Source: Bacteroidota bacterium
Lineage (GTDB): Bacteria; Bacteroidota; Ignavibacteria; UBA10030; UBA8401
Assembly (NCBI GenBank): GCA_020052095.1
Contig: JAGVPT010000217.1
Location: forward strand, 1-49,992
Length of the DNA stretch: 49,992 nucleotides
Direction: 5' to 3'
Made by a program: the position numbers and the translations under genes. This document shows positions 1 through 49,992 of this stretch, one piece after another; position 1 is the first letter of the stretch; each line of letters starts with the position of its first letter. The notes below the pieces were generated by a model. That model saw nothing but the letters and a program-made list of their open reading frames with translations. It searched no databases and was not told where the DNA came from.

Positions 1-166
1 GGTTAGCTTCATTTACCAACACAATTTCATGATAACAACCAATAGAATAAGCAATATTTGAACAAATCAACATTTTTTCACGCAGGTCTTAAGAAACTAG
101 CTGTAATAATCCAACGAAATTAGAGGCAAGTTGAGGAAAAAAGATGGAGCCATTCTTATTTTTTAC

Positions 167-195
167 TTGACAATCCGGGTAAAAAGGCCTAATTT
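167..195 (+). promoter_or_regulatory. Sigma-70 promoter of the decayed lacI copy
   Basis: TTGACA at 167-172 and TAATTT at 190-195 are separated by exactly 17 nt. The intact lacI paralogue has the same arrangement (TTGACA 17226-17231, 17 nt, TAAATT 17249-17254) in a homologous context, which makes both calls much stronger than either alone. The conservation suggests that the two regulator genes were duplicated together with their promoters. Confidence 0.7.
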
Positions 196-346
196 CGTGG
201 AAGCCCTTCCAATCCTTGTCGAGATTCGCCGAGTTGTCGAATACACGCTTGTTAGAGGTGGAGGAGAGTTATGTATCGGAGACGCTCACGTTACTCGCAG
301 GACAGCTTGTGGAAGCTCTTCCATCAAAGTTTTCGAGAGTGCAGAG

Positions 347-1054
347 ATTTGTTGGCGGACACAATTTATGACATAGCGACGGAGGCGAAGGTCGGGATAG
401 GGACCGTCTCGCGCGCATTTAACAACCATCCCAGCGTCGCCTCAACGACACGCGACAAGATCCTATCAGTTGCAAAACAATTGAACTATCACCTTCACGC
501 GTACGCTCAAGAATTTGCACGCCGACGTACAAACCCAATTGCGGCGATCATCCCATTCTTTACAAATTACTTTTTTGCCGAGGTCCTGCAAGGCGTGCAG
601 GATAAGATTTCGAGTCTGGGCTATGATCTGATTTTGTACGGTCTCAATCACCTCGAACAAATCGACAAGTACCACAGGAATAGCGTTCAGCGCGGAAGCG
701 TTGACGCCATCCTATTTTTTTCAATAAAACTGCCACCTGCGATTTTCATTTCGAGCAATGTAAGCGATTGGGGCGATGAGTGCCCCGCGTCAGCACGGCG
801 CGAAAGTTCCTGGCGATGTGGCCATCGCAAGTCTTGATAATATCGAAGTCGCGGAACAATTTGGCTTGACAACAATGCGACAACCGATGACTGAAATAGG
901 GAAACTTGCAGTAGAAAAACTCATCCAACGGATGAAGCATCCTTCCGCGCCGCCGTCGCATATAAACTTTTTGCCGAAGCTTGTTGTACGTGCATCGTGC
1001 GGTGTGAACAAAATGTATTCTCCCGTTGAAGACTTTGTTCATGCGAAAGATTAG
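347..1054 (+). pseudogene. LacI-family transcriptional regulator, decayed (internal deletion plus frameshift)
   Basis: The reading frame encodes a typical LacI helix-turn-helix (TIYDIATEAKVG...TVSRAFNNH) and the start of the sugar-binding domain, closely matching the intact paralogue at 17298-18350. Aligned by eye, about 348 nt (116 codons, equivalent to 17682-18029 of the intact gene) are missing in frame between the LP codons and the PAIF codons near 735. Then a net loss of about 2 nt near 763 shifts the frame, and the rest of the effector domain continues in the second frame from 776 (VPGDVAIASLDNIEVAEQFGLTTMRQP) to the stop at 1054. The 5' end is also rearranged: a GTGGAAGC-type segment occurs twice (near 198 and 310), adding about 110 nt. 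An ATG at 271 with a strong GGAGGAGAG ribosome site could still start a truncated 188-aa protein carrying the DNA-binding domain. The coordinates mark the LacI-homologous part. It sits just upstream of an amylase gene, suggesting it once controlled region 1. Confidence 0.85.
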
Positions 1055-1086
1055 TTGTTTATTTATATACTACACGCAACAGTGAT

Positions 1087-2967
1087 ATGAGTTATCGTTA
1101 TTCGTTAAATTTTATTCAGCGATATTTGTTCAGAATTGTACTTGTTGCCGGGATGTCTTTCATCTCTCAGGGAAGGCTGATTGGAGGTGTTCCTGAATGG
1201 GCAAAGACAGCTATTTGGTATCAAATATTCCCGGAACGTTTTAGAAACGGAGATCTCCTGAACGACCCCCGTATTCCTGACCTTATCGGTTCATGGCCTC
1301 ACGATTCGATTACGAATTGGTCTGTCAGTCCCTGGAACAGCGATTGGTACAAACTTCAACCATGGGAACAAAGTAACGGTAAAGGATTTTATTACAACGC
1401 ACAGCTCCGGCGGTACGGTGGCGACATTCAAGGAATTATCGACAAACTCGACTATCTGCAAGACCTTGGAATTACTGCTATATATTTGAATCCGATATTT
1501 GAATCCCCGTCTCTTCACAAGTACGACGCTACGTTCTATCACCATGTTGATAATAATTTCGGGCCAAATCCTGTTCGCGATGTTGAGATATGGTCGAAAG
1601 AAGACCCGTCAAATCCGGCGACCTGGAAATGGACGACAGCCGATTCGCTCTTTCTGAAGCTTATCCAAGAAAGTCACAAGAAGGGGATGCACATAATTAT
1701 TGACGGTGTTTTCAACCATGTCGGTAACACATTCTGGGCGGTCAAAGATGTGGAAAAAAATGGAGAACGTTCTCAATTCAAGTATTGGTTCACTATCTAC
1801 AAGTATGACGATCCTACCACGCCCGAAAATGAATTCTCGTACCAAGGATGGTATAATGTCAAAGAGCTGCCCGAATTGAAGGAAGGTTCAAATGGATTCA
1901 GCGAGCCGATTCGTGAACACATTCGCGCGATAGTGAAGCGTTGGATGGACCCGAACAGTGACGGCAATCCCTCGGATGGAATTGACGGCTGGCGACTGGA
2001 TGTTGCAAACATGGTAAGCCTCACTTTCTGGAAAGATTTTCGAAAATGGACGAGAGAAATCAATCCGCAATCGTACATTGTCGGCGAGGTATGGTGGGAT
2101 GATTGGGAAAAGAACAGAATGTTTGATCCCGCGCCGTGGATTCAATATGGAGATGTGTTCGATGCGGTGATGAATTATAGACTGACGGTACCGATTCTCC
2201 ATTACTTCACGGATAAGAAAAACAAAATATCGTCCTCATCTTTCGCCGACACTCTGAAAAAATTATACGATCAATTTCTGCCGGATGTTGATCAAGTCCA
2301 GATGAATACACTGGATAGCCATGACACAGATCGCTTGCCATCTATAATTGTAAACCCTGATCGTTCGTTTGACCATCACGCCAGCGCGGCGGACAACAAA
2401 TTGTACAATGTTCAGAAGCCCAATGATGAGGAGAGAAGAATTCAAAAGCAGGTTCTGCTTTTTCAATTCACGACTGTCGGAGCGCCGTCAATTTACTACG
2501 GCGATGAATCAGGGATGTGGGGTGGAGACGATCCGGACGAACGGAAGCCGATGATATGGGATGATATTGTGTACGAGCCGGAAGCGTCGCATCCGTTTAA
2601 TGCACCACGGTTTATCGATCAGGTTTCTTTTGATAAGGATTTGTATGATTTCTATAAAAAATTGATTTCAGTTAGAAAACACGATACGGCACTCTCCCAA
2701 GGAACATTCGAATTTGTTAAAACAGACGATGTAAATGATATCATCGCATTTCAGCGGAAAATGAGTAATCAGAGTATTGTTGTGTGCATGAATGCTTCAA
2801 ACAAGAAGCAGAGATTTTTCTTACCCAAAGATTTAGCAAAAGAAAATCAGGTTCTTGTCGACATTGTTAATGGGGAGACTATTAAAGCAGTCAAAGGGTC
2901 AGTTGAAATAATACTCGAGCCAAAGAGCGGGCGAATTTTGAAGAACGAGTCGGTAACGGGTAGATAG
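1087..2967 (+). CDS. Secreted GH13 alpha-amylase / neopullulanase-like enzyme
   Basis: A 626-aa glycoside hydrolase family 13 enzyme that should hydrolyse alpha-1,4 bonds of starch or maltodextrin. All four GH13 motifs are visible: DGVFNHVG; GWRLDVANM with the nucleophile Asp305; VGEVWW with the acid/base Glu334; and LDSHDTDR with Asp413. The start WAKTAIWYQIFPERF and the YGGDIQGI block are typical of the neopullulanase/cyclomaltodextrinase group. The first 35 residues carry a basic stretch and a hydrophobic segment, consistent with a signal peptide or membrane anchor, so export is likely. An insertion of about 40 residues (around 65-105) between the start and YGGDIQG is absent from the cytoplasmic paralogue at 29606. 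No sorting domain is present at the C-terminus. It follows the broken lacI by 32 bp. No clear Shine-Dalgarno sequence precedes the ATG. Exact substrate cannot be told. Confidence 0.93.
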   Translation: MSYRYSLNFIQRYLFRIVLVAGMSFISQGRLIGGVPEWAKTAIWYQIFPERFRNGDLLNDPRIPDLIGSWPHDSITNWSVSPWNSDWYKLQPWEQSNGKGFYYNAQLRRYGGDIQGIIDKLDYLQDLGITAIYLNPIFESPSLHKYDATFYHHVDNNFGPNPVRDVEIWSKEDPSNPATWKWTTADSLFLKLIQESHKKGMHIIIDGVFNHVGNTFWAVKDVEKNGERSQFKYWFTIYKYDDPTTPENEFSYQGWYNVKELPELKEGSNGFSEPIREHIRAIVKRWMDPNSDGNPSDGIDGWRLDVANMVSLTFWKDFRKWTREINPQSYIVGEVWWDDWEKNRMFDPAPWIQYGDVFDAVMNYRLTVPILHYFTDKKNKISSSSFADTLKKLYDQFLPDVDQVQMNTLDSHDTDRLPSIIVNPDRSFDHHASAADNKLYNVQKPNDEERRIQKQVLLFQFTTVGAPSIYYGDESGMWGGDDPDERKPMIWDDIVYEPEASHPFNAPRFIDQVSFDKDLYDFYKKLISVRKHDTALSQGTFEFVKTDDVNDIIAFQRKMSNQSIVVCMNASNKKQRFFLPKDLAKENQVLVDIVNGETIKAVKGSVEIILEPKSGRILKNESVTGR

Positions 2968-3031
2968 ACGATGTGTTGTCAGTATACAGTATGACTTTAT
3001 CGCAAATTTACGCCAACGAAAAATTAATTTC

Positions 3032-4738
3032 ATGGTGAAGCAAATATTGAAATGGCAGTTTCTCTTTTCGCCATTGTTATTGTTGGTTAATTGCGCTTTT
3101 TCGCATCCTGGTGGAAAGAACCAATTAAGCAAATTGATTGATGACTCTCTGATTGCAAGAGTAGGCAGCTATCCCATTCCTTCGACCGAGTATATTCAGA
3201 GGTATTCTGATTTTCTTACTGCCACAGGTATTAAAGATAATCTGGATACTCGAAGAGCAATTGTTACTAATGTCATCAACGAGACGCTGCTATTACACTA
3301 TGACGATAGCGCGTCAATATTAAGAAATCAAAACTATGTAAATGACCTTGAACGTGTAAAGAAGCAAACAACATTAGCTTACCTAAAAGACCGAGAGATT
3401 TATGCAAAAATAACTGTCAATGAATTTGAATTACGACAGGCATTTGAACGTACGAATGAGAAACTTGTTGCTCGCCATCTCTACGCACGAACAGAGGAAG
3501 AAGCAAATAATTTATATCAACTTTTGAACATGGGTGTAGATTTTAATCTATTGGCCAGGCAGGTTTTTACAGATTCAGTCCTTCAAACTAATGGCGGGTA
3601 CCTTGGTTATTTTTCATGGGGTGATATGGACCCGGCATTCGAAGAAGCGGCGTACTCGCTACACGTTGGTGAAATTTCTCTACCTGTAAAAATAGCACAG
3701 GGGTATAGCATTATAAAATTAGAAGATCGTGTCTCTCATCCTTTGTTAACTGAAAATCAGTTTCTTCAAAAGAAATCTCATCTTGAAAGAGTGCTGAAAA
3801 TTAAAAAGAAAAAACCATCGGAACAGGAATACATACGACACATTTTCAATCCTAATATAGTGACCTTCAATAATGCAAATCTGAAAGGTTTATTGGATGA
3901 GTTGAAAAACTCCCCCTCAAAAAATCTGGAGTTTTACAAGTCAAAAAAATCTTCGTCCGTTTGTGCAACATATAATGGCACATCGTACACTCGGAACGAT
4001 TTATTGCGCCGTCTGAGCGAACTTCCTGTGGTTTATAGAAAGAAAATTACATCCTTAGAAGAGTTAAAAGTTGCAGTTGAAGGTTTTATACTTCAAGACA
4101 AGCTGCTTGCGATCGCACATCGAAAAGGCTATGACACGTTACCGCTTGTTGTAGACGAACATAAGAAAGCAAAGGAATCCTTATCCTTAAAATATAAAAT
4201 CCAAGAGATAACCGATAAAGCTCAATTTTCTGATTCGTTGATCTATGAATATTACAAAACGAACGTTCACCTTTTTTCGACAGAGGATGAATTGAATATT
4301 CAGGAAATTATTGTCGCCAATGGGAATTTGGCAGACAGTCTGAAAGAGACAATAAATGCAGGCGGCGATTTTGGCATGTTAGCGGAAAGGTATTCATTAA
4401 GGAAATGGTCGGCAGCAAATAAGGGTGTTATGGGCTTTGCCCCAATATCGAAATTTGGTTTACTCAAGGAAACATTATGGAACAGCCCAATAGGCGAATT
4501 GATTGGACCGGTTAAAATTGAAAATCACTACGGTTTTTTCAAGGTCTTGAATAAGAAACCGAGCGAACCCCTTGCATTTGATCTGATAAAAGATCAAGCA
4601 CGTCAAGCATTAAGATTCGAAAAACAAAGAACAATTATACACGATTACTTAGTTAAACTTCAAAAACATGTAAATATTGAAATTAATGAACAACGGCTGA
4701 CAACTTTCAAAGTAACCGATTTTGTTTCTCAGAAATAA
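3032..4738 (+). CDS. SurA/PpiC-like peptidyl-prolyl isomerase (two parvulin-like domains)
   Basis: A 568-aa exported protein with the SurA layout: an N-terminal signal (hydrophobic core ending LLLLVNC, a weak lipobox), a helical chaperone region, and two parvulin-type domains. The first, around residues 145-240, contains GVDFNLLARQ...GGYLGYFSWGDM and GEISLPVK...GYSIIKLEDR. The second, around 410-520, contains GGDFGMLAERYS, KGVMGFAPIS and IGELIGPVKIENHYGFFKV. The family assists folding of outer-membrane proteins in the periplasm. Its position directly before a TonB-dependent receptor, a large secreted protein and a PorV-like barrel suggests it helps mature these clients, which is inference. 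Catalytic competence is uncertain because the domains are divergent. The lipoprotein call is also uncertain because Asn occupies the -1 position. Confidence 0.85.
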   Translation: MVKQILKWQFLFSPLLLLVNCAFSHPGGKNQLSKLIDDSLIARVGSYPIPSTEYIQRYSDFLTATGIKDNLDTRRAIVTNVINETLLLHYDDSASILRNQNYVNDLERVKKQTTLAYLKDREIYAKITVNEFELRQAFERTNEKLVARHLYARTEEEANNLYQLLNMGVDFNLLARQVFTDSVLQTNGGYLGYFSWGDMDPAFEEAAYSLHVGEISLPVKIAQGYSIIKLEDRVSHPLLTENQFLQKKSHLERVLKIKKKKPSEQEYIRHIFNPNIVTFNNANLKGLLDELKNSPSKNLEFYKSKKSSSVCATYNGTSYTRNDLLRRLSELPVVYRKKITSLEELKVAVEGFILQDKLLAIAHRKGYDTLPLVVDEHKKAKESLSLKYKIQEITDKAQFSDSLIYEYYKTNVHLFSTEDELNIQEIIVANGNLADSLKETINAGGDFGMLAERYSLRKWSAANKGVMGFAPISKFGLLKETLWNSPIGELIGPVKIENHYGFFKVLNKKPSEPLAFDLIKDQARQALRFEKQRTIIHDYLVKLQKHVNIEINEQRLTTFKVTDFVSQK

Positions 4739-4813
4739 TTAGTTACACATAAGATTTATTCATTTCACTTGGGGTATCAGAAAATAATCAACCTTGATTT
4801 AAAGGGAGTCTGT

Positions 4814-7483
4814 ATGAGAAAGCTACTCTTTACGTTGTGGGTCATATTATTATCAAATTATCTTTGGGCGGGTACGTCAGGAAAACTTGCGGGCAGGGTC
4901 ACAGATAGCAAAACAAAAGAGCCCTTAATTGGCATCAATATTATTTTAGAGGAAACAGTCTATGGGGCGGCAACTGATATTGACGGTAAATATGTCATTT
5001 TGAATATACCTCCTGGTAAATATGGAGTGAAAGTTAGGTCAGTTGGATATCAACCGGTTGTTATGGAGAACGTTCCTATTTCTATTGATCTTACAACCAC
5101 TCGAAATTTTGAACTCATTGAATCACAAGTTGAACTCGAAGCAGTTGTCGTCGAGGCGAAAGCTGAAGCATTGAAAAAAGACATTACCTCAAGCCAGGCA
5201 ACCGTTTCTTCTGAACAGATCAGCAACCTTCCTGTTGCTGAATTAACCGATGTTATCGGGCTTCAGGCTGGCGTTACGAAAGATGCTGACGGCAATTTTC
5301 ATATCAGAGGAGGAAGAACATCTGAAATTGCTTATTGGGTAAACGGTATTTCCATCACCGATGCTTATGATAACAGCCGAGGCATTCAGATTGATAACAG
5401 CAGTGTTCAAGAATTGCAGGTCATCAGCGGAACTTTTAATGCTGAATATGGAAATGCGATGTCAGGAATAGTCAATACTGTTACCAAAGAAGGGGGAGTC
5501 TATTATCACGGTAATGTGATTGTGTACAGCGGTGATCACATGAGTACATTTACCGACTATTTCCCTCACATCAGCGAGATCAATGCAGTTGCAGATTACA
5601 ATTTTCAGGGAGGTTTAAGCGGGCCTGTTCCTTTTACAAACAACGCAATAGCATTCTTTGTCAATGGAAGGTACAACAACGATGACGGTTATTTGTTTGG
5701 TGAAAGAAGATATACCGTTGATGGGACAAAGGGGGATGGTAAAGTTGTTCCAATGAATTGGCATAAGAACTTGTACGGACAAGGAAATTTAGGCTATGCA
5801 CCTATTTCGGGAGTAAAATTAAATCTAGAGGGTTTGTATTCTAAAGAAAATTTCCAGGACTATAATCATGAATATCGCTGGAATCCTGACGGCAATGTAA
5901 AAAAGTATTCCGAAAGCTATAATACTACCGCAACCATGACTCACATGCTTTCATCATCTTCGTTTTATACGATTAAAGGTTCATATTTTAATAAAGATTT
6001 TAATGAATACTTGTACAAAAATCCTTTTGACCGCCGTTATCAGCATCCTGATTCTTTAAATATTATCCAATACGCTTTTAGAACTAAGGGAACAAACCTC
6101 CACAGATTTTACAGACAAACCCATACTTATTTTGGAAAGATTGATTTTACAAATCAAGCAACAGAAACACATCTAATTAAAGTAGGTGCGGAAGTAAAAT
6201 CTCACCGCCTGAAATTTGATGACTATACGTTGGAACCGGAAAGAAAGGATGGCAAACCTGTGGAACCATTTAAGCCATCAATTCCGGGTGAAGATCAGAC
6301 AAATAGGGTGAAATATGAAAATAAACCGTTCGAGGCTTCTGCTTACATACAGGATAAAATTGAATTTGAAAGTGTAATAATTAACATAGGGCTGCGGGTT
6401 GATTATTTTGACGCAAATGGAAAAGTTTTAGTTGATGTAACCGATCCCAATATTTACGCTCCGCTTCGTCTTGAAATGGAATCCTTAAACGTAAAACAAA
6501 GGGAGCCATATTTTTACAAAAATTCTGAAGCAAAATTTCAGATAAGCCCTCGTTTTGGAATAGCATATCCAATTACGGAAACAGGGGTTGTTCATTTCTC
6601 ATACGGGCATTTTCTTCAAATTCCTCCATTCCAATTTTTATTTCAAAATGGACCTTACAAAGTACCAAACTCAGGAGTATTTGTTAACGTGTATGGAAAT
6701 CCTAATCTTGAAGCTCAAAAAACCGTTATGTATGAAATTGGGTTCAGACAAGAATTTTTTGACAATTATTTGATTGATGTCACCGGTTTTTACAGAGATG
6801 TAAGAGATTGGATAACCGCCGGACCTGTTATTCAAACAAGAAATCTTGTCACGTATTCGATCTTTACGAATAAAGATTACGCCAATGTAAAAGGCATAAC
6901 GTTGACGTTGAATAGACGGTTCACAAACAATTTTTCTTTTGATCTTAACTATACCTACCAGGTTGCAGAAGGAAGCAATTCAAAACCGGAAGATGAGTTT
7001 AATGCTGCTAAAGGAAGTGGTGAACCAAGTCTTTTTCTAATTCCTATGGATTGGGATCAAAATCATTTGCTGAATGCTAATCTCGCAGTCGGGGCCGAGG
7101 GCTGGAGGGGAAGCCTATTAGCTCGTTACGGTACGGGCACCCCGTACTCACCGACTACAACTATTTACACTAGAGTGATAGGTTCCGGTTTACAAAAAAA
7201 CAGTAGAAGAATTCCCAGCCAGTTTTCAATGGATTTAAAATTGGACAAAACCATTCAACTGATGGGTTTGGAGATTACTTTTTTTACAAGAATATTCAAC
7301 CTCTTGGATAACAAAGATCCATTGAGAGTGTTTACAGATTCAGGTAAACCCGATTTTACTACTGAAGGGCAAGATGTTGGCTATAATGCTAATAGACCAA
7401 ATACAGTTGAAGAATATTTGAAATATCCAGATCGCTATGGTGAACCAAGAAATGTCCAATTTGGATTTGAATTTTCATTTTAA
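4814..7483 (+). CDS. TonB-dependent outer-membrane receptor (SusC-like), copy 1
   Basis: An 889-aa outer-membrane receptor expected to import an oligosaccharide using TonB energy. The ATG at 4814 is chosen because AGGGAG lies 6 nt upstream and it opens directly on a signal peptide (MRKLLFTLWVILL...WAG); an in-frame ATG at 4769 lacks both. Residues about 22-105 form a carboxypeptidase-regulatory-like beta-sandwich (GKLAGRVTDSKTKEPLIG, DIDGKY, PPGKYGVKV). The plug domain follows, with IRGGRTSEIAYWVNGISI and FNAEYGNAMSGIVN. The rest is a 22-strand-type barrel ending in RNVQFGFEFSF with the usual terminal aromatic residue. The gene is followed after 27 bp by the 1236-aa secreted protein. No SusD gene is nearby, unlike classical Bacteroidetes PULs. 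Its paralogue is at 18390. Substrate assignment to alpha-glucans rests on the neighbours only. Confidence 0.92.
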   Translation: MRKLLFTLWVILLSNYLWAGTSGKLAGRVTDSKTKEPLIGINIILEETVYGAATDIDGKYVILNIPPGKYGVKVRSVGYQPVVMENVPISIDLTTTRNFELIESQVELEAVVVEAKAEALKKDITSSQATVSSEQISNLPVAELTDVIGLQAGVTKDADGNFHIRGGRTSEIAYWVNGISITDAYDNSRGIQIDNSSVQELQVISGTFNAEYGNAMSGIVNTVTKEGGVYYHGNVIVYSGDHMSTFTDYFPHISEINAVADYNFQGGLSGPVPFTNNAIAFFVNGRYNNDDGYLFGERRYTVDGTKGDGKVVPMNWHKNLYGQGNLGYAPISGVKLNLEGLYSKENFQDYNHEYRWNPDGNVKKYSESYNTTATMTHMLSSSSFYTIKGSYFNKDFNEYLYKNPFDRRYQHPDSLNIIQYAFRTKGTNLHRFYRQTHTYFGKIDFTNQATETHLIKVGAEVKSHRLKFDDYTLEPERKDGKPVEPFKPSIPGEDQTNRVKYENKPFEASAYIQDKIEFESVIINIGLRVDYFDANGKVLVDVTDPNIYAPLRLEMESLNVKQREPYFYKNSEAKFQISPRFGIAYPITETGVVHFSYGHFLQIPPFQFLFQNGPYKVPNSGVFVNVYGNPNLEAQKTVMYEIGFRQEFFDNYLIDVTGFYRDVRDWITAGPVIQTRNLVTYSIFTNKDYANVKGITLTLNRRFTNNFSFDLNYTYQVAEGSNSKPEDEFNAAKGSGEPSLFLIPMDWDQNHLLNANLAVGAEGWRGSLLARYGTGTPYSPTTTIYTRVIGSGLQKNSRRIPSQFSMDLKLDKTIQLMGLEITFFTRIFNLLDNKDPLRVFTDSGKPDFTTEGQDVGYNANRPNTVEEYLKYPDRYGEPRNVQFGFEFSF

Positions 7484-7510
7484 TTGTAAATGAATTCCGG
7501 AGGATTTCTA

Positions 7511-10500
7511 ATGTTCATATTTAAAAGAGTTCCTGTTTTATTTCTCTTGCTTGCTTTCTTTTTTACAGATGCTATATACGGGCAATATGCTCCGAGCAAG
7601 GAAAGAGGAGATGTCAGGTACAGAAGAAAATCCCAGATGGAAGGGAACCAGATAAGAGCCACTATTTTTAATTATGGCATGGCAGGAAGAGAAGGAGCTG
7701 TTCCGATAACCGAACAAACACCTTTTGAATGGCCTAAAAATACAGGGCAGGTTTATCTAGCTGTAGCAGGAATAGTAGTAGGCGCTGAAGTAATTGACAA
7801 CCAGGGAGTAGCACAAAGAATTATTTCCAGGATGCATTATCTTAATTCACCGGAAGGAAAGTCATGGAACTTTGAACCAATACCGGGATATTATAACGAA
7901 CGTAATCCTGAAGGTTTTGCTACGAGTAATGATCCTACAACATGGCCTGATTCATGGCCCGATAAGAAAAGTGATAACTCTGATCCGGGTTGGCCCGGGA
8001 AATGGAATGGTTATTTCGGAAAAGATATTTTCAATGCTGATCAGGAGATGTTTTTCCGTGCATCGGATAATTTATATGATAGATATACTAACTACTTTCC
8101 TGATGCCACAGATTTAACAAGAAAAGGATTAGGACTTATACTTGATACAAGGTTAATGGCTTGGTCGCAGATACTTGTTCAAGATGCTTTATTCATTTTG
8201 TTTAAAATAAAGAATGACGGCACTAAACCATTAAATAAAGTAGGAGTAACAATAGCCTGGGCTGATTTTGTAGGCGGAGAGGGTAAAGATAATTTAACTG
8301 AATTTGATCTTTTCAATGACATTGCTTGGTCGAGAAATGGAGATAATCGTTCCCCTGATCCAGCTTTCGGTTCAGACCCTGTTGGCATAGTAGGTGGAGC
8401 ATTCCTGGAAACACCGGGTAATGCTGTTGATAGAATAGATAATGACGGTGACAGTCCGGAACTTGGACCGAAAGTTACTGCGGAAATGTTGGTTGGAGAA
8501 AGCGATCCTTCCATTCCTCGGGACGATCCAAGAAGGTATGATGGTGTTGATAATAACGGGAATGGTTTTATCGATGAAAATACGACTCACATTGCATTCC
8601 AAGATCAGCTCGGTGTAACGTACGCCGATCGAATTGGTCAGCCAATCGATCCGAAATGGCTTGTTCAGCACCCTCGTTTTCACCGTGAAGGGAACAGTCC
8701 TCTAGTAACTCAAGAAATGGTCAATGCATCCGCAAATGATAAGTGGAAACGATGGCCGCCTTCCCCGGAAACCGATCCGATGCAAAAAGGGTCCGTGCAT
8801 TTGATTATGGTCGAGGGTGATGATATTGGATTACCCTTCAAAGACAATATCGATAATGACGGCAACGGTGAAGAGGGCAGCTCCACGATTACCCAAGCGA
8901 TTATCGATGTAGCTGCGAATGATCTTTACAAAAGATACAAAGTGAATGATAAGATTATTCTTTACAGCGTCACTCAATCGACGCTTGGCATGAAGTACGC
9001 CGATGGTATCGATAACAATAATAACGGAGCCGTTGATGAAAATATAGACGAAGGCGTTGATGTGATGATTGATGAGTCGAGAAATAACGGCATTGATGAA
9101 GATAGTGACTGGGACCCGTTCACAGACGATGTGGGATTGGATGGAGTTTCGGGAACCCGTGATGAAGGAGAAAATGATGGCAAACCCACCCCCGGCAGAA
9201 ATGGTTTGCCGGGTGAACCCGGCATTGATGTTACTGATGTTTCAGAAACTGATCAGATAGGAATTACAGGTTCATTTTATAGACCATCATCTGAGTGGAT
9301 TAGTACATACACCGATAATTTTATATGGTATAATTTTATGGTTCCTGGGAACTTTTTTGATCCTGCTAACATAGTGGCAGATGACTATAACTTATTTGTA
9401 TCTTCAGGATTATTTCCGGTCCAGCCCGGTCAAACAGAACCAATTTCGTTGGCAGTTATTTTTGCGAATGGACCCGTACAGGATCCAAATGGTAAATTCA
9501 GGAAGGATGAAGTATTAAGGAAAAGAGTCCGTGCCCAGGAAACTTATAATAATGATTACCAGTTTGCCAATGCACCTGTTACACCAAAACTAACAGCTAT
9601 CCCGGGAAACAAAAGAGTCACATTATATTGGGATGATGAAGCTGAAAAATCTGTTGACAGGTTCATTCAAAACATCGGCGGCAATGGCAACGATTTCGAA
9701 GGTTTTAGAATCTATCGATCATCAGATCCTGCCTTTCAGGATGCTCTTCAAATAACCAATGCCCAGGGTATTCCTACATTTAGATTACCGATTGCGCAGT
9801 TTGATCTTAAAGATGGAATAGTCGGATATGATTCAGTAGGATTTGAAGGTACTCATTTCAATTTAGGAAAAGACACAGGTTTGCAGCACTCTTGGAGTGA
9901 TTCATCTGTACAAAACGGATTTACTTATTATTATGCTATTACTTCTTATGATTTTGGTTATGTCCCCGGGAAAATAGCACCATCGGAATGTGACATAAGC
10001 ATTTCATTGAACCCTGACGGCAGTGTTAAAACAATTGGTCGTAATGTAGCAAAAGTTACGCCTGAAGCCCCTTCTGCCGGATACAAACCAGCAACTCTTG
10101 GTAATATTGATCGGATAAAAGGGTTTACAACCAGTAAAATTTCTTTTGAAATTGTTGATCCGAGTCAAATTAAGGAAGGACATGTTTATTATGTTACTTT
10201 TGAAGATACATTAAAGAAGGGTACATCAGGAAAACCCGATACATTAACTACTAAAAATTATACCGTATTTGATTCCACTGCAAATGATACTTTAATTAAT
10301 AAAAGTACCAAATGGGGTGCAGATATCGAACCTCCTCTTATTGATGGGTTTAAATTAACATTGACAAACGAAAGCAAAGTTGAACTAGATAAAAATAATT
10401 CCGGTTGGAGCGATCCTAGCGTAACGCCTTTTGTTTTTCAAAAATATACATCCCGATTTGTTCAAGGACAGGAAAGACCGAATGATTATGAGATAATTTT

Positions 10501-11221
10501 CGGTGAAGCTGGATTTGGGTCATCCAGTGCTTTTGAACATGACCGGAATATATTCCCATCCATCCCTGTTAATTTTAAGGTTTACAATAAAAGTAGGGGA
10601 GACTTCATAAAGTTTGGATTCTTAGAATATGATCATACGGGACCTCATCAAACAGGTTGGTTTTCATCTAATGGAGGTTCAACACAAGATAGAATCATAT
10701 TTCTTGAAACCAATGATAACGATACTACATTGTTTCCTACATGGTGGTTCTACCTGGATAAAGTGGATACTAGCGTTCGAGCTCACATTCTTCCCCAACC
10801 GGGCGATACGGCAAAAATATCTCTTAAAAAACCATTCCTTTCTTCGGATATATTTAGACTTGTAGCGAAAAAAGAATACGTTGATAATGATCAGGCAAAA
10901 GTTGAGCTCAATAATATAAAAGTAGTTCCTAATCCGTATCTCGCTAATGCTTTGTGGGAACCGAAAAATCCTTATACCAGCGGTCGTGGTCCCCGTTCAA
11001 TTCATTTTACTCATTTGCCCAATAAATGCACAATCAGAATTTTTACAGTGAATGGTGAGTTGGTGAAAGAAATAGAGCACAATACTGCGTTGAACGATGG
11101 AAGCGCCGAATGGGATTTATTGACAAAAGATAATCTTTCCGCGTCGTATGGTATTTATATCTATCATGTGGATGCGCCGGGAATTGGAAAGAAAGCAGGG
11201 AAGTTTGCCATTGTAAAATGA
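7511..11221 (+). CDS. Large secreted protein with Asp/Asn calcium-type loops, Fn3-like domain and T9SS-like tail, copy 1
   Basis: A 1236-aa protein of unknown function. The start at 7511 is preceded by a strong GGAGGA site and a clean signal peptide (MFIFKRVPVLFLLLAFFF...YGQ); an earlier in-frame ATG at 7490 is unsupported. A conserved block near residues 135-175 has PTTWPDSWPDK and DPGWPGKWNGYFGK. Several loops of the form D-G-[IV]-D-N-[DN]-x-[DN]-G-x-x-D-E-N (around residues 270-520) resemble calcium-binding thrombospondin-3/EF-type loops. A fibronectin-III-like segment (KRVTLYWDDEAE...FEGFRIYRS) follows near 690-770. The C-terminus (VVPNPY...IRIFTVNGELVKEIEH...GIYIYHVDAPG...GKFAIVK) is a variant T9SS sorting domain. 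Its full-length paralogue at 21309 sits in the same order between a receptor and a PorV-like barrel. It may act as the surface partner of the receptor in place of SusD; this is inference. Confidence 0.85.
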   Translation: MFIFKRVPVLFLLLAFFFTDAIYGQYAPSKERGDVRYRRKSQMEGNQIRATIFNYGMAGREGAVPITEQTPFEWPKNTGQVYLAVAGIVVGAEVIDNQGVAQRIISRMHYLNSPEGKSWNFEPIPGYYNERNPEGFATSNDPTTWPDSWPDKKSDNSDPGWPGKWNGYFGKDIFNADQEMFFRASDNLYDRYTNYFPDATDLTRKGLGLILDTRLMAWSQILVQDALFILFKIKNDGTKPLNKVGVTIAWADFVGGEGKDNLTEFDLFNDIAWSRNGDNRSPDPAFGSDPVGIVGGAFLETPGNAVDRIDNDGDSPELGPKVTAEMLVGESDPSIPRDDPRRYDGVDNNGNGFIDENTTHIAFQDQLGVTYADRIGQPIDPKWLVQHPRFHREGNSPLVTQEMVNASANDKWKRWPPSPETDPMQKGSVHLIMVEGDDIGLPFKDNIDNDGNGEEGSSTITQAIIDVAANDLYKRYKVNDKIILYSVTQSTLGMKYADGIDNNNNGAVDENIDEGVDVMIDESRNNGIDEDSDWDPFTDDVGLDGVSGTRDEGENDGKPTPGRNGLPGEPGIDVTDVSETDQIGITGSFYRPSSEWISTYTDNFIWYNFMVPGNFFDPANIVADDYNLFVSSGLFPVQPGQTEPISLAVIFANGPVQDPNGKFRKDEVLRKRVRAQETYNNDYQFANAPVTPKLTAIPGNKRVTLYWDDEAEKSVDRFIQNIGGNGNDFEGFRIYRSSDPAFQDALQITNAQGIPTFRLPIAQFDLKDGIVGYDSVGFEGTHFNLGKDTGLQHSWSDSSVQNGFTYYYAITSYDFGYVPGKIAPSECDISISLNPDGSVKTIGRNVAKVTPEAPSAGYKPATLGNIDRIKGFTTSKISFEIVDPSQIKEGHVYYVTFEDTLKKGTSGKPDTLTTKNYTVFDSTANDTLINKSTKWGADIEPPLIDGFKLTLTNESKVELDKNNSGWSDPSVTPFVFQKYTSRFVQGQERPNDYEIIFGEAGFGSSSAFEHDRNIFPSIPVNFKVYNKSRGDFIKFGFLEYDHTGPHQTGWFSSNGGSTQDRIIFLETNDNDTTLFPTWWFYLDKVDTSVRAHILPQPGDTAKISLKKPFLSSDIFRLVAKKEYVDNDQAKVELNNIKVVPNPYLANALWEPKNPYTSGRGPRSIHFTHLPNKCTIRIFTVNGELVKEIEHNTALNDGSAEWDLLTKDNLSASYGIYIYHVDAPGIGKKAGKFAIVK

Positions 11222-11235
11222 GTAACGCATTGATT

Positions 11236-11264
11236 CTATCCGATTGCTTAAAGCAATAGGATAG
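11236..11264. repeat. Intergenic hairpin, family member A
   Basis: CTATCCGATTGCTT and AAGCAATAGGATAG form a 14-bp stem (one mismatch) with a one-base centre, so a small real loop. It lies 15 bp after the upstream stop codon. The core TCCGATTGCTT / AAGCAAT is repeated in the hairpin at 45955-45985. No T-run follows, so it is probably a REP-like mRNA-stabilising or processing element and not a classical terminator. Confidence 0.7.
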
Positions 11265-11296
11265 ATTGACAAAATGTTCAAGGAGATTCACAGATT

Positions 11297-12319
11297 ATGA
11301 AAAAATTGCTATTCGTTATTCCTTTTATTATTGCCGTGGTATATACCTCGGCTCTTAGCCAGGTTACAAAAACGGGAACGACTGCTGCAAAATTTTTGAG
11401 CATCGGCATTGGTCCGCGAGCAAATGCTATGGGTGGGGCGTTTTCTTCTGTTGCGAGTGATGCTTCTGCTCTCTATTGGAATCCTGCCGGCATTGCATTG
11501 CTAACTGAACACCAGGCTATGTTCACATACACTAATCTCTTTAAGGACTTGGATATCAAATTGAACTATTTAGCAGTAGTTCTCCCAACAAATGGCTTAG
11601 GAAGTTTTGGATTGAGTGTTATAGCGCTTGATTATGGAGATTTGCCCGTCACCACCGAATATTATCCTGAAGGGACGGGTGAAACATTCTCCGCTTCCAG
11701 TTATGCGTTTGCACTGTCGTACGCAAGAAGTGTTACTGAAAATTTTTCCGCAGGTATCACTGTAAAATATGTAAAAGAAGGCATCATGAATTCTTCTGCC
11801 GAAGGAATTGCTTTCGATGTCGGCACAGTATTCACCACTCCTTTCTATGGAATAAAATTTTCCAGCATTATTACCAATTACGGTTCAAAGATGCAAATGG
11901 CAGGCGAGGATTTGTTGATACGGTACGATGCTGACCCTCAAAGAAACGGAAACAACGAAACGGTCGATGCTTATTATAAAACCGAGCAATTTGAATTGCC
12001 GTTAAAATTGCAGATCGGTCTTTCAAGAAGTTTTCAATTCATCGAGGGACAAAGGCTAACCATAGCGATAGATGCAACTCATCCAAACGACAATGCTGAA
12101 TATGTGAACGTTGGCGGAGAGTTATCCATGCTCGATGATTTTATTTTTTTACGAGGCGGATATAAAACTTTATTCCTACGCGACAGTCAGGAAGGATTAA
12201 CTCTTGGTGTAGGTTTACATTATACATTAGGGGTGTTTTCTGTTGGTGTAGATTATGCTTTTCAGCAATACAATTTCTTAGGTGATACACATAGCTTTGG
12301 TGTGTTGTTCACATTCTAA
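11297..12319 (+). CDS. PorV/UPF0164-like outer-membrane beta-barrel protein, copy 1
   Basis: A 340-aa protein with a signal peptide (MKKLLFVIPFIIAVVYTSALSQ) and the hallmark N-terminal block of the PorV/PorQ (UPF0164) family: AAKFLSIGIGPRANAMGGAF, then DASALYWNPAG. The rest is alternating beta strands, and it ends in an aromatic residue (GVLFTF), typical of outer-membrane barrels. PorV in other Bacteroidota shuttles T9SS cargo from the translocon to the surface attachment complex. The gene directly follows the large T9SS-like protein, and the same pairing is repeated at 21309/25127. This suggests a dedicated barrel for that cargo, though a fatty-acid-transporter-like channel role is not excluded. 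GGAG lies 10 nt before the ATG. The 76-bp gap from the previous gene contains a hairpin. Confidence 0.88.
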   Translation: MKKLLFVIPFIIAVVYTSALSQVTKTGTTAAKFLSIGIGPRANAMGGAFSSVASDASALYWNPAGIALLTEHQAMFTYTNLFKDLDIKLNYLAVVLPTNGLGSFGLSVIALDYGDLPVTTEYYPEGTGETFSASSYAFALSYARSVTENFSAGITVKYVKEGIMNSSAEGIAFDVGTVFTTPFYGIKFSSIITNYGSKMQMAGEDLLIRYDADPQRNGNNETVDAYYKTEQFELPLKLQIGLSRSFQFIEGQRLTIAIDATHPNDNAEYVNVGGELSMLDDFIFLRGGYKTLFLRDSQEGLTLGVGLHYTLGVFSVGVDYAFQQYNFLGDTHSFGVLFTF

Positions 12320-12326
12320 AACCGGA

Positions 12327-12361
12327 CTGACGTCTGACACGCTTTTTGTGTTTGACGTCAG
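12327..12361. repeat. Intergenic hairpin with GACGTC-type repeats
   Basis: CTGACGTC and GACGTCAG form a stem extended by the partly paired GACAC/GTGTT, with a T-rich loop. Further ACGTCAG-like units continue to about 12395 (CACGTCAG, ATATCAG). It lies just after the PorV-like gene, so it may attenuate transcription into the starch-binding gene, but no T-run follows the stem. Confidence 0.55.
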
Positions 12362-12367
12362 CGAAAG

Positions 12368-12385
12368 ATGTCAAGCGCTTCACGT
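12368..12385. promoter_or_regulatory. Candidate LacI-type operator (AAGCGCTT palindrome)
   Basis: An 8-bp perfect palindrome AAGCGCTT at 12373-12380 lies about 85 bp before the starch-binding protein gene, with partial extension of the symmetry. LacI-family operators are usually 14-20-bp palindromes with a central CG or GC. I saw no convincing second copy upstream of other genes in the window, so this is a weak candidate only. Confidence 0.25.
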
Positions 12386-12464
12386 CAGATATCAGCAAGA
12401 CTGAAATTATCTTAAGCGTTCTAATTCACTACAATCCACAAATAACCAGTAAAGGAGAAATACA

Positions 12465-14327
12465 ATGAAAAAAACATTACTGCCTGTTTGCATGCTGCTG
12501 TTTGGTATGCTATCACTCCAGGCTCAAACGGTGAATGTGACTTTCAAAGTAAACATGAAAGTTCAGGCGAAGAAAGGGTTCTTTAAGCCAGCGACCGACA
12601 AAGTTACAATTCCCGGCGATTTTGACAACTGGTTAAATGAGCCCCCTGCCAATACCGATAAGGTAATGGATGATGCTGATGGGGATTCAATTTATACCAA
12701 AATAGTTGCTCTTGACAAAGCAAAGTCCAGCTATGAGTACAAATATAATATTGGACTCGGTTGGGATGGCAAAGACGAGCTTGGAGGAAAGCCAAACAGG
12801 AAAATTACGACTCCAGCCGCCGATAGCACGCTTGATGCCGTTTGGTTTAATGATGAGCAAATGCCTTCCGGCGCACCTGCCAACGTTACGTTTGAAGTGA
12901 ATATGAAACTTCCGGTGAAGCAAGTTGTTAATTTTTCCTCAACCCAAAAAGTCTGGGTAGCTGGTAGTTTTACAGATTGGGGAACGAGTGCGGTTGCAAT
13001 GACCGACGCAAATAACGATTCTATATACACCGTAACAACTCCGATTAATTCCGCTCAATTGATTCAATATAAATTTATTTACGGCTTGAAAGATTCCGCT
13101 GCAAGTAAAGGAAACTGGGAAAGCCTGGATAACAGAATAGACTGGATTGTCGATGGGGCTCAAACCATTTCTAAATTCTGGGATGATAAAAATCCAAATA
13201 TAATATTAGCAGATGGGAACATTTTCTTTGAAGTTAATATGAGCGTTGCAACAGAAATTGGCGTTTTCAATCCCAATGTGGATTCGGTTCAAATACGTGG
13301 AGAATTTAATGGCTGGAATGATTCCCAACCAGAAAAATCCAAATTGAATCAAGACCCGGGAAATCCCAATTCATGGTATCTAAATATTCCTTTTGTACAG
13401 CAAGCGCTCGATGACAGCCTCGCTTATAAATTTTTTATTAAGAATCCCGCAGCTGGTACGCAATATTCAAATACTGGTTGGGAGGTTCCGATAGGGAAAA
13501 CAGTAACCGGAGATCGAAACCGTCCAATAGTGTTTAAGGGCATCCCAACTCAGGAAGCTCCAATTGCATACTTTGAAGGCATTCATCCTGATTGGGTAAT
13601 CCCTACGGGTGTAACTGTTAAAGCTGAGTTTAGTGTTGATATGACACCTGCTACCCAAGCTGCTACACAAGGCACGAATCCCGTGTTCAACCCTGCTACT
13701 GATACGGTTTATTGGATACCAAGACAGCCGCTGTATTATGCATTAAATAAACTGGAATGGAATCTTGAGCAGAGAGTCCTTCGGCTATTAGATCCGGATG
13801 GAGATAAGATTTACAAAGGTACACTTACAATTAACGGTCCGGCATTTAATGGATTTCTATATAACTATGCTTACACAAGTACAACTGGTTTTATTCAGGA
13901 AGACGGCGGACAAGGTGGAGCCAGAGTGAGATTTATAGGACAAACTGGTGGACCTAGAAAATTTGACAGTCCATGGACAATGCCCAACGATGTGTGGACT
14001 AATGGTGAGAAGCCAGAAGAAGCAGGTCCGTTAACTTTGGTTAGAGATAACGGAACTACCGCTTTAACCTATGAATTGCATCAGAACTATCCCAACCCGT
14101 TCAACCCGTCAACGACAATAAAATTCGAGATCAAGAACAACAACGATGTAACACTGAAAGTGTTCAATCTTCTTGGTCAAGAAGTGGCGACGTTGGTTAA
14201 TGAGGAATTGGCATCGGGAAGCTACGGGGTTAACTTCGATGGGAAGGCGCTTGCCAGTGGTGTGTATATTTATCGAATAACTGCGGGCAATTACACCGAA
14301 GCAAAGAGAATGCTTTTCCTCAAGTAA
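12465..14327 (+). CDS. Secreted tandem starch-binding-like domain protein with T9SS tail (SusE/SusF analogue)
   Basis: A 620-aa protein with signal peptide (MKKTLLPVCMLLFGMLSLQAQ) and four related beta-sandwich repeats at roughly 22-120, 142-245, 255-355 and 385-510. Each begins V-x-F-x-V-[ND]-M, has an [IV]-x-G-x-F-x-x-W turn in the first three (GDFDNW, GSFTDW, GEFNGW) and a D-x-D-x-I-Y-T/K strand, as in CBM20/CBM48/AMPK-type glycogen-binding modules. The last 80 residues (LHQNYPNPFNPSTTIKFEI...GVYIYRITAGNYTEAKRMLFLK) are a T9SS type A sorting domain, so it should be displayed on or released from the cell surface. No catalytic domain is present. Its most natural role is glucan capture, like SusE/SusF, but it is not homologous by position or secretion route. 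GGAGAAA lies upstream of the start. It ends region 1. Confidence 0.87.
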   Translation: MKKTLLPVCMLLFGMLSLQAQTVNVTFKVNMKVQAKKGFFKPATDKVTIPGDFDNWLNEPPANTDKVMDDADGDSIYTKIVALDKAKSSYEYKYNIGLGWDGKDELGGKPNRKITTPAADSTLDAVWFNDEQMPSGAPANVTFEVNMKLPVKQVVNFSSTQKVWVAGSFTDWGTSAVAMTDANNDSIYTVTTPINSAQLIQYKFIYGLKDSAASKGNWESLDNRIDWIVDGAQTISKFWDDKNPNIILADGNIFFEVNMSVATEIGVFNPNVDSVQIRGEFNGWNDSQPEKSKLNQDPGNPNSWYLNIPFVQQALDDSLAYKFFIKNPAAGTQYSNTGWEVPIGKTVTGDRNRPIVFKGIPTQEAPIAYFEGIHPDWVIPTGVTVKAEFSVDMTPATQAATQGTNPVFNPATDTVYWIPRQPLYYALNKLEWNLEQRVLRLLDPDGDKIYKGTLTINGPAFNGFLYNYAYTSTTGFIQEDGGQGGARVRFIGQTGGPRKFDSPWTMPNDVWTNGEKPEEAGPLTLVRDNGTTALTYELHQNYPNPFNPSTTIKFEIKNNNDVTLKVFNLLGQEVATLVNEELASGSYGVNFDGKALASGVYIYRITAGNYTEAKRMLFLK

Positions 14328-14338
14328 TTCTTTCTTTA

Positions 14339-14379
14339 CTCAAAGCTGCCGAAATCCTTAAGATTTCGGCAGCTTTGAG
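14339..14379 (+). terminator. Strong bidirectional terminator hairpin
   Basis: CTCAAAGCTGCCGAAATC and its perfect reverse complement flank a 5-nt centre (CTTAA), giving an 18-bp stem 12 bp after the stop codon of the starch-binding gene. It is flanked by a T-rich stretch upstream and TTTC downstream. It separates the plus-strand locus from the convergent gene. Confidence 0.85.
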
Positions 14380-14385
14380 TTTCAT

Positions 14386-14416
14386 GAAAGCCGGTTCGAA
14401 TGATGATCCGGCTTTC
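14386..14416 (-). terminator. Terminator-like hairpin of the convergent SGNH-TPR gene
   Basis: GAAAGCCGG and CCGGCTTTC form a perfect 9-bp stem directly adjacent to the minus-strand stop codon (14417-14419). It lies next to the larger hairpin at 14339-14379, so convergent transcripts meet two back-to-back structures. Confidence 0.65.
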
Positions 14417-16309
14417 CTACTTTTGATTTATACCTTGCTGGAGTTGGTTCCTCAGATTAGCTGCTTTGGGGAAGGAAGGATCAAGCGTTAAGCATTTGTT
14501 AATTGCATCCAACGCTTTGTGGAACTCTTTCTTATAGGAGTAAGCTCCTGAAAGATTGTAGAAAACTTGCGGATCGCTGCTGTCAAATGTGAGACTTTCT
14601 TCAAGATATTTAATCGCATCAGCGGTTTTGTTCTTTGACAGATTTATATTGCCAAGCCATTTTGTAGAATACGAATTTGGCTTAATAGTATGCCGTAACA
14701 CTAAATATGAATACGCTTCATCATATTTCTCAACTTTTAAAAGTTCATTGGCGGCAAAATCATAGTATTCAACAACAACAGGGTATTGCGAAATGAGCAC
14801 ATCCATTTGCTCCCGAAAACCGGTATAATCTTTTTTTACCAAATACCATCCGGCAGCCTTACGGTGTACAGATTCCCACGGAACATTGTTATCGAGAAAT
14901 TCAAGAGCAGTTTTTCCTAGAAAGTCGTTTGGTGTAATCAACTCCGAAAGTTTTTTCTGATCCTTCTTTTCAATATAAGGCCAATCGTTTTTCAGTATTA
15001 ATATTCTATATATTGCAATTACGGAATCAAGTCTTGAAAATTTAAAGCGGGCATGTGTGGTGCTATCAAGCGCGTTGTCGGTTAGTTGAAGTGCATTGCA
15101 ATGAGGGAGCAAATATTCCTTTCTCATGGTCTCAAAATATAGTTTTGCCATTAACTCATAGCCGGACAATGTAGGATGAAGATGATCTGTCATCAAGTTA
15201 TCTCCGACGATTCCGTGGGGGCTGATCGCATTGAAAACAGAATCAATTTGAACAACCGGGCATCCAAAGTCTTTTCCCAGTTGAATGATGAGTTGGTTCA
15301 TCTTTTCTGCTGACCGAAATCGAAGAACGTCAAGATCTTTGGCTAGTCTGAATAAAGAATCTGCAGTGTGAAAATTCTTTGCTTCTAATTCTTTTTTTGC
15401 CGTTTCAAAGATATTCTTTGCGGGAGGATATTTACCTTTGTCTGCTGAAATGAATGGCTTTTGATCTTTTAAGTTATTCGTCAGTGTACCAAGGATAAGA
15501 GGAAGGCGATGGCTTTTTGCAGTTTCGAGAATATCTCGCATGTTTTCTTCGTACTGTGACAATCCTTTTTGGAATTCCTCTGAATCGAATTCGATGTATT
15601 GGTCTTTCGCTATTCGTGACATGAGAGTGCCGTCCTGAAGCGTAGCGGTCTCAAGAGAAAGGAATTTTGAGACAGCGCTAATAGTGTTTCGCAGCAATTC
15701 GATGGTTTTGAATTTGTTTAAGTACAGTGTGAGCATGACAAGAGTTCGGTTTGCTCCAAATGTTTCTGTCGAGCCGACGCCAAGCGCCCCATAGTATTCA
15801 TTATGTCCGGCATAAATGAGTACCAAATCGGGCTTTTGTTCGACGACACCCGGAAAGAGATCTCTCAACGTATAACTGTTGATTGCAGTCATGCTGACAT
15901 TGACAATTTCAATGGTGCAGTCTGGATAAAGGATCTCCAGTCGCTTTTGCAGCCACCGTGAAAATGAACCGATTGGCGTATAGGGATACCCTGCGCCGCT
16001 GCTTTCACCTAAAATAAAAACACGAAAAGCATTCGGTTTCTTTTCTATATCGAAAATATCTTGATTGGAAATAGGAATGTTTCGAATGGTGTGAAAATAC
16101 CGCCTGGCGATGTCCGGATTCAACATTAATTTATTTTCTGTGGCAGGAATCCACTGTTCCGTACGAATACCGTATCCGAATAATCTGAGTCCGAATTCCA
16201 TTAGTAAGAAAAAAATAGCTGGAATGAAGATAGTGATGACGTAGAAATATCTTGGCGATTGCTTTAGATTGGATTTTTTTTCGTTTGTGCTTGGTTTCTT
16301 TTTTTTCAT
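14417..16309 (-). CDS. Membrane-anchored SGNH/GDSL-type hydrolase with C-terminal TPR repeats
   Basis: A 630-aa protein with a lysine-rich N-terminus followed by one membrane segment (residues about 22-40), then a domain with SGNH-hydrolase blocks: GES at 101-103 (block I, candidate nucleophile Ser103), GHNE at 168-171 (block III), and DHLH at 375-378 (block V Asp/His). About 130 C-terminal residues form TPR-type helical pairs (YDEAYSYLVL, TADAIKYLEES, FHKALDAINKCLTLDP). The family de-esterifies lipids or polysaccharides; the substrate here is unknown. The gene is transcribed against both glucan loci and may be unrelated to them; an acetyl-esterase role on a surface polymer would be speculative. 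Similar SGNH-TPR fusions occur as uncharacterised proteins in other phyla. Confidence 0.75.
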   Translation of the reverse strand: MKKKKPSTNEKKSNLKQSPRYFYVITIFIPAIFFLLMEFGLRLFGYGIRTEQWIPATENKLMLNPDIARRYFHTIRNIPISNQDIFDIEKKPNAFRVFILGESSGAGYPYTPIGSFSRWLQKRLEILYPDCTIEIVNVSMTAINSYTLRDLFPGVVEQKPDLVLIYAGHNEYYGALGVGSTETFGANRTLVMLTLYLNKFKTIELLRNTISAVSKFLSLETATLQDGTLMSRIAKDQYIEFDSEEFQKGLSQYEENMRDILETAKSHRLPLILGTLTNNLKDQKPFISADKGKYPPAKNIFETAKKELEAKNFHTADSLFRLAKDLDVLRFRSAEKMNQLIIQLGKDFGCPVVQIDSVFNAISPHGIVGDNLMTDHLHPTLSGYELMAKLYFETMRKEYLLPHCNALQLTDNALDSTTHARFKFSRLDSVIAIYRILILKNDWPYIEKKDQKKLSELITPNDFLGKTALEFLDNNVPWESVHRKAAGWYLVKKDYTGFREQMDVLISQYPVVVEYYDFAANELLKVEKYDEAYSYLVLRHTIKPNSYSTKWLGNINLSKNKTADAIKYLEESLTFDSSDPQVFYNLSGAYSYKKEFHKALDAINKCLTLDPSFPKAANLRNQLQQGINQK

Positions 16310-17225
16310 ATTCGAATTACAATTGCGATTTTATTCTCGTTTGGGTCTAATACCCCGGCGCTTGCATCGTCATTCGTGTATGTTTTTGGCGGGAATCTAA
16401 GAATCTGTAAGTCCGCCTTCGCGGGCACGATAAGCACCTCGTCGCTTGTCCGAAGGGCTCCCTTGGAGCGGGGAAGATGTTTATTCTTCGTAACGTATTG
16501 AAGATAAAAAATATATTAGAAAAAGTCGAATCGAAAAAGCTTAGGATTTTAAGAGTATAAGACTGTTACTACATGGCATGTGTATCTCATGAGAGAGAAT
16601 AAGGACATTATTTTTGAACGCTCATGTAGGACATAGATTACGAAGTTGCGTCCCCCATTTCTGTTTTGGATAGGGAAAGATTCGGTTTAAAGATGAAGAA
16701 AGAAAAATACACCTGCGTTATGATTGTAATGACAGTGATGAATATTCAATTTATTTACCCACTTCACTTTCCAAAACTTTTTCAGCATCGTCGTAAAAAT
16801 GAGCTGCGTTCATATATGATTGTTGAAAAAGCATAAAGTATTTCTTTGAGAATCCATTTAACCAATTCTAATTTGTCTGATTAATAATAGTTCAAACCCC
16901 GCTAATCTTTATCTCCTCCTGGTTCTATGATGCCATCTTCTACCAAATCGTTCGTGAGCGTTTTGCGAACAGCGACATCCACAATGACCCGCCGAACGCG
17001 GGGCCGTGGAGAAGCTTGCCGAAAAGGAATATTTTTTTCGGCGGCGACCTTCAAGGCACATCAATGATCTCGATTGCATTTTAGATGCCGGCGCGAAGTA
17101 GAGATAGTTTGCGTGGTGGAACGTCCAGTCTTTTCTATCTGTCCGCCGAACAACTTCGGGCTGAAATCTGCCAATCCCAAAATTACAATCCCAAAATTCC
17201 CTTTCTTCACCACTTTCTTCACCAC
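16310..17225. other. Gene-poor stretch with decayed gene remnants and short repeats
   Basis: About 0.9 kb without an intact gene. It contains a run of G/C-rich inverted fragments at about 16395-16480, a possible 47-codon ORF at 16693-16836 (MKKEKYTCVMIVMTVM..., no ribosome site, low confidence), the GH13 remnant at 16905-17100, a 14-nt unit repeated twice at 17172-17198 (CAATCCCAAAATT), and a 12-nt tandem duplication TTTCTTCACCAC at 17202-17225 ending immediately before the lacI -35 box. Confidence 0.7.
16905..17100 (+). pseudogene. Remnant of a GH13 amylase (N-terminal part, frameshifted)
   Basis: From 16920 one frame reads WFYDAIFYQIVRERFANSD, then IHNDPPNAGPWRSLPKR, then NIFFGGDLQG. This aligns almost residue for residue with the start of the cytoplasmic GH13 at 29606 (WAKDAIFYQIFPERFANGD ... 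NDPP ... NLPKGNNFFGGDIQG). The frame hits a stop at 17082, but shifting after the GGDLQG codons restores INDLDCILDAGA, matching VDHLEYVRDLGA of the intact gene, before homology ends near 17100. No start codon or catalytic region remains. It shows that a third amylase of the same subgroup once sat upstream of the intact lacI. The fragment resembles the cytoplasmic paralogue more than the secreted one at 1087. Confidence 0.85.
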
Positions 17226-17254
17226 TTGACAATAAGAACAAAAGGGGCTAAATT
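17226..17254 (+). promoter_or_regulatory. Sigma-70 promoter of lacI
   Basis: TTGACA (17226-17231) and TAAATT (17249-17254) are separated by 17 nt, conserved in the decayed copy at 167-195. Transcription should start near 17261. This places the tempting ATG at 17256 upstream of the transcript start, so translation must begin further downstream. Confidence 0.75.
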
Positions 17255-17297
17255 TATGGAAGGCCTTCCAATCTATCTGCAAAATTATCGGTGTCTG

Positions 17298-18350
17298 TTG
17301 ACTGTGACGATTTACGACATAGCGAGGGAAGCAAAAGTCGGGATAGGCACAGTTTCGCGGGTGTTTAACAATCATCCAAATGTCAAACCTAAGACGCGCG
17401 AAAAGATTCTGTCCGTAGCAAAACGGTTGAATTATCACCCGCATGCCTATGCGCAAGGTCTTGCTCGAAGACGAACGAATACGATCGCAGCAATTATCCC
17501 TTTTTTTACGAACTATTTCTTCGTTGAAATTCTCCAAGGAATCCAAGATAAAATCACGAACCTCGGATATGATCTTATTCTTTATGGGATTAACCATCCT
17601 CGAGAAATAGACGAATACTTGCGCAAGAGCGACCAGCGCGGGAGAGTTGATGGTATTTTGTTCTTCTCGTCAAAACTCCCGGAGTCGTTTGTCGAACGGT
17701 CACACGTCGACTCGAAACCGCTAATCCTCGTCGACGCATTCCATGAAAGATTTGATTCGCTTCATGTCGACAACTTCAAAGGTGCGATCGCTGCCACGAA
17801 CCATCTGATTCAACTGGGTCATACGAATATCGGAATGATTAATGCGAACCTCAACAACACGCCGGCGCGCGAGCGCAAGGATGGATTTGCCGATGCGCTG
17901 AAAGCGGGCGGCATCGAGTTGCGTCCCCAGAACATCGTTGAGACGAATGTTATCAAGAATGACGGTTACACGAGGGAAGCAGGATACAGTTCCATGAAAC
18001 AATTGCTCAACCTTGGAACGGACAGGCCGACTGCCGTCTTTATCGCGAGCGATGTGCAGGCAATCGGAGCGTTGAGTGCACTGCGCCAAGCCGGGCTGAG
18101 GGCGCCAGAAGACGTTGCGATCGTTGCATACGACGACATCGAACTCGCGGCACATTTTGGTTTGACGACCATGAGACAGCCCATGTATCGGATGGGTGAA
18201 CTTGCTGTGGAGAAACTATTCCAACGAATGGAGAATCCCGCCATGCCTCCGTCGCATGTCCATTTTGTCCCGACCCTTATTGTGCGCGGGAGTTGCGGCA
18301 TGAACAAAAATTATTCCCTTGCAGAAGAATTCCTGCAGACGAGCGACTAA
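17298..18350 (+). CDS. LacI-family transcriptional regulator (intact)
   Basis: About 350 aa: a LacI helix-turn-helix at the extreme N-terminus (TIYDIAREAKVGIGTVSRVFNNH), a hinge helix (RLNYHPHAYAQGLA), and a periplasmic-binding-protein-like effector domain (RRTNTIAAIIPFF ... ILVDAFHERFDSLHVDN ... AVFIASDVQAIGALSALRQAG ... TTMRQPMYRMGELAVEKL). It should repress or activate the glucan locus in response to a maltodextrin-type ligand, by analogy with MalR/MalI regulators. The start is uncertain. TTG at 17298 is taken because it aligns with a TTG in the decayed paralogue and lies downstream of the promoter; GTG at 17304 is the alternative. The ATG at 17256 overlaps the -10 region. Only 39 bp separate it from the receptor gene, so autoregulation and co-transcription are likely. 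Confidence 0.9.
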   Translation: MTVTIYDIAREAKVGIGTVSRVFNNHPNVKPKTREKILSVAKRLNYHPHAYAQGLARRRTNTIAAIIPFFTNYFFVEILQGIQDKITNLGYDLILYGINHPREIDEYLRKSDQRGRVDGILFFSSKLPESFVERSHVDSKPLILVDAFHERFDSLHVDNFKGAIAATNHLIQLGHTNIGMINANLNNTPARERKDGFADALKAGGIELRPQNIVETNVIKNDGYTREAGYSSMKQLLNLGTDRPTAVFIASDVQAIGALSALRQAGLRAPEDVAIVAYDDIELAAHFGLTTMRQPMYRMGELAVEKLFQRMENPAMPPSHVHFVPTLIVRGSCGMNKNYSLAEEFLQTSD

Positions 18351-18389
18351 GATTGTTTTCACTTGAGTACTAAATTCGGAGTTTCACAA

Positions 18390-21293
18390 ATGAAACTTGC
18401 GTACCATTGTGTGCTTGCGCTCCTCCTAGGAACATCAGCGCTCTTTTCCGGAACCACCGGAAAAATCGCCGGACAAATTATCGACGCAAAAACAAACGAG
18501 CCTCTCATTGGGGCGAACGTCGTCGTTTCGGGAACAACGATGGGTGGAGCGACTGACATCGACGGCAACTACTTCATCAACAATATTTCCCCCGGAACCT
18601 ATGCGCTCCGTGTCTCAGCCGTTGGCTACAACCCCGTTAATTATGACCAAATCAGAGTTAACATCGACCTGACGACGCATCTCGATGTCCAAATGTCCGA
18701 GACGGTGATCGATATTGGCAAGGAGGTCATCATCACGGCGGAACGGCAACTTGTGCAGAAGGATTTGACCTCGTCGACGGCCGTCGTAAACGGCGATGAC
18801 ATCAAGCAATTGCCGGTGACGGAAATATCGCAGGTGATCGGATTGCAAGCGGGGAATATCGGAGGAAGCATTCGCGGAGGGCGGAAAGGAGAAACCGCCT
18901 ACTGGATTGACGGCGTTCCCGTCACCGATGCATTCGATGGGAGCACTGTTGTCGATGTCAATCCCAATATGGTGCAGGAACTTCAGGTGCTGAGTGGTGC
19001 ATTCAATGCGGAATACGGACAGGCGATGTCGGGGATCGTCAATATCGCAACGCGGGAAGGCGCTGAAAAATATACAGGGAGCGTTACCGTGTACGGGGGA
19101 GATTATCTTACAGGTCACTCTAATGTTTTCCACTACACCGAGAAGTTTCATCCTCTCAACATCAGCAACATTGAAGGGAGCCTGAGTGGCCCGCTCGGGT
19201 CTAAAGACGTATCAGTGTTCCTAAACGCAAGGAATATCTACTTCGGAGGATATGAACGGGGAGAAAAGAAATTTAACCCGAGTGCCGTGACGGTTGTCCT
19301 GGACAACAACATGTATATCGTTGGTACCGATCCCGTGAAAGATTCGTTGCTCGTGGTGAGAAAGATTCCCCCGAGCAAGATCACGGATGTCGACACCCTC
19401 AAAAAGTATTTCGATCCGGCTTATAATGCAATGCGGGCTTCAAATGCAAACGGGGTCGGCAGTGGAGACGTGGTACCGATGAATTGGAACAAGAAGTTCT
19501 ACCTCCAGGGAAAACTTGCTCTTCGGATCCTCCCCGAGCTTAGGCTAAACATTACCGGTATCGCCGATAATGTTGACTCATATCCGTATGATGAATCCTT
19601 TACCTACAACCCCGACGGCAAAGGACTGGATCACCGGAAAAGTTACACTGGAATCCTCTCGTTGACCCATACGTTGAGTAACGCCACGTTTTATACATTG
19701 GGCTTGTCGGTCTTTTCGAAATCGTTCAGACACTATTTATATGAAGACGCCTCTGATCCGCGGTACACACATCCGGATCTTTTTCTTAGACTGAATTCGG
19801 TCAGCTGGGCGACCGGCGGCACGGACTTGAACCGGTACTATCGGTCCACGACGACGAAGCTGGGAAAATTGGACGTCAGCAGCCAGCTGAATAATTCGCA
19901 CCTAGTCAAGTATGGCGTGGAAGTCCGGACGCATCGGATGTTCCTTGAGGACATCAACCTTCGTCCCTCCATTACAGAAGCCAGTTTTACGCCCGGATAT
20001 TCGAGTCCGTTTATCACCACGCAAATACTCTCCGCCGATTCGTCGAATCAACACGACTATTATGTCCATTATCCATATGAAATCTCTGCGTATCTACAGG
20101 ACAAAATGGAATTCAAAGACCTGATCATCAACATCGGCGTGCGCTTCGACTACTTCCAACCGGATGGCAAAGTGCTTACCGACGATGAGGACCCGTCAAT
20201 TTATTTCCCCGCAAAAACAAGCAACCAGTTTTTCGACTACAATGGGAATGGAATCCAGGATACCAACGAGCCGAGCAAAACAGTAGCGGATCGGAGAAAA
20301 TATTGGACCAAGAAGGCGATGGCCAAGATGCAATTGAGTCCCCGATTTGGTGCATCGTTCCCGATCACCGATCGTGGTGTCATTCACTTCTCCTACGGTC
20401 ATTTCTTTCAGATCCCAAGTTTCGAACGACTGTATCAGAATCCTCGCTTCAAAGTCGGAACCGGGACAGGAAATGTTGACTTGAATGGCCAGCCGACAGG
20501 AAATGCAGATTTGAAACCAGAACAGACTGTCAACGGTGAAGTCGGCCTTCAACAACAGCTCACAGACGATCTGAGCCTCGACCTGACGGCCTACTTGCGC
20601 GACATTCGAAATCTCACAGGGACGGGGGCGGATCAGATCGGGGTGGGAGGCCCGCTGAGCGCTCGCCGGTACACAAAGTACATTAACCGCGATTTCGGTT
20701 TTGTTCGAGGATTTATCATTAGCCTGAATAAACGTTTCTCGCAGGGCCTCACAGTTAACGTTGATTACACTTTTCAGGTAGCCCGCGGCAGTGCCTCTGA
20801 CCCGAATGAAACGCGCAACAACATCGCCAGCAACAGGCTGCCGGAAGTCCAGTTGTCGTCCCTTGGATGGGATCAGCGACATACGCTCAACGCATTGGTT
20901 TCGTACTCCGGCGATTCGTACGGCGGCAGCATCATCGGCCAGTATGGAAGCGGACAACCGTATACGCCGACGATTTCGCGAGACGTTACCGTATTTTTGA
21001 CAAACAGCCAGACGAAGCCCACATTTCTAAATGTCGATGTCCGCCTCTACAAATCTTTCAAGTTTGAGGACCTCAGGTTCCTGGTCTTCTTGCGTGTGAA
21101 CAACGTCTTCGATACTCTGAACGAACTTGATGTCTTTGGTGATACCGGCACAGCCACGAAAACCTACGATGAGGATCGGGCGCGTCAGAGCGGTGTCCGG
21201 GAGTACGTAACGTCGATCACCGATTTCTACAACAATCCCAACAAATATTCCGAGCCGCGCCGCATTGAATTTGGAACCACGATTGAATTCTAA
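18390..21293 (+). CDS. TonB-dependent outer-membrane receptor (SusC-like), copy 2
   Basis: A 967-aa paralogue of the receptor at 4814, with signal peptide (MKLAYHCVLALLLGTSALFSG), carboxypeptidase-regulatory-like domain (GKIAGQIIDAKTNEPLIGANV, DIDGNY), plug (IRGGRKGETAYWIDGVPV, FNAEYGQAMSGIVNI) and a long barrel ending in RRIEFGTTIEF. The ATG at 18390 is chosen because GGAG lies 8 nt upstream and the signal peptide starts there. It is about 80 residues longer than copy 1, mainly in extracellular-loop-sized insertions, including a D-Y-N-G-N-G-I-Q-D calcium-like loop near residue 620. The coding DNA is clearly richer in G+C than copy 1. It is followed after 15 bp by the 1265-aa secreted protein. 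Expected substrate is an alpha-glucan oligosaccharide, from context. Confidence 0.92.
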   Translation: MKLAYHCVLALLLGTSALFSGTTGKIAGQIIDAKTNEPLIGANVVVSGTTMGGATDIDGNYFINNISPGTYALRVSAVGYNPVNYDQIRVNIDLTTHLDVQMSETVIDIGKEVIITAERQLVQKDLTSSTAVVNGDDIKQLPVTEISQVIGLQAGNIGGSIRGGRKGETAYWIDGVPVTDAFDGSTVVDVNPNMVQELQVLSGAFNAEYGQAMSGIVNIATREGAEKYTGSVTVYGGDYLTGHSNVFHYTEKFHPLNISNIEGSLSGPLGSKDVSVFLNARNIYFGGYERGEKKFNPSAVTVVLDNNMYIVGTDPVKDSLLVVRKIPPSKITDVDTLKKYFDPAYNAMRASNANGVGSGDVVPMNWNKKFYLQGKLALRILPELRLNITGIADNVDSYPYDESFTYNPDGKGLDHRKSYTGILSLTHTLSNATFYTLGLSVFSKSFRHYLYEDASDPRYTHPDLFLRLNSVSWATGGTDLNRYYRSTTTKLGKLDVSSQLNNSHLVKYGVEVRTHRMFLEDINLRPSITEASFTPGYSSPFITTQILSADSSNQHDYYVHYPYEISAYLQDKMEFKDLIINIGVRFDYFQPDGKVLTDDEDPSIYFPAKTSNQFFDYNGNGIQDTNEPSKTVADRRKYWTKKAMAKMQLSPRFGASFPITDRGVIHFSYGHFFQIPSFERLYQNPRFKVGTGTGNVDLNGQPTGNADLKPEQTVNGEVGLQQQLTDDLSLDLTAYLRDIRNLTGTGADQIGVGGPLSARRYTKYINRDFGFVRGFIISLNKRFSQGLTVNVDYTFQVARGSASDPNETRNNIASNRLPEVQLSSLGWDQRHTLNALVSYSGDSYGGSIIGQYGSGQPYTPTISRDVTVFLTNSQTKPTFLNVDVRLYKSFKFEDLRFLVFLRVNNVFDTLNELDVFGDTGTATKTYDEDRARQSGVREYVTSITDFYNNPNKYSEPRRIEFGTTIEF

Positions 21294-21308
21294 GAAGGAT
21301 ATTTTTGT

Positions 21309-24300
21309 ATGAAAAGATATTTATCAATTCTTCTCCTCGTTGCGCTCTTCACCGGCAGCCATACGAGCCTTCTCAAGGCGCAATCGGGGGCGACATACTA
21401 TCGCAGCGCCGTGATGGATGGTAACAGAGTGAAAACAGTGTTCGGCAATTGGGGCGTTATCGGTCAGCCGGTGGACAATCGACCCCGCGGCGCGTGGATT
21501 TACACGGCGAACGGATACCTCGGAGACGTGTCGCTATTTGTCGGGGCGGAAGTAAACGATGCCAAATCAAGTAACCCCATTTTTCATTCTGTCGCGACAT
21601 GTCCGGTTGCCCGCCCGGCACTGGCGCCTGATCAAGATCCGATCACCGGCGATCCGTGGACATTCATGCCGGTGAATGGATACTTCAATCCGAATGATAC
21701 CAAACAAAGCGTTGCGATGAGCACGGACAAGACGACCTGGCCTTCAGTGTGGCCCGACAAGTTATCCGATGCAACTGATCCGGGGTGGCCAAATTCCTGG
21801 AACGGTTACTTCGGCAAGCGCAAGAGCGCCGATCTTGAGACGTATTTTGTGATGGATGATAATAACGACAAGCGGTTCAACTTTGCCAACAACAACGGTG
21901 CAAAACACGCCTTCAAACCGGACGCAAATGACTCCTCTAGAAACGGTCTCGGATTGAACGTCACTGTCCGTGGGATGCAGTGGGGCGATTTTCTTGCGCA
22001 GGATAATATTTTTTGGTTGTACGAGATCACCAACACCGGAACAACAACCTACGACCGTGCAGTTTTTGGAATGATCGTCGGCACGCTGGTTGGGGTTACT
22101 GGGAACAATAGTTTCGGAGAGTATGACGATGATTGGTCATTCTATGATGCAAAAGAGAATATAACGTACACCGGCGACTATACCCGGGAAACTACACGCG
22201 ATCCTTTTTGGGTGAATCCGTACAATGTAGGAATGGTCGGGTACGCGTTTCTCGAGAGCCCGGGCAATCCGTTTGACGGCATCGACAACGACGGTGATGT
22301 CGATAAATTTGTGAAGAGTTCTCCGTATCCTCTGTTCACTTCCACTGATTTTGATTCTGTTTTGATCAGTGCGGGAAATCGCGTCATCCTCGTTGATAAT
22401 AATTTTAACCGGACGCAATTTACAGTTCCTGCAGTTGACAGTCTGAAAGTATGGAGTCGCGGCATGCAAGACAGCATTACCATACGTCCGGGTAAAACTA
22501 AATTATCGGAGGGGGGGCTCTACACCGACCCGCAGGGAGCCCGAAGAATTAATCCAAACGCATACGACGGCATCGACAACGATCTTGATGGAATCATCGA
22601 CGAAAACTACCAGGTTCATTTCCGTCAAATCAAATATCCAAAAGATGACCCGACGAAACCTCCTTTAATCGACATTTCGAGGCCCGTACGGCACTACAAT
22701 TACCTTACATCGACAACGCCGGATCCGTATTCGATGATCGATGAACGCCGGGATGATCTTCTGGACAACAACAGGAATTGGGATATCAAGTTTGACGATC
22801 TCGGCCGTGATGGTATCGCTGAGACGCACGATGCAGGGGAAGGCGATGCGGTTCCGACATCGGGATATCTGGTCGGGGGGACCGATACCGGTCTGCCGGG
22901 GGAAGCTCATATTGACAAGACGGACGTTGAAGAATCCGATCAGATCGGCTTGACAAGTTTCTTCTATTTTACTCCTGCAGGGCAAGTACCTCTCGCGAAT
23001 AAGGAGGAGTTGTGGAGAGAGTTGTCGCCCGGGTTCTTTGATGTGCCGACTTCCATTCAGAACAATAAACCTGTGAACGGTGAGGATGGTGACTTCATTT
23101 ACGGATCCGGGTATTTTCCCCTCGTCGCAAAAAAGACCGAACGATTTTCACTCGCCCTGGTGTATGGCGGAGGCAACGGCGGATCGCGTGACGATGATAT
23201 CAACGATCTTTTGAAGCACAAGATAATCGTGCAAAAGATCTATGATGCGAACTACCAATTTCCGACACCTCCGGATCCCGCGCCGACATTGAGCGCAGTG
23301 GCAGGCGACCGCAGCGTGCATCTCTACTGGGACAGAAAGTCGGAAGATTTCATCGACCCCGTGCTGCGCGAGAAGACGTTCGAAGGATACAAGATCTTTA
23401 AAGCAACGGATACCGATTTCAATGACGCGTTCGATGTGACGAATGCGCTCGGCGTGAAGAAAGGATATGCCGCCGCCTTCCAGGTCGACATTGTCGATAG
23501 CACATCCGGATTTTTCAGAGCACCGCAGGATATTTTCCAATCGGCGGAAGGATTCACATACTACCTTGGCAATAACACCGGACTAGTGCACGATACGACT
23601 GACTATGACGTGACGAACGGCCGCACCTACTATTACGTGATTATTGCATACACGAAAGGAAACGACTCGACGGGAATTTTCCCTGCGCAAAACAAATGGA
23701 AAATAGATTTCGATCAGTTTGGGAGAATCAGGAGTACCTCGCAAAATGTTGTGATCGTTGTTCCCGGGACGAAGATTCCAGGATATCATCCCGGGGTTGG
23801 CAAAGAGACTATCCAACCGATGACGACGGTAGCCACCGGAACAATTTCTTATAATGTCGTTGACCCCTCGAAGTTGACGGGTCATACGTACCTCGTCACG
23901 TTCAATGACACACGCGACAGCGGTAAATTTGTGGCGACTACCACGTTTTATACCGTCTTCGACAGCAATTATTTTTCGGACATGATCCTTCCTAATAGGG
24001 TGGATACAATCCCGATCAATCTGCCGCGGCAGAATATCGAGCCGTCAACTTTTGTTGTACGCACCTCAGGCGGAACGGTTGTTCCTGCGACCAAGTACAT
24101 TCTTCAAGCCACGCGCGGGACGTTGCGGGCGGCGCACCCCGGAGATCTCCGTTCGGATCCGTCGGTCGAGACGCAATACCGGATAACGTACCAATACTAC
24201 CCCGTCTATAGAAGTGCCTATATCAACGGCAGCAAATATGCGAAGGAGACGAAGGACACCGATATTTTCGATGGAGTCCAACTTGTTTTCAATAATGACT

Positions 24301-25106
24301 GGGTCATTCAACTGATTGATTCGATGTCGGGCTTTAACAGCGGGAGTCGGGCATATAGTTACACGTTTAGTGTGCAGGATGTTCCCTCTGTCGGATTGTA
24401 CGGTGCGAAGTATCCTTCTGACTATGACATCGTTTTTTACGATTCCAAGGTGGATACATCTTACGATTTTGGAGGTAATGCGTTGGCCATTCCCGTGAAT
24501 TTTAGAATATGGAATCGGACTGAAAAGAAATACTCCGTTTTTGTTCTTGATGATTTCGTTCCCGGAGATTCTTTGTTATCCTCTAAAGATCAATTATATA
24601 TCTTTGACAGAGACCAAAAGGATTCACTGCGTTATACGTGGTATATGTATTTCTTTTCAGCGAACGATACACTCTACAAGTTCCACAACGGCGACACATT
24701 GAAGATCCGAGTATCGAAATCATTTCGGAACGGAGATGTGTATGAGTTTACAACCAAGATCCCGAAGATCGCAACCGCATTGGGAGACACCGTGCTGAAT
24801 CAGATTCGGGTCGTGCCGAATCCATACGTCGTTCAATCAAAGCTCGAAGCACCGGTGACCCCGGGCGTGTTCGGACGGGGAGAGAGGAAAATAAATTTCA
24901 TCAACGTCCCCATGGGAGCTAAGATCTCGATCTTCACAGCGCGCGGCGATCACATCCGGACGATGTATCACGACGGATCGACCAGCGGCACGGTAAGCTG
25001 GGACGTGAAGACGAAAGAGAATCTTGACGTCGCATACGGAGTCTACTTCTATGTTGTAGAATCGTCAGCGGGACAACGGACAGGGAAAATAGCAGTTATC
25101 AAGTAG
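21309..25106 (+). CDS. Large secreted protein with Asp/Asn calcium-type loops, Fn3-like domain and T9SS-like tail, copy 2
   Basis: A 1265-aa paralogue of the protein at 7511, with a signal peptide (MKRYLSILLLVALFTGSH...LKAQ) and an AAGGAT ribosome site. Shared landmarks: TTWPSVWPDKLSDATDPGWP and WNGYFGK near 140-180; GNPFDGIDNDGDVDK near 320 and YDGIDNDLDGIIDENY near 420 (calcium-type loops); a GLPGEAHIDKTDVEESDQIG block; an Fn3-like SVHLYWDRKSE...FEGYKIFKA segment; and a C-terminal VVPNPYVVQSKLE...ISIFTARGDHIRTMYH...GVYFYVVES...GKIAVIK sorting-like domain. No catalytic motif is visible. The invariant position between the receptor and the PorV-like barrel in both loci argues that the three products work together. 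I do not recognise a named family. Confidence 0.85.
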   Translation: MKRYLSILLLVALFTGSHTSLLKAQSGATYYRSAVMDGNRVKTVFGNWGVIGQPVDNRPRGAWIYTANGYLGDVSLFVGAEVNDAKSSNPIFHSVATCPVARPALAPDQDPITGDPWTFMPVNGYFNPNDTKQSVAMSTDKTTWPSVWPDKLSDATDPGWPNSWNGYFGKRKSADLETYFVMDDNNDKRFNFANNNGAKHAFKPDANDSSRNGLGLNVTVRGMQWGDFLAQDNIFWLYEITNTGTTTYDRAVFGMIVGTLVGVTGNNSFGEYDDDWSFYDAKENITYTGDYTRETTRDPFWVNPYNVGMVGYAFLESPGNPFDGIDNDGDVDKFVKSSPYPLFTSTDFDSVLISAGNRVILVDNNFNRTQFTVPAVDSLKVWSRGMQDSITIRPGKTKLSEGGLYTDPQGARRINPNAYDGIDNDLDGIIDENYQVHFRQIKYPKDDPTKPPLIDISRPVRHYNYLTSTTPDPYSMIDERRDDLLDNNRNWDIKFDDLGRDGIAETHDAGEGDAVPTSGYLVGGTDTGLPGEAHIDKTDVEESDQIGLTSFFYFTPAGQVPLANKEELWRELSPGFFDVPTSIQNNKPVNGEDGDFIYGSGYFPLVAKKTERFSLALVYGGGNGGSRDDDINDLLKHKIIVQKIYDANYQFPTPPDPAPTLSAVAGDRSVHLYWDRKSEDFIDPVLREKTFEGYKIFKATDTDFNDAFDVTNALGVKKGYAAAFQVDIVDSTSGFFRAPQDIFQSAEGFTYYLGNNTGLVHDTTDYDVTNGRTYYYVIIAYTKGNDSTGIFPAQNKWKIDFDQFGRIRSTSQNVVIVVPGTKIPGYHPGVGKETIQPMTTVATGTISYNVVDPSKLTGHTYLVTFNDTRDSGKFVATTTFYTVFDSNYFSDMILPNRVDTIPINLPRQNIEPSTFVVRTSGGTVVPATKYILQATRGTLRAAHPGDLRSDPSVETQYRITYQYYPVYRSAYINGSKYAKETKDTDIFDGVQLVFNNDWVIQLIDSMSGFNSGSRAYSYTFSVQDVPSVGLYGAKYPSDYDIVFYDSKVDTSYDFGGNALAIPVNFRIWNRTEKKYSVFVLDDFVPGDSLLSSKDQLYIFDRDQKDSLRYTWYMYFFSANDTLYKFHNGDTLKIRVSKSFRNGDVYEFTTKIPKIATALGDTVLNQIRVVPNPYVVQSKLEAPVTPGVFGRGERKINFINVPMGAKISIFTARGDHIRTMYHDGSTSGTVSWDVKTKENLDVAYGVYFYVVESSAGQRTGKIAVIK

Positions 25107-25126
25107 CCAGACAGTACGGAGTCACT

Positions 25127-26149
25127 ATGGTTCGAGAGAGAATGAAAACGATTATCCTGGCGGTACTCGTTCTTTGCATTTCGCAATCGGGTATCGCTCA
25201 ATCCAAAGTCGGTACTTCTGCCGCCGCGTTTTTGGGAATAGCTGTTGGACCTCGGGCGGTCGGCCAAGGAGGGGCTTTTGTTGCAGTGGCGAACGATGCC
25301 TCTGCGCTCTATTGGAATCCCGGCGGGCTTTCCCGATACGGGAGGTCTGAGGTGATGTTCTCCCACACGAATTGGCTGGTCGGCACAAAATTTGATTGGG
25401 CCGGAGCGCTCATTAACTTGGACGGTACTAATGCTGTCGGAGTGAGTTTTACTCAATTGAGCTACGGCGATGAGCTTGTGACCACAGAGACATCTCAATT
25501 AGGGACCGGCGAGACCTGGTCGGCTTCGGATGTTGCCATTGGATTGACGTACGCGCGGAATCTCACTGATCGTTTTTCGATAGGCGGCACGGCAAAGTTC
25601 ATCCAACAGCGGATTTGGAATGAGACATCGAGCTCCGCGGCGGTCGACGTCGGACTTCTCTATTTTACTGATTTCAGCGGGCTGAAGATCGGTATGTGCA
25701 TATCGAATTATGGCGCCGATATGAGGCTCGACGGAAAAGATCTCTATCGTCCCATCGATGTGGATCCGGCCAACGCCGGAACGAACAAGACGATCGTCGC
25801 GCGTCTCAAAACAGATGATTGGCCGTTGCCTCTATTCTTTAGAGCTGGCGTGTCGATCGATGCCTTTAAAATGGAAGATCTCCGCTTTTCGATTGCAGCG
25901 GACGCCCTCCGCCCCAGTGACAATGCCGAGACGGTCAATGTTGGAGGTGAGCTGTCTTGGAATGAGATTCTGTTTATCCGCGCGGGGATGAAGTCGCTAT
26001 TTCTGGCGGACTCGCAGGAGGGGTTTACGCTCGGCGGCGGCGCACGATGGGATCTTACGAGCACCATGGGGTTAGGATTTGACTACAGTTATGAGGATTT
26101 CGGCCTGTTCGGCGGAATTCAGCAGTTTGCGCTCTCGATCACATTCTAA
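25127..26149 (+). CDS. PorV/UPF0164-like outer-membrane beta-barrel protein, copy 2
   Basis: A 340-aa protein, equal in length to copy 1, with signal peptide (MKTIILAVLVLCISQSGIAQ after a short basic start), the family block AAAFLGIAVGPRAVGQGGAF and DASALYWNPGG, a beta-rich body and a C-terminal aromatic residue (ALSITF). GGAG lies 6 nt before the ATG at 25127; ATG 25142 is a possible alternative. It follows the large secreted protein by 20 bp, so the three-gene order receptor, secreted protein, barrel is tightly packed here. The likely role is in export or anchoring of the preceding T9SS-like protein, by analogy with PorV; this is inference. Confidence 0.88.
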   Translation: MVRERMKTIILAVLVLCISQSGIAQSKVGTSAAAFLGIAVGPRAVGQGGAFVAVANDASALYWNPGGLSRYGRSEVMFSHTNWLVGTKFDWAGALINLDGTNAVGVSFTQLSYGDELVTTETSQLGTGETWSASDVAIGLTYARNLTDRFSIGGTAKFIQQRIWNETSSSAAVDVGLLYFTDFSGLKIGMCISNYGADMRLDGKDLYRPIDVDPANAGTNKTIVARLKTDDWPLPLFFRAGVSIDAFKMEDLRFSIAADALRPSDNAETVNVGGELSWNEILFIRAGMKSLFLADSQEGFTLGGGARWDLTSTMGLGFDYSYEDFGLFGGIQQFALSITF

Positions 26150-26297
26150 TTATTTTCTCTTTTGTTTAATTACATTATTTGGTAACTTATCGCATTGAAG
26201 GAGGTGGTATCCGGCGAGAGAAGGTTTGAGGTGGGGAACAACAGAACACTAATTCACCTAATCAATTAATTAACAAACCAATCATAGGAGTCATCTT

Positions 26298-29200
26298 ATG
26301 AACCTATTTAAGATTTTACTTCTTGCACTCTTTTCGTTCGGTATTGTCTTCGCATATAACCCTGAAAGACAAGAAAAATTGAAAGAAGCACAAGAAGCAC
26401 GACGATCGGCCAGTATAAGTCCATCGTCAGCACTATTAGCTCCAACTGCTGACTGGATTCCGATCAACATCGGTCTCACTGGTCTGACTATGTTGACTAT
26501 TGATTATAGATCCAACGGTGTTATCTGGGCATCCGGATGGGTTGGTACTCAAGATTATACATTCTATTCAGCGGATCATGGAGTAAACTGGACAAAGAAA
26601 GCAATGCCTCCGACCGCCAATGTCGGTTATACGAACCTTTCCGCTGCCAATGATTCCGTCGCGATCATAGCGAACTACGACGGTGTTATTTTCAGAACGG
26701 AAAATCGTGGAGCTCAATGGGATACCGTATATAAATATTCAACTCCCGACTCAGGATTTTTTGACGGAACAAAATTTGTTGATGGAACCACAGGATATGC
26801 AGTTGGTGATGCTGACTGGTTTGGCATGCATTTGGTCAAAACCACTGATGCAGGAAAAACTTGGAATCGAATTACAACTATTCCAACAGAAGTACAAGGT
26901 CCGGTAAAAACATATTCCGCTGCCGGATTAGGTAAATTAGTTGACGGCGTTGGGAATAATGTTTGGGTAACATTTTACATGGCAGCTTCTGCTAATAGAG
27001 CCGGCGTCCCAATAATTCGCTCAACAGATGGCGGAGCAACTTGGACGTATATAGTTAACAAACTGAATGATGCAGCGGGCACTGTTAACTATTATTTCCG
27101 TTCAATCACCTTCAAGGACGCTACCAACGGTTGGGGTATCGGGCGTCAAGCCGGGACAGTAACTTATCCACTGTATAAAACAACCGATGGCGGTGTTACA
27201 TGGAGTGATACGCTGCAAATTGAAACAGGTATTGGAGGGGCAGTGAACAAAGTTCGGAATATCCATCCAATCGGTGGATTTACGACATTGCTTGCTGTTG
27301 GAACGAAACTTACAAATGCATCGTCATGGTTATCCACAGATGGCGGGACAACGTTTACATATTTGAAGACACCTATCGCTGGTGAGTTTAGAGCCGGCGG
27401 TGGTTATGATGCCACACATATGTTTGCCGGTGGCGGACCAGGATTATTCAAATTTGGCCCATCCGTTGCAGTCACGTTCATCGCAAACACGTCTGGAGTA
27501 CCAGACACGTTGAAGACAACCTCCTTTGTCCAAATTCGTGGCGGGACTTCCCAGTTGACATGGGATAATAACTCGGGAACGAAAATGGCAAACATCGGCG
27601 GTGAATACTGGAGCAAGACCATACGTTTTGCGCCGGGAACTTCAGTGCCGTATAAGTTCTTCACAAACGCAAAGAGCGCTATTACCGGTTCCGATAATGG
27701 CTGGGAAGCAAACCTCGGTACCGGCTCAACGAATCGTGAATTGACAGTAGGCAACAACGATACAACATTGGCTGTCCAGTATGTGAACGGTTTCTTAAGT
27801 GGAGCAGCTCAGTCGGCTGGGCCGTTCGTTGCGAAAGCCGATTCATATACCTGTTACATTCGCGTCAACATGCAATCGTACGCAGATTTCAACCCAGCTC
27901 TCCACGTTGTCGGAGTCCGCGGTTCATTTCCCGCTTCCAATTGGGGAACTTCGAGTCCTGGAATTGTTGGAACAAACCACGCGAATGGCGGCTCGGTGAT
28001 GTATAACGGCGCTAATTTTTATAGTCTCGCTGTTCGATGGCCGAAGACGTTGGTGGATACGTCAACAAGCCCCGTGTCAATGAGCTACAAGTGGGTTATC
28101 CACGCCGTCGGTCATCCCCTGGATGAACCTTGGGACAAGCTGATCAAAGATCCAAGCTTCCAGCAAACGTTCAATATGCCAAAAAAAGACACTACGATCA
28201 ACTGGGTGTGGTATAACAATACACCATACATCCCGCCTACAGGGACCGACACGACAACATTTATCTTCGTGACCAACCTTGCTAAAGCTATTCAGTCAAA
28301 CAGCATAAAGCCTGGCGATAGCGTCTCAGTTCGTTACGGATACAACGGTTCAGCCGCGGCAATCACCACGAAATTACTGGTGAAGAAAGGGCTAACTGGA
28401 ACCCTATACGTCGATACTTCAAAAGTTATTGGCGTAACAGTGAACCCGGCAAAGCAAGGATTCATGTATCAATACTATCTGACGAAGAATGCCACAGAAT
28501 ATCGTGAAGTTTACTACGACTTCTTCTGGACTGGTGACCCGACCTTGGCTGAAAAGCGCAAGGCAAGTGTCACGGTAAAGAATAGTACTATTATAGTGTA
28601 CGATACTCTGAGCGGCGGCGCTGCTGCAAACAGGCAGCCGTACTGGCAGAGCACTGTGAAACTTGCGCGTAATGTCCGGGTCACGTTCACCTGCGACCTT
28701 CGTCCGGCGTATTACCACTTCCTATATGGCGACTCATTATTTGATGTCCAGAAAGCCTTTAGGGATATGGGACCAGGCGACAAAGACAGCGTGTACAATT
28801 GGGGTGTCTGGATGAACGGACCGGCAGTTGGCGGTTGGAGCAATCCAGGCGGCAACGACTGGGGCGTTGGTCTACGCACCAATCTGTTGAAGAAAATGTA
28901 TGATGACGGGACACACGGAGACAAAGTTGCCGGTGACCGCTTCTATACATTACAACAAATGTTCTATAAAGATTCAATCAACAATACTGTTGGACAGGTA
29001 TTCAAGTTCGGTTTGTACGCTGGCGATAATGAAGGTGGAAAAGGCGGCTACGGCAATAACCACGTTGAGAATATCAACGATGCGGATACTGCCTACGCGC
29101 TTCCTTCTCAATTCGGCAGCATCAATCCGAAGTGGTTCCGGTGGTGGAATTATGACAAGGGCACGGTCGACGTTGAACAACTCGATGGCGTTCCGTTGAC

Positions 29201-29459
29201 GTATTCACTCGACCAGAACTATCCGAATCCGTTCAACCCGTCTACGACGATCAACTATTCAATTCCGGTGAGCGGCCGCGTGACCATGCGCATCTTCAAC
29301 GTGCTCGGTCAAGAGGTTGGAACCTTGTTGAATGGCGATCAGAACGCCGGCAAGTATCAGCTTTCGTTTGATGCAAGTCGGTATTCAAGCGGCGTGTACT
29401 TCTACCGTATCGAAGCAGGCACATTCTCGGCGGTAAAGAAGATGATGCTGTTGAAGTAA
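26298..29459 (+). CDS. Secreted BNR-repeat and carbohydrate-binding protein with T9SS tail
   Basis: A 1053-aa protein with signal peptide (MNLFKILLLALFSFGIVFA). Residues about 50-370 contain at least five BNR/sortilin-type repeats of the form S/T-x-D-x-G-x-T/N-W (SADHGVNWTK, TTDAGKTWNR, STDGGATWTY, TTDGGVTWSD, STDGGTTFTY), predicting a beta-propeller. From about 385 to 645 two starch-binding-like beta domains follow (VPYKFFTNAK, VVGVRGSFPASNW). A further one at about 800-960 contains MYDDGTHGDKVAGDRFYT, nearly the same as MYDDGTHGDQENGDSIWT in the GH57 protein at 36150. The tail DQNYPNPFNPSTTINYSI...GVYFYRIEAGTFSAVKKMMLLK is a T9SS type A sorting domain. No sialidase catalytic set is evident, so a surface glucan-binding role is more likely than hydrolysis. 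It is the second surface glycan-binding protein of the window. Confidence 0.85.
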   Translation: MNLFKILLLALFSFGIVFAYNPERQEKLKEAQEARRSASISPSSALLAPTADWIPINIGLTGLTMLTIDYRSNGVIWASGWVGTQDYTFYSADHGVNWTKKAMPPTANVGYTNLSAANDSVAIIANYDGVIFRTENRGAQWDTVYKYSTPDSGFFDGTKFVDGTTGYAVGDADWFGMHLVKTTDAGKTWNRITTIPTEVQGPVKTYSAAGLGKLVDGVGNNVWVTFYMAASANRAGVPIIRSTDGGATWTYIVNKLNDAAGTVNYYFRSITFKDATNGWGIGRQAGTVTYPLYKTTDGGVTWSDTLQIETGIGGAVNKVRNIHPIGGFTTLLAVGTKLTNASSWLSTDGGTTFTYLKTPIAGEFRAGGGYDATHMFAGGGPGLFKFGPSVAVTFIANTSGVPDTLKTTSFVQIRGGTSQLTWDNNSGTKMANIGGEYWSKTIRFAPGTSVPYKFFTNAKSAITGSDNGWEANLGTGSTNRELTVGNNDTTLAVQYVNGFLSGAAQSAGPFVAKADSYTCYIRVNMQSYADFNPALHVVGVRGSFPASNWGTSSPGIVGTNHANGGSVMYNGANFYSLAVRWPKTLVDTSTSPVSMSYKWVIHAVGHPLDEPWDKLIKDPSFQQTFNMPKKDTTINWVWYNNTPYIPPTGTDTTTFIFVTNLAKAIQSNSIKPGDSVSVRYGYNGSAAAITTKLLVKKGLTGTLYVDTSKVIGVTVNPAKQGFMYQYYLTKNATEYREVYYDFFWTGDPTLAEKRKASVTVKNSTIIVYDTLSGGAAANRQPYWQSTVKLARNVRVTFTCDLRPAYYHFLYGDSLFDVQKAFRDMGPGDKDSVYNWGVWMNGPAVGGWSNPGGNDWGVGLRTNLLKKMYDDGTHGDKVAGDRFYTLQQMFYKDSINNTVGQVFKFGLYAGDNEGGKGGYGNNHVENINDADTAYALPSQFGSINPKWFRWWNYDKGTVDVEQLDGVPLTYSLDQNYPNPFNPSTTINYSIPVSGRVTMRIFNVLGQEVGTLLNGDQNAGKYQLSFDASRYSSGVYFYRIEAGTFSAVKKMMLLK

Positions 29460-29471
29460 GGCCTTCTTGTT

Positions 29472-29508
29472 CAGGCGGTACGATTCGTGCCGCCTGGACT
29501 TTTATTGT
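29472..29508 (+). terminator. Rho-independent terminator after the BNR protein
   Basis: CAGGCGGTAC pairs with GTGCCGCCTG (one G-U) around a short loop and is followed by ACTTTTATT. It begins 13 bp after the stop codon. Confidence 0.8.
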
Positions 29509-29523
29509 TGGATTACGATCTCG

Positions 29524-29558
29524 AAAGGCAAGGTGAAGCTCTCCCTTGCCTTTTGTTT
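29524..29558 (+). terminator. Second tandem terminator
   Basis: AAAGGCAAGG and CCTTGCCTTT form a perfect 10-bp stem with a GC-poor loop, followed by TGTTT. Two terminators in tandem suggest that the surface genes upstream and the degradation/import genes downstream are separate transcription units. Confidence 0.8.
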
Positions 29559-29605
29559 AACGGTATCTGACAACCACCTGCTCCAGCATTCACGACCATG
29601 CTCCC

Positions 29606-31000
29606 ATGTTCCAGACCCAAGTGAACTTCACTCCCGATTGGGCAAAGGACGCGATCTTCTATCAAATTTTTCCCGAGCGATTTGCAAACGGCGACACGTC
29701 GAATGACCCTCCCGGCGTCGAACGGTGGGAAAATCTGCCGAAAGGAAATAACTTCTTCGGCGGGGACATTCAAGGTATCGTCGATCATCTCGAGTATGTT
29801 CGGGACCTCGGCGCCACTGCAATCTATTTGAATCCGGTCTTTGCTTCTCCGAGCAACCACAAGTACTATACTTCCGATTATTTGAAAATTGACCCTGCCT
29901 TTGGAACGAACGAAATATTCCAAAGGCTCGTGCACGAATGCCACGCAAAGAAGTTGCGAATCGTTATTGATGGTGTTTTCAACCACACGGGTACTGAGCA
30001 CTGGGCGTTTCAGGATATTGTGAAGAAGGGTGAGAAGTCAAAATACCTAGGATGGTACAATATATATTCCTTCCCAATTTCGCTTCCCCCGGGCAAACCG
30101 AACTACGAATGCTGGTGGAATTTCGGCCGCCTCCCGAAGCTAATGGTCGAACATCCGGAGGTAAAAGCGCATCTGTTTGATGTAACGCGCTACTGGACAA
30201 ACATGGGGATCGACGGATGGCGGCTCGACGTGCCGAACGAGATCCCGCACTCTTTTTGGGTCGAGTGGCGCTCGCTTGTTAAGTCCTTGAATCCTCAGTG
30301 CTATATCGTCGGAGAAATCTGGGATGATGCAACACCGTGGTTAAAGGGAGATCAGTTCGACGCCGTGATGAATTACCGATTCCGAAATGCATGTCTTGAG
30401 TATTTCTGCCGCGGAACAATTTCGCCGTCGCAATTCGCTGACCGGCTCGCGCGCACTCGCAGCGCATATCCCGATGAAGTGAATTATGTTCTTCAGAACC
30501 TTGTCGGAAGCCATGACACGGAGAGGTACCTGACGCTATGCAAGAACGAAATGTGGAAAGTGGAATTGACCGTTTTTTTTCAGATGACCTACCTCGGCGC
30601 CCCAATGGTGTACTACGGCGATGAAATTGGAATGGAAGGCGGAAAAGATCCCGATTGCCGCCGCCCAATGATATGGGATGAGAGTAAATGGAACAAATCG
30701 CTGCGGAAGCTCTATAGTAATCTGATATCTGCTCGTAACTCGTCGCCGGCATTGCGGAGGGGAAATTACAAAACGCTCTTGACTGATGATGAACGGGGAC
30801 TATTCGTTTTTGAACGCAGGATGGATCCCGAACGCGCCTATGTTGTCATCAATAAAAATGGAAAAGCAAACAGCGTCGAGATCGCTGTTCCACCGGAATT
30901 AAAAACCTGCGCCGACGCATTAACCGGTGAGCGCGTAGCCGTTCACAATGGAAGTATCCGTTGCGTCGTTGCCGGCCGCTCAGGAAAAATTATTATCTGA
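29606..31000 (+). CDS. Cytoplasmic GH13 maltodextrin hydrolase (neopullulanase/cyclomaltodextrinase-like)
   Basis: A 464-aa GH13 enzyme without a signal peptide, so presumably cytoplasmic, where it would cut imported maltodextrins to glucose and maltose. The motifs are complete: DGVFNHTG; GWRLDVPNE with nucleophile Asp208; VGEIWDD with acid/base Glu237; VGSHDTER with Asp304. The start WAKDAIFYQIFPERFANGD and NNFFGGDIQGIVDHL are the neopullulanase subgroup signature. It lacks the N-terminal CBM34 domain common in that subgroup and is correspondingly short. The remnant at 16905 is its closest relative in the window. No obvious ribosome site precedes the ATG. The gene follows two terminators, so it needs its own promoter, which I could not identify. 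Product specificity is not determinable from sequence alone. Confidence 0.92.
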   Translation: MFQTQVNFTPDWAKDAIFYQIFPERFANGDTSNDPPGVERWENLPKGNNFFGGDIQGIVDHLEYVRDLGATAIYLNPVFASPSNHKYYTSDYLKIDPAFGTNEIFQRLVHECHAKKLRIVIDGVFNHTGTEHWAFQDIVKKGEKSKYLGWYNIYSFPISLPPGKPNYECWWNFGRLPKLMVEHPEVKAHLFDVTRYWTNMGIDGWRLDVPNEIPHSFWVEWRSLVKSLNPQCYIVGEIWDDATPWLKGDQFDAVMNYRFRNACLEYFCRGTISPSQFADRLARTRSAYPDEVNYVLQNLVGSHDTERYLTLCKNEMWKVELTVFFQMTYLGAPMVYYGDEIGMEGGKDPDCRRPMIWDESKWNKSLRKLYSNLISARNSSPALRRGNYKTLLTDDERGLFVFERRMDPERAYVVINKNGKANSVEIAVPPELKTCADALTGERVAVHNGSIRCVVAGRSGKIII

Positions 31001-31017
31001 TGTTACGCAGAATCAAG

Positions 31018-31069
31018 TCCCCTCTGTGTGTTGGCAAGAGCGTGAGCGAGAGGGGATTTAGGGGTGTGT
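31018..31069 (+). repeat. Short palindromic intergenic repeat, copy A
   Basis: TCCCCTCT ... AGAGGGGA forms a stem, followed by TTTAGGGGTGTGT. The same architecture recurs inverted at 31112-31163 and, more loosely, at 46145-46204. It starts 17 bp after the GH13 stop codon. Confidence 0.75.
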
Positions 31070-31111
31070 AAAAATATTCGATAATAACGCACAATTGAGT
31101 TGAATACACTG

Positions 31112-31163
31112 ACACACCCCTTACCCCTCTCGCTTGCGCTGCAATCCACCGCTGCAGAGGGGA
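31112..31163 (-). repeat. Short palindromic intergenic repeat, copy B (inverted)
   Basis: ACACACCCCT-TACCCCTCTCGCT is the reverse complement of the end of copy A apart from a 2-nt indel, and the element ends GAGGGGA. Copies A and B face each other across about 42 nt of AT-rich DNA, giving a large cruciform-capable structure or a MITE-like unit. Small hairpins follow (AGTCC-AAA-GGACT near 31174; GCGTC-TTT-GACGC near 31203). Confidence 0.75.
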
Positions 31164-31297
31164 ATTTCCGCCAGTCCAAAGGACTCCTTCGGAGAGGAGG
31201 ATGCGTCTTTGACGCAATGAGTTTGAGAATACACGGTTTGCGTATCATCAATTATTACTGCATGAAGTTTAGAAAACCATTGAAGAACCGGAGCCGT

Positions 31298-34200
31298 ATG
31301 AAGAAAAATCTGATTGTTGTCCTCATCGTCACGCTCGCATCTGCGCTGCACGCACAAGACAGCGTGGACGTTACATTTCGCTACTCGAAATCCGGCGTGG
31401 GTACTATCTATGTCGTCGGTGAATTCAACGGATGGAATAACGCAATCTGGCCGATGACAAATGCGGGGAACGATCTGTGGACAAGGACGGAACGATTGCG
31501 AGTTGGGGGCAATCCCACACCGCCGTCAGTTGGGATCCCTGGAGCATGGCAATATAAATTCTATTTTTCGGGAGCCTCTCCGTGGCCCAACGATCCATTA
31601 AACCACCATGAGAATCCTGCCGATAATAATAATACATTCATTTACACAAAAGATCCGACCATCTATCAAGTACTTCCTAATCAGCGCCAGCCGATTGTGA
31701 CGACCTCGGCACCGACCGTCAGCGCATATATTTTCCCCAAAGTCGGCGCGACGATCGACACTGCTTCCATATCAGTTACGATTGACGGGAAAACATATGC
31801 CGAAGTATCGCGGTATTATGACGGACCAACAAAACAACTTGTTTATAAGATTCCCCAGCCGCTGTTGAACGGCCCGCATACGTTAATCCTGAACGCGGGA
31901 ACAGATGCCGGGGGGCATAACGCCGATACGGTGACGTTTACGGTGCAAGCGGGATATGTGCAAATCTCCACGCAAGGAGGATATGAGACACGAAATCCGT
32001 TACGGCAAATCCGAGGTATCGTGCAAGATACGAGCATTCATATCGCAAAAGTTGTTCGTAATAATTCCGACACATCAATCGTCGAAGTTGTCAATGGAAT
32101 GTACGCGGCGACCGATACGCTTACCGAAGGCGTCAACACGTTCAAAACCGTCATCGATACGTCTGGAGTGAAAGTAGTTTCTGATCAAGTATCATTCACC
32201 TATATAGTAGATCATCGCCCTTACGCTCGGGCATCGATGAATTTCTTTGGCGCAACACAGATTGAGTTGAGTGCATTGTCGACGGCGGATCCTGACGGAC
32301 AAACCGTAACAAATTTCAAATGGCTGGATGATCCACAGACGCCTCTTGGATTGACAGGAAAGACGGCTGGGACAGTTCAGATCCCAAAACCTCCAAAACC
32401 GGGCGAGTATTATTACTTCTTGGTTGCTACTGATCCCGATGGAAATAGTGATACGACGCGTCTCTATTTAACCGTTAAGAACGACGGCACAGTGATCAGT
32501 CCTACCATTGCCAGTAATCCGGAATGGGCGAAACGTGCCAGAGTTTATTTTCTATTTCCAAAATCATTCACCGATGAAGAGACGATTGCCGGTGCCGCGA
32601 AGCGTCTGCAGTATATTAGGGACCTTGGCTTCAACGTTATCTGGGTGATGCCGGTAATGAAGAACGCCTCTCCAATTAATAGAGGCAGCGGACCTGGATA
32701 CAATATCGTTGACTTCTACACTGTAGCTCCTGAATACGGAACCAATGATGATTTCAAAAGTTTTATTTCACAAGCGCACGCCCTCGGTCTAAAGGTCATC
32801 CTCGATGTAACTCCCAATCATAGCAGCCGCTTCCATCCATGGTCAGCAGACGCGCATCTTTTCAAACAGGATTCGCGATACTGGAATTGGTACGAACACA
32901 CAATAATACCCCATAACGATAACGGCTTGGGCCAATCGCTCGACGGCGACGGTTTCAATTATTATTCAGGCTTCAGCGACCAGTTGTTGAATTTCAATTG
33001 GAAAGATATTGACGCGCAAGCCGAGATGATCAACGTTTACAAATATTGGCTGAAAGAGTTTGGATTGGATGGATACCGCTTTGACGTGTACTGGGGACCG
33101 CATCGGCGATACGGCGAGCGATATATGGGAAAGCCGGTGAGGGACGCGTTGAAGCATATTAAACCCGACATTTTTCTTCTTGCCGAAGACGATGGGACGG
33201 GCGGAGGAACGGAAACAATATACGCGGACTATTCGAGCGGAGGAATCAACGGCGGAGTTGATGCGGCGTACGATTTCAAATTGTATTTCAATCAAATTCG
33301 TAATTTCGGTTTCAGCGCCGGTGCAGTCAATAACCTTCACGCCGATATCTTCAACGGAGGATTTTACCCGGGACCGAATGCTTTGTATATGCGATTCATG
33401 GAATCGCAGGATGAAGACCGCATAGTGCAGTTCTACTCTCAAGGGCAGGTCTTGGACGCCACAACGACATTCAGACGAACCATGCCTATGGCAACGGTGA
33501 TCTTTTCTGCGCCGGGATTTCCTATGATATGGAACGGTCAAGAGATCGGCTGGGGATACGGTATCTCTGGGTCGAAAGATGCCCGCACGCGAAGTCTCAT
33601 CAATTGGGCCTACCAAGGCAAAACATTACTAACCCCCCATTACCAAAGACTCGCATGGATTCGTGGCTCGTTTCCCGCTTTTACATCGCAAACTCTTTTT
33701 CAGTTAAGTACCGGCAACGCGCTTGCGTATGGCTTTTCACGCCCCATGGAAGACGAGAACGGTGTTACGATTACAAACTTCAGCGACGTTACAGTAGCGA
33801 CGTCGATTACACTCAGCGGCACCGGCCCCTCACCGAATGTCTATTTCACCGGTGGGGTGCAAGATGGCAAGACCTATTATATGAACGACGTATATAATGA
33901 CACTTCGTATGCAATCACATTCACGGCCGGTTTTGCGGATTTCTCAGCGACACTTCCTCCTTACGGGTCTGCAGTTTACGTTCTGTCCGATTCGCTGTTC
34001 AGATTGAAAGTTCCTTCGCTTACCGGTGTTGATGAGCGCTTGCCGCTGAGCACGATGCCAACGCAATTTTCGCTTGAACAGAATTATCCGAATCCATTCA
34101 ATCCGACAACGCTTATACAATTTTCGCTTCCCGCCGGGCAGCCCGATGCTGGTTCTCGACACATCACCCTGAAGGTATTCGATATGCTTGGGCGAGAAGC

Positions 34201-34342
34201 CGCGACTCTTTTCGATGGGGAAAAAGGTCCGGGTGCATATCGCGTTATCTTCGATGCCTCACATCTCTCGTCCGGGGTGTACTATTACAGACTCTCAGCG
34301 GGGAACAACACAGAAGTGAAGAGGATGATGCTTCTAAAATGA
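31298..34342 (+). CDS. Secreted multidomain GH13 amylase with glycogen-binding-like domain and T9SS tail
   Basis: A 1014-aa exported enzyme. ATG 31298 is chosen because GGAG lies 4 nt upstream and a signal peptide starts there (MKKNLIVVLIVTLASALHAQ); the longer frame runs into the upstream repeat. Order: CBM48/AMPK-like domain (about 22-115, YVVGEFNGWNN), Ig-like or N-domains (about 125-395), GH13 barrel (about 400-800), C-terminal beta domain, and a T9SS tail (LEQNYPNPFNPTTLIQF...GVYYYRLSAGNNTEVKRMMLLK). Catalytic residues: Asp596 in GYRFDVYWG, Glu630 in LLAEDD and Asp705. The fourth motif reads ESQDEDR instead of the usual NHD, so the conserved histidine is Gln704; activity or specificity may be altered. 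DVTPNHSS is intact. Its stop overlaps the next start (ATGA), indicating translational coupling. Confidence 0.9.
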   Translation: MKKNLIVVLIVTLASALHAQDSVDVTFRYSKSGVGTIYVVGEFNGWNNAIWPMTNAGNDLWTRTERLRVGGNPTPPSVGIPGAWQYKFYFSGASPWPNDPLNHHENPADNNNTFIYTKDPTIYQVLPNQRQPIVTTSAPTVSAYIFPKVGATIDTASISVTIDGKTYAEVSRYYDGPTKQLVYKIPQPLLNGPHTLILNAGTDAGGHNADTVTFTVQAGYVQISTQGGYETRNPLRQIRGIVQDTSIHIAKVVRNNSDTSIVEVVNGMYAATDTLTEGVNTFKTVIDTSGVKVVSDQVSFTYIVDHRPYARASMNFFGATQIELSALSTADPDGQTVTNFKWLDDPQTPLGLTGKTAGTVQIPKPPKPGEYYYFLVATDPDGNSDTTRLYLTVKNDGTVISPTIASNPEWAKRARVYFLFPKSFTDEETIAGAAKRLQYIRDLGFNVIWVMPVMKNASPINRGSGPGYNIVDFYTVAPEYGTNDDFKSFISQAHALGLKVILDVTPNHSSRFHPWSADAHLFKQDSRYWNWYEHTIIPHNDNGLGQSLDGDGFNYYSGFSDQLLNFNWKDIDAQAEMINVYKYWLKEFGLDGYRFDVYWGPHRRYGERYMGKPVRDALKHIKPDIFLLAEDDGTGGGTETIYADYSSGGINGGVDAAYDFKLYFNQIRNFGFSAGAVNNLHADIFNGGFYPGPNALYMRFMESQDEDRIVQFYSQGQVLDATTTFRRTMPMATVIFSAPGFPMIWNGQEIGWGYGISGSKDARTRSLINWAYQGKTLLTPHYQRLAWIRGSFPAFTSQTLFQLSTGNALAYGFSRPMEDENGVTITNFSDVTVATSITLSGTGPSPNVYFTGGVQDGKTYYMNDVYNDTSYAITFTAGFADFSATLPPYGSAVYVLSDSLFRLKVPSLTGVDERLPLSTMPTQFSLEQNYPNPFNPTTLIQFSLPAGQPDAGSRHITLKVFDMLGREAATLFDGEKGPGAYRVIFDASHLSSGVYYYRLSAGNNTEVKRMMLLK

Positions 34343-36141
34343 GAAAACTCTCCATCATAGTTTTCTGCCTCTATCAGATTTCTTCGGCACAGTACGTTGT
34401 CAAGTCGCCCTATCTTGATGCGCCGGAGAATGCCATCGGTTATGTGGATAGCTGCGCAAAGTTCTGGACGAAGGCATATGAACCAACCTACGGTGGGTTT
34501 TATACAAATATCGATAGGCAGGGAAATCTCAAAGCTTCATGGGGAACGAACAAGAATACATTGAATCAGTCGCGCGATGCCTACGGTTTTACCCGCGCAT
34601 TCATGCTCACAGGAAACGAGGAATATCTTGTCTATGCCCGACGTGCATTGGACTTCATGTATAAGAACGCGTGGGATAAAACGTACGGCGGATGGTTCAA
34701 CGATATTAGTAACATTGGCACTCCAACCAAACCGACAGACAACAAAACCGCATACTATCAACACTATGCGCTTCTGGGTATCACTGCCGCCTATGAAGCG
34801 ACTCGGGATACGAGCGATTGGTCCTGGTTGATGAAGAGTTATGCACTCAACGACAAAAAGTTCTGGGACTTCCGCCCGCAGTACTTTGGGTATTACGATA
34901 ATATCAAATACGATGGAACCAATCCGACGGACAAGAGCTTCAATGCCACAGTCGATGCAATCACGACACATGTTTTGCATTTGTACCTCATGACGGGGGA
35001 CTCGGCCTACAAAGCCCGCCTCCTGCAGTTGGCTGATAATATGCTCACGCATCTCGTTGCGAGCGTCCCCGGGCAAGCGATCGGCTTTGCGGAGATTTAT
35101 GACGCAAATTGGGCATGGAAAAGCAGCGAGACAATGACGATTATGGGACACGTGCTGAAAACGGCGTGGTGTTTGGCGAGGATCTACCAACTGAACGCTG
35201 ACACATCGTACCTCTCCGCAGCCGAAGGTTTAGTGAAACTGGTGTGGGACAAAGGATACGATCACCAATTTGGCGGACCGTACAAAGATTACAATCGCGT
35301 CACCGGCCAGATGTTGATGTGGGGAGTGGCGGACACGGCAAAAGCCTGGTGGCAAATGGAGCAGGCAGTCACGGCGGGTTTGATGCTCTATCAGATTACC
35401 GGCAAATCTGTATATTTACAGATGGCAGACGAAAGTCTGGATTTCTTCATGAAGTATTTCGTCGACCATGTGTATGGCGATGTCTATGCCGACCGGACAA
35501 GGTATGGCAATAAGGTTCCAGCGTGGGGTGATGAAAAGGGGAACAGCGGCAAAGCGGGATATCATTCTGTCGAACTCGGCTACTATGTCTACCTCTACGG
35601 AAAACTGCTTCTCAAGCATGAACCTGCGACGTTGCACTACAACTTCCGCGCCGACTCAACGCTCAGAAAATTCAGCATGACTCCAATCTCACTCCCTGAC
35701 GGACAGTTACGAATCGAAGAAGTGAAATTCAGAGATTCTGTCTATACTAACGTCGATTACGTGCAACGTCTCCTTACAATTCCCCCGGGAGTAGGAGGAA
35801 CATTTTCCGTGACGTATGAAAGCGCAATCCCTTCTTTTGTCGCGTCAAGTTCTCCTGTTTCACTTCCGGCGAAATTTGAACTGGCACAGAACTATCCGAA
35901 CCCGTTCAATCCGACAACGACAATTCAATATGCGATTCCTGCAGGGAACAGTCATGTGCGTACGCTATTAAAGATTCATGACATGCTCGGCCGTGAGGTG
36001 GCAACGCTCGCCGACGGCGACAAAGAAGCGGGCACCTATCAAGTGACTTTTGACGCATCATCGCTTACGTCCGGCGTATACTTTTACCGAATGTCAGCCG
36101 GCAATTTCTCCGAGACAAAGAAAATGATTTTGCTGCGCTAG
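34339..36141 (+). CDS. Secreted AGE-family (alpha/alpha)6-barrel protein with T9SS tail
   Basis: A 600-aa protein with signal peptide (MRKLSIIVFCLYQISSAQ). Residues about 25-430 match the N-acylglucosamine 2-epimerase / cellobiose 2-epimerase fold: YGGFYTNIDRQGN, QSRDAYGFTRAFMLTGNEEYL, YGGWFNDIS, KTAWCLARIYQL, WWQMEQAVTAGLM. These are the repeated helix-hairpin and Trp/Tyr-rich segments lining the sugar pocket. A small beta region and a T9SS domain (LAQNYPNPFNPTTTIQYAI...GVYFYRMSAGNFSETKKMILLR) follow. Family members epimerise or isomerise the reducing-end sugar, but some (alpha/alpha)6 relatives are hydrolases. An exported, sorting-tagged version within an amylase operon is unusual and may act on released glucan ends. 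The start overlaps the previous stop by 4 nt, and the next gene begins 8 bp after its stop. Confidence 0.8.
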   Translation: MRKLSIIVFCLYQISSAQYVVKSPYLDAPENAIGYVDSCAKFWTKAYEPTYGGFYTNIDRQGNLKASWGTNKNTLNQSRDAYGFTRAFMLTGNEEYLVYARRALDFMYKNAWDKTYGGWFNDISNIGTPTKPTDNKTAYYQHYALLGITAAYEATRDTSDWSWLMKSYALNDKKFWDFRPQYFGYYDNIKYDGTNPTDKSFNATVDAITTHVLHLYLMTGDSAYKARLLQLADNMLTHLVASVPGQAIGFAEIYDANWAWKSSETMTIMGHVLKTAWCLARIYQLNADTSYLSAAEGLVKLVWDKGYDHQFGGPYKDYNRVTGQMLMWGVADTAKAWWQMEQAVTAGLMLYQITGKSVYLQMADESLDFFMKYFVDHVYGDVYADRTRYGNKVPAWGDEKGNSGKAGYHSVELGYYVYLYGKLLLKHEPATLHYNFRADSTLRKFSMTPISLPDGQLRIEEVKFRDSVYTNVDYVQRLLTIPPGVGGTFSVTYESAIPSFVASSSPVSLPAKFELAQNYPNPFNPTTTIQYAIPAGNSHVRTLLKIHDMLGREVATLADGDKEAGTYQVTFDASSLTSGVYFYRMSAGNFSETKKMILLR

Positions 36142-36149
36142 GTACCATC

Positions 36150-38738
36150 ATGCGGATTACACTTGTCCTTTTTCTTCTTTTTGTAACTTCGCTTCTTTGC
36201 GCACAGCCAAAAGTGGTCGATGGTGGGATCCTATTTACGTTGAAATCGAAAGCTGCGTCGGTTGGGTTAACCGGCGATTTCAATGGGTGGTCACGCGATG
36301 CCGATTCGATGAAAAAAGGTGCTGACGGTATTTTTTCCATCGTCAAAAAGGTGAAGCCTGGAATCTATCAGTACAAATTTTATGTGGACGGAGAATGGAT
36401 TTTGGACGATGCAAATCCAGGCAAAGCGGCGAACTATAACAATACGAGCTTCAATTCTATTTTTACTCTGGCTGATAATGGCACAATTCAATATCACGGT
36501 TATATTCCAACGGCAAAAGGGACTATGAACGATACCTATCCTCATTCTGGCGGAACACTCTACCTCAATATTATATGGCATCAGCATCAACCATTGTACC
36601 TTGACCCGGAGAGTGACCAACTGCAAGGCCCGTGGGTGCGAACGCACGGCACAAAAGATTATTACGACATGGCGTCGATCCTGGAGAAATACCCCGACGT
36701 GCACTACAATGTCAACTTAACGTCATCGCTTTTGTTTCAGCTTGAGAAATACTACGTCGAACGATTGCGGCCGTTTGTCGACCCATCGAATAATGCTGTC
36801 GATGCAAGAAAATTCCTCGCGAAGTGGAAAGGGAAGACCGATCCGTGGATCGATATAGCGCTCACGCCGACGAAGGATCTCACCGCGCGGGACATGAACT
36901 TCCTTCTGTACAATATTTGGAACGCATTCGGCATCAGCGAAGTGCAAATCCTCCGCTTCCCAGAGTATAATGCGCTAAAGGAGAAATATTCACGGAAGGA
37001 AAGCTTTGCGGAACAAGAGCTCCGCGACATCAAATTCTGGTTCTACCTTGCCCATTTTGACCCCGATTTCCTGGAAACGAAGGTACAGCTTGCAGATGGC
37101 GCCACGATAGATCTGACAAACCTTGTCGAAAAACGATCGGACGGGAAATACTATTTGCTGAAACGTGTGACGGAGGATGACTGCAATCGTATTGTTGCGG
37201 AAACGTATAAGGTCCTTTCGAACGTCGTCCCGATTCACAAAAAGCTGATGTATCATCCTACGACACACGATGGCCAGATTGAAGTTGCTACGACGCCGTT
37301 CTATCACCCCATTCTCCCTCTGATTTATGATACGGAACTGGCGAAAGTGTGCCAGCCGAACGATGCTCTGCCGAATCGTTTTCATTACCCCCAGGATGCA
37401 AACATCCAGGTAGCGAAAGCCGTCCAATACTACACCAAGACATTCGGGCAAGCGCCGATGGGCATGTGGCCGGGTGAAGGGTCGGTGGCTCAGGAAATTA
37501 TACGTATTTTTGGCGAAAACGGAATTCGGTGGATCGCTACGGACGAGAAAATTCTTGCGCGTTCAAAACCCTACAACCAACCGAAATATTTTCCGTATGC
37601 CGTCTACGCAGGCGGTGAACAAAAAGATTCCGTCGTTACCGTCTTTCGTGATACCGAATTGTCCGATAAAATTGGTTTTACCTATCAAAACTTTCGGGGA
37701 GAGGACGCTGCCGATGACTTCATGAAAAGCATTTTGCGTTACGCCCCGAAAGCAGGAGAACCTGATCGTCTCCTCACCGTAATTCTTGACGGCGAAAATG
37801 CGTGGGAGTGGTACCGGTTGGATAATGACGGGAAAGAATTCATGCACGCTCTCTATAGAAAAATGAGCGCGTTGTATGCAACGAAGCAGCTCATCTCCGT
37901 TACGATGTCTGAATATATCGAGGGGAATCCCAAGCGAAACGTGGCGCCGCATCCAATCTCAAGTATGCCGAAGTTGGAATGGCTCTACCCGGGTTCGTGG
38001 ATCAATGCAAATTACGACACCTGGATCGGGGAGGCTGATGAGAATCGCGCCTGGGACTATCTGCTTATAGCCCGACAGGATCTGGAAAACTCCGGCCTGG
38101 TGCAGCCCGATCCGAAGTCCCCCGAGCCGAACATGGGAACGAAGCAATGGTTTGCGTTCAAGGCTTGGGAAGAAATGTATGCCGCGGAGGGATCCGATTG
38201 GTTTTGGTGGTACGGCACGGATCAGACCGCTCCCGCCGGCGATAAACCGTTCGACATTGCATATATAACGCATCTCAAGAATATCTATACTTTCGCGAAA
38301 CAAGCCGGTGGAAAAATGCCGGTGCGAGAGTTCAAGGAAATCATGACCGACAAGAAGATGGCTGCGCGAGTAACGCAGGGGACAATGGCACAGAGCAAGA
38401 CGGATTCCATTTCTGTTGTCTTTCAGTGCGATGCTCGCGGCATGTATGTCCGCAAAGGGATCTTCATTGTGGGGAATCAGGAATCTCTTGGGAACTGGAG
38501 CCCAAACACTGTTAAGATGTACGATGACGGGACGCATGGCGATCAGGAAAATGGCGACAGCATCTGGACGATTGAACTGAATTTTCCTATTGGGACTCAA
38601 ATTCAGTACAAATTCACGAACAGCGGCCCGAGTGGAGAATGGAATCCCGGCGAGGAATTCTCATCCGCCAATCGCTCGATTTATCTGGATGGCTCCGCCG
38701 AAAGAGTTGTCCTGAAGGATGTGTTTGGAAAACAATGA
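36150..38738 (+). CDS. Exported GH57 alpha-glucanase (amylopullulanase-like) with N- and C-terminal starch-binding-like domains
   Basis: An 862-aa protein with signal peptide (MRITLVLFLLFVTSLLCAQ). Residues about 22-105 form a CBM48/AMPK-type domain (VGLTGDFNGWSRD, YQYKFYVDGEW). The GH57 domain runs from about 135 to 640 with family regions LNIIWHQHQPLY, GQIEVATTPFYHPILPL, GMWPGEGSV (nucleophile Glu443) and VILDGENAWEWY (Asp547). These motif variants fit the amylopullulanase/4-alpha-glucanotransferase side of GH57. The C-terminal 120 residues are CBM20-like (VVFQCDARGMYVRKGIFIVG, GNWSPNTVKMYDDGTHGD, IQYKFTNSG). There is no T9SS tail, so it is probably periplasmic. Debranching of imported oligosaccharides before ABC uptake would fit its place between the secreted enzymes and the importer. 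Substrate range is inferred. Confidence 0.88.
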   Translation: MRITLVLFLLFVTSLLCAQPKVVDGGILFTLKSKAASVGLTGDFNGWSRDADSMKKGADGIFSIVKKVKPGIYQYKFYVDGEWILDDANPGKAANYNNTSFNSIFTLADNGTIQYHGYIPTAKGTMNDTYPHSGGTLYLNIIWHQHQPLYLDPESDQLQGPWVRTHGTKDYYDMASILEKYPDVHYNVNLTSSLLFQLEKYYVERLRPFVDPSNNAVDARKFLAKWKGKTDPWIDIALTPTKDLTARDMNFLLYNIWNAFGISEVQILRFPEYNALKEKYSRKESFAEQELRDIKFWFYLAHFDPDFLETKVQLADGATIDLTNLVEKRSDGKYYLLKRVTEDDCNRIVAETYKVLSNVVPIHKKLMYHPTTHDGQIEVATTPFYHPILPLIYDTELAKVCQPNDALPNRFHYPQDANIQVAKAVQYYTKTFGQAPMGMWPGEGSVAQEIIRIFGENGIRWIATDEKILARSKPYNQPKYFPYAVYAGGEQKDSVVTVFRDTELSDKIGFTYQNFRGEDAADDFMKSILRYAPKAGEPDRLLTVILDGENAWEWYRLDNDGKEFMHALYRKMSALYATKQLISVTMSEYIEGNPKRNVAPHPISSMPKLEWLYPGSWINANYDTWIGEADENRAWDYLLIARQDLENSGLVQPDPKSPEPNMGTKQWFAFKAWEEMYAAEGSDWFWWYGTDQTAPAGDKPFDIAYITHLKNIYTFAKQAGGKMPVREFKEIMTDKKMAARVTQGTMAQSKTDSISVVFQCDARGMYVRKGIFIVGNQESLGNWSPNTVKMYDDGTHGDQENGDSIWTIELNFPIGTQIQYKFTNSGPSGEWNPGEEFSSANRSIYLDGSAERVVLKDVFGKQ

Positions 38739-38825
38739 ACAATGATCAATGAGTAATGAGTAATAATCAATGACAGGTGATCCATGGCGACTGTTTACTG
38801 ATTACCGTTTACTGATAACTGAATA
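38739..38825. repeat. Degenerate short-unit repeat tract 1
   Basis: Overlapping units of the type AATGAGTAATGA / AATCAATGA followed by TTTACTGATTACCG / TTTACTGATAACTG. The same AATGA-rich family recurs at 40066-40117 and 42024-42060, all in gaps flanking the ABC importer genes. Confidence 0.75.
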
Positions 38826-40067
38826 ATGACATTCAAACAAACCGCTTTAATTTTTGCTTCTATTCTTCTGACGCTGATCGGGCTTGGGTGCGCTTCAAAA
38901 GGTGACGGAAAAATCCGCATCACAATCTGGCATCAAATGCGTGTTGATGAGCGATTGATTCTTGAATCGCAGCTCAAGAGATTTATGGTGCTCCACCCTG
39001 AGGTGTTGGCGGAACAGCTCTACAAAGAGACGGAAGAGCTTCGATCGGGATTCATCGTTGCGGCTATTGCGGGGCAGGGACCGGAGTTGGTGTACGGACC
39101 GTCTGACCAGGTTGGACCGTTCCAGGTTATGGACATCATTATGCCCCTGGAGGATCTTTTTGATAAACAGTATTTGGACGGATTCAATCCGAAGGGACTC
39201 ACCTACTACAAAGGGCACTTGTTCCAGATTGCAGACAAACTCGGGAATCATCTTACGCTCGTCTACAATAAGAAATTCGTGCAAGTGCCGCCGCAGACCG
39301 ATGAAGAGCTGATCTCCCTCGGAACAAAGCTCACAAAAGATACCAGCGGTGACGGAAAGGCAGATCAATACGGTCTTGTTTGGAATTATACCGAGCCTTT
39401 CTTCTTCATCCCCTTCATGACCGGCTTTGGTGGTTGGGTGATGGATACGAGTGGAACTCCGACCTTGAACACTAAGGGTATGGTCGATGGCTTGAAATTC
39501 ATTCAGGACTTGCGCGACAAGTATAAGATCATTCCAAGCGAAGCAGACTATAACATCGCTGATATTCTTTTTAAAGACGGCAGGGCAGCCATGATCATCA
39601 ATGGCGATTGGTCCTGGTCGGGCTATCAAAAGGCTGGAATTGATATCGGCGTCGCGCCGTTGCCGAAAATAGTCTCCACCGGACTCTGGTGCGCACCGAT
39701 GGTTTCACCGAAAGGATTCTCCGTTAATATAAACGTAACCGGAGAAAAGAAGAAGTGGGTCGCTGAACTTTTGAAGTATCTCACATCGCCGGAGAACGAA
39801 TTCGAAACGGCGAAAGAACTCAACACGATGCCGACACAGAAAGTCCTATACGAAAATGACTATATAAAGAAGAACGAAATTTTGCGCAATTCGCAGATGC
39901 AAATTGACAGGGGGAAGCTAATGCCGGTGGTGCCGGAGATGCGTGCGATATGGGATTCAATGCGTCCGAGTTACCAGGCGGTATTGAACGGAGAGAATAC
40001 ACCCGAGGAAGCGGCGAGGGAGATGCAACGAAATGCCCTGCAGAGGATCAGGGAGATGAATGAATAA
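38826..40067 (+). CDS. ABC-importer sugar-binding lipoprotein (MalE-like)
   Basis: A 413-aa extracytoplasmic solute-binding protein of the maltose/maltodextrin family. The signal peptide ends in a lipobox (LIGLGC, Cys at about 22), so it is lipid-anchored. Family blocks: ITIWHQM at the mature start, FIVAAIAGQGPELVYGPSDQVG, IPFMTGFGGWVMD, FKDGRAAMIINGDWSW, and the C-terminal MRAIWDSMRPSYQAVLNGENTPEEAAREM. A DTSGDGKADQYG loop near 180 resembles a calcium site found in many maltose-binding homologues. It would deliver maltodextrins produced by the upstream enzymes to the permeases encoded downstream. The ATG is preceded by repeat-derived sequence without a strong ribosome site. Ligand identity is inferred from neighbours. 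Confidence 0.9.
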   Translation: MTFKQTALIFASILLTLIGLGCASKGDGKIRITIWHQMRVDERLILESQLKRFMVLHPEVLAEQLYKETEELRSGFIVAAIAGQGPELVYGPSDQVGPFQVMDIIMPLEDLFDKQYLDGFNPKGLTYYKGHLFQIADKLGNHLTLVYNKKFVQVPPQTDEELISLGTKLTKDTSGDGKADQYGLVWNYTEPFFFIPFMTGFGGWVMDTSGTPTLNTKGMVDGLKFIQDLRDKYKIIPSEADYNIADILFKDGRAAMIINGDWSWSGYQKAGIDIGVAPLPKIVSTGLWCAPMVSPKGFSVNINVTGEKKKWVAELLKYLTSPENEFETAKELNTMPTQKVLYENDYIKKNEILRNSQMQIDRGKLMPVVPEMRAIWDSMRPSYQAVLNGENTPEEAAREMQRNALQRIREMNE

Positions 40068-40117
40068 TGAGCAATGAGTAATGATCAATGAACAATGAGT
40101 AATGAGCAATTAACGAG
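40066..40117. repeat. Degenerate short-unit repeat tract 2
   Basis: At least six AATGA-type units (AATGAGCAATGAGTAATGA and variants) start within the last codons of the binding-protein gene (MNE stop) and continue into the gap. The remaining bases to 40211 hold AAGAGATAAGAGAGAAAG and no gene. Confidence 0.75.
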
Positions 40118-40211
40118 ATTGATCGGCAGGAAGTAAGAGATAAGAGAGAAAGCTAAGCACCAAGAACCAAAAACTCACACCAGTGTCGATGATCTTGAAT
40201 AGGAACGTTCA

Positions 40212-41108
40212 ATGAAAAATTGGAGACATAATGCATATGTTTTCTTCCTCGTTGCACCGGCATTCGTAATACTTATCGGCGTTGTCATCTATCCCTTTTT
40301 ATACAACATTGTACTGTCGTTGTCGAACATGAGTTTGGCACACATTCGTGACTGGAAGATTATTGGATTTCAACAATACACGAAAATCTTTACTGAACCG
40401 TCGCAGCCTGACTTTTACGTCGTCTTCTTGAAGACGATCATTTGGACGGTGGTGAATTTATTCTTTCATGTCGTTATAGGCGTCTCTCTTGCTCTTGTGC
40501 TGAATCAAAAGGAAATACGAGGCAAGGCAATGTTCAGAACGCTCCTCGTTCTCCCCTGGGCGGTGCCTCAATTAATCGTTGCCTTGACGTGGCGCGGTAT
40601 GTTCAACTACGAATACGGCTCCATCAATCTGATCCTGACGCAATGGTTCGGTATGCACCCGATTGCATGGCTCAAGAGTCCGCTTGAAGCCTTCATCGCG
40701 GTGATCATTACCAATGTGTGGTTGGGATTTCCATTTATGATGGTGATTGCGCTCGGGGCATTGCAGAGCATCCCGCACGATCTATATGAGGCGGCGGAGA
40801 TCGACGGAGCGTCGTGGTACCACAAACTGAAGAATATCACGATACCGCTTATCCGGCCAGTGATGGTTCCGGCCATTACTCTCGGCACTATCTGGACATT
40901 CAACAATCTGAACATTGTCTGGCTTGTGAGCAACGCGGGGGAACCGTCCGATCAGACGCATCTTATGGTTTCGTTCGTGTACAAAGCGGCCTTCAATTTC
41001 TATCGATATGGATATGGCGCGGCTCTTTCGATGGTGATATTTGTCGTACTGCTGGTGTTCAGTCTGGTTTTCATGCGGAAGACGAAAGCAACGGAAGCGG
41101 TGTATTGA
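40212..41108 (+). CDS. ABC sugar permease, MalF type
   Basis: A 298-aa integral membrane protein with six hydrophobic segments (first at about 8-30) and the binding-protein-dependent permease EAA loop EAAEIDGASWYHKLKNITIP near residue 195, where the ATPase docks. The length is that of short MalF homologues lacking the large periplasmic loop (the E. coli protein is over 500 aa). The stop is 26 bp before the MalG-type gene. Together they form the channel for the upstream binding lipoprotein. No ATPase gene lies in the window, so a shared MsmK/UgpC-type ATPase elsewhere is expected. Confidence 0.92.
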   Translation: MKNWRHNAYVFFLVAPAFVILIGVVIYPFLYNIVLSLSNMSLAHIRDWKIIGFQQYTKIFTEPSQPDFYVVFLKTIIWTVVNLFFHVVIGVSLALVLNQKEIRGKAMFRTLLVLPWAVPQLIVALTWRGMFNYEYGSINLILTQWFGMHPIAWLKSPLEAFIAVIITNVWLGFPFMMVIALGALQSIPHDLYEAAEIDGASWYHKLKNITIPLIRPVMVPAITLGTIWTFNNLNIVWLVSNAGEPSDQTHLMVSFVYKAAFNFYRYGYGAALSMVIFVVLLVFSLVFMRKTKATEAVY

Positions 41109-41134
41109 GAATTGCACATAAAGGAAATGCAACG

Positions 41135-41977
41135 ATGAACAATGATAAATCGAAGAAGATCGCCCGCATAAGCGCGTCGTATATCGTCCTCATTATCTTT
41201 TCACTTATCGCGCTGTTTCCCGTTGTGCAGGTATTTACAATTTCATTGAGGCCAGCAGATCGGTTGCTTTCCACTTCGCTGGAAATCATTCCAAAGGACG
41301 CTTCTTTGAATACATATAAAATTCTTTTTACCGAACGTCCATTCTTTTTGTGGCTTATGAATAGCACGCTCATCGCCGTTGTCGTCACGCTGACGGGTGT
41401 TGCTCTCGCCTCGACAGCCGGTTACGGTTTCTCACGATTTCGCTTCGTCGGAAAGAAACTTGGACTCTTGAGTCTTCTGGTGACGCAAATGTTTCCCGCG
41501 ACAATGCTTCTTCTTCCGATGTACATTATGCTCGTGAAGTTACACCTCATCAACACCTATCTCGGCATCATCATTATGTATTCTGCAACTGCACTTCCTT
41601 TCTGTATCTGGCAAATGAAAGGATACTACGACACGATTCCGATGAGCCTCGAAGAAGCGGGGCGCATTGACGGCTGCAATCAATTTCAGACGTTCTACAA
41701 AATAATATTTCCACTTGCTGCCCCGGCGTTGGTTATCACTGCGCTATTTTCATTCATGTCGGCGTGGACCGAATATGTTGTTGCTGCGCAAATCTTGCAG
41801 GACACAGACCTCTGGACGCTGCCGCTGGGACTAAAATCGTTTGAGGCGAACATGGGTTCTGAATGGGGTTTGTATGGAGCGGCCTCTGTGATCGTCATGA
41901 TCCCCGTAGTGCTTCTCTTCTTGTCGCTGAGCAAGTGGCTCGTTTCAGGGCTGACGATGGGAAGCGTGAAGGGATGA
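41135..41977 (+). CDS. ABC sugar permease, MalG type
   Basis: A 280-aa partner permease with six membrane segments and the EAA loop EEAGRIDGCNQFQTFYKIIFP near 190. The family pattern VFTISLRPADRLLSTSLEIIPKD follows the first membrane helix, and the C-terminus is LVSGLTMGSVKG, the usual MalG-like ending. The ATG at 41135 is chosen because GGAAATG-like ribosome sequence lies upstream and the first membrane helix follows; the reading frame extends upstream only as an overlap with the MalF-type gene. It is the last recognisable gene of the glucan locus. Confidence 0.92.
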   Translation: MNNDKSKKIARISASYIVLIIFSLIALFPVVQVFTISLRPADRLLSTSLEIIPKDASLNTYKILFTERPFFLWLMNSTLIAVVVTLTGVALASTAGYGFSRFRFVGKKLGLLSLLVTQMFPATMLLLPMYIMLVKLHLINTYLGIIIMYSATALPFCIWQMKGYYDTIPMSLEEAGRIDGCNQFQTFYKIIFPLAAPALVITALFSFMSAWTEYVVAAQILQDTDLWTLPLGLKSFEANMGSEWGLYGAASVIVMIPVVLLFLSLSKWLVSGLTMGSVKG

Positions 41978-42023
41978 ACAAAAATCAATGAGTTCCGCAA
42001 AAAGCGCGGGATGCTGGGAAGCG

Positions 42024-42110
42024 CACAATGAATAATGAGTAATGGTTCATGAGATGCGGACTTCAGACTAAGGACTTCGGACTACGGACATAGGACCACG
42101 GACGATAAGA
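42024..42110. repeat. Degenerate short-unit repeat tract 3
   Basis: AATGA-type units (AATGAATAATGAGTAATGG) are followed by a second family, CGGACTTCAGACTAAGGACTT then CGGACTACGGACATAGGAC, of about 7-8-nt GGACTWC-like units, running up to the YjbQ start codon. The remainder of the 41978-42112 gap shows no gene. Confidence 0.75.
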
Positions 42111-42112
42111 AT

Positions 42113-42526
42113 ATGAAATTCCACACTGACTATCTCGTTTTCAATACGAAGAACCATCGAGAGTACATTAACATCACCGACGATGTTGAGAAAATTCTCC
42201 ACACCAGCGGGATAATGGAAGGGATGATTCTTGTCTCTGCGATGCACATTACCGCTTCGGTTTATGTTAACGACGCAGAGTCGGGCTTGATTCAGGACAT
42301 CGATGAATGGCTTGAAAAACTCGCTCCGTTCAACAAAAACTATCGCCACCATCGAACGGGAGAATCGAACGGCGATTCTCATCTCAAGAGCCTGCTTATG
42401 CATCACGAAGTCATAGTGCCCGTGACAAAAGGGAAGTTAGATTTTGGTCCATGGCAGCAAATCTACTATGCCGAATTCGACGGACGGCGCGCTAAACGAG
42501 TTATTGTTAAGGTCATGGGGCAGTAG
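42113..42526 (+). CDS. yjbQ: YjbQ / UPF0047 family protein
   Basis: A 137-aa cytosolic protein of the YjbQ family, with typical length and blocks: [52 protein letters not shown], and [16 protein letters not shown]. The conserved histidines and the E-x-N-G-D-S-H patch form the family's presumed active site. A weak thiamine-phosphate-synthase activity has been reported for the E. coli member, but the physiological role is unclear. There is no functional link to the glucan genes; it follows the third repeat tract and has no evident ribosome site. Confidence 0.9.
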
Positions 42527-42562
42527 GGCGCGAAGGATTCCCGGCTGGTCTTCTCGACTAGA

Positions 42563-42591
42563 TTGAAACATAACGTATTCTTCTCTATATT
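42563..42591 (+). promoter_or_regulatory. Sigma-70 promoter of the GWxTD gene
   Basis: TTGAAA (42563-42568) and TATATT (42586-42591) have an exact 17-nt spacer and lie 27 bp before the ATG at 42618. AAGGAACG supplies a ribosome site in between. Confidence 0.7.
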
Positions 42592-42617
42592 ATTTGTAAC
42601 AGCACAAGGAACGTGGA

Positions 42618-44018
42618 ATGAAATCTTTCGCTCTCGCAATTATGCTCTTCCTCTTCAGTCTCCAAAGCTATTCACTTGACGGTCCCAGCACAAATGTCGC
42701 ATCGCGATTTCGCATCAATGCGGATATTGCGAGGTTTCGGGGAGATTCGTCGAATGTCTACGTTGAAGTATATTATGCATTTGACGTCTCGCAATTGGTT
42801 TTTGTCAAAGCGGGCAATGCGCTTCAGAGTGAAGTTGTGATGGATGTTTATTTTAAGCGATCTGCGAACGATTCGATTGTGGCGAGACAAGCATGGCGAA
42901 TTCCGTTCAGCACTTCCGATTCTTCCGTTCTTCAAACATCCCGATTTTATGTCGATGTTCTCGGTTTTCTCATGAAACCGGACATTTACCGCTTGTATGT
43001 GGTCGGTAGAGACACAAACGATGTGGCCCGGCGCGACAGTTTCTCACTCGTCCTTGACCTTCAGCCGATTGAAAATAGGCAGATTTCTCTCAGCGACATC
43101 GAATTGTGCACATCGATCATTTCAGTCGAAAAAGATTCGGTTAGCAGGTTCGTCAAGAATACGTACGAGGTGAAACCGAATCCATCGCGACTCTTCGGGG
43201 CAACGCAGCCGGTCATCTTCTACTACATCGAATCGTACAACCTATTGAAGAATAAATCCTCGAATTATTACACGAAGATCGTCGTGCTAAATTCGATCGG
43301 TAAGGAAGTCCTGACGCACGAAAGAATAAAGCGGCGTGCGAACGAGTCCAATGTCGAGGTGGGTACGTTGAAGGTGAATACACTCAGGACGGGAGCATAT
43401 ATCCTCAGCTTCAATGTGATTGATTCGGTCGACAATTCCAGCTACACATCGACCAAGAAATTCTTTATTTACAACCCGTCCCTCCCCATGGACTCGCTCA
43501 CGACAGGAACGCAGGGCTCTGTGATCGCGAGCGAATATGCTACGATGTCCGAAGCCGAATTGGACCGCGAATTTGAGATGGTGCGATACATAGCAACGAG
43601 GGAGGAGCTTGCGCAATACAAGAACATCAAGGCGGTTGAAGCAAAACGGAAGACATTATTTGATTTTTGGAATAAACGGGATGGCGACCCGGGTGCGCCG
43701 GTCAATATCCAGAAAACGGAATATTTCAAGCGTGTCGATTATTGCAGCAACCACTTCAAAACCGGATTTAGGGAAGGATGGAAGACGGATCGCGGTCGTG
43801 TTTTCATCGTCTACGGACCGCCCGACGAAGTCGAACGTCATGCGAATGAAGTCGACACGAAACCGTACGAAGTCTGGCTCTACAATTCGATCCAGGGAGG
43901 AGTTCAGTTTATCTTTGGTGACAGGTCGGGATTCTCTGACTATGTGTTGCTCCACTCGACGCATCGGGAAGAACTGCACGACGAGAACTGGATGCGTCAA
44001 ATCCAAGTACAACAATAG
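42618..44018 (+). CDS. GWxTD domain-containing secreted protein
   Basis: A 466-aa exported protein (MKSFALAIMLFLFSLQSYS signal peptide). The C-terminal domain has the name-giving motif GWKTDRGRVFIVYGPPDE near residue 395, followed by YEVWLYN and the FIFGDRSGFSDY block. The N-terminal 280 residues are beta-rich (ADIARFRGDSSNVYVEVYYAFD). GWxTD proteins are frequent in Acidobacteria and in FCB bacteria, and their role is unknown. The gene has its own promoter and terminator, so it is a single-gene transcript. The last 410 bp overlap in another frame with a long upstream extension of the next gene, which I regard as a shadow. Confidence 0.88.
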   Translation: MKSFALAIMLFLFSLQSYSLDGPSTNVASRFRINADIARFRGDSSNVYVEVYYAFDVSQLVFVKAGNALQSEVVMDVYFKRSANDSIVARQAWRIPFSTSDSSVLQTSRFYVDVLGFLMKPDIYRLYVVGRDTNDVARRDSFSLVLDLQPIENRQISLSDIELCTSIISVEKDSVSRFVKNTYEVKPNPSRLFGATQPVIFYYIESYNLLKNKSSNYYTKIVVLNSIGKEVLTHERIKRRANESNVEVGTLKVNTLRTGAYILSFNVIDSVDNSSYTSTKKFFIYNPSLPMDSLTTGTQGSVIASEYATMSEAELDREFEMVRYIATREELAQYKNIKAVEAKRKTLFDFWNKRDGDPGAPVNIQKTEYFKRVDYCSNHFKTGFREGWKTDRGRVFIVYGPPDEVERHANEVDTKPYEVWLYNSIQGGVQFIFGDRSGFSDYVLLHSTHREELHDENWMRQIQVQQ

Positions 44019-44050
44019 GGAATTGATCTTCACAGTCACTCTCCCAGACG

Positions 44051-44080
44051 CTCCGGCCCCTTTGGCCGGAGTTCTTTTTC
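44051..44080 (+). terminator. Rho-independent terminator of the GWxTD gene
   Basis: CTCCGGCC and GGCCGGAG form a perfect 8-bp GC-rich stem with a CCTTT loop, followed by TTCTTTTTC. It lies 32 bp after the stop and 18 bp before the next gene's ATG. Confidence 0.9.
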
Positions 44081-44097
44081 ATGCTCAACGGCTCGTT

Positions 44098-45954
44098 ATG
44101 GTACATCGGACATCCTTACTTCTTTTCTTTTTCTCCTTGTATATTGCGTCTGTTCATCAACTCGCAGCGCAAACGTCACAGTTCACCGACGTCCCGCTTG
44201 CGAAGGTGAAGGATAGAATTATAACGAGAAAGGAGTTCGTTTCACGCTATGAACTCGCGCCAATGCTCGAGCGCACAATTGCATCCCAGGCATCCTCGAA
44301 TAAGATGCGGTTTCTGATCAGCATGATCGCAGAAAAGCTCCTCGTGCAAGAAGCGACCGAGAGGGGACTCCTCACAGACTCACTATATCAGCTTTCCGTC
44401 AGTAGCGTCGAACGGTTATTCGTTCGGGATGAGCTGTACCGTCGAGAGGTAAGTAACAAAATCCGGATATCGGCAGCTGAAATTGCAGAGGCGATTCGAG
44501 CATCCCAGGTGGACTACAAAGTCTATTTCCTTTTCGCGTCAACAAAAGAGGGGTCCGATTTCTTAGCACAGCAATTGCGGCAGGGGAAACAATTGGAAAC
44601 AATGAGTTTTTCTCCGGATATGACTAAGCAATTCGAAGGGCCCGATTCGGCGATTGCCCGTTGGGGCGAAGTCGACGAGCGCATGGAGAAAGTGATTTAT
44701 CGCATGAAACTGGGCCAAACATCAGAGCCGATCAAATTGGATGATGGATACTACATCGTGAAACTCATGGGCAAAAGTGTCACAATCCTTGAAGGAGATC
44801 ATGATCGAAAAGATCTGCGCGATCGGGTGGAGAAAATATTGCGGAAACGAAAGGAACAGAAGCGCATGTTTGAATATATGTCCGAAACATTGAAGACGGA
44901 AAAGGCGCAGGCGAATGCAAAAATCTTTCGTGAGGTCACATCCGCGATTGCTTCTCTACAACAAGATGTTCCCGCCCGCGACACGGCGAAGCAATTTATC
45001 TTGACTGCTTCATTCGCCGATTCAATCAGAGAAAAAATGAAGTCCGTGTGGGATTCCGTTTTTGTTCTGTTTCCGCATACACAGTGGACATTGGGCGAAA
45101 CGATAGAGAAAATGTCAGTCTCGCGATTCTACGTGGACAATCCGACTCCGATCCGGATCCGGAAAGCATTCGATCAACGCTTACGCGATCTGATCGATCA
45201 GGAACATCTCACTCAGCGAGGCTATCGGAACAAATTGAATCTTTCTGAAGCAGTCCGGCGCGATCTCGCGGTCTGGCGTGATTATCTCTTGGCCGACAGG
45301 TTCCGGCAAGTCTATCGCGATACTGTTTCGGTTTCGCCTGCAGACATTAAAAGGCTTATCTCATTTTATCACGCCGACGAAGCAAACGGCATTCTGGTTA
45401 AATTCCGGCATATTGTCGTCGATAGTCTTAGGACTGCGTTAGAAGTCACGGAGAAATTGCGGGGCGGCGTCCCGTTTACAGATCTCATGTACCGTTATTC
45501 AAACGACGAACCTTCATTGCGATCGATTGGGAAGGAAGAATATTTCGCCCTTTCCTCGATAGGTTCACTTCAAAAGATCATCGACAGCTTGAACACAAAT
45601 GAATATTCCGAACCCTTCCAAACAAATGACGGATACGAAATAGTATATCTTCTCGACCGCAAATTTTCGACCCTTCGCGGAAAAGATACGCTTTTATTAT
45701 CCGATCAGGAGGCGCAGACCGAGATCCGAAAAGGAAAGTGGCAAGCATTTTTGAATCAATCTCTTGGCAAGTATGCAAATAAGTACGATGTCGAGATTTA
45801 CAGGAAGAATCTTGAAGCAACCGAACTCACGCATATTCCAGCGATGGTCTATCGATTCCTCGGATTTGGAGGCAGGATGTTCGCAGCACCGTTTCTCGAT
45901 ATACAACTGGAATGGATCAATAATTGGGACAGAAAAGATGCGGTGCTGCCCTGA
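44098..45954 (+). CDS. SurA/PpiC-like periplasmic chaperone and prolyl isomerase
   Basis: A 618-aa exported protein. ATG 44098 opens on a signal peptide (MVHRTSLLLFFFSLYIASVHQLAAQ); the open frame extends upstream to 43609, but that part overlaps the GWxTD gene and the terminator. An N-terminal SurA-like region (VKDRIITRKEFVSRYEL ... LLVQEATERGLL) precedes a parvulin-like domain at about 140-225 (YKVYFLFASTKEGSDF ... GQTSEPIKLDDGYYIVKLMGK), and a second lies at about 425-525 (VKFRHIVVDSLRTALEV ... FTDLMYRYSNDEPSL ... SEPFQTNDGYEIVYLLDR). It is a relative, but not a close copy, of the isomerase at 3032, and likely a general outer-membrane protein chaperone. Since a terminator sits directly before its start, its promoter must lie within or upstream of the preceding gene's end; none was found. 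Confidence 0.85.
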   Translation: MVHRTSLLLFFFSLYIASVHQLAAQTSQFTDVPLAKVKDRIITRKEFVSRYELAPMLERTIASQASSNKMRFLISMIAEKLLVQEATERGLLTDSLYQLSVSSVERLFVRDELYRREVSNKIRISAAEIAEAIRASQVDYKVYFLFASTKEGSDFLAQQLRQGKQLETMSFSPDMTKQFEGPDSAIARWGEVDERMEKVIYRMKLGQTSEPIKLDDGYYIVKLMGKSVTILEGDHDRKDLRDRVEKILRKRKEQKRMFEYMSETLKTEKAQANAKIFREVTSAIASLQQDVPARDTAKQFILTASFADSIREKMKSVWDSVFVLFPHTQWTLGETIEKMSVSRFYVDNPTPIRIRKAFDQRLRDLIDQEHLTQRGYRNKLNLSEAVRRDLAVWRDYLLADRFRQVYRDTVSVSPADIKRLISFYHADEANGILVKFRHIVVDSLRTALEVTEKLRGGVPFTDLMYRYSNDEPSLRSIGKEEYFALSSIGSLQKIIDSLNTNEYSEPFQTNDGYEIVYLLDRKFSTLRGKDTLLLSDQEAQTEIRKGKWQAFLNQSLGKYANKYDVEIYRKNLEATELTHIPAMVYRFLGFGGRMFAAPFLDIQLEWINNWDRKDAVLP

Positions 45955-45985
45955 GCAATCCGATTGCTTGAAGCAATCGGATTGC
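45955..45985. repeat. Intergenic hairpin, family member B
   Basis: GCAATCCGATTGCTT and AAGCAATCGGATTGC are perfect 15-nt reverse complements around a single G, starting immediately after the stop codon. It shares its core with the hairpin at 11236-11264, 35 kb away, so the two appear to belong to one dispersed family. No T-run follows. Confidence 0.8.
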
Positions 45986-46144
45986 TGGTTGCGGAGGTTC
46001 TCACGCACCTGTCCGCCTGTGGTGGAGAGCATGAGTCCGAGATCCGAAAATGCTTCGAGAGAGATCAAACGTGATTCTTCGTTGGTGTCTGACATTCTTT
46101 GAGACAAAAAGATCCTCGAGGATGGATCCCATCTTCTCGTTAAG

Positions 46145-46204
46145 CACCACCGCTTAGTCCCCTCCTCATTGAGGAGGGGAAAGCGCGAAGCGCAGGGGTG
46201 GTGG
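46145..46204 (+). repeat. Palindromic intergenic repeat, copy C
   Basis: TCCCCTCCTCA (46158-46168) and TGAGGAGGGGA (46170-46180) form a perfect inner stem. CACCACC (46145-46151) pairs with GGTGGTG (46197-46203), and GCTT with AAGC. It shares AGTCCCCTC...GAGGGGA...AGGGGTG with copies A and B near 31 kb. Confidence 0.75.
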
Positions 46205-46284
46205 CAAACGATCCCGGCAGCGTCTTACTATGCTTGGGACAGAGAGAGTCTCGTTGGTTGCCCTGTCGAAGCCTCAAGGAAGCT

Positions 46285-46678
46285 GTTACTTTCTTTCCGA
46301 GAAAGAAAGTAACCAAAGAAATCTTGTCGAAATCGTAACGCACGGATTCAATCCCAACCGCACATGCCGCCAATTTCGGTGCGGCAAGAGGGGTGAGATC
46401 CGACACATTCAAGGTGAGCACCGAAATTGAAACCCTTCGATTGAATCTTTCCCCCTCACGCATCCGACGATTTCGACGTGACCAGAACAATGCTGCGCTG
46501 ATAAGTTCGGAATCGGCGGCAATGTGCGAGGAGGGCGATGCGTGCGTTAAGAAAACGGCAGGCATGTGGGGAAGGTGTGCGTGAGCCGTTTTCTTCGGCA
46601 TGCGCGGTGGCAAGCATCGCAAGGGTTCCGATTCCGAAAGGCTCTCTTTGCTTCTTTCTCTGGCCTCAGAGAAAGAAG
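46285..46678. repeat. Nested inverted-repeat block
   Basis: Five pairs of complementary arms: GTTACTTTCTTTC 46285-46297 with 46301-46313 (13 bp, 3-nt loop); GTCGAAATCGT 46326-46336 with 46467-46477; CGCACATGCCGCC 46359-46371 with GGCGGCAATGTGCG 46515-46528 (one bulge); AAGAAAACGGC 46549-46559 with 46585-46595; and CTTCTTTCTCTG 46651-46662 with 46667-46678. Terminal hairpins with similar AAAGAAAG/AGAAAGAAG stems bound the block like ends of a non-coding mobile element or a structured RNA. Confidence 0.65.
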
Positions 46679-46727
46679 AGAGCAGTTAGGCTCCTCGAAC
46701 TGAGCCACCGCCGATCCTGTGGTAAAC

Positions 46728-46756
46728 TTGATTTATATAAGAAATTTGCGTATACT
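46728..46756 (+). promoter_or_regulatory. Sigma-70 promoter of the pyr operon
   Basis: TTGATT (46728-46733) and TATACT (46751-46756) with an exact 17-nt spacer. The predicted start of transcription is near 46763, giving a leader of about 150 nt before pyrR. Confidence 0.75.
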
Positions 46757-46782
46757 GATGCAATGAAATTCATCCTTTAACT

Positions 46783-46887
46783 CTATCCTGTGAGATAGGA
46801 AAGGAAAGGCAATGAAGAGAACCGTTCTCCGCAATATCCCTGCTCAAGGTATGAACCCCCGTTCAATTATGAATTGGGGTTTTTCTT
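46783..46887 (+). promoter_or_regulatory. PyrR-type transcription attenuator in the pyr leader
   Basis: The RNA-binding element is the hairpin CTATC-CTGTGA-GATAG (46783-46798), followed by GAAAGGAAAGG. It resembles the PyrR anti-antiterminator loop core UCCxGAGAG known from Bacillus pyr leaders. A second small hairpin GAGAAC/CGTTCTC lies at 46817-46829. The terminator is AACCCC (46854-46859) with GGGGTT (46876-46881), an inner TTCA/TGAA pairing and a following TTTCTTT. UMP-bound PyrR would favour termination, lowering expression when pyrimidines suffice. The adjacent gene encodes PyrR itself, which supports the assignment. The exact antiterminator pairing was not resolved. Confidence 0.75.
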
Positions 46888-46922
46888 TGTACTCACCTCA
46901 TCGCTCATCTACCTATGACTAA
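46812..46922 (+). CDS. Possible leader peptide overlapping the pyrR start
   Basis: A 36-codon open frame starts at an ATG preceded by GGAAAGG, runs through the attenuator terminator, and stops at 46920-46922, overlapping the pyrR ATG (46915). The pyrR start has no Shine-Dalgarno sequence, so translational coupling through this frame is plausible. The peptide itself (MKRTVLRNIPAQGMNPRS...) resembles nothing I recognise. It could be a by-product of the leader RNA. Confidence 0.35.
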   Translation: MKRTVLRNIPAQGMNPRSIMNWGFSLYSPHRSSTYD

Positions 46923-47472
46923 CTCACGAAAAATACTCGATGCGCCTGATTTTATCCGGACAGTGAACCGTCTTTCGCACGAAATCGTCGAACGGAATCG
47001 TGGGGCATCATCCATCGGAATCGTCGGCATTAGGACCAGAGGAGATTATCTCGCCCGTCGGATAGCTTCCGCCATCGCCTCGATGGAAAAAGTCGCCGTG
47101 CCGATCGGAACGCTTGACATCACTCTGTATCGGGACGATCTCCGCGGAAAACTTTCACAGCCACGGCTAAATACGACGAATATTCTCTACGATATCGCTG
47201 GGAAAGACATCATTCTTGTTGACGATGTTCTGTTTACGGGGCGGACGGTCCGCGCCGCATTGAACGCTCTCATGGATATCGGCCGGCCGTCCTCGATTCA
47301 ACTCGCTGTTCTCGTCGATCGCGGCCATAGAGAGCTTCCGATTAAAGCCGATTTTGTCGGAAAGAACATCCCAACATCAGTCAATGAAGAAGTCCAAGTC
47401 CATATGACTGAAGTCGACAGAGAAGACAGCGTCTATGTAAAACTTTTGCAATCACCAACGGAGAAAGAATAG
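46915..47472 (+). CDS. pyrR: Bifunctional pyr operon regulator / uracil phosphoribosyltransferase PyrR
   Basis: A 185-aa cytosolic protein. It binds pyr leader RNA in a UMP-dependent way to cause attenuation, and in many species also converts uracil and PRPP to UMP. The PRPP-binding loop DIILVDDVLFTGRTV is at residues 98-112. Other family blocks are GIRTRGDYLARRI, DITLYRDDL and VLVDRGHRELPIKADFVGKNIPTS. The length is normal. It is the first gene of pyrR-pyrB-pyrC and is preceded by a promoter and attenuator. No ribosome site is visible; an overlapping leader frame may supply coupling. Confidence 0.96.
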   Translation: MTNSRKILDAPDFIRTVNRLSHEIVERNRGASSIGIVGIRTRGDYLARRIASAIASMEKVAVPIGTLDITLYRDDLRGKLSQPRLNTTNILYDIAGKDIILVDDVLFTGRTVRAALNALMDIGRPSSIQLAVLVDRGHRELPIKADFVGKNIPTSVNEEVQVHMTEVDREDSVYVKLLQSPTEKE

Positions 47473-47475
47473 TAC

Positions 47476-48396
47476 ATGGGACTCTCATCGCGTCACCTGC
47501 TCGGTCTTGATGGAGCGCCAAAGAGCGACATCGAGCTCATTTTAGAGACCGCGGTCTCGTTCAAAGAGATCCTGGGTCGTCCGATAAAAAAAGTACCGAC
47601 GTTGCAAGGAAAGACAATCGCCAATCTCTTTTTTGAAAGCTCGACGCGCACGCGTATCTCGTTCGAGTTGGCAGAGCGGCGGCTCTCGGCGGATGTGGTG
47701 AATTTTTCGGCTTCGGGCTCCAGCGTCAGCAAGGGAGAGACTTTGAAAGACACGGCCCGCAACATCGAAGCGATGAAGATCGACATGGTCGTCATCCGTC
47801 ACAATGCAGCAGGAACGGCTCATTTCCTGACGCGTGTTGTCCAGGCTGCGGTGCTCAATGCGGGGGACGGCTGTCATGAACATCCGACGCAGGCGTTGTT
47901 GGATATGTACACGCTGAAAGAAAAATTCGGATCGCTTGAAGGATTGCGCGTATGTATTGTCGGGGACATTTCCCACAGCAGGGTTGCACGATCAAATATC
48001 TATGGTTTGCGAACGATGGGGGCAAAAGTGTCGGTCTGTGGTCCGGCAACACTCATCCCAAGAGAAATTGAGAAACTCGGCGTTGAAGTGTACCATCGTA
48101 TCGATGATGTTCTCCCAAAGGTTGATGCGCTGAATGTACTGCGAATACAAATGGAGCGTCAAGCGGGCGGGTTGTTTCCATCACTCCGCGAGTACAACCG
48201 CTTCTTCGGCGTCACGAAAGACCGGCTTGAAAAAATTGACCATCCGATCACGATCATGCATCCGGGGCCAATTAACCGAGACGTTGAACTCTCAGCCGAT
48301 GTTGCGGACGGCCCACATTCAGTTATCCTCGATCAGGTGCTGAACGGCGTGGCGATCAGAATGGCAGTTTTGTACCTCTTGGGCACAACACAGTAG
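47476..48396 (+). CDS. pyrB: Aspartate carbamoyltransferase catalytic subunit
   Basis: A 306-aa enzyme that joins carbamoyl phosphate and aspartate to carbamoyl-aspartate, the committed step of pyrimidine synthesis. The carbamoyl-phosphate motif SSTRTR is at residues 55-60, followed by the SSVSKGETLKDT loop, HPTQALLDMYT, and the C-terminal MHPGPINRDVE with VLNGVAIRMAVL. It starts 3 bp after the pyrR stop. No pyrI regulatory subunit is adjacent, matching the Bacillus-type arrangement in which PyrR does the regulation. Confidence 0.97.
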   Translation: MGLSSRHLLGLDGAPKSDIELILETAVSFKEILGRPIKKVPTLQGKTIANLFFESSTRTRISFELAERRLSADVVNFSASGSSVSKGETLKDTARNIEAMKIDMVVIRHNAAGTAHFLTRVVQAAVLNAGDGCHEHPTQALLDMYTLKEKFGSLEGLRVCIVGDISHSRVARSNIYGLRTMGAKVSVCGPATLIPREIEKLGVEVYHRIDDVLPKVDALNVLRIQMERQAGGLFPSLREYNRFFGVTKDRLEKIDHPITIMHPGPINRDVELSADVADGPHSVILDQVLNGVAIRMAVLYLLGTTQ

Positions 48397-48540
48397 CACC
48401 CTCTTTCCTGGAAATATTCGTAGGGAAATGGCTGATGGTTCAAGAACGATTCAACCAAAAATTCAACAGTAAGTTTATGTTTGTTACGTATTCATTGAGT
48501 GCGCAAGAAAATCTCTTTTCAAAAAAAAATAGGATCTCAC

Positions 48541-49824
48541 ATGCCGAAGAAATATCTCTTACAAGGCGGGCGATTTATTGACCCGTCAACGCACACGGAC
48601 TCTATTCTCGATATCTTGATTGTTGACGGCGTCATCCAATCGATGAAGCCTTCAATCGCGCCCCCGAGTGACTGTGAAGTTATTGACCTTCGCGGAAAGC
48701 TTGTAGCCCCGGGCTTTATTGATATGCATGTCCACTTACGGGAACCGGGATTCGAACACAAGGAGACCATTGAGACTGGAACGCTTTCAGCTGCGCACGG
48801 CGGATTCACAGCGGTGTGCTGCATGCCGAACACGAATCCCGCCATCGATGATGAATCGATCGTTCACTTTGTCCACTCGAAAGGAAAAAATGTGAACAAC
48901 GGCATCGTCGATGTTTTTCCGATCGGGGCTGTGACGAAAGGAAGAAAAGGGAAGGAGCTTTCGTCGATTGCTGAGCTCGTGCAAGCGGGAGCAGTTGGCT
49001 TGAGCGACGATGGAGCACCCGTCTACGATGCAGAAATAATGAGACGCGCACTCGAATACGCGAGCATGTACGATGTGCCGATCATTCAGCATTGCGAAGA
49101 GCCGGCCCTCGTTCAGGGAGGAGTGATGAACGAAGGACTCGTGGCGACAGAATTGGGTATGCCGGGAATTCCTCCTGTTGCTGAGGAGATTATGATCGGA
49201 CGCGACGTGCAATTGACCGAATACACGCGCTCGAGGTATCACGTTGCGCATATAAGTACGGCCGGTTCAGTGGGACTCGTTCGCGACGCGAAGAAAAAGG
49301 GAGTCCGTATCACATGTGAGGTGACGCCGCACCATTTTACGCTAACTGACGATGCCGTCCGTTCCTTCGACACTAATACGAAGATGAATCCGCCCCTGCG
49401 AACGCAGACCGATATTGACGCCATCAAGCTTGGACTTCGCGATGGCACCATCGATGTTATCGCGACGGATCACGCTCCTCATTCGCTCGATGAAAAAGAG
49501 GTCGATTACCTTCAGGCGCCGTTTGGAATTGTCGGATTGGAGACGGCGATCGGACTTGCCATCACGGAACTTGTAGTGACGAAAATCCTGAGTCTGGCTC
49601 AACTGATCGAGAAGTTTTCCACAAATCCAAGAAAAATCATCGGGAGGACTATAGAGACTCGCGAAGGTGAACTCGCTAATCTTACTTTTATGGATCTCGA
49701 TGCAGTTTGGACAGTGAAGACAAGCCGGTTTAAATCCAAATCGAAAAACTCTCCGTTCGAAGAGAGAACATTGAAGGGCAAGGCAATAGGTATCTTCAAT
49801 CACGGCATAGCTTTAGTGTATTAG
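48541..49824 (+). CDS. pyrC: Dihydroorotase
   Basis: A 427-aa zinc amidohydrolase that closes carbamoyl-aspartate to dihydroorotate. The metal site H-x-H is in DMHVHLREPG (residues 61-70), followed by CCMPNTNPAIDD, GLSDDGAPV, PIIQHCEEPAL, ARYHVAHIST-type strand (RYHVAHISTAG), CEVTPHHFTLTDD and the catalytic Asp in IATDHAPHS. This is a class I (long) dihydroorotase. ATG 48541 is preferred over an in-frame GTG at 48499 because MPKKYLLQGGRFID is the usual family start and AGGAT lies just upstream. The gap of 144 bp after pyrB holds no recognisable signal. Confidence 0.96.
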   Translation: MPKKYLLQGGRFIDPSTHTDSILDILIVDGVIQSMKPSIAPPSDCEVIDLRGKLVAPGFIDMHVHLREPGFEHKETIETGTLSAAHGGFTAVCCMPNTNPAIDDESIVHFVHSKGKNVNNGIVDVFPIGAVTKGRKGKELSSIAELVQAGAVGLSDDGAPVYDAEIMRRALEYASMYDVPIIQHCEEPALVQGGVMNEGLVATELGMPGIPPVAEEIMIGRDVQLTEYTRSRYHVAHISTAGSVGLVRDAKKKGVRITCEVTPHHFTLTDDAVRSFDTNTKMNPPLRTQTDIDAIKLGLRDGTIDVIATDHAPHSLDEKEVDYLQAPFGIVGLETAIGLAITELVVTKILSLAQLIEKFSTNPRKIIGRTIETREGELANLTFMDLDAVWTVKTSRFKSKSKNSPFEERTLKGKAIGIFNHGIALVY

Positions 49825-49869
49825 TAGAGAGTTTGATTTTCTTCCCATTTTTGACGATACTGAGGATGC

Positions 49870-49992
49870 ATGGAGATCATTCGCTCTGAATTATTTTCCC
49901 AATTCCCCCAGATAATTTTTGGAATGAGCACCCGAAAAGGAGGGATCAGCCCCGGCGCGCTTGGACTGAACCTGAGTTTCAATGTCGGCGAC
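49870..49992 (+). CDS. pgeF: YfiH/PgeF family protein (multicopper polyphenol oxidase-like), truncated by the window end
   Basis: The first 41 codons read MEIIRSELFSQFPQIIFGMSTR then KGGISPGALGLNLSFNVGD. The S-T-R-x-G-G-x-S-x-G...NLSF-x-V-G-D pattern is the conserved start of the YfiH/DUF152 family, now described as purine nucleoside phosphorylases or peptidoglycan-editing factors. It follows pyrC by 45 bp. The rest of the gene is outside the window. Confidence 0.8.
   Translation, partial: MEIIRSELFSQFPQIIFGMSTRKGGISPGALGLNLSFNVGD

Follow-up and report, generated by a model that had tools for sequence, protein, structure and literature searches.

A probable composite MITE ahead of the pyr operon in an Ignavibacteria genome carries a hairpin motif found in other phyla

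Architecture of the inverted-repeat element

Ahead of the pyr operon, near the end of the window (the whole stretch of 49,992 nucleotides analysed here), lies a 394-nt block of nested inverted repeats, 46285–46678, which a preliminary description had taken as the complete feature. Every arm pair claimed there was found at its place, including the long-range 11-bp pair (46326–46336 with 46467–46477), and the matching hairpins said to bound the block have perfect stems of 13 and 12 bp. Further perfect arm pairs were identified (46371–46382 with 46418–46429, 46506–46516 with 46628–46638 and 46549–46559 with 46585–46595), and the core interior consists of two nested modules with three stems each, domain A and domain B (Table 1). 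A near-complementary pair proposed between 46359 and 46515 fared less well: CGCACATGCCGCC and GGCGGCAATGTGCG are complementary with one extra A, but the pair joins two modules and, as judged by eye from alignments, is apparently not kept in other copies, unlike the arms within each module.

Folded as RNA, the 394-nt block reached −160.5 kcal/mol on the + strand (dinucleotide shuffles, −124.6 ± 6.1; z = −5.9) and −163.2 kcal/mol on the − strand (dinucleotide shuffles, −118.6 ± 6.1; z = −7.3); folded as DNA, it gave z = −5.8 against dinucleotide shuffles. The block is far below shuffled sequence on both strands, with no shuffle as low, and its inverted repeats are confirmed as real and beyond chance.

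The limits 46285–46678 hold for the core only, as the repeated unit is larger (~46081–46712, 632 bp). Reading rightwards, an outer left end is followed by the CACCACC hairpin and an inner left end; then come the K hairpin and the two domains, A before B, and the right hairpin and right end close the unit. We read the window element as a 632-bp composite because the flanking duplication agrees at 0/8 positions when counted from the inner left end (46216) and at 5/8 when counted from the outer one (46081). The succession of left end, hairpin and left end recurs at two copies in the same genome (L045 and L046), and the CACCACC hairpin module also lies inside other elements (L040, L041, L045 and L046). 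This hairpin, CACCACC...CCCCTCCTCATTGAGGAGGGG...GGGGTGGTG (46126–46211 in the window), constitutes a further repeat family of the genome. Elements with the same ends carry other module sets and measure ~130–725 bp. The element holds no transposase gene: only short overlapping ORFs cross the arms, the largest of 160 aa, running through the palindromes.

Table 1 Features of the composite element and of the adjoining pyr leader (window coordinates).
Feature	Position	Strand	Remarks
Left copy of the 8-bp target duplication, putative (GATTCTTC)	46073–46080		5/8 positions equal to 46713–46720
Outer left end, degenerate terminal inverted repeat GTTGGTGTCTGACATT...	46081–46125	+	9/12 match to GGTAGTGTCTCA
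Nested CACCACC...GGTGGTG hairpin module	46126–46211	+	Arms 46137–46154/46194–46211 and 46158–46168/46170–46180
Inner left end (GGCAGCGTCTTACTATGCTTGGGACAGAGAGAGTCTCG...)	46216–46284	+	39 matches in own genome
Left terminal hairpin, stem 1 of motif K	46285–46313	+	13-bp perfect stem, 46285–46297/46301–46313
K core AAAGAAAGTAACCAAAGAAA	46301–46320	+	Conserved in at least six phyla
Domain A, nested stems 46326–46336/46467–46477, 46345–46353/46439–46447 and 46371–46382/46418–46429	46326–46477	+	Covariation; module in other families of the order
Domain B, nested stems 46506–46516/46628–46638, 46535–46545/46610–46620 and 46549–46559/46585–46595	46506–46638	+	In own genome and sister species
Right terminal hairpin, corresponding to K in inverted and degenerate form	46651–46678	+	12-bp perfect stem, 46651–46662/46667–46678; right end conserved in own genome
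Right end with terminal inverted repeat GAACTGAGCCACCGCC	46679–46712	+	9/12 match to TGAGACACTACC
Right copy of the target duplication, putative (GATCCTGT)	46713–46720		Paired with 46073–46080
pyr leader, conserved PyrR-site-like segment and terminator, outside the element	46774–46890	+	36-bp segment 92% identical upstream of sister pyrR; read in sequence

Copies, ends and target duplications

A genome search for repeats, among the checks proposed in the preliminary description, identified the block as a dispersed repeat with many copies. The window's own genome contains ~17 further near-complete core copies (77–88% identity) along with many fragments, 16 matches lie in the sister species (G001), and a search of 60 genomes gave matches in 17. 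Beyond the genus, sharing is confined to the left half (left hairpin and domain A, query positions 1–192), which marks the right half as a separate module; domain A recurs in other families of the same order, and domain B was found in the own genome and the sister species. The whole consensus left end gave no match among 59 relatives, and a plasmid search with the window core gave none. No substantial ORF is overlapped by 22 of the 26 placed copies. Small palindromes (TCCCAAAGGGATCCCTTCGGGA, CTCATCAGCCTTTGGCTGAG and a GACTGTGTAAAAAGT...ACTTTTTACACAGTC element) sit inside the K stem, in loops and between modules of copies L016–L035, L043 and L045.

When the copies were aligned, both ends proved conserved, the left as GGTAGTGTCTCACTTTCCTTGGGACAGAGAGAGTCTCG and the right as ...AAACTGAGACACTACC, and their outermost bases form inverted repeats. 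The terminal inverted repeats of the unit are GGTAGTGTCTCA...TGAGACACTACC, each matched at 9/12 positions by the window ends. With at most two mismatches allowed, the own genome has 68 sites with the terminal pattern and 12 with the reversed control; in the sister species these counts are 20 and 6. At further gene-adjacent sites with GGTAGTG-like ends, the neighbouring genes were all ordinary ones.

Flanking duplications were present as 8-bp repeats around the copies. In 21 elements both ends could be placed, and their 8-bp flanks agreed at 96 of 168 positions, compared to 48.1 ± 6.4 for shuffled partners (reached in 0 of 5,000 shuffles); flank lengths of 5, 7 and 9 bp were not significant and 6 bp was weak (p = 0.03). 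Perfect 8-bp repeats flank four copies, L036 (AAATCAAG), L049 (AAAGAATT), L073 (GAATGCCG) and L076 (CCCGCTTT). The duplication of the window copy is weak (5/8) which, together with its degenerate outer left end, argues that this copy is old. Dispersed copies, terminal inverted repeats, 8-bp target duplications, the lack of a transposase and the mostly intergenic placement uphold the earlier suggestion of a MITE.

A candidate transposase and the pyr operon

An element of the sister species (G001:C8:14811-18452, 3.6 kb) encodes an intact 275-aa IS1-family transposase, which matched Pfam DDE_Tnp_IS1 (PF03400) above cut-off (E = 1.9e-9) and NCBIfam IS1 at 6e-19 with a score of 68.7, below the cut-off of 100. 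Its ends are GGTAGTGCCTGAATT(G/T), flanked by a perfect 8-bp duplication, CGCCGGTG. Agreement between the MITE ends and these IS1-type ends extends to only ~13–14 of 16 positions. In the assembled own genome, an IS1-type transposase was seen solely as a C-terminal fragment, of 79 aa, in a 1,922-bp element with GGTAGTGCCTGAATTT ends (L263 888–2809) and a duplication of 9 bp (8/9 matching) rather than 8. This element also carries an NYN-domain ORF and a coiled-coil-like ORF, as a cargo-bearing IS1-type derivative would.

Since the sister-species element has an intact transposase and ends close to those of the MITE, with 8 bp duplicated at its flanks, mobilization in trans by an IS1-type transposase is the best explanation, and we infer from these sequence comparisons that such an enzyme would mobilize the MITE. 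We place at roughly three in four the probability that the feature is a composite non-autonomous MITE of 632 bp (~46081–46712), most likely moved in trans by an IS1-type transposase. In the mechanism we propose, an IS1-family transposase would act in trans on the MITE ends and duplicate 8 bp of target at insertion, palindromes would insert into or recombine with each other to give the nesting, and the location before the pyr operon would be a chance insertion in an intergenic gap, with no required role in pyr control.

An IS4-family transposase in place of the IS1 type is a quite improbable mobilizer. Three copies in the own genome (L282, L283 and L284), with ends CAGTAGTGTCC, are the only full-length candidates with similar ends seen there, but they have duplications of 9–10 bp, and their first bases are CA rather than GG, less like the MITE ends. 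One of the three has an internal stop. No IS256-type transposase was found in the own genome. For the pyr operon, the block is very unlikely to serve as insulator, terminator or regulator. Its strong hairpins lie ~200 bp before pyrR, yet the same element adjoins dozens of unrelated genes, and the pyrR leader recurs in the sister species (the 36-bp segment, 92% identical, corresponds to 46772–46807) with no element there and a different upstream gene. The insulating role suggested earlier found no support either in the local layout, as promoter-like sequence, PyrR-site-like segment and terminator are all downstream of the element and intact. The sister leader implies that the element entered the window lineage later or was lost in the sister; the flanks of the two loci are too diverged to align the exact empty site.

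Motif K across phyla

Motif K comprises the left hairpin and the bases that follow it, CTTTCTTT-loop-AAAGAAAGTAACCAAAGAAA. The pattern ACTTTCTTTN{2,30}AAAGAAAGTAACCAAAGAAA, for which 29 fixed bases put the chance expectation far below one, was present in at least 120 stretches of GTDB genomes. Among the matches listed were Caballeronia, Thiobacillus, Lysobacter, Xanthomonas, Methylobacter, Selenomonas, Mucilaginibacter, Segetibacter, Chitinophaga and metagenome-assembled genomes (MAGs) of Desulfuromonadales and Uhrbacteria. K is nearly identical in sequence across at least six phyla, the groups being Pseudomonadota, Bacteroidota, Negativicutes, Desulfuromonadales, Uhrbacteria and Fusobacteriota. 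Assignments of MAG hosts may be wrong, but isolates are not to be dismissed in this way: the complete plasmid pILYOP01 of Ilyobacter polytropus, a Fusobacteriota isolate, has seven K places. At one of these (L294, ~2980–3045), K is intergenic and near a photolyase gene. Phage records and E. coli genomes gave no match to K, and neither its sequence nor its translations matched anything in the open-access papers searched, where the motif also had no name that we could identify. The exact K core occurs in 43 stretches of IMG/VR contigs (L211–L253), through host carry-over or phage carriage.

Across 37 genus-level groups, the last loop bases of K are complementary to the bases directly after it (TCGCC/GGCGA, GCTGC/GCAGC, GGTGC/GCACC, TGTGC/GCACA, GTCTG/CAGAC, CTTGAT/ATCAAG and others), the partner starting 0–2 nt after K in 31 of them. 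The summed run length was 168, compared to 115.2 ± 5.4 for shuffled partners (0 of 2,000 shuffles reached it), a figure that serves as a guide rather than a clean probability because related genera were counted separately. G·U was better tolerated than A·C in this pairing. The arrangement has the geometry of an H-type pseudoknot whose third loop is rich in A. The window's own pair, as read in the sequence, is just CGAG with CTTG, including one G·U, and the fold may therefore be weak or lost in this copy.

As an inverted pair, K bounds ~0.5–0.7 kb of self-complementary DNA in Caballeronia, Thiobacillus, Cupriavidus, an Uhrbacteria MAG and the relative G047, with folding energies of −300 to −520 kcal/mol. 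Betaproteobacterial examples (L092 6100–6790, L093, L125, L127, L138, L163, L168 and L295 1800–2700) differ in their interiors, and those of Caballeronia share outer arms. Plasmids of Caballeronia and Paraburkholderia hold up to ~40 K places per record, with tens on Caballeronia megaplasmids; the gene tables of these records are empty or thin, so that ‘no annotated feature’ says little there. Beyond the genus, a search for target duplications around K palindromes was negative. K palindromes had no clear preference in gene orientation, although no paired element lay between divergent genes.

The Rfam family RF02421 (Bp1_684) matches the outer arms of the Caballeronia K palindromes, and its model begins inside the K hairpin. 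Matches were located at L092 6713–6820, L170 6729–6833, L138 5401–5509 and L168 1599–1718. Bp1_684 was described as a Burkholderia sRNA candidate with an RT–PCR product in B. pseudomallei (PMC3521395). From this overlap, RF02421 is probably a fragment of the repeated K-palindrome element class; no other named relative turned up.

We tentatively propose that K, with the next ~five bases, may be an undescribed cross-phylum mobile-element motif, folding, as RNA or as single-stranded DNA, into an H-type pseudoknot, marking both ends of 0.5–0.7-kb nested palindromes, recognized by some machinery and captured between IS1-type ends in the window genus. As a 20-nt sequence with a fold, often at both ends of giant palindromes, K deserves follow-up beyond the MITE itself. 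Recognition by a protein, or activity as an RNA, would make K the mark of a widespread class of small elements in bacteria, annotated so far as a fragment (RF02421) or not at all.

Pairing as RNA or as DNA

Covariation was assessed on 30 copies from the order. Domain A gave a positive result, with standard pairs in 96.7% of cells and ten pairs changed on both sides (reached by 0 of 500 shuffles), compared to 23–51% paired for slid controls; domain B varies too little to tell. If one strand is kept as RNA, G·U intermediates should outnumber A·C. The pair columns with G·U and with A·C numbered 11 and 10 in domain A, 6 and 7 in domain B and 17 and 17 together. Since G·U is not in excess, DNA-level pairing or templated repair of palindromes accounts for these counts more simply. 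Searching the window against Rfam gave no match at gathering or relaxed thresholds. The structured RNA suggested at the outset is consequently left with the covarying pairing of domain A but with neither a G·U excess nor an Rfam match, and is unproven.

Two readings of the core compete with that of a MITE moved by its ends. In one, which we consider unlikely, the core (K hairpin and domains A and B) would be a structured non-coding RNA under selection for its fold and a passenger between the transposon ends. The double changes of domain A, far above shuffles and slid controls, argue for it, as do the loop and downstream covariation of K across 37 genera, with its pseudoknot geometry and preference for G·U over A·C, and the match of a relative's outer arm to RF02421, a transcript detected by RT–PCR in Burkholderia. 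Against these stand the equal G·U and A·C columns in domains A and B, the missing Rfam match of the window, the hairpins inserted within the K stem of sister copies, and a copy number and target duplications that need no RNA. Slightly better placed, and still on the doubtful side, is the reading that the palindromes are kept as DNA cruciforms or hairpins, the substrate of a hairpin-recognizing transposase or recombinase, and acquired the flanking inverted repeats later. It would accommodate K-bounded palindromes in Caballeronia and others that lack GGTAGTG ends, the order-wide range of K and domain A against a long left end confined to the own species, and the nesting of palindrome modules in one another. 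The palindromes outside the genus, however, show no target duplication or fixed border, and the putative enzyme was not found.

Comparison with known systems

The composite MITE resembles several described repeats. Compared to IS1-family transposons of the single-ORF type, the sister-species element has the IS1-type transposase, ends starting with GGTAGTG and the 8-bp duplication, whereas the window element lacks a transposase and its ends differ at 2–3 of 16 positions. REP and REPIN elements, which are associated with RAYT transposases (PMC2817692, PMC3116915) and were taken here to be palindromes of 20–40 bp that have a tag of the GTAG or CGTC type and are accompanied by a RAYT, likewise consist of intergenic hairpins in inverted pairs; the elements described here far exceed them in length. 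The 113-nt model of RF02421 lies mostly outside the K hairpin, and the window has no match to it at the gathering score. In Streptococcus pneumoniae, BOX, RUP and SPRITE are clustered and nested small repeats named as separate families (PMC10969869); likened by description, they too are small intergenic elements nested in one another.

The closest parallel is with bacterial MITEs derived from insertion sequences, such as QMITE1 and QMITE2 of Coxiella, the latter with direct repeats of 7–9 bp, and Chunjie of Geobacter (reviewed in PMC10969869). These share terminal inverted repeats, short direct repeats, the lack of a transposase, many intergenic copies, strong hairpins and a size gradient with the window element, which differs in being a composite of interchangeable palindromic modules, up to ~725 bp long, and in having a core module that extends far beyond the species and its transposon ends. 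The composite MITE is a variant of a known element type, and its modular nested build is unusual.
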